Assembly: GCA_010015805.1 (NCBI GenBank)
Contig: ML978143.1
Coordinates: forward strand, 124,001-188,000
Source of the DNA: Rhizodiscina lignyota
Taxonomy: Eukaryota > Ascomycota > Dothideomycetes > Aulographales > Rhizodiscinaceae
Direction: 5' to 3'
Length of the DNA: 64,000 nucleotides
Each line of letters opens with the position of its first letter. Within the stretch, counting starts at the first letter, position 1. Both the position numbers and the translations under genes were made by a program. Positions 1-64,000 of this stretch are shown piece by piece. A model generated the notes under the pieces. The model made no database searches and was not told where the DNA came from. It saw nothing but the letters and a program-made list of their open reading frames with translations.

Positions 1-739
1 AGAGCTACGCCGATACCGATGCCTGCCTTTGCGCCGGTTGATAGCCCACTGCTCGAATTCGGAGTTGGAGTATCAGAAGAAGTCGCGGAAGTAGGATTCG
101 AGGTCGACTCAGTATTGATTACAGTGGTAGTCCGTAAGACCCCTTGTGTCTTTGTGAGCTTTGAAGCGGATATCTTCGTTACAGTGATTGCGTCTGGAGC
201 ACCCTGAGCAGTAGAGGTCTGCTTTTCAAGCGTGATTACTGTTGGAACGCCGGCAAGGGTTAATGCTGCAGTTGCAGCTGGTATGTCCAAAATGTTGGCT
301 TTATCCGAACAGCAGGCATAGTATCCACGGCCGTTGTCGCAGCAAAAGTCGGACGCCGCTGAAGCATCACAAGCATACATCAATGCTCCTCCAGAGGCAT
401 GATCTGCAGATCTATCAGCATCTGATTTGAAGGCTATCTCCATACTCACGCACTGCTGGTGCAGAAATTCGGACAGCTAGAAGACTTCCAGCTCTTATCG
501 GTACAGCTACTTCTAATATAACTGATGTTTAGGGCGGGATTCGGATCTGGTGCGACACAGAGGCCATTATCGAGGCAGGCGTAACCTCTGCTGCAGCATT
601 CAACCCCACCTCCAGAATCTTTGCATGGCCAGTCATTAGCGGCCACAGTCCCATCAGGATAGTAGCACGTTGCCCGGCCTTGTACGGCCGCCAGGAACGT
701 TGGTAGTATGCATATGTGAATGAGACACCGGAGATACAT
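1..739 (-). CDS. Cys-rich secreted/membrane protein, 3' end outside window
   Basis: I do not know its function. The start at 739 gives a signal peptide of about 21 residues ending in VQG. A Cys-rich ectodomain follows (ATCYYPDG, VECCSRGYACLDNGLC). Intron 412-449 (GTGAGT to TAG) is only 38 nt, short for a fungus, but it is the only junction that keeps the frame. Exon 2 adds more paired cysteines (FCCDNGRGYYACC), a Ser/Thr-rich stalk and GLSTGAKAGIGIGVA, the usual lead-in to a single membrane helix. The helix and cytoplasmic tail lie beyond position 1. This ectodomain-stalk-helix layout is common in fungal cell-surface proteins; a sensor or wall-linked role is inference. The gene is incomplete because of the window edge and shows no sign of breakage. 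Confidence 0.7.
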
Positions 740-1316
740 TTTATGATATCAGGATGATGAGAATTACGTGGAAGTGATAAGAAATTGAAGGAGCGGTAGG
801 CAGCTATTATTTTGAAGACGACATGAAATCGTCCACGAGGCTGAGGATGCGATATCCTGCTCCGCCAAGGCAAGGCTGTAGCCACAACACATTGTCACAG
901 CCCAAAGCAGTTAAGGTAGGCAAACGGAAGCCGGACTGAGGAGTCTGAAAGGAACAGTATCAGTCAGTGGTCGGGCAGCCGTGCTTCTGTCTGAAGCTGA
1001 TGCTCTCATGATGCGGTCCGTCGATTCGAAAGTTAAACCATACAATATTTCATGGAGTCCAGAAAATGCAAGCACAGGGTTGGACTTTCGATTGTTATGC
1101 TTCTGTGTTTAGAATGGGGGATGTGCTGGTCGTGGGTAGGATAAGCTACGCGTGGGTTGGAAATGAAGTTCTACGATATGTATCTCTACCCACGTCCACG
1201 CCGAGCTAGGTAGAGCTCCTCAATATGACGATGACTCAGCCATTAGTCATACAGATATTCTTTCTGCATCCTTCTGCACCAGACCAGCAACCATTTCGCC
1301 TCCACTGCTCTAAAAC
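740..1316. promoter_or_regulatory. Divergent promoter region
   Basis: Shared upstream region of the Cys-rich membrane protein gene (minus) and SWC5 (plus). The open frame crossing 529-885 on the minus strand only extends past the better signal-peptide start at 739. I see no further gene. Confidence 0.4.
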
Positions 1317-2435
1317 ATGGCAGACCCGATAAACTCAGGAATCCCCGAAGAAGACCTTGACGAATCCTCCGACGAGGACTTCAATCCAGCCGCGCACGCC
1401 GATAACGAGTCTGCATCCAGCTCTGAATCGGATGGTGGAGGCACCGCAGCCGCCAAAGCGACCTCAAAAAAGGCGCCGAAGAAGAGAAAGCGAGCAGAGC
1501 TCGATGCCGCGCTAGACTCTGGCGACGAGGAAACGATCCAAGAGCGACGGAAGAAAAAGCGCAAGGCCAAAGGGAAAGGCAAAGGAGCTGCTGGCAATGG
1601 CGATGAGGACGACTTCGTGTACAGCGAGGACGAGGGGCGCGAAGGTGGTCTGATCAAAACACGAGCGCAGCGAAGGACAGAAGTTAAGGAGCGGAGACCG
1701 CTAGCGGGGATTGAAGGTGCAACAGCGGACGTAGATGCGATATGGGCTCGGCTAAGCGGTGCGCCTATTGGGGGAGCGCCTGGGAGCGTGCTCGGCGGTA
1801 AAGAGGTTGATGCGAAAGGACAGGAGAATAAAGAGAATATCAATGGGTCACTGGGAGAAGAGGAATACATCACGATTAAGCGTACATATGAGTTTGCGGG
1901 CGAGGTCAAGACGGAGGAGCGACGCGTGCCTAAACACTCTGCTGAGGCGAAAGTATATCTCGAGTCGCAAGCAGCAAAAGGGGACAAATCGGCAGACAAT
2001 GTAGTAGAGGGTACAGGAACTGAGGACAAGCTAACTCGGCGCCGCCCGGTCAAACGTCCCTCGCGCTTCGAGCCAAACCCGGAAGGTCTGGTACGAGGGC
2101 TACCCGACAAACTCCAACTCCGCTTTCCACGTACGACCGACGAAGATGGAAACCCTCTTGCCGGAGCAAAAATATCTGTCTTTAACAGGAAATCAGGCGC
2201 TACCGTGCAGGTCAAAGTCAAGCCTGCAGATAAGATAAACACAGTGGACAAATCGCGCATTGACTGGGCTGGTTACGTGGACAAGGCGGGTATTGCAGAC
2301 GAGTTGGATGAATATGGCCGGGCAAAGACAAACTTCATGGAACGGAGCGAGTTCCTTGCACGGAGCGAGGCGAGGAGGGAGGAGCAGGGGCACGCCGCGA
2401 GGATGCACCAATATCAGCAGAAAGCCCAAAGCTAG
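1317..2435 (+). CDS. SWC5: SWR1-complex protein 5 (BCNT-C domain)
   Basis: Predicted Swc5, the nuclear subunit of the SWR1 remodeller needed for exchange of H2A for H2A.Z. The single exon encodes 372 aa. The N-terminal half is acidic with Lys-rich blocks (EEDLDESSDEDFNP at about residues 11-24, then KKRKAKGKGKG), typical of a histone-binding disordered arm. The BCNT-C domain occupies about residues 290-360 and includes the diagnostic IDWAGYVDKAG and the following GRAKTNFMERSEFL. Length and domain order fit fungal Swc5. The ATG at 1317 is the first in frame. The gene converges on CPS1, with 665 bp between the two stop codons. A long antisense frame (1310-2260, minus) is a compositional shadow. 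Confidence 0.92.
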   Translation: MADPINSGIPEEDLDESSDEDFNPAAHADNESASSSESDGGGTAAAKATSKKAPKKRKRAELDAALDSGDEETIQERRKKKRKAKGKGKGAAGNGDEDDFVYSEDEGREGGLIKTRAQRRTEVKERRPLAGIEGATADVDAIWARLSGAPIGGAPGSVLGGKEVDAKGQENKENINGSLGEEEYITIKRTYEFAGEVKTEERRVPKHSAEAKVYLESQAAKGDKSADNVVEGTGTEDKLTRRRPVKRPSRFEPNPEGLVRGLPDKLQLRFPRTTDEDGNPLAGAKISVFNRKSGATVQVKVKPADKINTVDKSRIDWAGYVDKAGIADELDEYGRAKTNFMERSEFLARSEARREEQGHAARMHQYQQKAQS

Positions 2436-3100
2436 GCTACTTGGAGCTGCTGTCCACATTACTTTATATGTCTATGATACCCTTACGTTTAGCATGGCAA
2501 TAAAATGCGCTTTCACGCACAGTTACTTTTCGTAAAACCTTTGGGTTTCGTGCCCGCTCAGAAACGGCCCAGTTATCTGCTGAATCTCTTTACTTGCCAT
2601 GACACGTGCATTTGAACTTGCCTACCAAGTGTACATGTACAAGAGGCATAGCGCCACTGTATGCTCGTAGAGCATTTGAGTATTTATGGGATCTTCTTCA
2701 AGGCCGTGGTAAATACATTTCAACTTGGACTTTGCTCTGTGCTCACTTTCGGCCATCCTGACTCTTGGCTATATTGCATCTATATTATAGATTTGCACCG
2801 CACGCATATCTCTTGTCCGAATAGAAAGCAGCGTTCGATTGATGCACTCACAGTGACCACAAGAGTCCATCCTACAAAGGATTCATCTCATTGCATTATA
2901 TGCAGTACCAAGATACATTTTTCTCCTTACACCGAGAATATTCTATACACGCCTCACACGCACATGCAAAGTCCATATTTCCTCATTAGCAATATTGGGA
3001 CCCTGCCCAGTCCATACCAACGCACGCCCATATACAATTCCAAATGCATTTTTCATTCGTACAGGCACACAGGCTCTCCATTATAAAGCAGGTGTCTGCT
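2436..3100. other. Convergent intergenic region
   Basis: AT-rich 3' flanks of SWC5 and CPS1. The frame at 2661-3086 has no domain or coding character. Nothing else seen. Confidence 0.4.
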
Positions 3101-6100
3101 TTATCGTCCATATTCCAAGCTTCCGGGTCCAGACCCAGTGAAATTCATGTACATCCCCGCCTCCTTCCTCCACTCATCATCGTCATCCATACTCGCTCTA
3201 GCTGCACCCCTACCTTGCTGTCTCGCCCCTCCATACCCATTTCCCTCATAGTCCGCACCCCCAGCCGAGCCCCACACCTCCTTCCCCTCTGCCTCCCTGC
3301 TGGGGAATGGCTTCTTGCTCCAACTCGGGCTCGGTGGGCCCTCCGCATCACCCCGTGAATCAGGTTGCGACTTCGGCCTCAACGGCGGCGGAATCTCATG
3401 CAGATTATACACTGGGTCCTCGCTGCCGTACTGCTCGAGCGGTGTATCGTTCGAGAAGGGGCCTTTCTGGTCGATAGGGCTGTAGTCCAGCGCGGCGCTG
3501 AGCTCGTGGCTGACCTGGCGGCTATGATTATTCCACGTGGACTGCGAGTTGCCTGACGAGTCACCGCCTCCGCCGGGTCGGTCGGCTGTGGGTGTATTGT
3601 CGCTTCTCGCGGCGTCAAAATCCGGCATCTCGGACGCCGCTTCGTCGCCTGAGTAGTGCGTGGGCAATTCCGGGATGGAGTCCTGGTAGCGGTGGGTGGC
3701 GAGCTCAGCGGCGAACTCTTGGCTCATCGTCTGGGAGCGTTGTTGAGAACTCGAGTTGCGCGGACCGAGCTGCATGCTGCTGTGCTGCTGGCTGCTGGTC
3801 ATGCTGACCGCTCTTCTGCCGCTGCCACTTATGCCTGTGCCATTCTTTGAAGATTCCTCTGGGATGCCAGCGATGCCGAAGCCGCCGTCTGGATCGCGGA
3901 TGCCGAATTGTGCGATGGTGCGCAGCTTGCGGGTCACCCAGCCGCCCAGAATCTTTCCTCTTTGCTTCTCGCCGAGCCGTGATCGGGGGAAGTCTCCTCT
4001 TGCGACAAATGCGACAATGTCGACGACAAGGTGATGGTGATTCAGCACTGCATTCACAATGACTGGGACGATCGAGGCGAGGAAGTTCTTTCGAAAGATT
4101 TCGACCAGCACGACGATGAGACCGCCAGCTTGGAATACAGCGCTGAGAGTTGTAGGTGAGCATAGTTCTTAGTTTGGGGACACAGGAAGGCACTTACGAT
4201 CCACCGGGAACAATATTCCGATGACATCTCTCTACACTAGCCTCGATATCCATCGGGAAGTGATTCAACCCATGAACATCGAATGTCTCGCCAATACTCC
4301 CAAGCACAAACAAGATCTGCATCTCTACCTGCGTGCCACCAGGGCCGATCGGCCGACTGACGTTGTGCAAGAAGCCCAAGTCACCAGTGCGCATATACCG
4401 CACGTTTGGATCCGCATCCACCAATCGACCATTGAATCTCTCCTTATCAAACGGCTCTTTAGAACCATAAAAGGAATAGGCATTTGCCTCAGACTGCACC
4501 CAGATCTCACCGTATTCGCCGACGAGACACAGGTGGTTGGTCTCTGGGTTAACGATGCTGATTTGGGTACTCACGGGGACCATACCGGAGTCCTGGACAA
4601 GAAGCGCGGTGGGGTCGGTGTCTGGATCGACGGGAATGACGAGGCCTCGTCGCAGGCCGTTCATATCGAGCCATAGCTCGATCGGCTCGATGCACATGTA
4701 TGAACGGGATGCGACCATAGGGTTAAGCATGTGTGAGTATATGGTGTTGATGGCGGTTCGGTCGAGTCCCGCGGCTGCAAAGTGGAGACGGACCTTGGAG
4801 TCTGTTGGAATTATATGATTAATGTTCCGAAATTCAAATTTGTACAAGAGAAGGTAGACTTACAAACATCAACTCCCGGCCGTCCATCCGTAGATATCAT
4901 CAAGTTCTTCAGCTCGTGCAGCGGACTCGCTTTGCCAGCACCATTTGCCATCGCATGATATAGCATTTGCGCAGTTGCATAGGTGTCCTTGATCTTGTAT
5001 CGTGAAAGTGTCTGGAATAGAATGTTCGGATTCTGCGCAAAATCCACGGGGGAGACAAGGTACGTTGGCGTTGCGAGGAAGATGCCCATCAAGCAGGTGT
5101 GGATAAATCCTAATCCCATGGTGCTCCTAACACATCCAAGGATAGGCCGAGTGCTCGTCATCTGACAGGTCTCTTTCTGGACTTTGCAAAGCGCCATGAT
5201 CGTGTCATGGCCAAGCTGGATTGCCTGTCTTCTTTGGTCGGGCGTCCAATAAACCCATATTAGAACAGGCCATCCAGATGCTACCCAGGCAGGCCGCATT
5301 GTGAGTCCGAGCTCTCTGCATCCATGAGATTGCTTCGGAGGTTTCGAGGTATTGTACGTATTCGGAAGGCTGACTCGTTGAACCAATGCGGACTGCTTCA
5401 GATGCTGCGACACCGCCTTTTGCTTCATCAAGTGATCAACATCGCTATTCACCAAGAGAGCTTTGATCTTAAAATCTTGGATCATGTGCAGCAGTGCTGG
5501 CGCATCCTCGCTCAGTCGATTCGCGTCCAGAGGTGCCATGGGAATAGCAATCGCGCCTACGCACATACATGCATGTACAGCATAGACAAATTCCTCCGAA
5601 TGTGTGTACATGAGCACTAGGTGGTCGCCAGGTTGTACCTTGACTTTGTTCTTCAAGTACATGGCTACAGCCGCCACTTTCTGGTCGAACTTCTTCCAGT
5701 TGACACCCTTGCCTTCTTTGCCTCGTTGGTCGATCGTGCAGTAGCAGAGCTCTTCGGCCTGTCTGTTCACACGCCACTGCAGAAGGTCGTGGATGTTGGA
5801 GAATTGGTTGAGGGGTGTCGATGTCCTGTCATCGATAACAACTTCTCTATAATCAACGCCAGAGTATTGCTTGTCGTTCATGACTAACAGCTGTTGCCTT
5901 GCCTGGGCAGAGACGGGTGACCAGATGCCTCCGATGGGATCATCTCCCATTGGTAGATTCTGAACTGCGTTCTCAACGCCAAATTTGACATGTACGCATG
6001 GCAGTGTACCATTGTCGAACTCCTTTCGGCAGAGCATGTTTCCAATCTCCCTCCGACCGTTCTTCACTACGCGGGGAAGCTGGTTCGGTGCCGTGATCAT

Positions 6101-9100
6101 TACGCAGTAGACACGAAGGTGATGCTCTTGATAGAGCACTTCCATCACACGTTCCGAAAGAGAATCGAGAAGAGGGATATCGAGTTGTCGTGGTGGTCCA
6201 CCAGTTGTAGTGGGAGCGGTTGACGCTGCTTGCGTTTCGAGGAGGATGAATGGGAGATATTCGCCATTGACGTGCGAGTCAAACGCAGAGCAGTCGTAGA
6301 TCTTCGGTACGGCCTTCATGATACTAGTCACAAGGTGTTGCACAAAGAAGTAGCGATGTTCCAACTCGGGGACGCCGCTCTCCACCCATTCAACTCGTTG
6401 CCGTATCCGATCCTCATAGAGGCCAAGCGTGAATATTTTGCCTTCAATGATACATCCTAGTAATCCTGTCCTCAGGAACTCTGGCTCCACAAGGACTGGC
6501 GTCGGATTTCCTTCTACGAACCTGTACGGCCGTGCGTGGAAGATGCTCTCCGTGTGCTTCGGTAGCGCCCAGAAGCCTCCAGATAAGGATGGAGAGTCCA
6601 CCCAAAGTTCACCAACCGTGTAAGGCGCGCATAGCAGGCTAGTCTCTGGGTCAACGAGGCAAAGCGTCGCATCCGGAATTGGATAGCCAAATGCTCCAAT
6701 TCGGAGCGTCCCAGGCTCATTGGCACGCTTGTCCGCTTCTTCACCTGTTGCAAGAATCACCACTTCATTCTGCTTCAGGGCTTCCTTTTCGAGCAGCACG
6801 ACTGAAACATCTTTTCGGCGGCTCTTCGTTTCACTCTTCCGTTTGGGACCGCCGCCGATCAGACTTGTGTATCCGTTCTGTGCTGTGCTATCGTGCTGCT
6901 CTTCTTTCTCTTCCGGCAAGTCTTCTTGCTCGTTCATGAGTGGAAATCCCATGCGCTCCTCACCGCCCAGCCAGTCTCTCATGGAGATGATCATGCCACC
7001 ATGTTCGGGTAATCCTAGTATTGGAGCTACAAGGTCTCGTGCTCGAGGATTCCGCATGGGTTTCAGCCACCGGTCTGCTAGAATTTCATGGAACTCGCAA
7101 TCCACGGTCAGCGTGTCGATCAAGCATATCTTGACAGATGCAAAATTCGGCTCCATGTTCTTCTTAAAGTTTCTCGTCGCCATTGGATCCTGTTGGTAGT
7201 TGTATGCCGCACGCTTGAGACCCGGGTAGTCTGCAACCATAATGGTAGTTTTGTACTTTGATATGACGTGCGCATAAAGACCTGGTGTCTCCACTGTCTT
7301 CGATTCCATCCAAACAGTCGTGTGTCCACCATATACACCCAATAGCACTCCAAGAATAAGACCAACGCCTTCTCTCGGATCGAGGTAGCTCAGAATGGTA
7401 TCGTAAGAGGAACGCTGGAACCCAGTAATAAAGGAGCCGGATTTATCACGCAAGCTCGGGTTGAAAGTGTCGTTCCGGTCGCCAGCAGAGATTGTAGCAA
7501 CGATAGCCTGCAGGCAAGCCATTTGATGCATGATTGTTCGATGACTGAGAACCACGCCTCTCAAGTCTCCGGTGGGTGCGCGTGAAAACTCAATGTATGC
7601 AAGATCTGGCGTGGGCAGTTGTGGATCATGATCCTTCTTTTTAGGGTTATGGCTTCCAAATTCATTCGTCTTCCACCATTCCACACCCGTTGGCCACTTC
7701 AACCGCTGCGCACTGATATCACGATGGAACGCTTTGAGATTGTTGTCGGTCGTTAAAGCCAGATGCGCTTGGGTGGTTGTGAGCAGAAGACTGAGCTTGT
7801 TATAATCGTCGACATTGTTCATGGGCACCGCAACGACACCTGCCAAGAAGCATCCCAGCAATGCGACGGCGAAATCGATGATCTCGGTATCTCGGTATAC
7901 AAGAGCGACTCGATCTCCGCGGTACAGATTGCTCTTGTCCTTGATGACTTGCGCCACTTTCTCCGCTCTGCTATGGAACTTCTCCCATGTGATTGAACCC
8001 GTCTCTTTACCCTTCTGATCCAACACCCAAAACGCCGTTTGTCTTGAATTGCTCTTGCCTCTGTGTCGGAGGACCGCACCGATGGTGTCAAACTTTGACA
8101 TTGGCACATTACCGTTGTGAGGATCGAATACATCGAAAGGAACGTCTCGTGGCTCCAATGGCATCATGCACTCGGCGACGCCAGCGGAGGGGAGATCGCT
8201 TGCGCTTAGCATCGGTGGTGGTATGACCGCAGAAGGAGAAAATAATTGGTCTCCCTGAGAATATCGTGTTGGCCCACCATAACTATCCCGCGGCGCCGGC
8301 TCCTGCATCTGCTGTCCCGCAAAATCGGCAAAGTATCCCTGTTGAGAATCCATCATTGTGCTCAATCTACTCGTCCCGTCTGGAGAGGCCGGCCCTCGCA
8401 TAGTACTTCCACCATATGAAGCCGTCGCGGGATTGAACCTGTAATCGGACTCGCGCATCGTGTCGCCTCGTGACGATTCGTCAGGTGTATGAGGGCGCGG
8501 TGTCGTAAGACTGGGATTCCTCACGCCGAGTTCGCGCTGCTGGAAGCGATCCACCTGACTCTGCGGATATAGTGTTGATGAGTTAGGCGACCACTCGCCA
8601 GACTCTTGTATTATGGAAGGGAGAGGCGACTCTGCTCGCAGTGTGCTGATTGTATTGATTGTATCGCGCTTCGAGTATAGGCTAGAGGAGTAGATGCTGC
8701 TTGTTGGACGCCCTGCTCCACCCAGCGGAGAGGCACCGCGAGAGCCATCTGAAGGTGGTGAAACGGTTCCTTCATCTATTGAGTGTAGGCGCAAGTGGCC
8801 TGGGGCCTGTTCGCTTTGATTTGGCCCCAGATATTGGGATAAGAGGAATGAGCGGCGCTTTTCGTATCTGGACGTATTCGTTAGCAAGACCTTGTTTTCC
8901 TCCTCTGCCAACTTTGTCTGAAAGCACGCAGGACAGGTGATGTATAGGCAAGGAGTTCTCCTACCCTTTCCGAGTGATATCGCCTTCCTGGTAGAACGAA
9001 GCAAGTCAGCCTAGTTTCAAGGACAATGGATACATGAAGTTGGCAAGGGGGATGGCAAATACCTCTAACTCTTGGTCCAGCTCCTGTAGCCTCGCTTGAA

Positions 9101-9122
9101 GCTCAGGATTGTTCTCCGCCAT
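3101..9122 (-). CDS. CPS1: CPS1/DIP2-type protein with two AMP-binding domains
   Basis: Homologue of fungal CPS1 and animal DIP2 (yeast Cmr2), adenylate-forming proteins linked to lipid metabolism; CPS1 was described as a virulence factor in Cochliobolus. Exons: 9122-9063, 8987-8965, 8867-4864, 4801-4198, 4142-3101, giving 1910 aa with all phases closing. Residues 1-42 form the DMAP1-binding segment (ELQARLQELDQELE, EGDITRKG, YEKRRSFLLSQYLGP), with the tiny 23-nt exon 2 inside it. A Ser/Pro-rich linker runs to about 270. The first AMP-binding domain lies near 285-780, the second near 1060-1650. The usual glycine-rich ATP loop is poorly kept in the first domain (FSRAPTGDLRGVVLSHR), as in other members. 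The last 260 residues are low complexity. Start and length match family members; I see no breakage. Confidence 0.93.
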
Positions 9123-9891
9123 TGTTTCATAGATTTACTGGGCGCTGTCGCATGCGCGACGACCGAGCCTCCAATGACACGGGCGGAGTGGCACCATATA
9201 CGTCGTGCCCGCTATAGCAAGAGTGAGCGAGAGCGAATGGGCTGCAGTCGACAGCGGAGGGGAGAGGAGCGCGAGAGGATGGGGGGGAGCAAGTCGACGG
9301 CTCACTTGAAAGTGTGGATGGGCTGGTCTCGGGCGCTAGATGCAGATGCAGGTCCTCAGCGAGTCTCTGCGACGCCTCGAATGACGCGGAGCGATGGTGC
9401 AGGGGGAGGGGATTGCATTCAGCCGGTGCTTATAATGTCGAGACGCACTGTTCGGTGGGTTCTTTGTGTGGATATATTTGGAACCTGGAACTTGGAACTT
9501 GGAACTTGGAATTTTCAAAGTCTCATGAGGCGTAGAGGAAGCATCCCCTTCTCCTCATCTGGTCACGACGACAGATGTAGCGGCCACATACTCAGTACCG
9601 TTCTCTGATCTACATTGCCTAAATGGGAGTATACGCAGATCTCTCTTGGCAATATAACTGTGCCCGGAACGACTCCTGGCTTACAAAGTGCTGATCTCGA
9701 TGAAGATATCCGCTCCATTCTCCTTGACTCTCTCCTTATTCCATGTTGCAAACCTCTCTTTGATGTTTAGCTTCGCCTATCAGATACAACTCCACAACGT
9801 CACCGTAACTCGACATTTTCTCGCGTCCGCTTACACTCCTTCAGTTCGCCATCTGCCTTGCAATATGGTCATCAAGGGCGGTTCCATAACT
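9123..9891. other. Intergenic, CPS1 promoter side, with short tandem repeat
   Basis: Upstream region of CPS1, about 770 bp. It holds a five-unit direct repeat of a 7-mer (GGAACTT with variants) at 9480-9514. Open frames here are short and look non-coding. Confidence 0.4.
9480..9514. repeat. 7-bp tandem repeat, five units
   Basis: Units in order: GGAACCT, GGAACTT, GGAACTT, GGAACTT, GGAATTT. A simple microsatellite-like tract with no coding context. Confidence 0.8.
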
Positions 9892-11869
9892 CTATGGGTA
9901 CTGCAGAAATCTCCTCCCAAACCAGTGCTGCGTCTCCGGATCCGGCATGTCCCTCTTCACTTGCGAGATGCTCGGCGGATTGTTCATGTAGCTTCCCCCA
10001 CTGCACTTCTGGTACGTGCTCAGCGCCCAGTTGTCACCACAGAACTCGGTACTGTTGCCGTTACAGGGCATATTACAACCTCCTGGCATGCCGGCCTTTG
10101 GCGCTGCGGATGAGGGCAGCAAGTTGCCACAGTAACATTCGGAGCCGCACTCAATTCCAGCATAGGTAGAGCCAGTGCAGAAGTTGAGGTAGTATTCGAC
10201 AGTCATTCCGTTTCCGGTACCGGTGGTATGTGAACCGTTAAGAGTCCGCAGTTCTTGCTATCGGTTGCGCAGCCGATGTAGCTCCAGCCTTTGCTCGTCA
10301 TGTCCGAAAAGCTAGCGTCCACGATCTGCTGATCTGACATGACAGTGGTTGGGATTGTGATGTTATCGCACTTAGCAAGTTGTGCATACCCAAGCACCGT
10401 CTTGGATGGGGTTACTGCCGGGAAGTCTAGACAGGACGCCGCACACGGTTTCATTGACCTGGGACGGTACTCTGTGGGTCATCATCTCGTCCTGCGTGAC
10501 TTTATCGATAGGTAGGCAGCCGCTCGTTTCAATAGATCCACTACTGGTGCATTGGTACGCGGGTGACAAATTAGGTGATCCTGCTTTAACTGAACGGCTG
10601 TAGTAAGAATAAGTTTTACTCTTCAACAGGAGCGAGAGCATCTCTAAAAGCTCTATGAAATATATACCGGAGCGTATTTATCTAAAACACGTAGTATTAG
10701 TATATATAATCTATATTAAATAGCGAGGGTATACATCCTCGCGGTTCGACACATTGCAGCTACGACTCAACTTTTTAATCATCCACTTGATTGGTCAGTA
10801 ACCTGCTGGAGTACATTCACATCCCACCTAAGAATTGTAAGTATACGAAGCCAGGCGGCACTTGAGAACATCTTGCCCATTGAGAAAATCTCCATGGAAG
10901 CCTTAGCCAGTAGGATCGCCATTGCTAAACACGAAAGGCCGGCGGTCGTCATACCACCCGTTGTCAAACAGGTGTGTAGCGTATGGCACCTCAAAGAAAT
11001 TACTGATTATCTAGATCGGATGGCTCGTCGGACAGGGACCATTGTCATGGCTTCCAGAAGCTGGATAGCTCATATGACTTTTGTCCGTCCTGTTAAGTCT
11101 GCCGTCTGTTAAGATGTCAACCAACTGTCTCTGTCACTGGAGGAATTACTTACCCCAGCATGAGGGAAAGAAGAGCTGGGCACGCTGACCATCAGGGCAT
11201 TTGTAGTTAGGCAGGGAGTTAGTCTCAGACCGATTTGACTCGAGACAGTTCAAGTTAACGGCCTGTGCGGCAAAGTCGCTGGTGAAATTCCGCTTTAATG
11301 TGTTGCCCGCAAGCAATGCGGAAGCCTTCCGATATCCTAAGGCGATAAGGCGATAAGATTGTGGATGTTAGGACCGCGCTGCCTGTTAAAACATCAGCAT
11401 ATTCAACGTAATGAAGAATCTTCTATCCGTATCATAGAGTCCTTGCATGTGTGGCACATGCCTTCTCAGAGGTCAGGTTACAGGGAGAGGAATGGGACAA
11501 TACACTTACGGGTAATAGAACCATACCAATATTCAGGTCAGAAGAAGAGTTACCATCCATTAGCACAGACATGAAACTTCCATTCTGGGCGTGGCAGTAG
11601 AGCTTGGGTGTCAAATAGATAGATAAATCTTGCTTTATAAGGCAGGACGAGCAACTGGAGGAACGGATTTCCTGACAAGTCATATTCCCACTCATCTTGA
11701 ACGCATTTCCTCCAACAATCTTACGGACATGACTAGCGACCTGAAGTGGCTGGACGATGGAGTCGGCACGCTCTTCGACGATGTTGCTCGCGCAATTGAA
11801 ACTAACATAGGCATCAGTGTGAGCTATAGATGTAACCAGAAGGATGGTGACGAGAGCAGTGGTTCGCAT
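9892..11869 (-). pseudogene. DUF1996-WSC secreted protein, broken
   Basis: Relic of a secreted DUF1996 plus WSC protein, a common fungal extracellular architecture of unproven role, WSC being a carbohydrate-binding module. Residues 1-20 are a signal peptide (MRTTALVTILLVTSIAHTDA). DUF1996 follows (VGGNAF, SCSSCLIKQDLSIYLTPKLY, then LFFPSCW, DGRLNRTDKSHMSYP, FVFSNGDPTG). The stretch VNETVCGVLSRLPGSNPIQ is its C-terminal end. The WSC module comes last (GWSYIGCATD, IECGSECYCGN, NMPCNGNSTEFCGDN). Lesions: frameshift near 11317, in-frame TAG at 11013-11011, TAA at 10905-10903, frameshifts near 10388 and 10245, and an AT-rich interruption near 10640-10780. Introns (11516-, and GTAAGT near 11150) are still recognisable, so decay looks fairly recent. 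Confidence 0.82.
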
Positions 11870-12251
11870 GACTGTTATCTCCTTATTGCACGTTCTCCTT
11901 GATACACTTAATCGACATGACCTTTTTCACACATCAACCAACGTGCCACCATTACCAGTTTCTTCGCTTCATCTTGCTAATTCCTCGTCTTGATATGACT
12001 GCGTACCCCAGATCTGAGACTGCACTGATTCACCTTTAGTTGATAAATGGGGCGGCACAGCAAAAGGAAGAATACATGAGCATTGCCTGGGCGTATGACA
12101 AAAGTGTAAGGCATAGTATACCTCTGCTAATCGGTTAATTCAGGAGAAAGTCACTCGTATATATGTCTAACTTCTCGATTCCACAATTGCCAATACAAAA
12201 ATGTGCAAATCAAATGAGTGCCTAAGTTTGTTCACAACTTCACTCTCTGAC
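11870..12251. other. Intergenic
   Basis: Upstream of the broken DUF1996-WSC gene and downstream of the NCS1 transporter. I see no gene or repeat. Confidence 0.4.
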
Positions 12252-14364
12252 TTAGACCGCGTAGGCTTTCATGTTTGCTTCGGCTCCTTTCTCCGATGCA
12301 AAAACGTCGCTGCTGACAGCAACATCCTCAGCAACATCCTCGCCATCAATAATTATCGAATACTTCCCCTGACTAGGTCTGTCTTGACGATAACCTGACG
12401 GAAGGACAAGAGTGTCTTCGTCATGGTGATTTGTCCCTTCGCCCAGTCCAGGAGGAGGAGAAACAAGATTCATTAGCCAATACATCAGGACGGAAATGAA
12501 GAAACCTTGGACATTAGTTAGAAATGAATCATGACGACAAAGGGCTTAGAAACTTACCAGTAAGAAATCCCAGACGACTAAGTTTGATCCAAGCGTTCAA
12601 TCCACCACCAATGTTTGAAGCACCCATGATGTACCCTGGCATGGCCGGTGCAATGGCGATGCAAAACGCGGCAAAGGCTCGCCAATTGAAGCCTTTGTAG
12701 TACCAGTAGATCGAATCAGAGTTGCCACGATAGAGATCATCCACTACAATGAGTCAGCTGTTGAAACTCCAGAAAGAGTGTCGGAACATCTTACTCTTAA
12801 TGAGTTTCTTCCGCACAATCCAATAGTCTGCCACCAGAATGCCAGAGCAAGGGCCGTAGAAGATTCCAAACCCATTCAAGACTGTGATAAAAGTCGCTGC
12901 TGTGGTTGTAATCTGCCAGGGGTTCACGGCCAGACCGACAGCGGCAATCAGGTAGGCCCCTCTCCGAATATTGATCCACTTCGGCGCATAACTTGTCAAA
13001 TCCATGGCCGATGCTACGGAATTTAGAATGATATTCACACATACTTGAGCATAAGCACAAGTAGCCGAAGCAAAGAAGACAGCAGCACGAGATCTAGCCG
13101 AATTGTTGTAGTGAGCTTGGATTTCTCGAAGCAGCAGGTAAGGTTGCCAGTATGCCTCTCCCAGAACATTACTGGCCGCCGAGGTAATGATGATTCCAAG
13201 AGTGCAGATGATGAAAGTGAATGTTGGGCAGGCGAAAAATTGTGCCAACATTGGAGCGCGAGCACCCGTTGCTGAGAATCGACACCAATCAGATTGCCCA
13301 AGAGTAATGACGGCCATATTTCCCAGGACTGCTGTGGCACCATACACTACGGCCCAGGGGACTGAGTCGCCAAGAGTGAGATCCGGTGTGTAATCTTTGG
13401 AGAAATAGTAGCCAGCTCCGCCTGCGGCGTGTACCGACCAGATTAGGAGTCCAAACACAGTTATACAGAAGCCGATACACGATACAAGGAACGGACGGTA
13501 CAGCTTCTCCGGTGGGAACCACATGGTGACCAAGAAAACGATGTAGTAGAGAAAGACTGAAGCAATGTTAGAAACATTCACTTTGCTCCAAAGGAGAAGA
13601 CTTACACCCAATCAGATCTCTCAACTCCAGGGTACCGTCCGCTAAGGGGTAATGCCAGTTCGCCCACGTGAGAGACCATGTGCCAATGCAAGTTGAAATG
13701 GCCTGGCCGCCCCAAAACGCCTGCAATTGCTTTCTCAGTCTCATTCTGTGGGGGAAATGACACTCATACCTCAATACCGTCCCAGATAAGACCAGGCATG
13801 ACACGAATTGCAACAGCAAAGTAAGTGCCACGCATTCCCCACGCCATTCTTGAGGCGGCAGTGTAGGTGATGTGGTGTGTACATCCTACCCAGCCGCAAA
13901 GCACACAGAGAAATGCAAGAACGACTGGAGAGAAGATACTAGCACCGATAGCTTGCGGGCCACTCAGACCAAATCCGATAAGAGCAGAACCCGTGGAATA
14001 GTTGTAGATTGCAAAACCTTGTATCATCAGCTTTTGTGTTCAAGTTAAAAAGGCGTATTATTATTACCAGAAGTCATCCAATATGTAACATAAGCTTGCC
14101 ATCCCCAAGTTCGGCTGGGTTCGACTTAGTACTTCTCATCTCAAATGTGTTCAAGGAAAGAATACCGAGTCTTGTCCATTGGCACCAAATCTGAAAATCA
14201 TGTTAGTTTGGCAACGAAGACTGAGTATCGGGTACATGCGTGCCTGGATTTGTGTACTGATCGTTCGCATATGTCCCATTCTTAGATTGGGCCACTTCAA
14301 ATTTTTTAATATACCGGCGAAATCTGGACTGATTACCAGCGCCATCACGGTTGATGGATCCCAT
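12252..14364 (-). CDS. NCS1-family nucleobase/allantoin-type permease
   Basis: Membrane transporter of the NCS1 family (nucleobase, allantoin or thiamine with H+); the substrate cannot be read from sequence. Exons: 14364-14337 (tentative), 14190-14166, 14114-14068, 14017-13770, 13720-13606, 13556-12795, 12743-12558, 12505-12252, giving about 554 aa with every downstream junction in frame. Family marks are RRTWGWQAYVTYWM at the N-terminus, GFGLSGPQAIGASI in the first helices, VITLGQSDWCRFS mid-protein, NGFGIFYGPCSGILVADYW near the end, and many hydrophobic helices. The acidic tail is cytoplasmic. Problem: the stretch after codon 9 is also open and looks like an NCS1 N-terminus (RRYIKKFEVAQSKNG), yet it ends at TAA 22 nt before the exon-2 acceptor, so exon 1 may be longer with an indel. 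Divergent from the P450. Confidence 0.85.
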
Positions 14365-15464
14365 CGCGAGGCGTATGCAGAAAGACGTGTTATAGTGGTG
14401 AGAGGGGAAGTTCGCAAGACTCGAGGTTATCGCAGCAAGACGTGGAAGCTGTCTTTTATCGCATTATCAACGCTCTCAACGAGAACATGGGAAGTGGAAG
14501 AAAGCTTCCAGCTGGCAGGCAGTGTTCCCAGTTCTCCACTCGCAATCAATTATCAGGAATCGTATCGCAGATCAACCCTGCAGCACATCGTTCGCACGTA
14601 CTAGTTCCGCCCTAACATAATGAAGATAAGATACCTCCTCATTTACTAGAACTGTAATTGGTCGTCAAAGGCCGATGTATGTGAATTGTAACTGGCCGTC
14701 AAAGGCCGGTGTATGTGAGACGCGTCTGGCCCAGGTTGGCAAACAACTGGGCATCCATCACTAGGTGCCTGATTGATAAATATCCGACGGTATTAAGCGC
14801 CCATGACAAAGTGGAGGTTATCAAGCGCCATCTATCAAACGCGGACGCCATAGATATACCTCTGATAGGGTTTATCGAACTTCTCCGGTTGGCTGGACAT
14901 GGCTGGTATACCAGAGACCTGGCTACACTCTAAAGTTGTGGTACGTGTGGCTTACATGTCTTTAACATGCCTAGGGAGCCCCTTTAATATACACCAAAGG
15001 TTGGATCAAAGGGTATCAGTCGCCAATTTGAACGACTCACTTAACCAAACTGCATCCGACACATACATGCGGTCGGCAGTCTGTTTGTTCGCCAGCCTGT
15101 GTAGGCCGGCAAACTTGTGAGGAACCGAGAGAGGTATCCTAACAGAGTTGGCCAACAGGCTGTTATCGTATGCTAAGTCTATTGATCGTCGCTTATCAGC
15201 AACCCCGCACTCGCACGACATGCTGAACTTGCGCTGAAACTGAGTCGTACCCCTGGATGAGAGAAAAGTTGTTGTGTAGGATGCGTGGTTGGCATTGTGC
15301 TAGAGGTGATAGGAACGGCCCGATTGGGATAAGGTTGTTATCAGGACAGGATTTCCAACGCCGTGCCTTTCTTTTACAAAAGTCTCAGAATCCTTCCAAA
15401 CCACCTACAGACCTTTTCGATAATAATTCAGATCTCAAATGTCGTTTGAATAAAGAGAAAGACT
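14365..15464. promoter_or_regulatory. Divergent promoter region with a short repeat
   Basis: 1.1 kb between the NCS1 transporter (minus) and the P450 (plus). It contains the 34-bp duplication listed separately and an imperfect inverted repeat around GTTTG...CAAAC at 15082-15114. No gene recognised; open frames are short. A decayed transposon is possible but unproven. Confidence 0.35.
14650..14717. repeat. 34-bp tandem duplication
   Basis: Two adjacent 34-bp units (14650-14683 and 14684-14717) share the core GTCAAAGGCCGRTGTATGTG and differ at four positions. It lies upstream of the NCS1 transporter. Confidence 0.85.
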
Positions 15465-17469
15465 ATGGAGTCCTTACCTATCGGAAATATCGCCTTTTCT
15501 TTGGCGAGTGCCTTACTTGCTACCACGGGATTTTACCTTCTCGTAAAGCTTCCTGCCTTTATCGAGCGCGTTCGAATATGGCAGAGATATTGCGTGTCGC
15601 ATTCGCAGTTCTATCGCGAAGCTGGGGAGGGAAAATACAAGTTTATACGTGACCCGTTCTCCGGTTAGTTTCAATTTTCAGTTTCTCAGTTTCTCTAGAG
15701 CCTAGTCTAATGGATTGTAGTTCCAAGAACTTACTGGCTCTGTCACTACGCTGCTGTTCAAAAAGCATTCAGTCCCTCTTCCAGGTATGTCTGAGCGTTA
15801 GGTTGTGTAAAGAAGGGATGGCACACAGTTGGAATCGTGGTCTATTTTGAGGCACTGTTTTTTGAGCCGGCTATTTGTCCATTTCCGACAACCCTTTTTA
15901 AAGTCAGGTATATCAAGACCGAGTCCTGCAGGGAGGATAGGCGTAGTTAATTTCCATTTCCAAGCCCCTGTGTGCCATCTCTTCCTTGCTTCAGCCTGAC
16001 CTGCGACTTTCAAAAGTTTGAGCTGACGCGCGCCTTTAGGAACCAAGTTGATCACAGAGCTGGCTTTGATTGGTTTCACTACGCAGGATGGGAAGTTCCT
16101 ACAACTCATCCAAAGTATAGAGAGACGATCCGGAAAGCAGATCAAACTGTGCATGTAAGTTTGATCCGGAGTAAATTGAGCAAAGTATTGTCCAAAGTCG
16201 AGCGAATTGGGTTGAGCGAGATCGATCGTGTAAGGAAAGCAACGGGGCCTGACGGGAGAAATGTCTCCCTCCATTCGCTCATGTATCGCGTCGCGTATAA
16301 TGTAAATTGTATAGGGTGAGTCTCGTCATAATAACCTACAATGTCGAGTAGACTGACTGTCTGATAGCCTATTTGGAGAGGATCTCGATCATATTACAAC
16401 AAGAAGGATGCTTCAGAGGTATACGGAAAATTCACATCATATGATGAACACATTTTCTTGGCCTATCCCTCAGTGGATCAGTCTGAGAGTCGTGCCCGGA
16501 GCAAGACGTTGTGTCAAGGCTCGCGATGATTTGTACCGGTTCCTGGTCGAGTGAGTTACTTTAAACATTCTCTCACTATGCGGTTTTTTTCTGACATTGC
16601 CAAAGCTGGGATAAGAAAGGAGGAGCTCAGAACTCTTCCAATGAGATGCGGGCGATTTTGGGCGTTTTTGAACAGGCTGGGACGCCGGCGGAGGTCCGGT
16701 CAACATTCACGAATAGTAAGCTACCTTTTACCTATCCTACATGTGACTATACTCACATGAGGCAGTGATGATGGTAGCTTTCCTGGCGAACACACCTGAA
16801 GTTCTCGGATGGTTCTTTATGAATCTCGTTCAAGCACCAGAGCTTTTCCAAGTGGTCCGGGCCGAATGTGATGCGCTCGGCGATGACTCCATCATTGAAA
16901 CCGACTTCAAAAAGCGAACACGGTATTTGTACTCCGCGTTATTTGAGACGTGCCGCTGCTATGTTTTCACAGGGACGGCGGCAATCATAACCAAAGAATG
17001 CACGCTTCCTGGAATGGGAGATCATGTTTTCAAGCCAGGCGATAGTATTCGCTCCTTAGGATCAGCTTCTGCAATGGATACTGAAGTATACGGTTCTGAT
17101 GCGGCCTATTGGAAAGGCCATCGTTTTGTTGGCGAAGGAGAAAGCTTGCTCAAGTATGATCTAACATTTGGCGTTGGTCGAGCACGTAAGTGGATTTTAT
17201 GTTGACTGTGTAGGTTGCGTAAGGCTAACCTCTCCTGGTCAGCCTGTCCTGGACGAGCTTTTGCCATAGCTGAATTATGCATGATCGCGGTGAACATGAT
17301 CCGGAATTTTGACTTCTCCGACTGGTCTATCTCGAAACATCTACCATACGAAGCAGATGATTTTGAAGTCCTCGGGCCAGCTTCGCCAGAGTACTCTGAG
17401 ATTATTGATCTCGATGGAAGCATAAAGAAAATTATTCACCCAGGAAACATGTCTGATTATGGTAATTAA
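15465..17469 (+). CDS. Cytochrome P450 (CYP7/8-like)
   Basis: Membrane-bound haem-thiolate monooxygenase. Exons: 15465-15663, 15721-15784, 16040-16315, 16368-16550, 16606-16715, 16766-17185, 17243-17469. This closes at 492 aa, normal for a P450. Residues 8-26 are the N-terminal membrane anchor. The I-helix reads AFLANTPEVLGW near 283; the ANT form instead of AGxxT recalls CYP7/CYP8 sterol and prostacyclin enzymes. The K-helix ExxR is ETCR. The haem loop is FGVGRAPCPGR, split by a phase-1 intron inside the Arg-Pro junction. Intron 2 (255 nt) is long, and the exon 2/3 junction is the least certain part. The substrate is unknown. Its pairing with a nucleobase-type transporter may be accidental. 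Confidence 0.78.
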
Positions 17470-18089
17470 ACCAAACACCGAGGAAATGCTAGAGCTGACG
17501 GGCGATGCATAGGTCCACCCGGTATGACTTCCTCCAACATACCATTGAACGATTTTGCTTGCCGACTTTCGCCCCGAACTGCTTGAGCACAAGATTACAG
17601 AAACACCATTTCACGGCAGCTGAGTTACATCGTCAACGGTATCAGAATGATGATCAAGGCGTTATTTAGAAGGTCGCGTGTTGTTTGCCACAAGTTTCTT
17701 GCACAATGCTTCTCCATCAGCCTTCTTCGTACCTGTGCGTTTTGATAGTCGTCTGTACTGTTCTTGTATTCTTCTTTTGACAATTCTCAAGAGTGTCGTA
17801 GATAGCAATTAAGCATTTTTGTAAACGATGGATCTATTCTGGCAGGTAATGGAAGATCTGCGCTCAGCTTCTGGCAAGAGTGCGCAGAAGATCCAAACGC
17901 AAGCACCAGATGCGTACTACAAAATGGCGATGGCACACAGCAACAGCAGCGTCAGGGGGGTGTACAAAGCAGGTCGAATATTTCAGGTCCAGATGCTAGA
18001 CGAGGAATGAAGGTTTACGTCTGAGGCGATCTGATGCTAGCTCACCCCATTGTAATCAAGGCGCCATCTTTCGGTCTTTACGACATTAA
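17470..18089. other. Intergenic
   Basis: The frame at 17828-18010 has no recognisable content. Nothing else seen before the HET relic. Confidence 0.35.
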
Positions 18090-18582
18090 TCCCTTCAAAT
18101 CTGCACTCCGCATTGTCGTACATCCGGAGAAGCCCAGACTCGTCCGAGTCAGGCGAGCCTTATCAACCGCTCTGGACCGACGCCCTCTCCGTAACCAGGC
18201 CGATAGAGCGGAAAAGAGCGCGCGGGTGCAGCGTATGGGTTCGATATACGAGAATGCCAAAGCAATGTTCGCGTATCTTGGGCCAAGCGACGAAGCGAGC
18301 GACTTGGCGACCGAAGTGCGCAACGATGCCGGAACGAGGCTGTTCTATCTCGGCATTCCGGAGGCTGAGAAGCTTTCATCCCTGGCGGACAGAATCTCCC
18401 TCGAGTTTCTCATGATAGTCGCTGGCAGCGATGCACTGCAACTGTTGTCGAATCTCGACCGCGAGACGTTTCGGATTCTATTAGCAGAGCTCCCATGGCT
18501 GGAGGAGGATTCTGATGCCGCAGAGAAGATAAAAATTGCATTCTTAGCGTTCTTCTCTTATGCTTTTTGGACTCGGATATGA
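18090..18582 (+). pseudogene. HET-domain fragment, frameshifted
   Basis: Relic of a heterokaryon-incompatibility (HET) domain gene, a family acting in fungal non-self recognition and cell death. One frame (about 18104-18192) reads SALSYIRRSPDSS ... PLWTDALSV, equivalent to the ALSYxWGD and LWIDALCINQ motifs of HET. A second frame continues NQADRAEKSARVQRMGSIYE and AYLGPSDEASDLA. Joining them needs one extra base near 18193, so a 1-nt deletion has broken the gene. The usual 50 or so residues between the two motifs are also missing. No upstream ATG-led exon is convincing. Confidence 0.75.
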
Positions 18583-19644
18583 ATGCTGCAGGAAATGGTT
18601 CTGAGCCTCCTTATTAGCCCCTGAGGTGGGGCATGGGGAAGGTAGTGCAATGCACTTAAGTAGCGCGTGAGCACGTGCACTCGTGTATTACCTACAGCCT
18701 TCCTCTCCTTCCGAGATTTCTCTCTTTAATCAATCCATGATATTCGCCACTTCGTGTTCATTGTGTGGTTATGATGCACTTCAGGAAATGCCAGATCTTA
18801 ACAATGAAGAAGCCTTTCGTCTCAAATTCGCAAAAGTGGTCCATTTAGAAAACTTATGCGATTAACTACGCTGAACCGCGTCTTCTTCAAGACATCCGAG
18901 AAACGGTACATGGGAGGCGGCCTGATGAGAATGAAGGACGATCTAAAATCGTCATCTGTGAGGGGGGCAAGGCGCCATTTGTGAACGTAGCGTGGGACCG
19001 GATCGATGGGAATTGATTGGAGAAGGTATGGCTTGAGGATAATGGATCGTGAGTTTCTAACTGGAAAGGCTGATGCAAAGGTAGAGAAATTTCTTCTGGA
19101 ATAGGCGCCAGTGCCAGTGATGGACGATCACCCCCATGATGTTTGTACAAAGGCACATATAAATGCTTACACGAGACCCATAGGCCTCTGAAATAGTTAT
19201 ATTCACTTTTTGTCGCAGCGCTATTTACAAAGCCGTACTGCAACGGTCTTATCCTCAGAGAACATCAGTCACCGCAGTGAGCATTCCCTCCCTCACGAAC
19301 CGAACCCGAAAAATTAAATTGACACGCACGCAACTATTCCTCGTACTCCGCAGCGCCAGTCTTATGCAGAATGGATTTTGGTTGGCAAGGGTGTGATTGT
19401 TGACGCCGACGCAATGACCGAAATGGGAGGGAAACCACACTGAGTCTAGAGAAGCACACAAACCTGGAGTGAAAACCTATGATCGAAAGGCCGCCAATCG
19501 ATGGCGGCTTTTTGGCAACCTGTTGGGGAAACATGACAACGATGAATCGGGAGCTCATCGTCCATGGCCGCATTACCTGTGAAAAGGTTCAATAAACCTT
19601 CTTGTGAATGCAGCAAGGAGAAGCAAGTTGGGAACCCAACCAGT
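18583..19644. other. Intergenic
   Basis: Between the HET relic and the 3' end of poly(A) polymerase. A minus frame at 18887-19243 lacks family features and coding bias. No repeat seen. Confidence 0.35.
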
Positions 19645-21716
<2,072 letters not shown>

Positions 21717-22506
21717 GTTCCAGCTATGCTCTGTGGTTGGAAATGTAGGATAAGGTAGGTCTGCCTAGGTCCGCGTTTGAAGGATTCAGAGTTGCGAGAT
21801 CTATGCAGCAGTGTTGACGACCGGGTCGTGAGGAGTGTGTGACGGAAACGCTAAGGATACTGGCGGCATTGGTATGCTCTCAGAGCAGGTTGAATCGGTA
21901 CCAAGCACGAGCCAGCAAGCAGAACGTAAGCATCGACAACTCGGTGGAGGTGAGTGCGAAGAACGGGTAATGTTTTTTTCGTGTTTTGAAGCTCGAACGG
22001 CGATGCCAAGACAACCCCAGCTGCCTTGCGCATCACGTGGCGATAACGATTATCGTGCACCATTCCCGAAACGATTAGGTCGGAAAGGGACATCTGTTCG
22101 CAGCGCAGTCACCGCTCTCTTTACGGTCACACTCCACAATCTTCGCACCTCAGCCATCTTTATCTAATGAGCTATCCAGGCCTCGTAGAGTTTTAATCGA
22201 TCCACTACCCGACTCTCCACATGGCCAATTCAATGGTAAATGATTCTTCGAACCCTTGTGACCATGATCCTATCACCGCGCGCGTTTGTCTCCCCGCAGT
22301 CGTAGGCGCATCCAGCGAACCAGCACCGCATGCAGTACACCAGAAAAAGTAACCTACTCCTTCTCCTCATTAGCAGCCCTATTTCTTCCTGCTACTTCTG
22401 TTCAGAAAGCTACTTGTCGCATTTCGTATGTCTCCGTAAATCTTAGAATTCTGGTTGTTGCCTTGTATCTACTCTTCTCCACTTCTCTCGATGCAGCTTG
22501 TCAGAC
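21717..22506. promoter_or_regulatory. Divergent promoter region
   Basis: Between PAP1 (minus) and the aminoglycoside-phosphotransferase-like gene (plus). The frame 22286-22510 is short and Ser-rich without a domain. No other gene seen. Confidence 0.35.
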
Positions 22507-23571
22507 ATGAGCTCCTCCTGGGCCTTCGGCTACTTGGACGAAGATACCAGGCAAGCATGCATTGCACATGCACAGTCTCTGTTATCTACCTCTAAGATCG
22601 AACCATTACCCCAAGAGTCGCAAGGAGGATGCAGCTTCACCCTCAGAATATTATCTACGGATTTGGAAAGCCAGCCCCGTCAATTGCTGCAGTTTAGACC
22701 TACCAAATATTCCCTAGCCGTGTCTATCACAGACGACGCCAAACTGATATACGGAGAGTATGCGCCTTTTGTGCGTTGCCTTGGACACCTCTTGTTGGGA
22801 GACCTGGGCCGGATTGATGTGTTTCTTATTGATATCATAGAAGGAATTTCATACGCCGATGTCAGGCCCAATTTCCGGCACCTCGATAATTCCCTTGTCA
22901 GCAGGCAGATGCGGTACATCACAGGTTTCGCTGATTTTCTTGCTCGTGGGTGGCGCCACGGTAAGGGAGCGGAGCAGCTTATGAGCTGTAATGGCAAAGT
23001 AGGGCGACAGCTGAAACGCAAGATCGAACGCCTGACACTCGAGCTTCCAACTTATGAGCTGAGATCAATTGCATGTCGCATACTTGAGCATTTACCTATG
23101 CTCGATAAGCTGCCGGTGGTTCTCTGTCACGGGGATATGATCCCATCGAATATCATAATACACGACTCGACCTCTTCCATCCAGGGGTTCTTAGACTGGG
23201 CAGAGGCGGAATATCTACCGTTTGGAATACCTCTGTATGGACTAGAGCACTTCTTAGGATATCTCTCGGCGTCACGTGGATCATCGACATTTACCCACTA
23301 CTCTTGCGAAGCCGAGCTCCGCAGTCGTTTCTGGAAAGAGCTCGAAGATCGGATACCGGAATTGATCGGCAGCATCATTCTTGAAGAAGCAACACTGCTC
23401 GCAAGAGATGTCGGTGTTCTCCTGTGGTACGGATATGCATGGGACGATGGCGCTATCGACAGAGTCGTTAATGCGAGAGACGATCCTTCTGAGGTCATGT
23501 ATCTGGAAACGTTTCTGGGCGCGTCGAGGGAGGAAACTTCTACTTCAAGCCCTACTCTTTGCAAGATTTGA
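22507..23571 (+). CDS. Aminoglycoside phosphotransferase (APH)-like protein
   Basis: Kinase-fold protein of the APH/choline-kinase superfamily, 354 aa, single exon. The catalytic loop is LCHGDMIPSNIII (His-Gly-Asp near residue 207, downstream Asn for Mg2+), and the metal-binding segment is GFLDWAEAEYLPFG near 228. The N-terminal ATP lobe is weakly conserved (LLQFRPTKYSLAVSI). Fungi carry many such genes of unknown substrate; it need not act on aminoglycosides. I chose the ATG at 22507; the frame is open for three more codons upstream, without an ATG. Confidence 0.82.
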   Translation: MSSSWAFGYLDEDTRQACIAHAQSLLSTSKIEPLPQESQGGCSFTLRILSTDLESQPRQLLQFRPTKYSLAVSITDDAKLIYGEYAPFVRCLGHLLLGDLGRIDVFLIDIIEGISYADVRPNFRHLDNSLVSRQMRYITGFADFLARGWRHGKGAEQLMSCNGKVGRQLKRKIERLTLELPTYELRSIACRILEHLPMLDKLPVVLCHGDMIPSNIIIHDSTSSIQGFLDWAEAEYLPFGIPLYGLEHFLGYLSASRGSSTFTHYSCEAELRSRFWKELEDRIPELIGSIILEEATLLARDVGVLLWYGYAWDDGAIDRVVNARDDPSEVMYLETFLGASREETSTSSPTLCKI

Positions 23572-23656
23572 ATCTACATATTGTTTTCAAGGGGCCGTCT
23601 AAGCCATATTGTCTATTCTCGCTTAATCGCAGAAACTGGCATGCATCTAGCACATG

Positions 23657-24788
23657 CTATTGGCCATCTACCTTTGGCTTCACCAGGTCTTTGGTGCGTC
23701 CGGTCTTCATTTGCTCTTCGTAGTCTGGTCGTGGTATCTCAATCGCTTCAACCATGCGTCCATATGTGATACCGCCTAACCTGGCAATTGGCTTTAAGAT
23801 CTGCAATCGAAATTTAGTATTGACAAAGCCCCACTGTTGCAGCCAATTCTCTTCCACTTACATTCGGGTCGAGCAGATTCTTCTCCTCGTTCAGCGCATC
23901 CTCCCTCGCCCAAAACCTCACACCCTCGACAATCGCCAGCGTCGTGGTCTTCTTCCCGGGCGTCACGCGGCTCTCATATTCCTTCACTTCAACCAATTTC
24001 GCCTCTACACTAAACACGGCCTCCTGAACCCTACTTGCCTTCACCAGCTTGCATGGCGCCGGGTGCAGCCCTGACAGTGACCACTCCGATACCCCGTACG
24101 GTGAGTTCACCGACGTCGAGTTGGCTGCCTCTAGAAAATGCTCCGATATTATGTTCACGCAGCACTCACCCGTATCGACAAGATTCCTGAGCGTGTCCTT
24201 TGCCCGCGCAATTGGGGAGGCGAAGCCGAAGATGAAGAGGGGCGGATCGTGGCTGAACATTTGGAAGTAGGAGAAGGGCGCAAGGTTGGTGGAGGTGCCT
24301 GCTCAAGCCTACCATCAGTATTCCCACATATAAACAGCGCCAATTGATTTAATGGAGTCGCCCAGCGTACCGTCTTTACTTATCGTACTGCAGAATCCGA
24401 CCGGCCGCGGTATGATGGCGCTGATGAGCAGTTTGTAGTTGAATGCCGCAGGCCGCCCGTCTTCATATGGGTCGATCTCGATATGCTTCTGCTTCAAGCT
24501 CGCGCCGCCGTCATTGCCGCCCTTTCCCAGGGTCCAGCTGGGGTCTTTCGTCTTGGTAAATTCCCACTCTTGCTCGTGCCAGTCCGGCCGTGAAGCTTCC
24601 ACCTTGTTAAAGTCGGGATGTGGGTTGCGCTTGATGGCCTTCTCGGCGTCTAGGTGGTCTTTGGCAGCGGCCATTCTTGCGGTCGTGCTAAGGAATGATT
24701 TTGAGAAGCGCGATGGCAGTTGATTTGAAAGCTTGCGGACAGGAACTGAATATATAAACGAGCGGCGCGTTTGCCGCACACCAAACAT
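23657..24788 (-). CDS. Flavin-reductase-like, FMN-binding protein
   Basis: Flavoprotein of the flavin reductase-like (DIM6/NTAB) family, which binds FMN in a split barrel. Exons: 24788-24371, 24298-23862, 23800-23657, giving 332 aa. Residues 1-38 are Arg/Ser-rich with no acidic residue (SRFSKSFLSTTARM), a probable mitochondrial presequence. The core has LLISAIIPRPVGFCSTIS, then GTSTNLAPFSYFQMFS, whose NLAPFSYF is diagnostic and is split by the first intron. SHDPPLFIFGFA, DTGECCVNIISE and LHPAPCKLVKASRVQEAV also match the family. The reaction partner is unknown. Divergent from the MetX-like gene. Confidence 0.88.
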
Positions 24789-25409
24789 GAAATAAACCGG
24801 TCAATTGACCTGAAGTTGACGCGTTCTCAACGACAGACAGCCCGCGTATGAGGGAGTTCGTGGCGCAACGCGGAAAGACGAAAACTCACCATCTACTGCC
24901 GTTATCGTGTATCGGAGAGAAAGAAGTGGACCTTCAATCCGCAATTGCAATAATCACATAATCATGACGCCAAGGGTTTGATTCCCGATCACGCATTTGA
25001 GGCAGAAGAGAAGATAAACCGTCCGCACCGACAATGCCGACTTTCGGTGCCAGATCAAGCTCCAGGTAAATCTTTCCACCGAGCCATGGTCTTTTGCCGC
25101 GTGGAGCGTCAAGGAGTGTCTTCGTATATATCTCTAAGCTGCTCGGAGTTGGCTCGTCGATGCTGCAAAGGCCGACGTCACCAAACCAGCCCCACTTGGA
25201 GCTTCCTGCTCTCCGATGGCGGGGTAGCTGGAGTCGTGGGAGCGAGTATCCGCTTTGGGGAAGTTCACAACACCTTGGCCCTTATCTGGGAGCTGTATCG
25301 TGATGTGGAAAGCGACTATTTCATAAGTTGGATGGAATTCCTTGTTTGAGCGCCTCTTCAGTTCTTCAAAATTCCTTTCGGGCTTCAGTCGAGTTTCGTA
25401 TCGTCATCA
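24789..25409. promoter_or_regulatory. Divergent promoter region
   Basis: About 620 bp between the flavin-reductase-like gene and the MetX-like hydrolase gene. It includes one ACGCGT near 24819. The frames at 24978-25349 lack any domain. Confidence 0.35.
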
Positions 25410-27017
25410 ATGGCCGCAGAGTACAGCACGTACAAGCTCGGAGACTTTGAGCTCCAGTCAGGGGAGGTCCTGAAGGATGCGTTCATTGCGTTCAGGACGT
25501 TCGGGGATCCAAATCTGCCAGCGATCATATACCCTACGTGGTATTCGGGGAGTACGAACCTCATTCATTGAAAACTCGCTCATTTCGCGTTTCATGTCTG
25601 CTAGCTTCTCTACGCATGTCGTGTGAGAGTATAGCTTTGATTATTTCGTGTACCTGGAGCATCACACACAGCTCCGGCTCCCATATGAAGATGACATGAG
25701 CTTCACGTTTTCGCTCCGACTACGAGCTGACATTCCGTAGAGATATCCGACAACATCTGGCTGATCGGCGAATCAATGACCCTCTCCCCCAAGAACTTCT
25801 ACATTGTCATCCCTGCGCTCTTCGGCAACGGCGAGTCCACCTCGCCTTCCAATACCCCCCTCCCCCGCCCCTTCCCACGCGTCACCTTCTACGACAACGT
25901 CCGCGCGCAGCACCAGCTCGTCACCAAGTCGCTTGGTATCCAGCATGCCTTCGCGGTACTCGGATGGAGCATGGGCGCAGGCCAGACGTACCAGTGGGCG
26001 ACGCAGTATCCAGACTTCATGGACTGCGTTGTGCCGTTTTGCGGGAGTGCCAAGACGAGTTTGCATAATCAGGTCATGCTGGAAGGGGTGAAGAGCGCGC
26101 TGCTTGCTGGGAAGGGTGCGGTCAGTAAGGGGAGTGGAGAGACGGGAGAGTTGAGCATTAAGGAGGGCGAGTACAAGGGATGGAACGATGTGGAAAGGGA
26201 GGTTGGGCTGAAGACGCTGGGAAGAGTGTATGCGGGGTGGGGATTCAGTCAACCGTTTTACAGGGAAAAGGTATATGAGAAGGCTTTGGGGTATAAGGAC
26301 TTGGAGGATTTTATGGTGAATTTCTGGGAATCATGGGCTTGCTCGAAAGGTGAGTTCTTTTGTCTCATGAAAAGATATTGTGCAGTAACTTCCAACACGA
26401 GCGATCCGAACGATTTCGGAGTGGAGCGGAATATTCTCAAGCTGCAGCAGCGACTATCTAATGGGAGAACAGCAGGGAGATTAGCCGTTGACTTCTTGGT
26501 TTCCGGACGTGAAATTAACGCTGGAGGTTATTACGAACTGGAAGAGAGATGGACGTTAACTGAGCCACAGATCCCGAAAACATGTTGACTATGCTGTACA
26601 CATGGCAAGCGGGTGACTGCGCTCAGCAGGAGCCGTACAACGGCGACTTCAAAGCGGCCATGCAAGGCATCCAGGCGAAGGCGCTTGTCCTGCCTGGCGA
26701 GACCGATCTCTACTTCCCGTAAGCTATCGGAGATTCAGAAAGCGATAATATCCCATTAACTTGTAGGATCGCCAGACCTGATGACTCCAAGATCGAAGTC
26801 GAGAACATGAAACCAGGCATCGGAAAGATGGAGCCATTCCCGAGTATATGGGGACACTGGGCCGGAGGCAAGTACCACTGTGAGTGAGTATGTATTGAGC
26901 TATTGCTAATGAGCTGCAACAAAAGGACCTGGCGACAGCAAGGAAGATGTGAAATGGCTCGACATCCAGCTAAATACGTTCTTTAAAAGTATCGGGACAC
27001 CGCTCGCCCTGAGATGA
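25410..27017 (+). CDS. MetX-type alpha/beta hydrolase (homoserine O-acetyltransferase-like)
   Basis: Alpha/beta-hydrolase-fold protein of the homoserine O-acetyltransferase group; the true substrate is uncertain because fungal members of this branch are shorter than Met2. Exons: 25410-25551, 25741-26349, 26571-26718, 26776-26867, 26926-27017, giving 360 aa. The nucleophile elbow is LGWSMGAGQTYQWATQYPD, with Ser near residue 123. Other family blocks: PALFGNGESTSPSN, FYDNVRAQHQLVTK, VPFCGSAKTSLHNQ, SKDPENMLTMLYTWQ, PGETDLYFPP with the catalytic Asp, and IWGHWAGGPGD with the catalytic His. Intron 4 must use a GC donor (GGAG then GCAAGT); every GT alternative nearby ends at once in a stop. Intron 2 (221 nt) stays partly open but hides the conserved continuation. 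Confidence 0.9.
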
Positions 27018-27118
27018 TGCTACTAAAACAATTGTAATGCATGAACTTCTTCATGAGTTGTACTGTCACTGAGTGCCACTTCATCACTTCGCTCGGATTT
27101 ATACATGTGGTCGGTATC

Positions 27119-28287
27119 TCAAACTCCGTCGTCAAGGGTATAGTGGTTGTCCCATCGCTGCAGGAACCCGAAATCAGCCAAACTTAGGACTCCTTTCGCA
27201 CGAGAGCAAACCAGCACGTACCTTGTCATATGACCGGGAGGAGTCAACGAACCGAAGGTCTGTCGCGAGTCGGATGACATTATTGGGGTCGTGGTTGATC
27301 GTTGAGGCATGGATCTACACACGCTTCGTATCAGCATTGTTCCGGACGGGGAGGTATCAACAACCATACAGCAAAAGGATTGTGGAAAACGACGTCGCCG
27401 GCCTCATATGCCGACACCATCCACCGACGGTTATTGAGCCGAGCGAATTCTCCCGGGTCCTCGGTAAGTAGTCCGGTGGTCATCATGTTCTTGTTGAATG
27501 CCGACTTTGCTTCTTCCGAGCTGAGGCCTGCAGCCATTGCCTTTTCGGTGAATTGCTGCTCTAACTCCTCGCCATACGACACGCCTGTGACAGATTAGCC
27601 AATGCCTGACAAATCAGTTTGATATCGGATTTGAGTCTCACTGTTCTCCAGGTAGATCAACCCTCCTCCCTTGATGCTGACATCGCCAATTGGAACCCAC
27701 GCCGTGAGACTTGTGGGTTCGCCGTACCTGAGGAAAATTTGGTCGTAATGGACCCCAATGGCCTTCGTATTCGGGATATTGTTCCTAAGTAAGCTTCTCC
27801 TTAACCCGAACGTGTTATCTTTCCAGCCCGTGAGTTCAGCAACAAATTCCTTCAGCGCTGGATGTCTGCAGAGGTCTTCTGCGTACCAAGGCTCAGTGTG
27901 TGCTTGCAGCGAGAGGTCGACGAATGCTGCTGCCTGTTCGCCTGGGTGTCCGTTCGCGCCCGCTGCACCAGAACCTATGCCAGGGAATTTTGAGACGTCT
28001 TCGTTGTCATTGTAGATGCCATTGACTGGTGCTGTGCCTTTCTTGAGGACACCACAGGGCGAGAGGAACTTGAAATACTTCTCCCTCGCCCTCAAAACGT
28101 CCTCGCGCGGAATAACTCCTTTGACCAGCAAGAAGCCGTCCTCCTCCAAACGCCGCTGCAGCTCTTCAATCGGCGTATCGCGTGCAACCGGGCGAATTAG
28201 ACCGACTTGTTCGGGCTTGAGGGGACCGTCGTTGACGTAGAGCTGCTCCTTGACCTCGACGCGCTCGGGCACGGTGGAGTGAGGCAT
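27119..28287 (-). CDS. Phytanoyl-CoA dioxygenase (PhyH)-family oxygenase
   Basis: Fe(II)/2-oxoglutarate-dependent oxygenase. Exons: 28287-27642, 27584-27370, 27314-27222, 27157-27119, giving 330 aa with all phases closing. The iron triad is visible: His and Asp in GVHYDQIFLRYG, and the distal His in AIHASTIN right after the second intron. The 2-oxoglutarate-binding Arg is probably in IRLATDLRFV. The N-terminal block EELQRRLEEDGFLLVKGVI is typical of PhyH. The substrate is unknown; fungal members often act on small molecules. No biosynthetic cluster surrounds it. Confidence 0.9.
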
Positions 28288-29932
28288 TTTGCTGGCAACA
28301 CCGCGTGTCCGGAGAGTTAAGGAGAGTTACGAAGCGCGTACGACGGCCCCTGGAGACAAGTTTTATATGTCGGAGGTCGCCATGGGAGTGGAGTTTGGTG
28401 AAAGGAAGCGATGCGCTCGGGGAAGTTTTCCCCCGAATTACTCCAATTGGAGGGATAGCAGTAAATGCTCCTGATTGGCCACGACTTGGAGAAAATACGG
28501 GAGAGGCGCGTCTGCAATGGCTACACTGGGCGCGCCCTTGGGGCGACACAAGCGACACTGATAGAGCATTTCCGAGGGATTTCTTTATCTCAAGTGATTC
28601 AGGTTGCAGGATTTCCTCTATACGGGCTCAGCTCAGCGGAAACCCGAGCACCGCCGTGCATTGCCTGTTCGTCATGGCTTTCTGCATCTAAATGGATCTA
28701 CCTTTAGGCGTTCCCGCTGCTGCATCAGCCTAAACGCCTTTTCCGGCAAGCCTGTCCTAGAAGTTTAATGTGTGCTACGTTATTGACGTCGCGCAAGTCG
28801 AGGAATTGTTTGTCCGCTCGGATTGCTCACTTTAATGATTGTCCTCACGATGTCACGGGTATCCCTACGTTGAAACTCTGACTCGAGCAATCATGCTGTT
28901 CTATTAATCTTCAGGCCCTTTGAGAGCCTCAGCTTCTACTTCTCAGCCGTTTGTACGGACTCGGTCATGTGCTGAGCATGCAGCCTCATGGGGCGTCTTT
29001 ACTCAAAGTCTCGTAAGCAATGAGGCCAGAATTCAGAACTTGAACTGGTCTCATTCCGGCAGTAGGTTGAGAGCAGAAGTCAGCTCAATCATAGCTCTAC
29101 CTCGAAGAGGCAGGATACTACAATTTTGGCTGGGTCTGGCGTTGACTCTTCCCACTTTTTCTTTCAGCTCTTGACTCTTGTCCGCTCGTCGTCAATGCTC
29201 GATTATAGGCAGATTCAGAGTGCTGGGTCGCTCGATAATTCCTCATTACATGGCTCACGAAAATAGGTGGTAAACTAGATTCAATATAGCTGCCAAAGGC
29301 TGCAGAGAGCGTATTCAATAGCAACTCGTAAGACAAAGAGTGTTTTATTTACCACCCACGCAAAGAAGACTCGTGGCCGGTATGTTACCTTTCCGCGCAT
29401 ATTCGAAATCTTCAGGTTCCTTGCCCTAGGGTTACACGGTTTGCTTTCACCTTAGCGTCGTAAAAATTAACATTCGCAAGATAACGGGTAAACTACATCT
29501 CCTGTCGCGGTAGGGTAGTCGTGAATGGTAAGGTAATCGGCTCTCTGGGTCCGGCAAGTCTAAGCTTGCCACGTAAGTTCGAGATGCATATATATCCCCT
29601 GCCAGTTTTTACACCTTGTCGCAAGTCCCTTGCTTGATATCTTGATAGCTGAATAGCTTTGGATTGTTTGGGGCATTACCAGGTCCGTAGCCAATTTCGT
29701 ATTAACAAATCAACTAGCATGGTCACCGCACAAGTAGGGGCGCTTGCAGGTATACCGCCGCTTCTGTCATCAGTTCTAGAGTTATCGCTGGACAAAAATT
29801 ATCAGGACCAGGACTAGAACATGGATTATCTTTAGCCATTCTGGTTCGATCTGTTTAACGTTGAAGTCTACCTCACGGAGATCTACGTTATAACAAATTT
29901 GAACAAGCTACAACCGCTTACTCGAATGCTTC
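28288..29932. other. Gene-poor stretch
   Basis: About 1.6 kb between the PhyH gene and the TAG-interrupted coiled-coil gene. Short frames on both strands show no domain, signal peptide or splice-joined continuation. No clear repeat seen. Confidence 0.4.
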
Positions 29933-31077
29933 TCATATTGATATATCTTCGATTGAACTGTCTAACTTCGTCTTGCCGGGCAGCGGGTTGGTGATGGTGT
30001 CAGTGTCGATACTGGTGCCGGTGGTGGCGCCAGTGGTAGAAGACTCGGCTGCCGAAACGGTGGAGAGAAGGCGCGGTGCGAAGCTCAGAGAACACGAGTA
30101 AGCAGACTGAGCGGCAACGCTTGGGGCAAGGGCGGAGGTCGTGTGGACGCCATTGGCAAGGCGCGCTAGGAACCGAGGCATCATTACCGTAGGAGGCAGA
30201 GGCACGCCGCTATGTAGGCGTTTGCACTCGGCCTCTACCCACTGCCCCGTTGCGGTGAGCCTCTTGACCCCGGCCTCCAGATGGCTGATTTGCTGGTTAG
30301 CTGTGTTGAGCGTATGGCGCGGTGCGGCAAGCTCCTTCTCCATCAGTTCAGCCTCCAGAACGCGCCTGAGGCTAGTTGTAGCAATGTCTCGTTGGTGCTC
30401 AAGATCTTTCTCGAGCGACCTGATGGTAAGGTACAAGTGCCTGGCTTTGTCCCGTCCGTCTGCGACATGACGCTCCTCTGAGATGAGCTCCGACTGCATG
30501 TTGTGCACCTCCGCGTTGGCGTCTGTGGCTTGCTGGCGCGCGGAGTCGCGTTCACCTCTAATAGCATCGAGGCGTCCAAAATGTTGGTCAATGGCAAATA
30601 GGTTGTTATTGGTGCAATGGAGGCATCTTCCCTCCACAGGTCGTTGTGCAAGTAAGGCAATGAGCCGATTGATTTCGTTATCCCAGTCCATTATGTCCAC
30701 GTTTTGGACGGCTTTCTCGAAGTCTTCATTGATTTTTTCGTGAAGGGCCTTCTTAACGCGTAGGTCGCCATCTCTATAAGCCTCTCCGAGCTGGATATCC
30801 TTGTCATGAAGCATCTACCGGAGGGCAGCGTAGGCTGGATCCGGATAGTAATAGTCGAACGTACGCGCAAGGGAGGCCTGACGGACTACAGTACTGGATA
30901 AAATTCTGGGGTTTTACCACTTACGAAAAGTGTGAGGGCGACAATTGTAAGGATAATTGTAGTCACGGAGAAGAGCAGCGCAACTGCCACGGCGCAGCAG
31001 AAATTCTTGATCGTTATGAGCCACCCAAGTTCGTCATCGGGTTGCAGCTGCTCCTTGTCTGTACAGCCGTTGGCCAT
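29933..31077 (-). pseudogene. Membrane-anchored coiled-coil protein interrupted by one in-frame TAG
   Basis: I do not recognise a family. Exon 1 (31077-30925) encodes 51 residues with a membrane helix at about 28-51 (AVALLFSVTTIILTIVALTL). A 47-nt intron (30924-30878, GTAAGT to CAG) joins it in phase 0 to ASLARTFDYYYPDPAYAALR. TAG at 30817-30815 follows, and the same frame then stays open for 293 codons (29933-30814) beginning MLHDKDIQLGEAYRDGD. Those codons form a long coiled coil (DSARQQATDANAEVHNMQS, IRSLEKDLEHQRD) and a Ser/Thr-rich tail. Either the TAG is a nonsense mutation (one C-to-T change from CAG), it is bypassed, or two shorter proteins exist. Divergent from the membrane coiled-coil gene at 32023. 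Confidence 0.55.
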
Positions 31078-32022
31078 CTGTATTGGGAAAACCTTCACCA
31101 AAATGCTCTGGGGAATACGACAGAGGGAATACAAAAGGGGACATGCTAAGGCAAATTTGGTAAACTACTCCACTAAAACCTGGAGATTTCTTGGAGCTGC
31201 TGAAACTGTAAAACAGTCGCTCCGTATGCTGTTCGTTCGCTGAAAACTAGCAGTTCAATAATTTTGCTTTTGGTTATTTTCTTCCAATGGCGTTGTGCAC
31301 TGCAATATGCCAAGACCAACTTGAAGATCGTATTCTGGAATGAGTGTGTTGAGTGAGAACGGTTACGCTCTGAATAGAAGTGGTGGAAGGTACGAATCTT
31401 GGTTCCACGCAAGCAGCTGCCCCCAAGGACAATGGGCATTCATCATCTGGATCATGAATAGCCTTTTTGTTAACAAGGGATGTACTACCTCAAAGAAATT
31501 AGCATGCGACTCCAATTCCGGCGCGTAAAACAAAGAAGTCAAGATCCTCACAAAAGCGCTTTGTAGCATGCGGAGACCTCAATTGCCTCACATACCAAAT
31601 AGCTTCTTGCTATTTACGACATCATCCAACCGTATCCAGCAAATCTACCGATCTAGACACATACTCACCCACTTACAAGACCAAGACGATTTCTTCTGAC
31701 TCAAACCGCGGCATATTGTTGTATCCGCGCAGATTGTATTCCGTTTCGAAGACAATTGTATGTGCAGGCATCTTTCGCTGTACTATCGTGTTAGCGAACA
31801 CCCATTGTCCGTCCAGAATAGTCTGTCACCAACCCGAGCCGGCTCGCTAGAGCCATCGACTAGCACCCACAATACCCACAATACCAAATCTACTGAGCAG
31901 TTTCATAACTCTCCTAACATATAATCTTCCCAGGCTATACTCTCTCTCAACTTCATTCAAGTCTCAGCCCGACCCCAGATACTCAACTCTTAACCTCTCT
32001 CCAAACACACGACTCCCTCACC
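31078..32022. promoter_or_regulatory. Divergent promoter region
   Basis: Shared 945-bp upstream region of two divergent membrane/coiled-coil genes. Pyrimidine-rich tracts lie near 31880-32020 ahead of the plus-strand start. No gene recognised. Confidence 0.35.
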
Positions 32023-33849
32023 ATGGATCGCCGGAACGTCTGCTTGAGCACTCTGACTGGCGTCATTACCATACTCGGCGGAGCATGGTTTGGCACACAA
32101 CTTGTGCCATCGCCCAACCCAACAAGCAATATCACCGTGGCCACCAACTGGACCGGTGATAGCTCAATTCCCACCGTCCCAGAAATCTCTCCAAGTCCGG
32201 AGCCTACTGAGCAGGCTTCGATGACGACTGGATGTGTTGTTGCAGATTCCAACAACACGAGAATGCCTTTCTTCCTGATGCCGTCCACAGACTCTTCAAT
32301 CCTAACCACCTACTATAACGACGCCGCAGCAGTCGGCACCACCAGGCCTGAACCGTACTCTGGTCGGCTGATCAGAGCTTCTTCACAGGTACCCATACGT
32401 GCCATCTATGACAATGTTTCAGATACGCTGTCGAATGGATTCGTCCTCGGCCTCCTACTGCTTGCCATCGGTCTCCTTTTCCCTCGGCTTTCCCCCATTG
32501 CCTGGCACATTCTCGCCATCGCATCCAACACGCTTATCGAGCGTCGTGGAAGCCAGCCAGACAGCCAGCACGCAAGCCAGCTGTGGCTTATTATTCTCGA
32601 AGTCGTGCTCATGCCACTCATGTTCCGTATGAGCCTCCAGGATCCGTTAATACGGGTGCTTATGGCCGGTGCGATTGCCATTGTAGCCTGTCTGGATGGT
32701 CTGTGGTACACCGCGAATGCATTTCATGCTCTCTGGATGTACATACGCCACTTGTTCTGGAACCGTGACAAATGCCAGGAGGTGATGCAGGAGAACATGC
32801 GCGTTGAGGAGAACCGCATGTGGCGTGAGAAGAGCGAGCAGGGCGACGCGTACATCGGAAGGCTGAGACGATTCGCTGCCGGGTACGAGGAACAGCGCCA
32901 AGCCAAACTCTACGCCGAGAGCCAGCTCAGAGCCAACAACTTCATGAAGGAAGCTGACAAGGAGATGGTGCGCCTTCAGAGCATCGAGCAGCGCCTGAAC
33001 GCTTTCATTGAAGATTTAGAGAACCTATTCAGAGCGCTACCGGATAGGTGCGCTATCGCTATGCCCAAGGTTGTGGAGCCGTTCAGAAGCGAATTCGCCA
33101 AGTCTCAACCGTCTCGCGAGCAACAAGTTGTCCACTGCATCAACTCTTCGCTGGACATCCTGCTTTCGCTTTATACGGAGCAGGGAAACACAGTTGCAGA
33201 GCTGGATAAAGCTCTGCGAGAAGCTCGTGCCAGTGAGAAACAGGTTCAGCAAAACCTGAAGGTTTTGAAGGTCAACGACTCGCAACTCAAAAAGCAACTG
33301 GATGAGCACCAAAAAGGGGCGACAACTATGAAAAACAATTTGTTGAAGTCCATGAACGTTTTGAGGGACAAGGATGACGACTATAGATCCCCGGTCCTTG
33401 ACTGGGCCGAGAAGATCGATCGAGAGTTCCGCTCTAAGGCACGAGACAAAGGAAAGGATAATTTGGAAGGCTTGCAGCTCATGGAGCTTCTGGATACACT
33501 TATCAATGGAGTAACGGAACTGCTCAAGGGCATATCGAACGAAGACCAGGAGGTGAAGCGTTTGAGCAAGGCTGTTAAAGAGCACAACAAGGCGTTCAAG
33601 TCCCTCGAGGAAGACATCAGGGAGTATGGGCAGGTTGGCATATCCCCTCTCCACATGCACACACTGGTGTTCCAAGGTGCGATTGAGCAGGCGAAAATTT
33701 CCACCAACGATAGCCCCATAGAAAGAGCTGCCAAACTATGGTTCCATTTTAGGCCTGCGCTTGCTCATGTTGTCAAACAATTGGAGACAGAGCGGGATCA
33801 GAATCTGATCCAGGCTCTTCCGGAGGAAGTCGATCCGGATTTCACATGA
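32023..33849 (+). CDS. Multi-pass membrane protein with long cytosolic coiled coil
   Basis: Family unknown. Single exon, 608 aa. Hydrophobic segments lie at about 8-26, 137-165, 188-205 and 212-236. The loop between the first two is Ser/Thr/Pro-rich with several N-glycosylation sequons (NIT, NWT, NNT), so it probably faces the lumen or cell exterior. Residues 255-450 form a charged coiled coil (ENRMWREKSEQGDAYIGRL, QVQQNLKVLKVNDSQLKKQL). The rest is helical. The ATG at 32023 is the first in frame and follows a pyrimidine-rich leader. It sits divergent to another membrane plus coiled-coil gene; whether the two work together is open. Scaffold or tether roles are guesses. Confidence 0.8.
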   Translation: MDRRNVCLSTLTGVITILGGAWFGTQLVPSPNPTSNITVATNWTGDSSIPTVPEISPSPEPTEQASMTTGCVVADSNNTRMPFFLMPSTDSSILTTYYNDAAAVGTTRPEPYSGRLIRASSQVPIRAIYDNVSDTLSNGFVLGLLLLAIGLLFPRLSPIAWHILAIASNTLIERRGSQPDSQHASQLWLIILEVVLMPLMFRMSLQDPLIRVLMAGAIAIVACLDGLWYTANAFHALWMYIRHLFWNRDKCQEVMQENMRVEENRMWREKSEQGDAYIGRLRRFAAGYEEQRQAKLYAESQLRANNFMKEADKEMVRLQSIEQRLNAFIEDLENLFRALPDRCAIAMPKVVEPFRSEFAKSQPSREQQVVHCINSSLDILLSLYTEQGNTVAELDKALREARASEKQVQQNLKVLKVNDSQLKKQLDEHQKGATTMKNNLLKSMNVLRDKDDDYRSPVLDWAEKIDREFRSKARDKGKDNLEGLQLMELLDTLINGVTELLKGISNEDQEVKRLSKAVKEHNKAFKSLEEDIREYGQVGISPLHMHTLVFQGAIEQAKISTNDSPIERAAKLWFHFRPALAHVVKQLETERDQNLIQALPEEVDPDFT

Positions 33850-36460
33850 ATTCAGTATCATTAACTGTGAATGCAGTGCACGCAAGGTGTCTACAGTTAG
33901 CAGATATTCCCCAATATTACATAAGTCCTGATGCTGCAACTTACCAATGGATTTGCTTTGCAATCGAAGTGATTAGAAGCATATGCTGAAAGTTGCGCCA
34001 AGCCGTGATTTAAAAGGATGAAATCGCCCCCAAGTTCGTACACACTTTGTTGAAGAGTACTTAACCGTCCCGATTTCTACATTTAACAAATAATGCTCCA
34101 AAGATAGAAGAATGTTTACCATGCAGCTGCTCGAGGCTGCGTAAAAGCACGAGGTACCCACGAAGGAGCCTCTTTCAAAGGACTGGGGCAGTTTTAAAGG
34201 TAATACAAGTAGAATGGAAGACTTATTGCACAATGGCTGTTCTGTGGTGCAGAATAGTGTTCAAGATGAGAAAAAAGGAGGCCGGAGGGCTTTCAAGCGA
34301 CTGGTCCATTTAGTGAGGAAGAGAAAAGTCGAAAACATACTTCCCTAGCACAACTAGAGTACGAAAAGTGTCATGTAGGCGGATAGAATAACTGTGATTA
34401 TAAGACCTAGAGTGCTTGGAAGAAGGGACTTCGACGATGGGAGATAGATTTCTTCACAGCGATTTTGAAATCGGAGTGGCCGGAGACTTCGATGGAAGAG
34501 CGCTAACTCCACTTACTTCAGCCCACTGCTGCCAGTCCAGTAAAAGAGAGCTGTCTCTTCTAAACGCAGATGCTCATGGTATATCGTCGAACGGATAGAA
34601 GATCATCGACATGGCGAGTGCGATTTACGAGTGCCAGCGCACTGGGGCCTTTTCAATTACTTCGTATACGATACGGGTTATCCAAGATAAGGGGAGCAGA
34701 AGAGAGGTTCTCCTTTTGATTGTCGAGAGATGGATAATTGGTCACAAGGGGGTAGAAGAGGGTGCTGATTGCGACAAGTGTGTTTCTAGGTGATGGTAGA
34801 GTTGGAGATGGCTATGCCCCAAGGTGGCTGGTCGCGCGCACATGCTGAGAAGATGGAAGACCGTTCTTCTTCTGGCGATTGCGCGTCTCCTTGTTATTCT
34901 GCTCGCGGGGAGTTCGATTTAGCGAAGGGCACTTGGCCCAAAGAGGAAACGCCTGAGATGATCGCAATAACGGTCACGGAGTAGGTACTCCCATGGAACA
35001 ATCCGTACAGACTTCAGTCCAATCGATTACATCGCGCGCATCATACTCATCTACCAGTGGATCTTTGACGAATGCTCTGGAGTGCATTATTATTACCTAA
35101 CCACGCTTTGCAATAGACGCGTTGGTTGACGCCGTTAATACATTAATGACTCCCATCACAGGATAGAAAAGCGTCAAATGTAGAATTATTTCTTAACTTC
35201 CTCTCTCCTCCCAGTCCGGGTGCTTTTCATCATGAACCATTTCAGGAAAGTCATTTCGCAGCATAGTAACCATTCAACCCGAATTCCACGCAACATGACA
35301 GAACGTACGAAAGAAGACGCAGCTTTACTTCGTCTTCCATCAAGAATTCGCCTGAAGATACTCGAGGATCTTCATAGAAATATCGCCGCTGAAGCCCTCA
35401 GAATGGCATTCATCCTGATGACTCACGAGAAGCGACACGAGCTATTATCTTGATCCTCGCCTGCTAGAGTACTCCTTTGGCAACGGCAGTCGGAGTTTCA
35501 AGATTCGATACCCACACCCTCTCCCTTTGCGTGTGCCATGAGATCAGGGCCAATATTCGAAGAGCATTGTTGAGCATGGCCTCATCACTCTGGTATTCCT
35601 TCTGGACACTTGGAACACGCAATCCACCACACAGGCTGTAAAACACCTCGGGCATCTGCAAAGCGCTCAAAACCTGAATATCGTTGTGGAAGGATGCTAC
35701 AAATGGCCATCTCGACTATCTGATTGCGAGTGTTGAAGCTCATTCCACTTATAAAACAGCTTCTGATCAACTGCCAAATGCTCGAACACTACGACTGCAT
35801 TGGGAACTCTTCCATTGCTGCCTTAAAGATCACACATGCAATGATCCAGGCAAGGAAGAAGTCCAGAAGTCTCTAGTGTGGGCAGCTTCCGAGGTTCTTA
35901 CGCATGGTCCTGAAGCGAGTTGGCTCCGCATCAGTACCAATATGCAAGGCGTTCAATCTCGGACATTCACAAGGGCGGGTTGGACATGGCGTGTTGACAT
36001 CGGAGCCTCTGAGCTGTCTTACGGTAGGCGCTAGAAAGATTCGCCACCTGATTCGAAAGATCTCAGGGGCGAATACAAAGCGGTGCTATCGAATGGCCAG
36101 AACTCGTTACCACCTGCGCCGAGCTCATTTCGGGAATTGATGCGACAACTTCACGAGATATAAGAACATCCATGCCTTCATGGCGATAGCGAATGAAGGT
36201 CGGGGACGGTCATGGACGGCGTTGCATATCATGTGAGTCTTATCGTAACGGCGGAATTCTTTGTTCACATTTTGCCGGTAAGCCACGTCACATGCGAAGC
36301 AACAGCTTCAGGAGGAGAAAGTATGCTACAAGAATCCGAACCCGAATTCACCATTCAAGTCGTAACCTCCAGATCGTGATCTCGTGTTCAACGCCACAAC
36401 GCCGCGCTTCCGTCCAGGATGCTTTGCCATAACCAAGCTACGAAGCACAATGCTTCACAT
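33850..36460. other. Gene-poor stretch with a possible F-box-like relic
   Basis: 2.6 kb without a supportable intact gene. The plus frame near 35298-35453 contains AALLRLPSRIRLKILEDL, which resembles the short F-box-like start of many fungal proteins (LPxELRxxIYxL). It stops after about 50 codons and nothing downstream continues it convincingly. The remaining frames are short. Confidence 0.35.
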
Positions 36461-37251
36461 CTAGAACTGGTCTTTGGAGCTTCAATTAGCATGAAATATA
36501 ACACGCTGCAACGGTAAAGAGGGAACTCACCAAGCGTCATGCTCATCGATACGTCCGTGCTGCTAACCATCTTTGTGAACTCCTCGAAGCTGATCTTGCC
36601 GTCGCGATCCAGATCCGCCTCCATGATCGTCTTGTCGACAATCTGTGTATCGTGAGCGTCTTTTTGGCCATTTGACGAATGAAACCCTCAGAGTTCTTCA
36701 TATTTAATAATCTTCGGAACTACGCACCTGCTGCAGCTGCTGGTCCTTCAGATTGCTTCCAACCATCATTTTCAGCACAATGAACAGCTCTCCATTGCTG
36801 ATGTAACCGTCGCGATCAATGTCGTACACCTTGAAGGCGAAGCGAAGCTTCTCCTCCTTGTTGCCCTTGCTGCTGAACGCACTCAGGCCGCTGACGAACT
36901 CCTGGAAGTCGACGTCTCCGCCGCCATCCTCATCGAAGATTGCGATCATGCGCGTGGCGAGAGGGTTGGAGGAGACCTGAGGAAGGGAGAGGAACTCGTC
37001 GCGCTCGATGGTACCAGAGTTGTCCTTGAAGCGAAGTTATGTTACTCCAAGATCGCAAGCTTCCTTTCTTTTAAATTCCCGTACCTTATCCAGCTTCATG
37101 AAGCGCTTTCGCAGCCTGTCAACCTCCTCGCGGTCAACTGTGAAGCAAACAGTCAGTTTGCGTGGCCAAGATATATCGTCTTATTTGATGAGCGCATACA
37201 ATTTGACCCCTGTACAATGTTCTCCAGCATCTGAGAATTCGCGTTACCCAT
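36461..37251 (-). CDS. CNB1: Calcineurin regulatory subunit B
   Basis: Ca2+-binding regulatory subunit of the phosphatase calcineurin, acting in fungal Ca2+ stress signalling. Exons: 37251-37200, 37137-37085, 37024-36728, 36642-36531, 36471-36461, giving 174 aa, the standard length. The N-terminus MGNANSQML carries a myristoylation glycine. Four EF-hands are visible: [37 protein letters not shown] and [15 protein letters not shown]-hand 1 is cut by an intron right after LDK. The last exon is 11 nt and encodes only the end of MTLDQF plus the stop. The divergent neighbour is a DUF1770-like gene. Confidence 0.96.
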
Positions 37252-37624
37252 TTTAGCGGTATTTCAAGAGGATTTGTAGGGTTGAGAAGCAGCAGAATGA
37301 AAGTTCAGGCACCTTAAGCTGTGAGGGACATCAAGTCATACGGCAGAATGGTTTGACCGGGCCTCCGGACGACGACATCTTCGGACCTTGCTTGGGTTGG
37401 CTCCAAAGTGATTGTCTTTCTGCATTTTATAAATCAATTGAAGTCTATTAGACCTATCTCTGGATAGTCAAGCTATCTCCAAGGTTTACATGACCATTAC
37501 TGCTCTTTCAACCTCAACGAGCACGGAGCTTTTCCATATCCCAATCACTGTATAGGTTCGGCGTTGAGGACGTTCCTTCAGCCGATCCCTACATCTCTAA
37601 AAGACTCCAAATCCCTGCACAGAT
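37252..37624. promoter_or_regulatory. Divergent promoter of CNB1 and DUF1770-like gene
   Basis: 373 bp between two start codons on opposite strands. No distinct operator recognised. Confidence 0.4.
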
Positions 37625-38131
37625 ATGGCGGATGCTGCATCTGCTCCTATTGAAATCGCGTCGGCGATCCAATCCGCGTCCATCGAGAAACACCCTTCCC
37701 CAGAGCACGACATCAATCCTTCGACCGCTGCATCCTCCAAAGAGCCCGTAACAGTATCTCTCCCATCTTCACCAGAAGACGACATCGACGAGCCCGAAGC
37801 TGAAGATGAAATCCCTGTTTCCGTCCTGCGCCCACTGCCTCGTCCGCGTCGCTCAACGCTTCCGCCTCTACCAGACCTTCGATTTGAGCAAAGTTACCTC
37901 AAGTCGATACAACACTGTGAGAGCACGTGGGCCGTGCTTTGGATCACGTTTCGAGATCAGGTAGTTTTGGCTCTCGCGCAAGGATTCCTCTGGACGCTGA
38001 TTATGGCGGGTTGGAGACATTTCAATAGGGGAGGAGCTGGGAAGTTCTCTGGCCAGAGAGTGGGCGCGAGGCTAAGAAGATGGTGGTGGGGTGTCAATGG
38101 ATGGACCTTGCCTGACGATCGGAAGAGCTGA
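37625..38131 (+). CDS. DUF1770-like small membrane protein
   Basis: 168 aa, single exon, function unknown. The N-terminal 70 residues are acidic and Ser/Pro-rich and start with an IQSASIEKHPSPEHD-type segment. The conserved part is LPPLPDLRFEQSYLKSI, then TWAVLWITFRDQVVLALAQG running into one hydrophobic helix (FLWTLIMAGWRHFNRGG) and a basic Trp-rich tail. This pattern matches what I recall of fungal DUF1770 proteins; the family name is from memory, while the helix and basic tail are visible. Likely an organelle-membrane protein with a cytosolic N-terminus. Confidence 0.75.
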   Translation: MADAASAPIEIASAIQSASIEKHPSPEHDINPSTAASSKEPVTVSLPSSPEDDIDEPEAEDEIPVSVLRPLPRPRRSTLPPLPDLRFEQSYLKSIQHCESTWAVLWITFRDQVVLALAQGFLWTLIMAGWRHFNRGGAGKFSGQRVGARLRRWWWGVNGWTLPDDRKS

Positions 38132-40073
38132 ACTTGTTAGAAAAGCTTGTGAAGCCAACTGGACATTTTCGAGACGTCCGGCGCTCTTCGCCGCATGAAG
38201 GTTGAGTTCTGGATAATTCGGAACGAAGCACGACAGCGACGGAATTATGAAGTCAGAGTTAGAACTGAAGTGTCTCGACACTACATGTAACCGCAACTGG
38301 ACTTATACTGCGCTTCGGGAAGAGTAACAAATGAGTATATTCATTCTGGAGGACATTTCACCCACCGCTGGACTCTGTTTTGAGTCAAATACAGCTGAGT
38401 TCACACCTCGTCTGCTGAGTCTAAAGGGAATTGTGGACCGAATTATTCATTCCTCCAGACCTGTTACATCGTACGAAGACAATGTCAAGAGCCCTACTCC
38501 TTAACGCCAGTGTAGTCAGATCAGGGGTCTCGCTTGAATGCATAATTTCGCCATGCGATGTCACCTTGATCTTTTTTCAAGAGGTATTACTGTGGGCGCG
38601 TGTACTCGTCCTTCATATATATACTCATGCCATGGTGCTCGTTTTCTTAACTTTCCAACCTTTTCGCCACTGAAACATTTCACTTTCTGCTCTGGCAGTG
38701 CCTCCGCTAGGCTGTCTGTCAAAGCACAGAATTGCAGAATGTGGCAATACTTCTACACACCTCTCGACGCTCTTCTCGTCATTCTAATCTTATACCTCAT
38801 GATCCTCTCGAACTCAACGATAAACAACGAAAACCTCAAGGCGACGAGCCCTTCTAGCGAAGTAGCATCGCTCTGGGAATGGACAGCTTAAAAATTGCCG
38901 ACCGGCTTCATGGATCTTCCAAGAGAACTGCGTCAAGAGATCTTCTACATCTTCCTCCGAGAACCACCCCACCCGAGATCCATTCACGGACGAGTACGTG
39001 ACGTACTACAACTGCAAGGGAGAGATAATTAAAGCCCATGCACGGCTCACTACAAGAGCTACTATAACTGGGAAGCGAAGATAAAATACCGGGATATCAA
39101 ACATATTATGTCCTTTAGCCCTCAGATACATGAAGACATCGGGCAAGCGATGCGCATATGTATTTGATAGCTTGATGCTGTAAAACCCAGAGAGGATTCA
39201 CCTCGAGCGCTGATTTATCGGAATTAGCGGGAATCGGGTGCCCTCCTTCGTGCTTTACCTGCGTTGCTTTATTTCGGCGGAGATCGGTTGCTGAGTGGGA
39301 AGTGAACGGACAGTAGACATTGTTGGTCATGAACTCGAACCAAAGTATGATGAAGACGTAATAAAGATGCACTAGCGCACCGTTGGCTATATGATTGGGA
39401 TCAGCTATTTCATCCCCCTCGAGCCTCGTGGCGTGAAGGTATCGAACATACTCGCTGCCTAAAACAATTCAATCCCAGCCCCTGACCTAGCTTGCGAAAT
39501 GTAGCAGTTTCTCCGGACATCCAGGCAAAACCCATCAGTAAACAGAGTTGTTGAAAGCCTCCTACTAGTCTCCATAAGACGATAATGTTTTATGGGTCAA
39601 CCTGATTGTACGCTTCTCCATTTTCTTTTCCCCTGCTTTTTATTTCATTTCGATGTTGCTCTTCTAACTCCTATTTTTCGTTCTCTTTTTCCCTTCTTAA
39701 ACCCTACTCTTTTCCTTCGAAATGGACTTTTTTATTGTGGCGCAAGGGTTGAGAAACGCTCGGGACTGAACCGGGAGCGCCGAAACTGGAGTACTTGACC
39801 AAATACGCGAAACTCTCCCCCCTTGAGTAAGTCGTGCGATTTACAGCTGATTTATATTTTACGAACGTTCCAGGCCTGGAAGGTGCACAAATAGCGAATC
39901 ATGTCGCGGTGGCCGTCGATCATATGCGCGATGGTCGAGATGCATTTACGTCACGACTTGGGATCGCGAACGCGAACTCAGGTGTGGATATTTCATGATA
40001 CCAATATATGCGCACTTGCGCTCTAGGATAAATTTTGATTCCCAATCTTCTCAATATCCTGTATAAATGCCGA
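38132..40073. other. Gene-poor stretch
   Basis: 1.9 kb with only the small F-box-like relic listed separately. Frames at 38538-38891, 39115-39372 and 39592-39798 have skewed composition and no domain. Confidence 0.35.
38910..39084 (+). pseudogene. F-box-like N-terminal fragment
   Basis: ATG at 38910 begins MDLPRELRQEIFYIFLREPP, close to the LPxELRxxIxxxL start of fungal F-box-like proteins. The frame stops at 39032. A +1 frame continues TRDPFTDEYVTYYNCKGE to 39084, as if one base were lost near 38970. Too short to be a working gene. Which subfamily it came from cannot be said. Confidence 0.35.
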
Positions 40074-40750
40074 ATGCGACCTGTCACTCCTCAATACACT
40101 TGCCAAACTCTGAAATCGCTGTCGTCTCCAGCTAAGAGCGCTGTCTTTAGACATATCTCAACCACGGTCCAAACCAAGATGTCTTGTGAGTATGTCTCCC
40201 TCAAAATGCACAGACTTCGTATTTAATGCATGCTTAAGCATCTCTCGCCCTCAAGAATACTTCTCTAAACACAGCTCCTGGAGTATCGTTCAACTCCAAT
40301 CAGCAAACGCTCGTCTCCTCTATTTTAGACCTCTTCGCCGGCCACCCATCGAAAGAGAAATTTGCTCTCTGGACTGACGATGCTCTCTTTACCGACCCGC
40401 TAACCATTGCTCAAGGCCGCAAGCAGTACGAGGCGCAATGGTACGGACTAGCCCAGGCGTTCTCAACCATCGAGACTCAGTCGCACGAAGTGACGAGCGC
40501 AGGCAACCCGATTGTGATGAACTTGCGGAACAAATATACAGTCAAGGGTATCGGCAAGGAGACGACGATTCAGAGCGTTGTGAACATTTACACCGTAGGA
40601 GAAGGCGAGGCGCAGCGCATCGAGAAGGTGGAGGACAAGTGGGACGGTAAGCTGCCGGAAGGAGGGATCGCGAATGCGTTTAGAAGGCTGAATGCTGTCA
40701 CTGTACCGCACGTGGTTAGTGTGCCGAAAGATGGAGAGAAGGAGAACTGA
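40074..40750 (+). CDS. NTF2-like/SnoaL-fold protein, probably mitochondrial
   Basis: 195 aa in two exons: 40074-40185 and 40275-40750 (intron GTGAGT to CACAG, phase 1). The NTF2-like core starts QTLVSSILDLFAGHPSKEKF, continues LWTDDALFTDPLTIAQGR and GLAQAFSTIETQSHEVTSAG, and ends in strands such as NKYTVKGIGKE. A cone fold of this type may bind a small ligand or act as a lyase/isomerase; no catalytic set can be named. The ATG at 40074 adds a basic, Ser-rich leader without acidic residues (MRPVTPQYTCQTLKSLSS), likely a mitochondrial presequence. The ATG at 40179 would leave a 7-nt first exon and a cytosolic product. Confidence 0.78.
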
Positions 40751-41132
40751 ATTGAATTTTGCAGTCAAGATCTTGTACGAAGCACATAGAACGGCGTCCA
40801 AACAGACTCCAATTCCAATGCATATGATGTCTTTCCACGGGGCCCAGAACGATCAGAGTACGCTCAGCTCGTAAAAAAAACTGATATCCAGGTGTCTGTA
40901 CCCCAGGCAAGTCGATAGTCTCATCTCTAGTCACTCTCCACCTCCCTAACCACACTCGATTCAATCCTGTCATCCTGTCATCCTGCCATAAACCTCAACC
41001 ACGGGAATGCGACTATCTCCGACTCCCACGTTCATAGGCTGCCGGCCCTCAAGCTCAGTGCGAAACATCGTAACGGCGAGATCCAGGGTTCCCGGCGTTA
41101 GGACAAGATGCGTCATCAATCCGGTGATTATC
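40751..41132. other. Intergenic
   Basis: 3' flank of the NTF2-like gene. No supported feature. Confidence 0.35.
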
Positions 41133-42255
41133 TCAAACCTCACTACTCTCTCCACCTGCGGCACAAAAAAAGAGCGTGTCTAGAGAGCTCCCAGAGGTCC
41201 CTGCGCCGAGAATAGCCCTGCTGCACCAGAAAGTTGTGGAAGGGCATTGGCGGTCGATGGGCTGGGTCACAGAGGGCATTATTGTCGCCGTGACGGGGAC
41301 CGCTCCTTGCTGCTGCTGCGCCAGTTGCATGTGTATATCGACGATAATCTCGCCAGTCAAGTTGTACGCTCTGCCACGTAAGATGAGAGATCGAAGGGAG
41401 TGCCAGTACGCCACTCCTCCAAGCTGGCTCATCCACTCTCGCACGGTGCGGTTGTCTCGGTCGTCTCTAGCGTCGATGACGAAAGTGTTGCGCGAGAGGT
41501 AGAGATGTCGATAACTGGGCCAGATCTTGGCCGTTGAGGGCAGCGGCATGGGAACTGTGGTGGAGGTGGTGCAGTGCTTGCAGATTGATATTGGTTGGTC
41601 CTCCAGGACGGCAGCCTCGAACACCATATTAGCAAGCCCTTGTGTAGCTTCTTCAATATCAGTGTGGTATATGGGGGAAGGGTGAGCCTGTAAATATTAG
41701 CACTACTATCAAAAGATCTTCCTGCTATAAAACCTACCCATTTCTGCTCACATTTCCGCTTCCCAGGTTCGACTGTAGAGCCATTTGGCGTTCTTATCGA
41801 GAACTAGAGAAAAGGCTTCATGAATAGCTTGTTGGAACGGAAAGCTTCGCTGAGGAGGGTTACAAGCTGCAAATGTTTCGAGTGGTGGACGGGGATGAAG
41901 GAGGATCTTGGAGGTGTTCGTTTCGTTGGAGCAGGCGCAGGGAGAGAAGTAGTGAACGCCAGTCAAGAGCAGAACTAGATTCAAATTGTCAAGATGTCGA
42001 CGGAGAGAACGGGGACTTGCTATTTACGGTGTCCATTGCCCAATGTTTGCAGAAGCTTAGACAGACCGCAGATACGATAACAACAAACGTGTACGGTATA
42101 CAGAAGCTTCCTAGTGCCATTGACAGCTGATAGAAAGAGCTATCAAGCCCAGTCTTTCTCAGGATACACCAGTACGGTTTTGGCAGCTGTCTGAGTGTAT
42201 CAAAGACAGCTAGTAATGGAGTCATCCCTACTAGAGAGTCCATCATTGCAGCCAT
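41133..42255 (-). other. Possible hypothetical gene, structure unresolved
   Basis: Minus-strand fragments look coding but do not join cleanly. 42255-41989 encodes a hydrophobic stretch (SMALGSFCIPYTFVVIVSAV). 41984-41748 ends LDKNAKWLYSRTWEAEM before a GTGAGC donor. 41627-41133 contains YRHLYLSRNTFVIDARDD and VREWMSQLGGVAYWHSLRS, reminiscent of the body of fungal F-box-like proteins. The obvious donor leads into the wrong frame for the last piece. It may be a decayed gene or one with an exon I missed. Confidence 0.3.
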
Positions 42256-44280
42256 CTGAGCAGGTGCCGACAGAGAAGCAGCAAGTAGATGAACTAAATA
42301 GCGGCTGGAGGGCTCATTCTACGTGAGAAATGTATATTGCGTTAACGCTATGAATACGGGCCCGGCTGTGATAGTTGTGGGGCTGCTGGTCACTAACCGA
42401 CTTTGGTGGGCGTTTCAACCAATCGCTGTCGAGTTGCTCGTGAAACAACTAAGGACCACTAGGGTGCAAGATATACGTTCTCAGGGTATAAATACTTTCT
42501 CTTCTTCGAGCTCTCTCTCTCTTTGCTTCCTCAGCTCTCTTGCCTTTTGGGTTCGTGTAGTGTCTGTTCTTTTTCCTATGAGTTAATCTCAAAAACCAGA
42601 CTACGGTCTGAACGAGATTACTCTAATATTTGGCCCCGGGGGGGATTCCTCTAAGTTTGCTTATGTTTTCTCCCACTGTGTCGCCGGTATTTGCACTACC
42701 TCCGGCTGACGCGAACATCTTTAGATTTCTTTTCATTAATACTTCCACCTGGTGTGGGAGGTTGACGAAGAGAGAGCTGGCCATTGTGACTTTTCCCGCT
42801 GAGTGTGACAATGCTGTTGTGGTGATGTTGTGGTGATGTTATGCGTTAGAGCTATGATGTCCCGATGCTGCTATGCGATGCGCGTTGTAAGTGTCGGCTA
42901 TATGCAAGTCTATTAGTCTAACGTATTCAAATATCACTCCCACAGAACCTAGGAATGTAATTTTTTGCGTTTGTGCCCGCTTTGTGTTGACGTGAGACCT
43001 TAGAAGCGTTGTTTGCCCATCCACCCGACGAGCAAGCACAGCAGCTCCTTAAGCCCCCCGACTAAGAGAGTCCATTGCCGTAGAAAACTACTTGCTTGAG
43101 ACGACAAGAAGCATATAGGCAACCGAGATTTGATAGTATCTCTTATTGCTTTGCCTTTGTTGTGGTGATGTAGCCAACTTCGCACTTTACCACCGTGCCT
43201 GATTTGAGCGGGTGCGTGGTGCGCGCTCACCACCCCCCCGGCAAGATCTAAACTTCCAAACCACAACATGCCATCTTAGAGCATTGCGAATATTATTCGA
43301 GCTCTAGAAACAGTGCCATGTCATCTCCAAGTGTCCCCGTACAGAGTACGAGAGGACTCACTCGCCGCGTCGCGACTCAGTAGCTCTCCCAGACCCACAC
43401 GATTTTTCACAATCGCACACCGAGAAGCACCTTCGAATTGCAACATCACCACAGCCACGATCTATCTCCTTATAATCTCATCCAAAACTACGAGAGCAAG
43501 CTCTATTCCCGCTCTGAGTCAATTTGGACACAGCCCAGGCAAGGAGAATAGTGGGTTTGTGGAAGACGGCAGGATAGGGCTGATACGCGTACGAGAGGAT
43601 CACAACGATAAATAAAGGAATAGAGAGATATAGATCGATGAAGATGTTGACAAAGAGCAAGGCATAGGTCCAAGGCGCCTACACAGAGCCGAGCAGTTCC
43701 TCTTAGATGTCGCGAGGGCCACAGACCACTGTCAACCCACAACAACGCCAATGTTTCGTCGCAGCGCAGCAGGAACCTCATGAGGTAGAACAATGTGGCG
43801 CATAGGCTTCATCTAAGCCGTATCGACGCAGAATCCAACGGTAGTATGGAGTGAACGCCGCGGCAGAATGCGACGAAGGCCTTTGACCGCCAGATTAGCG
43901 GCCTAGACGACAGCTGAGACACCTCCACAGGAGCCCAGGCCATTATTCCGGAGCATTATCAGCTGCAGCACATTCCACCTGAGCTCATACGCCGGCGAGA
44001 CCCTCAGATGCTGGCATTTCATCGCCCAGCCGAAAAGTAGCAAAGTGAACGATGCGCCTTCGGCCCTCTTCCTCAAGCATCCGAACCTCCGACAGCGACG
44101 TACGACGCACAGTGGCCACACACCTCCCAAATTACACAGATGGTAACTGACAGGTCTGACCTGGAAGAGAAGACACCGTCCCACAGGCGGAGCATCTAGC
44201 GGAAGAGGAGGCTATGCGGCGAGAATGAGTAGACTTAGTCTTGGGACGGCAAAACAATCAAGCAATAAGAGATTAGAGTC
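42256..44280. other. Gene-poor stretch
   Basis: About 2 kb with no frame showing domain content. Poly-pyrimidine and poly-C/G runs occur near 42520 and 43230. Nothing supportable. Confidence 0.35.
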
Positions 44281-44556
44281 GCAAGAGAGCCACACGGCAA
44301 GGAGGGATCAGATAGGAAGAGCCTCTGAGAGCAGGATGGTTAGACGGGAAGATAATTAGACAACAAGAAGACTAAGCAGCAAGAGGACCGGACAGCAGGA
44401 GGACCGGACAGCAAGAGGATCAGAGAGTACAAGCTTCGGGCGGCAAAGAGCATCAGGCAGCAAGAGCATCCGGCAGCAGGAGGACTGGATAGCAAGACCT
44501 TCGGATAGCAGAAGGATTGGATAGTAGGAGCCAGGACTGGACAGCAAGACTCGCGG
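44281..44556. repeat. Degenerate 16-bp minisatellite, about 17 units
   Basis: Imperfect tandem array with unit near GCAAGAGGACCGGACA. The best-kept neighbours are at 44379-44394, 44395-44410 and 44411-44426. Outer units vary (GCAAGAGCATCCGGCA, GCAGGAGGACTGGATA), and a few carry 1-4 bp insertions. Because 16 is not a multiple of three, the open minus frame across it has no regular peptide repeat. Traces of the unit extend to about 44249. Confidence 0.82.
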
Positions 44557-46820
44557 AGACGCTCAATCTCGAAGAGACTTCAGATACGTGAGGTATTCGG
44601 TGTACTGGACATATGAGACCTCCAATAGCTCACTTGGAAACAAGCCGGCCTGTCGTCTCCCTGGGTGGAGGGCAACCATGCTCCCCCACTCCAAGGATGA
44701 CATTGATTCGCATGGATGGGTCGAAATTACTTGCGCTGACGAAGCACGTCATGTGGCACAACTACCAAGGCCACGACAAGGCAAAGCGACAACAGGCATG
44801 GCTAGCTTGACAGCGGCCAGGTCCTGTCCAGCTTTGGAGAAGCGTTGCTACGAGTGTTAGAAGACCTCCATGGAAACCGACTTTTCAAGGAGACTGCTCG
44901 AAGCGCAAGACCTTGAATTCCCAAGACCAAGATCCCCTTTACTCCTTTTTATCCAAAACGGGAACTTCGGTAACGGTATGTTGAAGTTTGCCCTCTGATC
45001 TCCTCTCATTTCTTATTTGTCATGACTTTTGCGAGCCCCGGCGCGCGTGAGTTGGTCTTGCGGATGGGCTCAGAGATCCAACTTTCGTATTCGACCGGTG
45101 TCCAACAAGTCGACATGCGGCCACCCCCTGAACAGAGATGAAAATTGAACTCATCAACCTCAGCGAGGCTGAATTACCACAAGAGTTTGGAAACAGGCGA
45201 AGACGACGATCCGTACTGATGGCCAAAGACCCGCACATTTGAGAAGACTCGCGCCAAGCAAGAGCCGATGGATCGCTTCCTGGGATATCACTTAACTGGC
45301 GATAGATCCAATATCTACTCAGCCATGACCACAAGCCACTAAGTCCACTCTTCAGGATGGGTAACAAGGGTTCTCAAGTTCTCATGGATGTCCCAACACG
45401 TTGGCTGAGTGCCACCAAACACTGGAACCAAATTTTCAGTTTTCTAAAAGAGCCATGTTCTCCGTGGTGGAGCTGTGTGAATAAGGGACAACATATTAGA
45501 CGTCGTCCCTTGTGCATCGTTTGTCATGCTGGAAAGAGACCGGCTGTCTCGTTCGACCTGCATGTCAGTTGAACCATACAGCCCCGAAGCTTAGGAGTCC
45601 AGGAAGCCAGGAAGACCGGCCTTGCCAGCGTCTTGGATCTTTATGTCTTTTCTACGACATATGTGGCAGTGCCTTTCCATGGTACAAGACGTTTTGACAA
45701 CATTCAACGGAGGCGAATGTGAATCGTCCTAAAATCGTCCAACTCGAAGTCATCCGGTCGATCGACCTTCTGGCTAGCACTAGGAACTTCCTCGCCTTGC
45801 CTGTGCCTTGAGCCAATTAAGAAGACCGTACATTCAAGAGCCAATGTCTGATGACCAAGTCGTGGGTTGCGCCAATCAGTTACCCATTATCGCTCGCGAT
45901 GAGTTCTTTCAAGATGTCCAGGCAGCTTTGCGGAAAGAGCAACGAGTTGGTCAGCGTAGCATTTCGTTCCACTGCATTTATTGCTTTCGTCTTCATCCTC
46001 TCAAGTGTGGCGCTCATTCCGGATCATGTCTTCTATGCTCGAGACCTCGAACCTCATTGGTACGCCTGGTACGGACTGCCATATGTACCCCGTATTTACG
46101 AGTGCCGCTATCGTAGATCTGCATTCAAAGCTCGACAAGATCAATGTTGAGTGACTTCAAGTTGGAATGCCAACTGGCAATCATGAAGAGGTGGAAACTC
46201 TTTGTGAGAATGCTTCGAGGCAGAGAACCGGTTGAACGACTGCCCGCTGTCTCATCAAGCACTGAGGTCAATGTGTTCCAAGTGTCATTTATCATCAACG
46301 AGCCGTTGTATCGTTAAACTCATCTTCCTGATCAGTCTCTTTGTTGGTCTTTGACGGCCATTGCTTCAAAGAGGGCATGGGTCTCGCCGTGCTGCTCCGA
46401 GGTTCCTCGATGCGACCTCTGACGGCTGGCAGAGGTGTTCTTGTCGGTGGAGTCGATGTGTCTGCAAGCCAAATCTCAATGATACTTAGATGAGAGTCTC
46501 CTCTAAATCAACTGAGACAATGCTGTCGGAGTTGCACGAGATATCATCTTCTGCGCACGGCGTGGCTGTTGACCGATCTCGACAGCTCCTGAATGTTCTC
46601 TGGAGGCAGGAGGCATCAAGCAGCGTGTTATCCCAAAGCCCAAGCTCTGATTCGTAAGAAACTAGAGCGAGTCAAGCTACCAGCGCTTCATATTGTTGTA
46701 TGTGTAGAGAGAAGGTCAGGGGTGTTCCTGCACGATCAGCTCCACGGCTCTGATGCATCTGCTCATGCCGACGATCGCTCTTGCACTGGTGTCGTTTGTG
46801 CCCTGAGAACCGCAGAGGTC
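44557..46820. other. Gene-poor stretch with decayed coding traces
   Basis: About 2.3 kb. A plus frame at 45357 reads LMDVPTRWLSATKHWNQI, faintly like the DxxTRWxS block of hAT transposases, but no other transposase motif or terminal repeat was found. A minus segment near 46475-46310 reads DTSTPPTRTPLPAVRGRIEE and stays open for about 50 codons. Neither supports a gene. Confidence 0.3.
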
Positions 46821-47198
46821 CTATGTGATGCCGCTTGGTCTGAAGTTCCCGGAGCAAGATGATTTTGTGTACAAGCGGCGAGTGTCGGCCGGCGGAATGT
46901 TGATTGAGAGAAGCACATCCTGGGAGAAAGCGTCGATATCACTCTGTGCCAGATGTGGATACTTGAACGTGGTCGTCGGTCGGCACGCTGCATCGAAGCT
47001 TATGATAACAAGCTCCTTTAAGCCTCGAGGGATGCGGAGGTGCAGGACGGGCGACGAATGTGGTTGGGTTGCGAAGGGGTGCCAGTCGTACCTGAAGTTA
47101 GCGTGGGTTTCGGAGCTGGCGGAAGGAGCGAGATCCGCGTTCCTTTTCCAAGGTTTCGGGTCTCCCACGCATCGACACTGTTTGCCTGCTGACGACAT
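46821..47198 (-). other. Possible coding fragment
   Basis: 125-codon minus frame containing WHPFATQPHSSPVLHLRIPR, GLKELVIISFDAACRP and FSQDVLLSINIPPADTRRL, which has protein-like composition. The overlapping plus frame is equally long, so length alone proves nothing. No family recognised and no convincing exon joins on either side. Confidence 0.22.
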
Positions 47199-47407
47199 TA
47201 CCGGCTAGCTCTCTCCACAATGGCCACTTCGTTGCGAGCAACGGTCTCCTGTGCGAGGCACAGATGGCCTGGCTGAGGAATGGAAGCGTGGGAGGCACGC
47301 TGTGATATGTGTGGTAGGTTCACTGCAACAAGCGTCCCTTCCTGCCCAGCCGCAGAAGATACACAACCCTTCAGCTCACTCCCACAGAATCCCACGATCG
47401 AAACACC

Positions 47408-50101
47408 ATGGAAGACTCCACACCTGGGCCGCAACCAGCCTTGGACGCGACAGAGCCTCAGAGAAGACGACCACACGCCCTCGCACAGATCGGATATGGC
47501 TCAATGGCCGAGTCCGACATAGCCACCTCGTCGGGTGCATCGGGGGACGAACTCCAAGAAGCCCAGAAGACATCCCTCGAAGATGCTCGCTCAATCATTG
47601 AGGTCAGCATCAGCCAGGCTCAAGCACGCCTGACATCTTCACAAACCCCTGCAGCAGAAAAGGCGGCAGCATTGAGGGATGGCGGGGGATATTTCAGCGA
47701 CAGCTGGACGCCAGCTGAAGCGGATGGTCAGAGCCTGCTGGAAGAGGTACCGAGCTCGGTAGAACAGCACGTAGACATAGCGAAATCGGATGTACACGAT
47801 GGAAAAGAACAATTTCCATCACTCCAAACTACCCCTCCTGTACAACTCCAGAGACAACAGCTACCTGCACCATGGCAGGCCACGACCCGTCGGAAGGCAT
47901 CGAGGTCTGAAGCGATCAGGAACTCTATCAGCGAAGCATTCTTGCAGCATACTCGGAAATCGTCCTTCGGCGAAATGACCCGAAGATTTAACAACCTCAG
48001 CCTGCCTTCTCTCCCTAGAAGCTTCACATTGTCCAGCCTCGTTCCATCAATTCCATCTTTCGACGGGTCTAGTGCTTCAAAGGATGGTATGCTTGGCAGT
48101 CGCAATACCAATCTTACTTCACATGGCTCCTCTCCTGGACGAGCACTTCCTGACTCCGAAGACTCGAGGACGCGGCAAAGGCTACCCCAAAGACGCTCAA
48201 CAATATCAGTGACCTCTGATCGCTCACTACCTCCAGCCAACTTATCAACTCCTCAAGCGTCTCAAATGCGCAGTCCCCCGATATCTCGAAGAGACGCAGG
48301 CGATCCCATTGCCCGACTTCGGCGCGCAGCGTCCGATGATTCCTTGCTCCTCAGGAGAACAATGTCCATGGTCTCCTTAGGCGACGATACTCGGTTCGAA
48401 AATGTTCAGGAGCAAATAAATAGTCGGATCAAGGCTATCAGAGACACCCTACAAGATGTCGACTTCCGACTTCCCTCCCTACCGTCAATCAGTACCTTTA
48501 GTTTCACATCGTCGAAAGGCGACTCCTCACCAGATGGCCAAGCTCACGCGAGGGATACTACACCATCCATCCCTTCATCGGCCAAGTATAAACCAACACC
48601 TGCAGAAGAAAGGTTTACACGCGCAATATCTCAATTAGAAGGTGATGTGGTATTGCTCGGAGGCTACCGAGGCTCAACTTTGCGTTCTGCGGAGCCTCCG
48701 AACCGTAGACTTTGGATACCTTTGAAAGTGCCAATGGCATTGAGAAAAGTTAATCTGGAGCTTGGCCTGAAACCTGAGGATGAGGAGACCGAGGCACAGC
48801 GCATCTATCCCGATGGTATGTTAAGCCATATCGGCCCATTCGATATATCGCGGAAGCTGCTCAGACGGCTTCGTGCGTCTCCGAATGTTCACAAAGGGAT
48901 TTTACGAGTTCACGACTGGGGCTACGACTGGCGATTGGGCCCTCATCTCATCACTAAGAAATTCATCGAATTTCTTCGAAGCCTACCATGCAACCAGCCT
49001 GGGAGCAAGCAAGGTGCGACAGTCATTGCTCACAGCTTAGGAGGCCTCATTACTCGTCATGCAGTGAACCAGCATCCTGAGTTATTTGCAGGCGTCTTGT
49101 ATGCAGCGGTGCCTCAGACTGCAGTGAACATTCTAGGACCATTGCGGAATGGCGACGATGTGGGCCTCAGCTCCCGTGTCTTCACGGCACAAGTAAACTT
49201 CTCAATCCGTACCAGCTTTATCCTCCTCCCTCTTGACGGCAAATGTTTCATTGATAAGACTACCAAACAAGAATATCCCGTCGACTTTTTCGACCCCAAT
49301 GACTGGATCGAGCATTGCTGGTCCCCGGTTATCGCGCGACCGCAGCCGTCCCTGAAATCGTCCAATGCCCTGAGCGGACTCGTTGACTCGGTTGGTGGCC
49401 TGCTGCCCACCCTAACTGGCTTCGGAAGGCGCAGCTCTGTTAGAGTTAAAAGCAATGCTCCAAAGTCCCCCATGTCCACCTCCGACAAGATGGCCGCGAA
49501 AGCAGCCCATACAGCCGCTACCCTCGGAGAAGCTGCGACAGCTACGATACCATCTGGTATCCTTCCACAAATAGGCCCACATAACGACATGCATCAGCTA
49601 GCCAGCGCAATCGACTCGTCGAACGTCGCCACTACCGTTACCATCCCGTATCCAGATGCGATCGAATACCTTACTCGTACACTTGCCGATGTGAAGCGCT
49701 TCAAGCAGGAGCTGGCTCATAATCCTGCTCATGAGAGAGCTAATCTGTACCCTCCGCACGCCGTTCTCTTCGGCAAGAACGAACCTACCGTCGTCGGTGC
49801 TAAGGTCGAGGGAAGAGACGGGATTAAGCGTACCGACGCGTATGACAACCTTGCTTTCGGCAGCGGTGACGGAGTCGTCCTTGCGAAGGCGGCCCAGCTT
49901 CCGGAAGGCTACAAGGCCGTCCACGGAGGTATTGTTGATAGTGATAAGGGCCATGTGAGTGTACTTGGAGATCTTGAGGCTGTTGGACAATGCCTGCTGG
50001 CGTTGCAGAAGGGCAGGAGAATGGGCGTTGGATTGGGGGTCAAAAAGAAGGAGGGCTCGGCAGCGACTGAGCCGAAGAAGAAGAAATCTACCAAGCATTG
50101 A
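47408..50101 (+). CDS. LCAT-like alpha/beta hydrolase with long disordered N-terminus
   Basis: 897 aa, single exon. Residues 1-400 are Ser/Pro-rich with many SxxS stretches, likely phosphorylated and disordered. The hydrolase domain starts near 405 (AISQLEGDVVLLGGYRGSTL) and continues NRRLWIPLKVPMALRKVNL, DGMLSHIGPFDISRKL and RVHDWGYDWRLGPHL, as in lecithin:cholesterol acyltransferase relatives. The nucleophile is in VIAHSLGGLITRHAV (Ser near 543; Ala replaces the first Gly of GxSxG). Candidate Asp and His are in FGSGDGVVLAKAA and SDKGHVSVLGD. A Lys-rich tail ends KKKKSTKH. Probably a cytosolic or membrane-associated lipid acyl hydrolase; substrate unknown. Confidence 0.85.
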   Translation: MEDSTPGPQPALDATEPQRRRPHALAQIGYGSMAESDIATSSGASGDELQEAQKTSLEDARSIIEVSISQAQARLTSSQTPAAEKAAALRDGGGYFSDSWTPAEADGQSLLEEVPSSVEQHVDIAKSDVHDGKEQFPSLQTTPPVQLQRQQLPAPWQATTRRKASRSEAIRNSISEAFLQHTRKSSFGEMTRRFNNLSLPSLPRSFTLSSLVPSIPSFDGSSASKDGMLGSRNTNLTSHGSSPGRALPDSEDSRTRQRLPQRRSTISVTSDRSLPPANLSTPQASQMRSPPISRRDAGDPIARLRRAASDDSLLLRRTMSMVSLGDDTRFENVQEQINSRIKAIRDTLQDVDFRLPSLPSISTFSFTSSKGDSSPDGQAHARDTTPSIPSSAKYKPTPAEERFTRAISQLEGDVVLLGGYRGSTLRSAEPPNRRLWIPLKVPMALRKVNLELGLKPEDEETEAQRIYPDGMLSHIGPFDISRKLLRRLRASPNVHKGILRVHDWGYDWRLGPHLITKKFIEFLRSLPCNQPGSKQGATVIAHSLGGLITRHAVNQHPELFAGVLYAAVPQTAVNILGPLRNGDDVGLSSRVFTAQVNFSIRTSFILLPLDGKCFIDKTTKQEYPVDFFDPNDWIEHCWSPVIARPQPSLKSSNALSGLVDSVGGLLPTLTGFGRRSSVRVKSNAPKSPMSTSDKMAAKAAHTAATLGEAATATIPSGILPQIGPHNDMHQLASAIDSSNVATTVTIPYPDAIEYLTRTLADVKRFKQELAHNPAHERANLYPPHAVLFGKNEPTVVGAKVEGRDGIKRTDAYDNLAFGSGDGVVLAKAAQLPEGYKAVHGGIVDSDKGHVSVLGDLEAVGQCLLALQKGRRMGVGLGVKKKEGSAATEPKKKKSTKH

Positions 50102-50611
50102 GCGGCCATGCGGATTCTGGTTTTGACAAGCATAGATACCCATTAGATGAGCGTATGCTCGAATGCAAAATGTAAAGCCTTGAAGTTGTGCAAATCAGGA
50201 GGCTTTTCTAATTTGAACTGCAATGCAACACAATCGATTACAGTGGAAGCCATTTTAATAATTCACTCCATCTCCAACCTCACCGAAATAATTGATTTCG
50301 TTTCTACCTGTGGCGGTGCATTCTCCACAGTCTGACAGGGGAGCTTGGTGGGAGCTTTGAACACCTGGACTTTTCAACATGCCAGCCCCAAATTTATCGA
50401 TTGGCTACTTGTCGTCAACACGCTCATTTCTGGACATCTGGCAACACCCTTTAGAAGGCACTCGAATCCCGCGGGACCTGTATAAGATTCATGTCCGCCT
50501 ATTCAATGTCAAATTAACTTCTTTTCATTCCCTTCAACACACTTATCTGTCGCAAATACGCCACACGCGACCCTCCACCGTCTCTCCAAAATAATTTCCA
50601 CGATACACAAT
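50102..50611. promoter_or_regulatory. Intergenic, LHS1 promoter
   Basis: About 510 bp. It includes a pyrimidine-rich leader (50510-50590) just ahead of the LHS1 ATG. No gene seen. Confidence 0.4.
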
Positions 50612-53600
50612 ATGCTACCACCAGGCCGTCGGCGCATCTCTACCCTCCCTCTCGCTATCCTCGCCCTCCTCCTCTTCACCTCCACCGCCTCAGCCGCATC
50701 TGCAGTCCTTGGAATCGACCTAGGCACCGAATACATCAAAGCCGCCCTCGTGAAACCTGGCATTCCCCTCGAAATCGTCCTCTCTCGAGACTCCAAACGC
50801 AAAGAAGCCGTTGCCGTGGCGTTCAAACCAGCAGGCACCGGCAGAAATGTCAAGGTCGCAGAGGGTGAATACCCAGAACGCCTGTACGGCAGCGATGCCA
50901 TGGCGCTCACCGCGCGGCGACCAGACGATGTCTATGTCAACTTGAAGCAGTTGCTTGGACTGCCGATAGATGCGGCTGAGGTAAAGGAATACCAGAGCAG
51001 ATATCCTGCGCTGCAGGTTGTCAAGCAGGAAGGGCGCGACGCCGTTAGCTTCGAGAGCCCGAGCTTCAACAAGCTGGACGTGCCATTCTCAATCGAGGAG
51101 ATTCTCGCTATGGAGCTCAAGAACGTCAGGCAGAATGCGCAAACGCTAGCCGGGAAAGGCCACGCAATCAACAACGCAGTCTTTACGATCCCAGCGTTCT
51201 ACACTGCTGACGAGCGGCGCGCCGTGGAGCTCGCGGCCGATTTGGCGGGCTTGAAAGTGCTCGGCATGGTCACGGATGGCCTGGCGGTTGGTATTAACTA
51301 TGCGACGACCAGGACGTTCCCGAGCATCAATGAAGCGGCGAAGGATGGGACGATGGGCAAGCCGGAGCATCATATGGTTTTCGATATGGGAGCGGGTTCG
51401 ACGACTGCGACAGTGTTAAAGATGCAAGGACGGACGGTGAAGGACGTTGGCCGTTTCAACAAGACAATCCAAGAGGTCATGGTTTTGGGCAGCGCATGGG
51501 ATAAGACGCTTGGTGGAGATACATTAAACAGGGCCATCGTTGCGGACATGGTAGGCCAGTTTGTGGACTCGTCTGCAGCGAAGAGCGCTGGTGTAGAGGC
51601 GGAGAAAGTCAAGGCTCATGGCCGCGCGAATGCAAAGCTGTGGAAAGATGCTGAGCGTCTCAGACAAGTCTTGAGCGCCAATCAGGAGGCAAGCGCTAGC
51701 TTTGAGGGACTCTTCGAGGACGTTGATTTCCGGTACAAACTCTCCAGAGGACAGTTCGAAGAGCTGGGATCCAACTTTGCGGAGCGCATCGACAAGCCTA
51801 TCACGCAGGCGCTTGAAGCAGCGAAACTGAAGATGGAGGATCTCGACTCCATCATTTTGCACGGAGGCGCAGTTAGAACACCAATGATTCAAAAGAAGCT
51901 GGAATCTCTTGTTGGGGGAGACGCGAGCAAGCTGAGGAGTAATGTCAATGCCGATGAGGCCGCCGTGTTTGGAGCCGCTTTCAAAGGAGCTGGATTGAGT
52001 CCCAGCTTCAGAGTTAAAGAGATCAAGGATACTGATGCCGCGAGTTACACTGCTGGCATCCGCTACATGGTCGATGGCAAAGAGAAGTCGCAGAAACTGT
52101 TCATTCCAACCAGCTTAATCGGTGCTGCCAAGCAAGTAACGCTGAAGAACTTGGACGATGTCGACTTTACGCTCTTCCAGCAAGTCCCAGCGGGCGAGAG
52201 ACCAGTCGTCAAGATACAGACAACCAATTTGACGGACTCAGTTAAGCAGCTGGTCGACAAGTTTAGCTGCGCGAAAGAGGAGATTGCAACTAAATTCAGC
52301 ATCAGACTTGATCCCGTGAATGGACTGCCGGAGGTTGTTCAAGGTACCGTGAGCTGCGAAATTGACGACGCGAAGAAAGGCAGCATTGCAGACAATGTAA
52401 AGGGTCTCTTTGGATTCGGTTCGAAGAAAGAGAAGGGCTCTCAAGAGGTGTTCAAGGACGGATTTAGTCCGGAGGAGCTCGGTCAACAGGCTGAGTCGTC
52501 GGAAACAGAGGCTTCAAAGTCCTCTTCCTCAACCCAAATCCTATCATCATCTGCAACGGCGGAAGCCAAATCAGAGACTCTGAAGAAGCGAACTGAAACT
52601 GTTAATATCGCATTCGTTACTACACCACAGGGCCTTGAATCGCCGTCAGAGAAGGAACTGAAGCGGATGAAGGACCGGTAAGCTTTAGCCGTTGAAAGGC
52701 GTATTCTCATTAATGCTAATTGCCAATAGGTTGACTGCATTTGACGCATCCGATGCTGCTCGAGTGCAGCGATCTGATCTGCTCAACTCACTAGAAGCTC
52801 TCACCTACCGCGTCCGCGATTGGCTCGAAGATGCAGCTTTCACCGCATCGGCCACCGCATCGGAACAAAGCTCCCTAAAGGCCCTTGCCAAGGAGGCCGG
52901 TGAATGGATTTATGGAGATGGAGCACACGCCAATGTGAAAGCGCTCAAGGAGAAATTGAAGGGCCTGAACGACATCCTTGGACCCATCCAGAAGCGGCGA
53001 GATGAGGCAACCAAGCGACCGGAGCAAATTAAACTCCTCCAGGATGCCCTGGATCAAACCAAGGCCATGGCTGCGGTCGTGAAGGAATCCTTGGAAGAGG
53101 CAGCCGCGAAAGCCAAGGAAGAAGGTGAGGCAGCACTGTCCGCAGCAGAGGCATCTGCTTCCTCTGTGGCTTCCGCGGCTTCGGAAGAGGCTTCCTCTGC
53201 AACTTCTGCTGTGGAAGGGGATGAATCATCTTCATCTTCATCTTCCGCTACTGCAAGTCCGTCACCCTCTGCGTCACCCGAGAGCTTCTTCCCTACGTAC
53301 ACTCCCGAGGATCTCACAGCAATCACATCCGTATACGACGACATTTCCGAGTGGCTGTCCGAGAAGCTCGCGTTGCAGCAGAAGCTCGGGCCCTCAGACG
53401 ACCCCGCAGTGCTTTCGACGGATCTGGAAGCAAAAGCAAAGGAGCTGAACAAGGCGCTTATGGACGTGATTCAGCGGAAGATCTACACGCCCCCGAAGAA
53501 GCCGAAGAGCAAGTCTTCGAAGTCGACAAAGTCGAAGACGAAGAGCAAGGGCAAGAAGGACAAAACATTGTCCGATACGAAGGAGGCGGAGGCAAAGACT

Positions 53601-53672
53601 TCTGAAGCAGCGGGTCCCACGCCGGAAGCAGACCCCTCTGCTGCGAATCCGCCGAAGCATGAGGAGTTGTAA
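50612..53672 (+). CDS. LHS1: ER lumenal Hsp70-like chaperone Lhs1 (GRP170 type)
   Basis: Large ER chaperone of the Hsp110/GRP170 branch, nucleotide-exchange partner of Kar2/BiP in protein import and folding. Exons: 50612-52677 and 52730-53672 (52-nt phase-2 intron), giving 1002 aa. The signal peptide covers residues 1-31 (ILALLLFTSTASAASA). The ATPase domain begins VLGIDLGTEYIKAAL, with FDMGAGSTTATVL as phosphate-2 loop and IILHGGAVRTPMIQKKLE as the adenosine motif. The substrate and helical domains follow, separated by Ser/Glu-rich linkers. The protein ends HEEL, a variant of the HDEL retrieval signal. Acidic and Lys-rich low-complexity tracts before the end are normal for the family. Confidence 0.95.
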
Positions 53673-54117
53673 ATTTCGGGGCCATTGAATGGAATTGTCC
53701 CGCGAGGGGCTTGGTCATGAGCTAGTCTTGCATACCCTGGAGTCTGGAAGATCAATGTTTTAGAAGGCGTGAATTGTTTCGAAACCTGTCACATTCTTTT
53801 TTTCAACTTGTGTGTTTTGAAATGTGATGTGATGTGACTGTGTCGTGGGGAAGATAGGCGAGGCAAGCCATGCTTGCAGCCATGCTTGCCCCTGATTTCC
53901 AGATGAGCCGATCTTTAAGCCACCACAGTCGAGTCCTTGACGCGTCAAAATTTCCTTTAATTTCCGTCACGTGCTCACGCGTTTTGGTATTCCGCAGTTT
54001 ATCTCTTATACTTTCGTCGATATTGGAACATCCATTCAACACTGAAGAAAGCTCAAAACGGCTAAAAGCAAATACTCATCAGCGGCTACGTCTAATTCAA
54101 CTTTTCCGAAGACCCCA
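53673..54117. promoter_or_regulatory. Promoter of array gene A with MCB-type elements
   Basis: 445 bp between LHS1 and array gene A. Two exact ACGCGT sites lie at 53940-53945 (inside the perfect palindrome TTGACGCGTCAA, 53937-53948) and 53977-53982, with a CACGTG between them. ACGCGT is the MluI cell-cycle box bound by MBF in yeasts; its use here is inference. Confidence 0.5.
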
Positions 54118-56307
54118 ATGACTTCTGGAACCTCGAAAGGTTCGCGCACGTACAAGGCAGAGTTCTTGCCACCAACGAAGCCAAAACGAACGCGACTTCT
54201 TGAGGATGACCAACACGATCTTATTGACCAAGCAGATCGCCAGACTCTTCGCTATTATGCCAACAGAATCAAGAATGCAAGACCGGACTTGCGTCAAATG
54301 CTGTATCAATTTCTCTGCCAAGAATTGCCCAAAGAGGACTTGCGGACGAACTCCCCCCACCCAATGTGAGTAGTAACAGTCCCGCATTTCAAGGTAGCAC
54401 TAACTTTGTCGACAGCACTTCATCCGCAGCCTCGCACTCTGTCGTTCAATCCACTTCATCTGTATTCCCACAGTCTCTGCGCGTAGCGCGGCACCGACCA
54501 TCCTCGCCAGTAATCTTAGACCTGGGTGAAGGGTCGAGTGCAGATAACAGTCCTGCTCAATCCCCTATTTTTGATTCTCCAGAGGATGAGGGACGCCGAT
54601 TTTTATCAAGCCCAACATACAATTCGGATAGTATTACTACTCCTGCGCCTTCGAAACATTCGGCAAACGTAACTAGCAGCTCACAAATCAGAAGCAGTCC
54701 ACCACAAAATTCAGGACTGGTAGCAGGATCGTCTCGGTGTCTGATCCGTGCCGACACAGACGACTGGCAACCGCCGCAGGATATCGACGATTGGGCCATC
54801 TTTGCGAGACTGGACAGCACTCCCAGAAGTCAGCGGAGAAGTTCATCGCGGTATGAAGCCACACGTAATAGTCCATTAGGATCGTCTCCGGCTCATGACA
54901 AGATGACGAGAGATGTTGCTCAGAGTGCTTCAAACTCTGTCTCGACTCCTCGTTCCGTTCAGGCGGGAGGTGTTGAGCATCATTCTTCAAAATCGACACT
55001 TACATCCGAAGCGCATCCCAAAGCAAGTTCCGTGAGGGTTGCCCAAAGGCGAACAATTTCCCATGTATCTGAAACTCCTTGTCTAGTAGAACAATCTTCC
55101 TCATCGTTGAAGAGAAAGGGAGAAGAACCTCAGTACATAATGCAGCAGAAGTTAGGCTCTACAACTGGAAATAGGAGCTCTTCTCCAGAATCCAACAATC
55201 AACAGGATGCGTCAGAGGCGGAAAGGCTTCTTCAGATGTTCGGGCCTAGGACTCATCGGCGTGCTGAAGGCACTGTCAACGCTACACCACAAATGCACGA
55301 TCGTCATGCCGCAAAAGATGCAAGTGCGCCTTCACCGAAGAGGCAATCGTGCCGCTCTCTCACGCAAAGACCTCATTCTCAGCACAGGAGAGCGCCCACC
55401 ACGTTAGATTCACAATGCAGTGAACAGGACTCGGAGGTAGTACGTGCGATACTTCAAACATCGTCCAGCAACAAAGGCAAGATGCCAATGCCAGTTACTA
55501 CAACTACAATGTCTGGTAATTTTACCAACCAATCTGAGTCTTCATCTTCAATAGCGGCTCAATCCCTCCAGGCTGGGTCTACGTCAAAGTCACATGCTGG
55601 AACTCGAACTATGCGTGATGGAAAGGTACCTGACGGGCCCTTACTCGTTACCAACGACTTCCACGATCAGAACAAAAGGTGCGCAACGTGTCCACCAGAT
55701 CCCAGAGCAAACGGTAGTCGAAAAGCCGGACAGCCTTTGATTTGCAAACACAGACTTCCCCTCTGTGAGACTGCGCCAAATGCACACTGTGCAGAAGGAT
55801 CCGGGAGAGGTGGAAGACAGTGGACCGATTCGGCTGAATCAAAACCTCTGGAACGCAACTCCGAGCGAAACAAGGAAAATAGTAATAACTCGCCCACAAA
55901 AGATCACCTGCAAACGTCGAATATCTCTGCTGTCTCTTCTACCCGGGCGGTGGAGGAACTCAAGCGGAAGTATGAAGACGAGATGTACGTATCTCTGTGC
56001 GCGAACTGTGAAGAATCGCTCTATGTGTATCCTGACCAGACTGACTTCGGCAAATGCTATGGCCATTCGGGTATGACAAAGCCTATTTTCACTCAATATT
56101 GACTGCTCACAGGAATCAGGGAAGAGACAGATTATACGGAAGCATTCGACATGGAAAGACCGCAGAAATTGGACGCATGAGGCAGCATTTCCTGTTCCGC
56201 CAGATGCCATGAAGTGGACATGCTGTAAGAAGGCTGGAACGATGAAACGCTGCAACTACAGAGGGCCGCATGTCCCTGTGGACTCAAAGCGACCCAGGCA
56301 GGATTAA
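54118..56307 (+). CDS. Array protein A, CHORD-like zinc module
   Basis: Unrecognised family; first member of the tandem array. Exons: 54118-54365, 54416-56070, 56120-56307, giving 696 aa. The short helical N-terminal segment is at about 35-70 (DLIDQADRQTLRYYANRIKN, then PDLRQMLYQFL), aligning with the other copies. The middle 500 residues are Ser-rich, with few hydrophobic positions and scattered basic patches. The C-terminal module reads CANCEESLYVYPDQ ... GKCYGHSGK, then KWTCCKKAGTMKRCNYRGPH. The pairs and final C/H fit two zinc sites as in CHORD (YHPG ... W.CC ... GC ... H). The last intron is phase 1 and falls right after the His; acceptor 56119 is required, since the nearer CAG at 56112 leads to an early stop. 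Nuclear role inferred only from composition. Confidence 0.8.
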
Positions 56308-56928
56308 GGCTGTCTATAAGAGAAATAGCCACGTGAATCTTTGGTGTCGCACGTGAGCAACACTTCGACTTATCAGATCAGTGGGCGCACAGTCATGCGT
56401 AGACTTTTCAGTCAAGCGTAGACTCCACACACATTCGTTGGAGTTCTCAGGCCCGCGTGACTTTTCAGTCCTGTGCGTGGTGTCAGTCTTTTGTGATGCA
56501 GACAAGCGCTAATGAAATATCGCGACGCGTTTATCTTACTATGTTTAGTATAAATTTTGCTTTAGTTTGATAATACTAGGCGTTGGTTGGCTTGCCATGA
56601 CCCAACCAGTTACTCTATCCAGCATGCGTGTCACATTATTGTTTGCATCAGTTCAGAGCACATTTCGAGTATGCACAATTTTTCGCACTGAGCACAGCCC
56701 ATGACTCAAATTTACTCTTTAAAGCCCCTTTACTTATTACCCTGTCGTCCCTCAACTGTTTCTCAGCCCCTTAACGCGTGGTATGTTCCCCTCTTCAGCG
56801 CAGTATTCGCGCAACGCTCAACGGGGAAACACTCTGCACATCCGCTTTCGCAGTTATTGAACCGTCATATACCGTCTCTATTTTCTCGCTTTCATCAAGT
56901 CTCATCCACATCCGTTGATGAAGTCAAT
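56308..56928. promoter_or_regulatory. Promoter of array gene B with MCB-type elements
   Basis: 621-bp spacer. Exact ACGCGT at 56525-56530 and 56774-56779, and a pyrimidine-rich leader before the start at 56929. The open frame from 56701 runs through here but is probably untranslated leader. Confidence 0.5.
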
Positions 56929-57924
56929 ATGTTACGTTACAATGGAGGCCCTCACGATCCCCTTGTAAACAGGATGGAATTTGCGTCCACCAGGCAGTTT
57001 CGATTTGCCCTCAAAGAGATGCTCAAACACCACCCGAGTTTGGATGGGTTCATTCTTCCTGTGAATCTTCCAGATGTTCAATCATCATCAGGGTGAGGGC
57101 GATGCAACTGCAGAAGTGCATAATTGGATCTAATGATTCCCAGACATTCGTTGAATGCGACGCCATATCCCTCCGCATTTTCTCGTCGTGTACAGCCGCT
57201 GAGACCTGCGATATTATCGAATTCAACAGTTGCTTCAACCACGTCATCAAGGAGAAAAGCAAACATCACGACGTCCAATACTTCTTCCCAGGAAGTGATT
57301 GACTTGACGAAAGATTCTCCAGTGCGGCGCAGGAATAACCGGAGGACGGAGATTCTATGCCAACCCGGGTCACCTTCAAACCCTTCTGACGCCGAAATGC
57401 CAACATCTTCCACAAGCCCTGGGCACCAGAAGATTGCCGGCGTGTCCACAGTCGCAAAGTCATTTACTACCATCAATCAAGAGACTACGGTCGCTTCTCG
57501 TCGAGCGGACAAGTGCAAACGTAAAGCAACAACAGCGGAGGACATCCCTCCAGACGCGAAAGATCTAGCACCAGAGAGCCCCTCCGTAAAGAAACGGAAG
57601 TCTCCAGGCAAAAAATGTGAGAGATGCAAGTGTATCGTTCCCAGGGAGCAGTTCTCGGAGACATGTTATTACCATAAAGGTAAATTCCGCATATGTATAC
57701 TGAGTGGTCAAGATCTTGTCTACTAACTGAACTTCGCAGAGGAAATATTGAAGGGTGATCAGTGTATTCATCCTTGCTGCAGTCCGGACAGCAATGGATG
57801 TCAAGAGGCAGCGGAACATCGATTTGCCTCCAGAAAATCGAGTACGAGGAAATCGGAGTGTGAAAGACTTCAGGAAGATCTCCGTCTAGTTCCCATGGTT
57901 CGACGCCATCGTCTAATGGCCTGA
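56929..57924 (+). CDS. Array protein B, CHORD-like zinc module
   Basis: Shortest complete member, 294 aa. Exons: 56929-57092, 57144-57679, 57740-57924. N-terminal helical segment NRMEFASTRQFRFALKEMLK, then HHPSLDGFILPV. The middle is Ser/Thr-rich; it contains SQEVIDLTKDSPVRRR, where EVIDLT resembles a SUMO-interacting motif, and several Lys/Arg clusters (KKRKSPGKK) resembling nuclear localisation signals. Zinc module: CERCKCIVPREQFSETCYYHK, continuing after a phase-1 intron as EEILKGDQCIHPCCSPDSNG and CQEAAEH. The first intron is phase 2. The upstream in-frame ATG at 56701 would add 76 residues; I chose 56929 because it follows the pyrimidine-rich leader and matches the other copies' layout. 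Confidence 0.78.
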
Positions 57925-58485
57925 GATATGTGGCAGACAGCAACGACATTGCAATTCCTCATCCGTGTTGCGCATTTTCAGATTACTTCTCCGGATTATA
58001 CAAGTAGTTCGATGTCTTTCACTTTAGCTCATTGCCAGTGAAATTCGATTCTAGTCGAGCTCTTTTGCCATCCAGTATAATACGGGATCACATTTCGAAA
58101 GTGATTACGGAGTGCCATTTTTGAAGCCGCTTGCAGTGATTCCATTCTTTCAGAGCTTTACTTTCCAGTCGAATATAATCGTAAAAATTACGGCCAAGGA
58201 ACCTTCAGGTCGGTAATTCAGGGCTGAAATGTGATGGCTATGAACAGGGTAATACCCCTGAATCAAACAACCACATGGCGCCGATCCTTGCAAGGTGTTA
58301 CACCACAGCGAAAACACGGGGAGACGCGACGTCGCGGCCTCTGCACTTGCCGCGTCAAGCTATCCTTCAGTTTCATTCTTCAAAGACCATACCGACGGCG
58401 CTGTGCACTCCAGCTCTCATCTATCGTTGTTTTGCTTCTAGACTATCTGTCTCGCATCGTCAGCCTCTTACGCTTAGAGTACGCT
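57925..58485. promoter_or_regulatory. Promoter of array gene C with ACGCGA elements
   Basis: 561-bp spacer. ACGCGAC at 58324 overlaps the perfect palindrome CGCGACGTCGCG (58325-58336), and the reverse complement of TTGACGCG lies at 58351-58358. No exact ACGCGT here. Confidence 0.45.
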
Positions 58486-60120
58486 ATGCCTTCGAAGGTA
58501 CAGAAGTCGCGACAAGCTCCCAAGAAAGTGAAGAGCAGACCCCTTGCACTCAAGGTTCTGCAGAATGCCATCGATCGCGCGACTGAGTCCCAGATGCGCC
58601 ATGCGCTGAACATGATCGGATGGTATAATGACGACCTAAGGCATGAAATCGTCAAGCACGTGTCTGTCAAAATACCGGACATTCAGAGTACCAGAACACG
58701 ACAACCAAAGGCCATAACTCAGTAAGTTACATGAATTAAGCGAATTCGCACTCAGAACTAATTAGTGGGGCCAGAGCCTCTCATCTGCTTCCATCACCGG
58801 ACACGGAACTCAGTACAACAGGCGGACAAATTGTCCTCGGTCCTCCGGAAACTTCCAATGAAGCGAAAACATCGAAATTCCTCAAAGATATGGATAACCC
58901 AGGCACATCCAGCGACTCTGGTGACGATGACGACTCCGATCCCCCTCCTAGCGTCGGATCTAAACCCCTGAAGGTGGCGAGGAAGAAGCGAAAGGTGGAA
59001 GATGAAATTCACAAGCTTTCCACTATTTCCAAACAAAATATCGACCCGCAAATTACTTCAGTTAAACGACCCACATGTGAGCCTAGGCTTGGTGAGAGTG
59101 CAAATGCTCCAAGCAACTCCAATGCCTCTGGCTCCTCATCCTCGGACTCGGACTCAGACTCAGACTCGAGCTCTTCAGACTCAGATTCTGATGTCTCGTC
59201 TTCTGCCTCCGTCGATGACCAGAGTCGACCACCAGACATCCAGGCAAGCCAAGGGCCGACCTCTACCAAGTCTCGAGAAGAGATAAAATCCACCTTGTAT
59301 GGGCCAGCCTCATACCATGCGCAATTTCAAGCACGAACACCGAAGACAAGTGTCTCTCGCAAGGGAAATACAGCCTCGTCCTCTACAGTAGAGCCTTTCC
59401 CATCAAGCATCTTGAAGCATACGCCACACACACCACTGTCAAACGAATCGGTGAGAGGACCGCAATCGGAGCGGCGGAAGAGATGCGCAAATTGCAAACA
59501 ACTTTTCCAGTCCGATCAACGACGAGTCGTTGGTGAATGCAGATATCACCCTCGTAAGCCCTCTGAACCTCGATCATTTGATCGATCTGCTAATTTATTT
59601 CCAGAAGAGTCTATTCGCCATCCAGACGATTCCGACGATGATTTCACTCCCATGGCGTTTGGTTCCCGGCCACGCAGCGGAGGGGAGCGATACATATTCC
59701 CTTGCTGCAATGGACCGAGTGGATCGAACGGATGTATTATCGGCTGTCATGTTGACAAAAGGACGAAAAGAACACAATTCGGCGGCATCCAAAAGAAGTT
59801 CCACACTCCTGAGAGGCGAGTTCGCTGCCAAAAATGTGAGAAGCTGTTCTTTCGAAATAAGACTTTCCCAGGGGACTGCCAATTCCATCTCCGTGAGTTG
59901 TTCTCTTTGAAGACGAGCTATATCGCATGTTCTAACGTGGCGAATAGAAGCTCTTATCCCAAACGAGAACAGCGATTGGTGGTTTCAGCCGAAATCAGGA
60001 ACATATCCGAAGGGGCTTGATGGCCCATTATGGGCATACATTTATCCATGTTGCCACGGCACTGGAGAGTCGGCGGGCTGTAGACTGGGAAAGCACATAC
60101 AACCGCCAGCACGTAGATAG
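58486..60120 (+). CDS. Array protein C, duplicated CHORD-like zinc module
   Basis: 494 aa in four exons: 58486-58721, 58766-59553, 59605-59892, 59948-60120. The N-terminal helical segment is VLQNAIDRATESQMRHALNM, then NDDLRHEIVKHV. A Ser/Asp tract follows (SSSSDSDSDSDSSSSDSDSD, about 160-180). Two zinc modules come in series: CANCKQLFQSDQRR ... GECRYHP with PCCNGPSGSNGCIIGCH, then CQKCEKLFFRNKTFPGDCQF-H with PCCHGTGESAGCRLGKH. Each is cut by a phase-1 intron just after the YH or FH pair, so module and intron were copied together. Intron 59554-59604 is 51 nt and stays open, so its retention would only add 17 residues. Confidence 0.8.
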
Positions 60121-60758
60121 GGAGATCAATACATGCAGGATCAGCAGATAGACTTCTCCTTTGCCTAATGCTCTTCAGCAGTTAGAGATTGGTTGTGAGA
60201 ATTTCTTGCTTCTCGTCATAAACATCAGTGATTTATGAGAGGCATGAACGGTTGAGACGAGTGAGAAGCAAGGAAAATCAGACGGGTAAGTTAAAAACTG
60301 TCTAGCGCAGACGCCACCGGAGACTTGAAATGCTCTTCATCCCACCCTGCTCCTCCGCAGGTCTCATTGCTCCCCTCAACGCTTGGAATGTAACATGTTG
60401 ATTTCGAGTTGCGAAACTAATACATAAATTACATCTAAGAAATCATGATCCTTAGCTATGCTTATTCATTGCGGTATTTCTACAGCCTCTCTCTGTATCA
60501 AAAATATGATGTCTCCTGATGATCCGATCCTGAATCGAGGCGAGGCAATCCGAAGCCCCGCGGCGCCACCACCAATTTACTCTGTGAAACGGTGTCTCAA
60601 ATTATACACTACGACGTCTCGGCGATAGGCGAATTGGACGCGAAAATGACGCGAATTTCCCGCACGACGCGTAGACGTACCTGGGAGATCTCGGCCAAGC
60701 CAGTCATCTCAGTCTCCCGCCCACCATATCCTTTCGACTGGAGTCGTTGTGATAGATC
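60121..60758. promoter_or_regulatory. Promoter of array gene D with MCB/SCB-type elements
   Basis: 638-bp spacer. ACGCGAAA at 60638-60645, ACGCGAAT at 60649-60656 and exact ACGCGT at 60667-60672, all within 35 bp and about 100 bp before the ATG. ACGCGAAA combines MCB-like and SCB-like (CGCGAAA) cores. Confidence 0.55.
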
Positions 60759-62930
60759 ATGGCATCAGCCACTCGAACAGAGGAAGCAGACTCAATGTCG
60801 GAGTCTGAAGATGACGAGCAGTTCAACGCTCTTAATTTGGCACTTGCTGCCGAAAAGACCGCCGATGGTGAGGGAGTGCGCTGGGCTCTCACGATGCTAG
60901 GATACCATGCTCCTCACGCTGGCCCAACACTGGAAAGAATTATAGATCGATGTGGTCGAAGAAAAAAGCGCAATGATGAACAAAAGATGCTCCTGTGAAT
61001 CCACCCCTGATCTCCCACAGAATAGCAGTTGGCTAACATGATAAAGGACACCGGATTGTTCTCAACAACAACCTGAGGATGATGGCAATTGCGAAGATGA
61101 CGAACCAATATCAATACAGCTTCGAGATAGTCCGGCGGCTACAACGGCATCCAACGAGCCGATCAGTCCATTGCATTCTGCACATGCCGACGAGGACGAA
61201 GAAGATGCAATCATAGAGCCTGGATTGACTACTTCACCTTCGCCGAGTCCTTCTGATGATTCTGCGGTCGCAGAGGGTTACGAAAGAGACATTGCCGCGA
61301 GTAACGCTCTAAGCGTACAGAAGTTCAAAGATTTCAATCGGGCTCAAGAGAGCACCGCCGACGAGATGCCAGACGAGAGTTTTAGCTCACTTTTTGTTAC
61401 GCCGAATACTGCAGAGCAGAGAAAAGCTTGGAACGTTGAAAGATCGAGGGAGCCCTCAAATGGGTGCCAGTACGAGACCAACTCTTCAGAGACGCCTTGT
61501 CCGCCGGATAACTCAGCTATGTCCACGAAACTGAAGTGCAGTATTTCTGGAGATGCAGCCGAATCTTCAAGACATTTTCAATGGCCATCACACACCAGAC
61601 CCGGAATCCCGTTCGTGGAGTCACCATCTATACCAGCCTCAGCACAGACCTGTGGATCAGGAAAAGAACATTACCTTTACAGAAGTAGGCGTGGAGACTT
61701 CTGGCGACCGTCGCCATCTAGATATCAGCGTGATGGAAGCAATTTTGGTGCTAGGCGTTCATTAAGACATGCAAATCCCCATAATTGCGATTCTTCACCA
61801 CATGCTCAACACCAACCGACTGATCGTGCGCCCTTACCTCATCACGAGAGGAACATCAGGGACAATAGTGCTAGCAGTGCTGAGTCTTGGGATGGCGACC
61901 AAGAGCTGAGAGGAACCATGCAGCGAGTAGCGAATGGCGACCCCAGAGGAGATGTGATATCAGGCGCCATCACGACTTCGAGCCCCTCCAATGAAAAGCA
62001 AACAGTTCCAGGATCAGATCAGCGAGGCAACGAGGAGAATATTGCAAGGGGACCGCGGTTATCGAAACACCATGCACCGACCGATTCGGCTGAATTTAGA
62101 GCGGATGCAAATAGAGACGGAAGAGGAACCGGCACTGCACGCAAATCGAAACGTATTCGAGACGCTGAAGAAGCACGCCAGGCAGAGGAGCGACTAGAGC
62201 CTCTTGAGCGTAGCCCTGAGTTAGGGACTACACCAGTTCCTCCAACTCCGGATACAACGCAAGCTAATAGTCTCCAAGAAACCTTTCACCGACCAAAAGA
62301 ACTTTTAAGCGAGAAAGAAGGAGGCCCTCCGCTAGCTGAATCGCCACACCACACTGAATTCCCGGCACCTGCGGCGAACCTATCTGTGCGAAAAAGTCGG
62401 AAGAATGGGAAACGCTTAAAAAAGAAGCGCCGAGCTACTCAGTCAACTCCCGATTGCAAGCCCACCCCTGGTAGACGCAATTGCCAGCATGAACTGCCCC
62501 TTACCAACGTCGCCGAGGACGAACAACCTCCATTGAAACGCAGAAAGCTTCCAGCATCGCGGGAGTACAAGTGTCCAACTTGCGACCTACGACTTCATGT
62601 GTACGTCGGCCAGCAAACTTTCCGAGGAGGCTTATATCATCCCGGTGCGTTCGCGCGTATGGATAGAGAATGACACATTTAGAAGTTGAATGCTAATACC
62701 TGATAGGGCATCTTGAAAGAGACCTGGATCACTCGTGGTGGACTGGAGATGGCGTTGATACGTACAATGTGGGCAAGCGACCACCCGAAGAAGCGTACAA
62801 ATGGACTTGTTGCGGGGAGGTAGAAAACTGGCCCGCATGCAAACTACATGTGCACGAGTCGGAGATGTTTGATAGATCTGTCTTACCAGATAATTTTGAG
62901 GACTCTGACGTCGATGAAAATAGACCTTGA
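60759..62930 (+). CDS. Array protein D, CHORD-like zinc module lacking one Cys
   Basis: 685 aa in three exons: 60759-60994, 61047-62644, 62707-62930. N-terminal helical segment LNLALAAEKTADGEGVRWAL, then TMLGYHAPHAGPTLERII. A long Ser/Arg/Glu-rich, low-hydrophobic middle includes basic clusters (KNGKRLKKKRRATQ). Zinc module: CPTCDLRLHVYVGQQTFRGG then LYHPG, then after the phase-1 intron HLERDLDHSWWTGDG and YKWTCCGEVENWPACKLHVH. The YHPG and WTCC signatures are closest to true CHORD, yet the Cys before YH is replaced by Leu. The acidic tail ends DSDVDENRP. The first intron is phase 2 as in its neighbours. Confidence 0.8.
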
Positions 62931-63484
62931 AGTCCTGCCAAGCCGCCACGCAGAATGCTCGGTTCCGTTCGAGGAATCGAGCAAGGCTCATGCGCCTTTG
63001 TGTACTATGGGAACGACTCCCACACCTCCATGTAAAATGTTTGGCCTAAACACAAAAAGCATATTATTCTCACTCGATATCCAAGTCCGGAAATATTCGT
63101 GCGATCCTTGGTAAAGTTCACTGTGGCACTCGCTCGTCTCAAAAGCCCCCGTACTATATATCGGAATGGACGGTAAATTCTATTTAAAGATACATACTGT
63201 ACAGAACCTAGCCCTTGTCCATGGCAAGATATCTTAACTTCGGCACACCCCAAGAGCACGGTCTCGTTTCCCGCGCCAGCTCTCCTGAAAATCATATTTC
63301 ACGGCGGGACGTGGCGCGGGTCAACGCGTCACGCGTCGCGATGAATGAATTCCGTCCAAGCACCACTATATGTATCTTCCCCTCTGTAAACTTGATTTTA
63401 CGTTATGAGATCTAGCCCTTCAAATCCATGATTTAAGATATACTCGTCTCTAGTCACGCCCAGCAATCAAAGGGAAAATCCACA
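62931..63484. promoter_or_regulatory. Promoter of array gene E with paired MCB elements
   Basis: 554-bp spacer with two ACGCGT sites one base apart (63324-63329 and 63331-63336), about 150 bp before the ATG. Confidence 0.55.
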
Positions 63485-64000
63485 ATGCCACGAACATGGA
63501 GGGCTTGGTGCCCAAGACTTCAGCACAAGATTGATAACGCAAAACCTCGAAAAAGACGCAGAGCGCTGCGAAAACTACTGCGTCAAATGCCCCATCTTTC
63601 AGAGATCCTTTCTGAACTCTTGAAGCAGAAGGTGCCATTTGTGCAGAGCCTGAGAGTGGGGTATTCATTGCAACTTTTCCAAATACCTTACAGTCTACTC
63701 ACTAACAACAATACCCAGAGATAATATCTATTCGGCAGAGAACCGTAACCTAGCTGGATCAGGCGTTGGACATACTGCAGAAGAGGAGGACGAAGAGCCT
63801 GTAACATCTCCTTTCTCAGATCGCACGCCGAATTCAGGTCAAGCCGCCAGTGGAGTGTCAGAGAATGAAAGTCTCCTCGCGCAAGATGAAAGCGACCTCA
63901 CGTTCATGGATACTCAATCTGGGCCTGCTTCAAACCACACCCAGAGCCATAATAATACCCGTGCTTCTACATCTAAGCGCAATCACTATCCTTTTATTGG
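63485..64000 (+). CDS. Array protein E, 5' part only
   Basis: Fifth member, running off the window. Exon 1 (63485-63660) encodes RLQHKIDNAKPRKRRRALRK, then LLRQMPHLSEILSELLKQK, the clearest copy of the shared helical segment. The phase-2 intron 63661-63718 (GTATTC to CCCAG) matches the first intron of the other copies and opens exon 2. That exon is acidic and Ser-rich (AEEEDEEPVTSPFSD) and stays open to position 64000. The zinc module, if present, lies outside. Exon 1 alone stays open a few codons past the donor, to 63724. Confidence 0.72.

Follow-up and report, generated by a model that had tools for sequence, protein, structure and literature searches.

Putative Stand-Alone CHORD Proteins of the Rex3 Type Encoded in a Tandem Gene Array of Rhizodiscina lignyota

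Introduction

CHORD is described, in the excerpts of PMC12129344 drawn on here, as a domain that mediates protein-protein interactions. The same excerpts present Rex3/REXO1 as an RNA exonuclease of KIX-CHORD-DEDDh architecture, with a single-CHORD type described in 2025, and leave the binding partner of its CHORD unnamed (PMC12129344). In the portions of PMC2935968 used below, contacts with Hsp90 are made by an F-x2-F helix and an F-H-D/E loop, and the zinc ligand topology of Rar1 CHORD II is interleaved. Searches of the open-access literature in PMC brought up no description of a stand-alone fungal family of the kind considered here.

The array examined in this study was first noticed from sequence alone in a 64,000-nucleotide stretch (the window) of Rhizodiscina lignyota contig ML978143.1, as at least five head-to-tail paralogues with an unassigned zinc module. 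We found that the array extends to eight genes and that the closest relative of its modules in this genome is, by sequence comparison, the single CHORD of the organism's own Rex3 exonuclease. Because that relative is of the type described in 2025 (PMC12129344, in the excerpts above), the module can no longer be called unassigned.

Results

Genes A to E lie head to tail on the plus strand at the predicted places (Table 1). Past base 64000 the array continues with the rest of E, to about C23:188503 in contig coordinates, and then with F (minus strand), G, and H, at about C23:189.4-194.3 kb. The predicted spacers A-B, B-C, C-D, and D-E (621, 561, 638, and 554 bp) are consistent with the gene ends of our exon models, and the proteins range from 294 to 696 aa. 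Gene A has an open reading frame across two GT-AG introns, the first of phase 2 and the second of phase 1. The acceptor of the first intron of gene D is AAG, which is uncommon. In gene G, no in-frame GT-AG intron joins the good donor of the open first exon to the module exon, and the two can be joined in frame via weak donors only. Genes near the array include Hsp70 and Dus.

Table 1. Positions of array genes, zinc-type modules, and ACGCGT motifs in the window
Feature	Position	Strand	Description
Two ACGCGT	53940..53982	.	178 and 141 bp upstream of A
Gene A	54118..56307	+	696 aa; 3 exons (54118-54365, 54416-56070, 56120-56307)
A module	55989..56283	+	C-x2-C-x15-C-x2-H-x35-CC-x8-C-x5-H; phase-1 intron inside; left-out E-value 4.5e-11
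ACGCGT	56774..56779	.	155 bp upstream of B
Gene B	56929..57924	+	294 aa; 3 exons (56929-57092, 57144-57679, 57740-57924)
B module	57604..57831	+	Short middle loop; phase-1 intron inside; weak left-out E-value 0.15
Gene C	58486..60120	+	491 aa; 4 exons (58486-58721, 58775-59553, 59605-59892, 59948-60120)
C1, first C module	59478..59765	+	51-bp phase-1 intron, open in frame; left-out E-value 3.1e-12
C2, second C module	59811..60108	+	Phase-1 intron, same place; left-out E-value 1.5e-17
ACGCGT	60667..60672	.	92 bp upstream of D
Gene D	60759..62930	+	685 aa; 3 exons (60759-60994, 61047-62644, 62707-62930)
D module	62560..62873	+	Phase-1 intron inside; left-out E-value 7.7e-10
Two ACGCGT	63324..63336	.	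161 and 154 bp upstream of E
Gene E	63485..64000	+	302 aa; exon 1 and part of exon 2 in window

The array encodes nine zinc-type modules. The original prediction had assigned the module to A through D, where it is present, and we also found one in E, 3' of base 64000, and two in C. The predicted ligand order held, complete as C C C H CC C H in eight of the nine (Gly replaces the third Cys in D), and the measured spacing is C-x2-C-x(12-15)-C-x2-H-x(13-39)-CC-x(6-10)-C-x(4-5)-H. C-x2-C occurs in 9/9 modules and CC-x8-C in 7/9, with x6 in B and x10 in E. The ligands are the best-conserved part of the module; identity to the first module is 23-30%. From the module end to the C terminus there are 6-81 residues, or 357 in H. 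The structure prediction for the module is a model of too low confidence for use (pLDDT 56, pTM 0.18).

A phase-1 GT-AG intron sits directly 3' of C-x2-H-x in eight modules (A, B, C1, C2, D, F, G, and H), and this shared place is separate evidence against a chance likeness. The E module has a phase-1 intron there only with a weak GC donor, which was placed by homology to the other modules; the other option is a GT-AG intron lying 17 bases downstream.

Kinship among the modules was assessed by removing each gene's rows from the nine-module alignment, without realignment, and searching 3,782 six-frame open reading frames (ORFs). Seven of the nine were recovered (E-values 1.5e-17 to 7.7e-10), and the B (0.15) and E (0.54) modules were not recovered among these ORFs, so that the expectation of one profile for all copies held for seven. 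When the module consensus was searched against the genome, it matched in this array only and missed B and E. Weak hits outside the array, on C10 (E-value 0.17) and C4 (0.30), were rejected as lacking the module pattern by regular expression. By sequence, the array is an anciently duplicated, diverged tandem family at one locus, in which B would be placed by its spacing and intron position, and E by its spacing and a near-match to the Pfam CHORD model.

The resemblance to CHORD, first proposed for half of the module, covers all eight ligands, and the nearest relative found is the Rex3 single CHORD rather than the Rar1/CHP1 type. Comparison of the array profile with the organism's own Rex3 module by hhalign gave P 2.6e-6 over 64 columns with every ligand in register; the Rex3 yardstick is one sequence, from this genome. 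None of 200 Cys/His-preserving shuffles, 200 full shuffles, or 241 Cys/His-rich decoys reached the Rex3 score, the top decoy being the CHP1-type CHORD gene itself. In an HMM search of the 3,782 ORFs, Rex3 was the top non-array match (E-value 0.0052; next, 0.64). As a single query against the genome, the Rex3 module matched nothing except Rex3 itself, and the link to the array is therefore visible only through the profile.

Array modules and Rex3/REXO1 have in common the ligand order CCCHCCCH, C-x2-C, C-x2-H, CC-x8-C (7/9), and C-x4/5-H, as well as a single module per protein (7/8 array genes). Unlike Rex3/REXO1, the array proteins have no DEDDh nuclease and no detectable KIX, and their genes are clustered paralogues; array modules are split by the phase-1 intron, whereas the module of the organism's own Rex3 lies in one open frame. 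Its nuclease, used as a phmmer query against the array proteins, gave a best E-value of 0.54 and no DCEM motif, with Rex1 (5.9e-31) and Rex4 (8.9e-6) recovered as positive controls. Pfam reported no nuclease in the array proteins and was equally silent on Rex3 itself. PF15870 had one match in the genome (E-value 0.65), and PF00929 matched three genes, which we take to be Rex2/oligoribonuclease-, Rex4-, and Rex1-like, Rex3 not being among them.

No Pfam family was found in the array proteins at its cut-off. The nearest was CHORD (PF04968), the best match for the E module (21.8 bits, E-value 0.00029) and C1 (15.9 bits), both below the gathering cut-off of 24.6; A, B, C2, D, F, G, and H had no match to it. 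The same model misses this genome's own Rex3 module at E-values up to 10. In the PDB, the nine-module profile matched only 2yrt, a CHORD protein, at E-values up to 10 (0.087). PHROGs and NCBIfam gave nothing relevant, and viral and prokaryote collections gave no relative of C2, the module searched there. That no Pfam model names the array proteins agrees with the original prediction of a nameless family, although the module does relate to the known Rex3 CHORD type. We have filed the products as putative Rex3-type CHORD proteins, stand-alone and nuclease-free, an architecture unnamed in the libraries searched.

A four-sequence Rar1/CHP1 profile aligned well with the array profile, but over the first lobe only (28 columns, P 2.8e-5), and did not match Rex3 alone (P 0.099). 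The organism's own CHP1-type CHORDs, as single sequences, also aligned with the array profile in the first lobe only (P 0.0027 and 0.0018). When array and Rex3 were combined, both lobes aligned with the Rar1/CHP1 CHORD (P 2.9e-7). The array shares with the Rar1/CHP1/melusin CHORD (PF04968) the two-lobed ligand order, C-x2-H ... CC ... C-x4/5-H, but has C-x2-C in place of C-x4-C and CC-x(6-10)-C in place of CC-x15-C, the longer spacings being those of both CHP1 CHORDs in this genome. The F-x2-F helix, which lies in that 15-residue CC-to-C segment, and the F-H-D/E loop occur in both of those CHORDs, in 0/9 array modules, and not in Rex3. The predicted absence of a CS domain was borne out by Pfam at E-values up to 10 in A to F and H whole and in the two pieces of G. 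Because the contact helix and loop are missing, Hsp90 binding is not expected.

The helical N-terminal segment predicted for A to E was supported, more weakly than the module, by left-out tests, which covered A to G of an alignment that also held H, in C (E-value 9e-11), A (0.0046), and B (0.0054), and also in F (2.4e-6); E was marginal (0.071), and D (0.61) and G (62) were unsupported. Its profile gave nine PDB matches, all at E-values of 0.81 or worse, and its model, a low-confidence three-helix one (pLDDT 62), had no Foldseek match. Identity with the KIX domain was rejected on comparison with Rex3 (hhalign probability 0.5%, P 0.11). The middles of the proteins are Ser-rich and basic and, from composition, are taken as disordered. 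Basic patches were found in seven of the eight proteins, all but A by the pattern used, and in most of the proteins they precede the module or lie close to it. Some members have SUMO-interaction-like motifs by a pattern that was chosen after the sequences had been read.

Discussion

The array proteins are probably nuclear adaptors, with Rex3-type CHORDs as docking heads, that would be switched on together and would not be expected to bind Hsp90. The ligand order supports the expectation that each module binds two zinc ions. Their topology would be interleaved like that of Rar1 CHORD II: the first, second, and third Cys and the last His would form one site, and the inner His, the CC pair, and the last Cys would form the other. 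The module would be a rigid head for protein docking. The basic, Ser-rich middle would bear signals for nuclear localisation, as well as SUMO-interaction-like motifs in some members, and the short helical N terminus may serve in partner binding or self-association. The adaptors might serve the partner that is bound by Rex3's CHORD. More speculatively, and with little confidence, we suggest that in a fungal lineage the Rex3 docking module was freed of its nuclease and expanded to a co-regulated set of eight nuclear adaptors, including one with two heads. This set would compete with or recruit the Rex3/RNA polymerase II processing machinery and may be expressed during a single stage of the cell cycle or of development.

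It is easy to read too much into small Cys-rich modules, and B and E are not recovered when left out, yet it is scarcely credible that Cys and His came to be arranged alike by chance: seven of the nine modules are recovered at E-values below 1e-9, eight have the intron place in common, and no shuffle, full or with Cys and His kept in place, reaches the Rex3 score. For those seven modules we regard chance as already refuted by the comparisons. Hsp90 co-chaperones like Rar1 or CHP1 are a very improbable identity for the array proteins. CHORD is the top Pfam match for E and C1, and 2yrt is the only PDB match, but the Hsp90 contacts (as given in the excerpts of PMC2935968) are missing from all nine modules, no CS domain was found, and the organism has another gene, on contig C20, that encodes two CHORDs of the Rar1 type. 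Co-chaperone identity was rejected on the spacing together with the missing helix and loop, and the proteins look more like nuclear docking factors than Hsp90 helpers.

The modules could instead be zinc fingers that bind specific DNA sequences, and the genes would encode transcription factors whose binding domain is C-terminal, as the basic patches near the module, the Ser-rich middles, the strong conservation of the ligands, and zinc-ribbon Pfam matches below threshold might suggest. We consider this unlikely, since no DNA-binding zinc-finger family was found at the Pfam cut-off and the nearest relatives, CHORD and the Rex3 CHORD, are of a domain described as a mediator of protein-protein interactions (PMC12129344, in the excerpts used). 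Somewhat less probable still is an origin from a mobile element or a role in conflict or self-recognition, with the locus evolving fast and its diversity being the point. The low identity, the spread of protein sizes, the one inverted gene, and the lack of a clean join in G fit such a locus, but ligands and intron positions are retained, the neighbours include Hsp70 and Dus, and direct repeats in the window part of the array are no longer than 25 nt among the 20 listed out of 29 repeat families.

The array suggests a Rex3 CHORD subtype that is not coupled to the nuclease, and natural stand-alone copies, diversified in one cluster, offer a route to the partner of the Rex3-type CHORD. The modules would also broaden the CHORD superfamily past Hsp90 co-chaperones, a breadth that the current Pfam model does not have.

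Joint expression would be achieved if an APSES factor of the MBF or StuA type switched the array genes on together. ACGCGT occurs within 200 bp of five of the eight genes, compared with 60 of 1360 background windows, and this common APSES/MCB-type promoter motif hints at co-regulation.

Organization of the array

Extension of the contig past base 64000 enlarged the original array of at least five paralogs: eight genes (A to H) lie between window position 54118 and the equivalent of about 70342. We conclude that the array is a real, diverged gene family at a single locus. The genome comprises 33.4 Mb in 29 contigs, and its short introns and gene content suggest a fungus. When it was searched with the module consensus, nine places were matched at E values up to 10, all of them inside the array, covering modules A, C1, C2, D, F, G, and H; this query missed modules B and E, so an equally divergent copy elsewhere could escape it too. 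Single-module queries (G, C2, E, and D) gave no credible match outside the array, two weak ones being dismissed, and the N-terminal segment of F matched only F itself and C. No relative of module C2 was found in one scan each of viral and prokaryote collections. With each gene's rows deleted in turn from the alignment, the remaining profile recovered seven of the nine modules (E, 1.5e-17 to 7.7e-10) among 3,782 six-frame open reading frames (ORFs) drawn from 17 sources, and missed modules B and E.

Coordinates of the array genes, their neighbors, and associated features (window positions or equivalents unless prefixed by a contig or locus handle; the window is C23:124001-188000)
Feature	Position	Strand
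Hsp70 gene, upstream neighbor	50612-52681	
Hsp70-family region with second ORF	50612-53672	
ACGCGT sites of the array	53940-63336; upstream of F, C23:190765	
Genes A-E	within array from 54118	plus
Cys/His-rich middle part of A	54416-55990	
Intron of module C1	59554-59604	
Gly substitution in D	62620-62646	
Gene F	start at 66657	minus
Gene G	67313 (L005 7313-7650)	plus
Gene H	68336	plus
Dus gene, downstream neighbor	L006	
Separate gene with two Rar1-type CHORDs	C20:46258-46879	

The gene models predict proteins of 696 (A), 294 (B), 491 (C), 685 (D), 302 (E), 386 (F), and 650 (H) amino acids and use GT-AG introns, except for the second intron of E, which was placed with a GC donor. In these models a phase-2 intron closes the first exon in six of the eight genes (A to F) and is absent in H. 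Although the donor that closes the first exon of G, GTAAGC, is good, none of the AG acceptors gives an in-frame join to the module exon; G may be a decayed gene, a case of unusual splicing, or an assembly error. Directly after the neighboring Hsp70 ORF, a second ORF in another frame, without a Pfam match, looks like a continuation of Hsp70 across an unmodelled intron near 52680.

Properties of the module

The C-terminal module, an eight-ligand Cys/His unit of zinc type, occurs nine times because C carries two copies (C1 and C2). Seven positions are identical in every aligned module, and eight modules have the third Cys. In D this zinc-binding Cys is replaced by Gly, and one of the two zinc sites may have been lost. 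In eight modules the C-x2-H-x stretch is followed immediately by a phase-1 intron with GT-AG ends; in module E the same place requires a GC donor, picked to match that place, and a GT-AG intron located 17 bases downstream is also open. The reading frame stays open through the 51-bp intron of C1. Retaining this intron would add 17 residues to the loop without truncating the protein, and alternative splicing is possible. Ahead of its module, protein A has a second Cys/His-rich stretch (CATC...CKH...C...HC) that could be a decayed module. The structure prediction for the module was too poor to use (pLDDT 56); three short helices were predicted at low confidence (pLDDT 62) for the N-terminal segment of C, and Foldseek found no match to that model.

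Relationship to CHORD and Rex3

As judged by sequence comparison, the array module belongs to the CHORD type found in Rex3, and the array proteins lack the nuclease. Pfam CHORD matched modules E (E value 0.00029) and C1 (0.02), both scoring short of the cut-off, and none of the other seven. Against the PDB, the nine-module profile had one match at E values up to 10, the CHORD protein 2yrt (0.087), which improved to 0.0058 when the Rex3 of the same genome was added; the next match was another zinc-finger protein (3.2). Rex3/REXO1 exonucleases carry a single CHORD, according to a 2025 paper (PMC12129344). The Rex3 gene of this genome, located on contig C2 with a bait sequence, matched ISG20L2, SDN1, and ISG20 in the PDB, which supports its identity as an exonuclease. 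Reading its sequence by eye, we found the marks that the paper lists: DCEM-with-Y, DL, and IQ.

The Rex3 module aligned end to end with the array profile (P = 2.6e-6), and its score was matched by 0 of 200 Cys/His-preserving shuffles, 0 of 200 full shuffles, and 0 of 241 Cys/His-rich genomic decoys, of which the top one was the CHP1-type CHORD gene (22.8 versus 33.9). As single sequences, the two CHORDs of that gene aligned with the array profile over the first lobe only (P = 0.0027 and 0.0018); the score of the first was equalled by two of 200 Cys/His-preserving and one of 200 full shuffles, that of the second by none. In an HMM search, Rex3 (E = 0.0052) came directly after the eight array pieces and ahead of the next match at 0.64; the 25 matches listed included nothing from the CHP1-type gene. 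Other results count against the Rex3 link: as a lone query the Rex3 module recovered only itself, and a four-sequence Rar1/CHP1 profile matched the array profile at P = 2.8e-5, though over the first lobe only, and gave no match to Rex3 alone (P = 0.099). The link to classical CHORD therefore runs through the combined profile of array and Rex3, which matched classical CHORD over both lobes (P = 2.9e-7). In the separate gene on contig C20, the first of two Rar1-type CHORDs is split between its lobes by an intron about ten residues away from the split site of the array modules.

Pfam detected no nuclease in A to F and H, nor in the pieces of G, but this silence proves little, since Pfam at E values up to 10 also missed the nuclease of Rex3 itself. 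With that nuclease as the query, phmmer found Rex1 (5.9e-31) and Rex4 (8.9e-6); the best array protein reached 0.54, and none contains the DCEM motif.

Possible functions and promoters

In Rar1 CHORD II (PMC2935968), one zinc is bound by Cys159, Cys164, Cys178, and His218 and the other by His181, Cys196, Cys197, and Cys213; eight of the nine array modules have these eight ligand positions in the same order. The Hsp90 contacts described there are Phe187-His188-Asp189, Trp194, and the helix with Phe204, Phe207, and Met208. Both CHP1-type CHORDs of this genome have the F-x2-F helix and F-H-D/E loop, whereas all nine array modules, like the Rex3 module, lack them, and Hsp90 binding by the array modules would therefore not be expected.

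We infer a nuclear docking role for the array proteins. Basic patches in seven of the eight (all but A) offer a lead toward nuclear residence. Among the seven proteins A to F and H, SUMO-interaction-like motifs occur in four (A, B, F, and H) against a shuffle mean of 0.21, by a pattern picked after the motifs had been seen; a plainer pattern, found in three of seven, was attained in 9 of 2,000 shuffles. These motifs are leads, not results.

ACGCGT, an MCB/APSES-type site also readable as a StuA site, lies at most 200 bp upstream of five of the eight genes (A, B, D, E, and F), against 60 of 1,360 background windows and 6 of 77 control regions upstream of other ORFs of at least 150 amino acids, which are crude proxies for genes. 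It ranked first among hexamers (binomial P = 8.4e-6, or about 0.02 after hand correction for some 2,080 hexamers), and the looser W-CGCG-W was found for seven of eight array genes versus 16 of 77 control regions. Shared ancestry of the array promoters could alternatively account for the common hexamer. ACGCGT is the MluI box, at which Mbp1 of S. cerevisiae acts in G1/S control (PMC12565038). The sites cluster in the array, and four more lie within the coding part of H.
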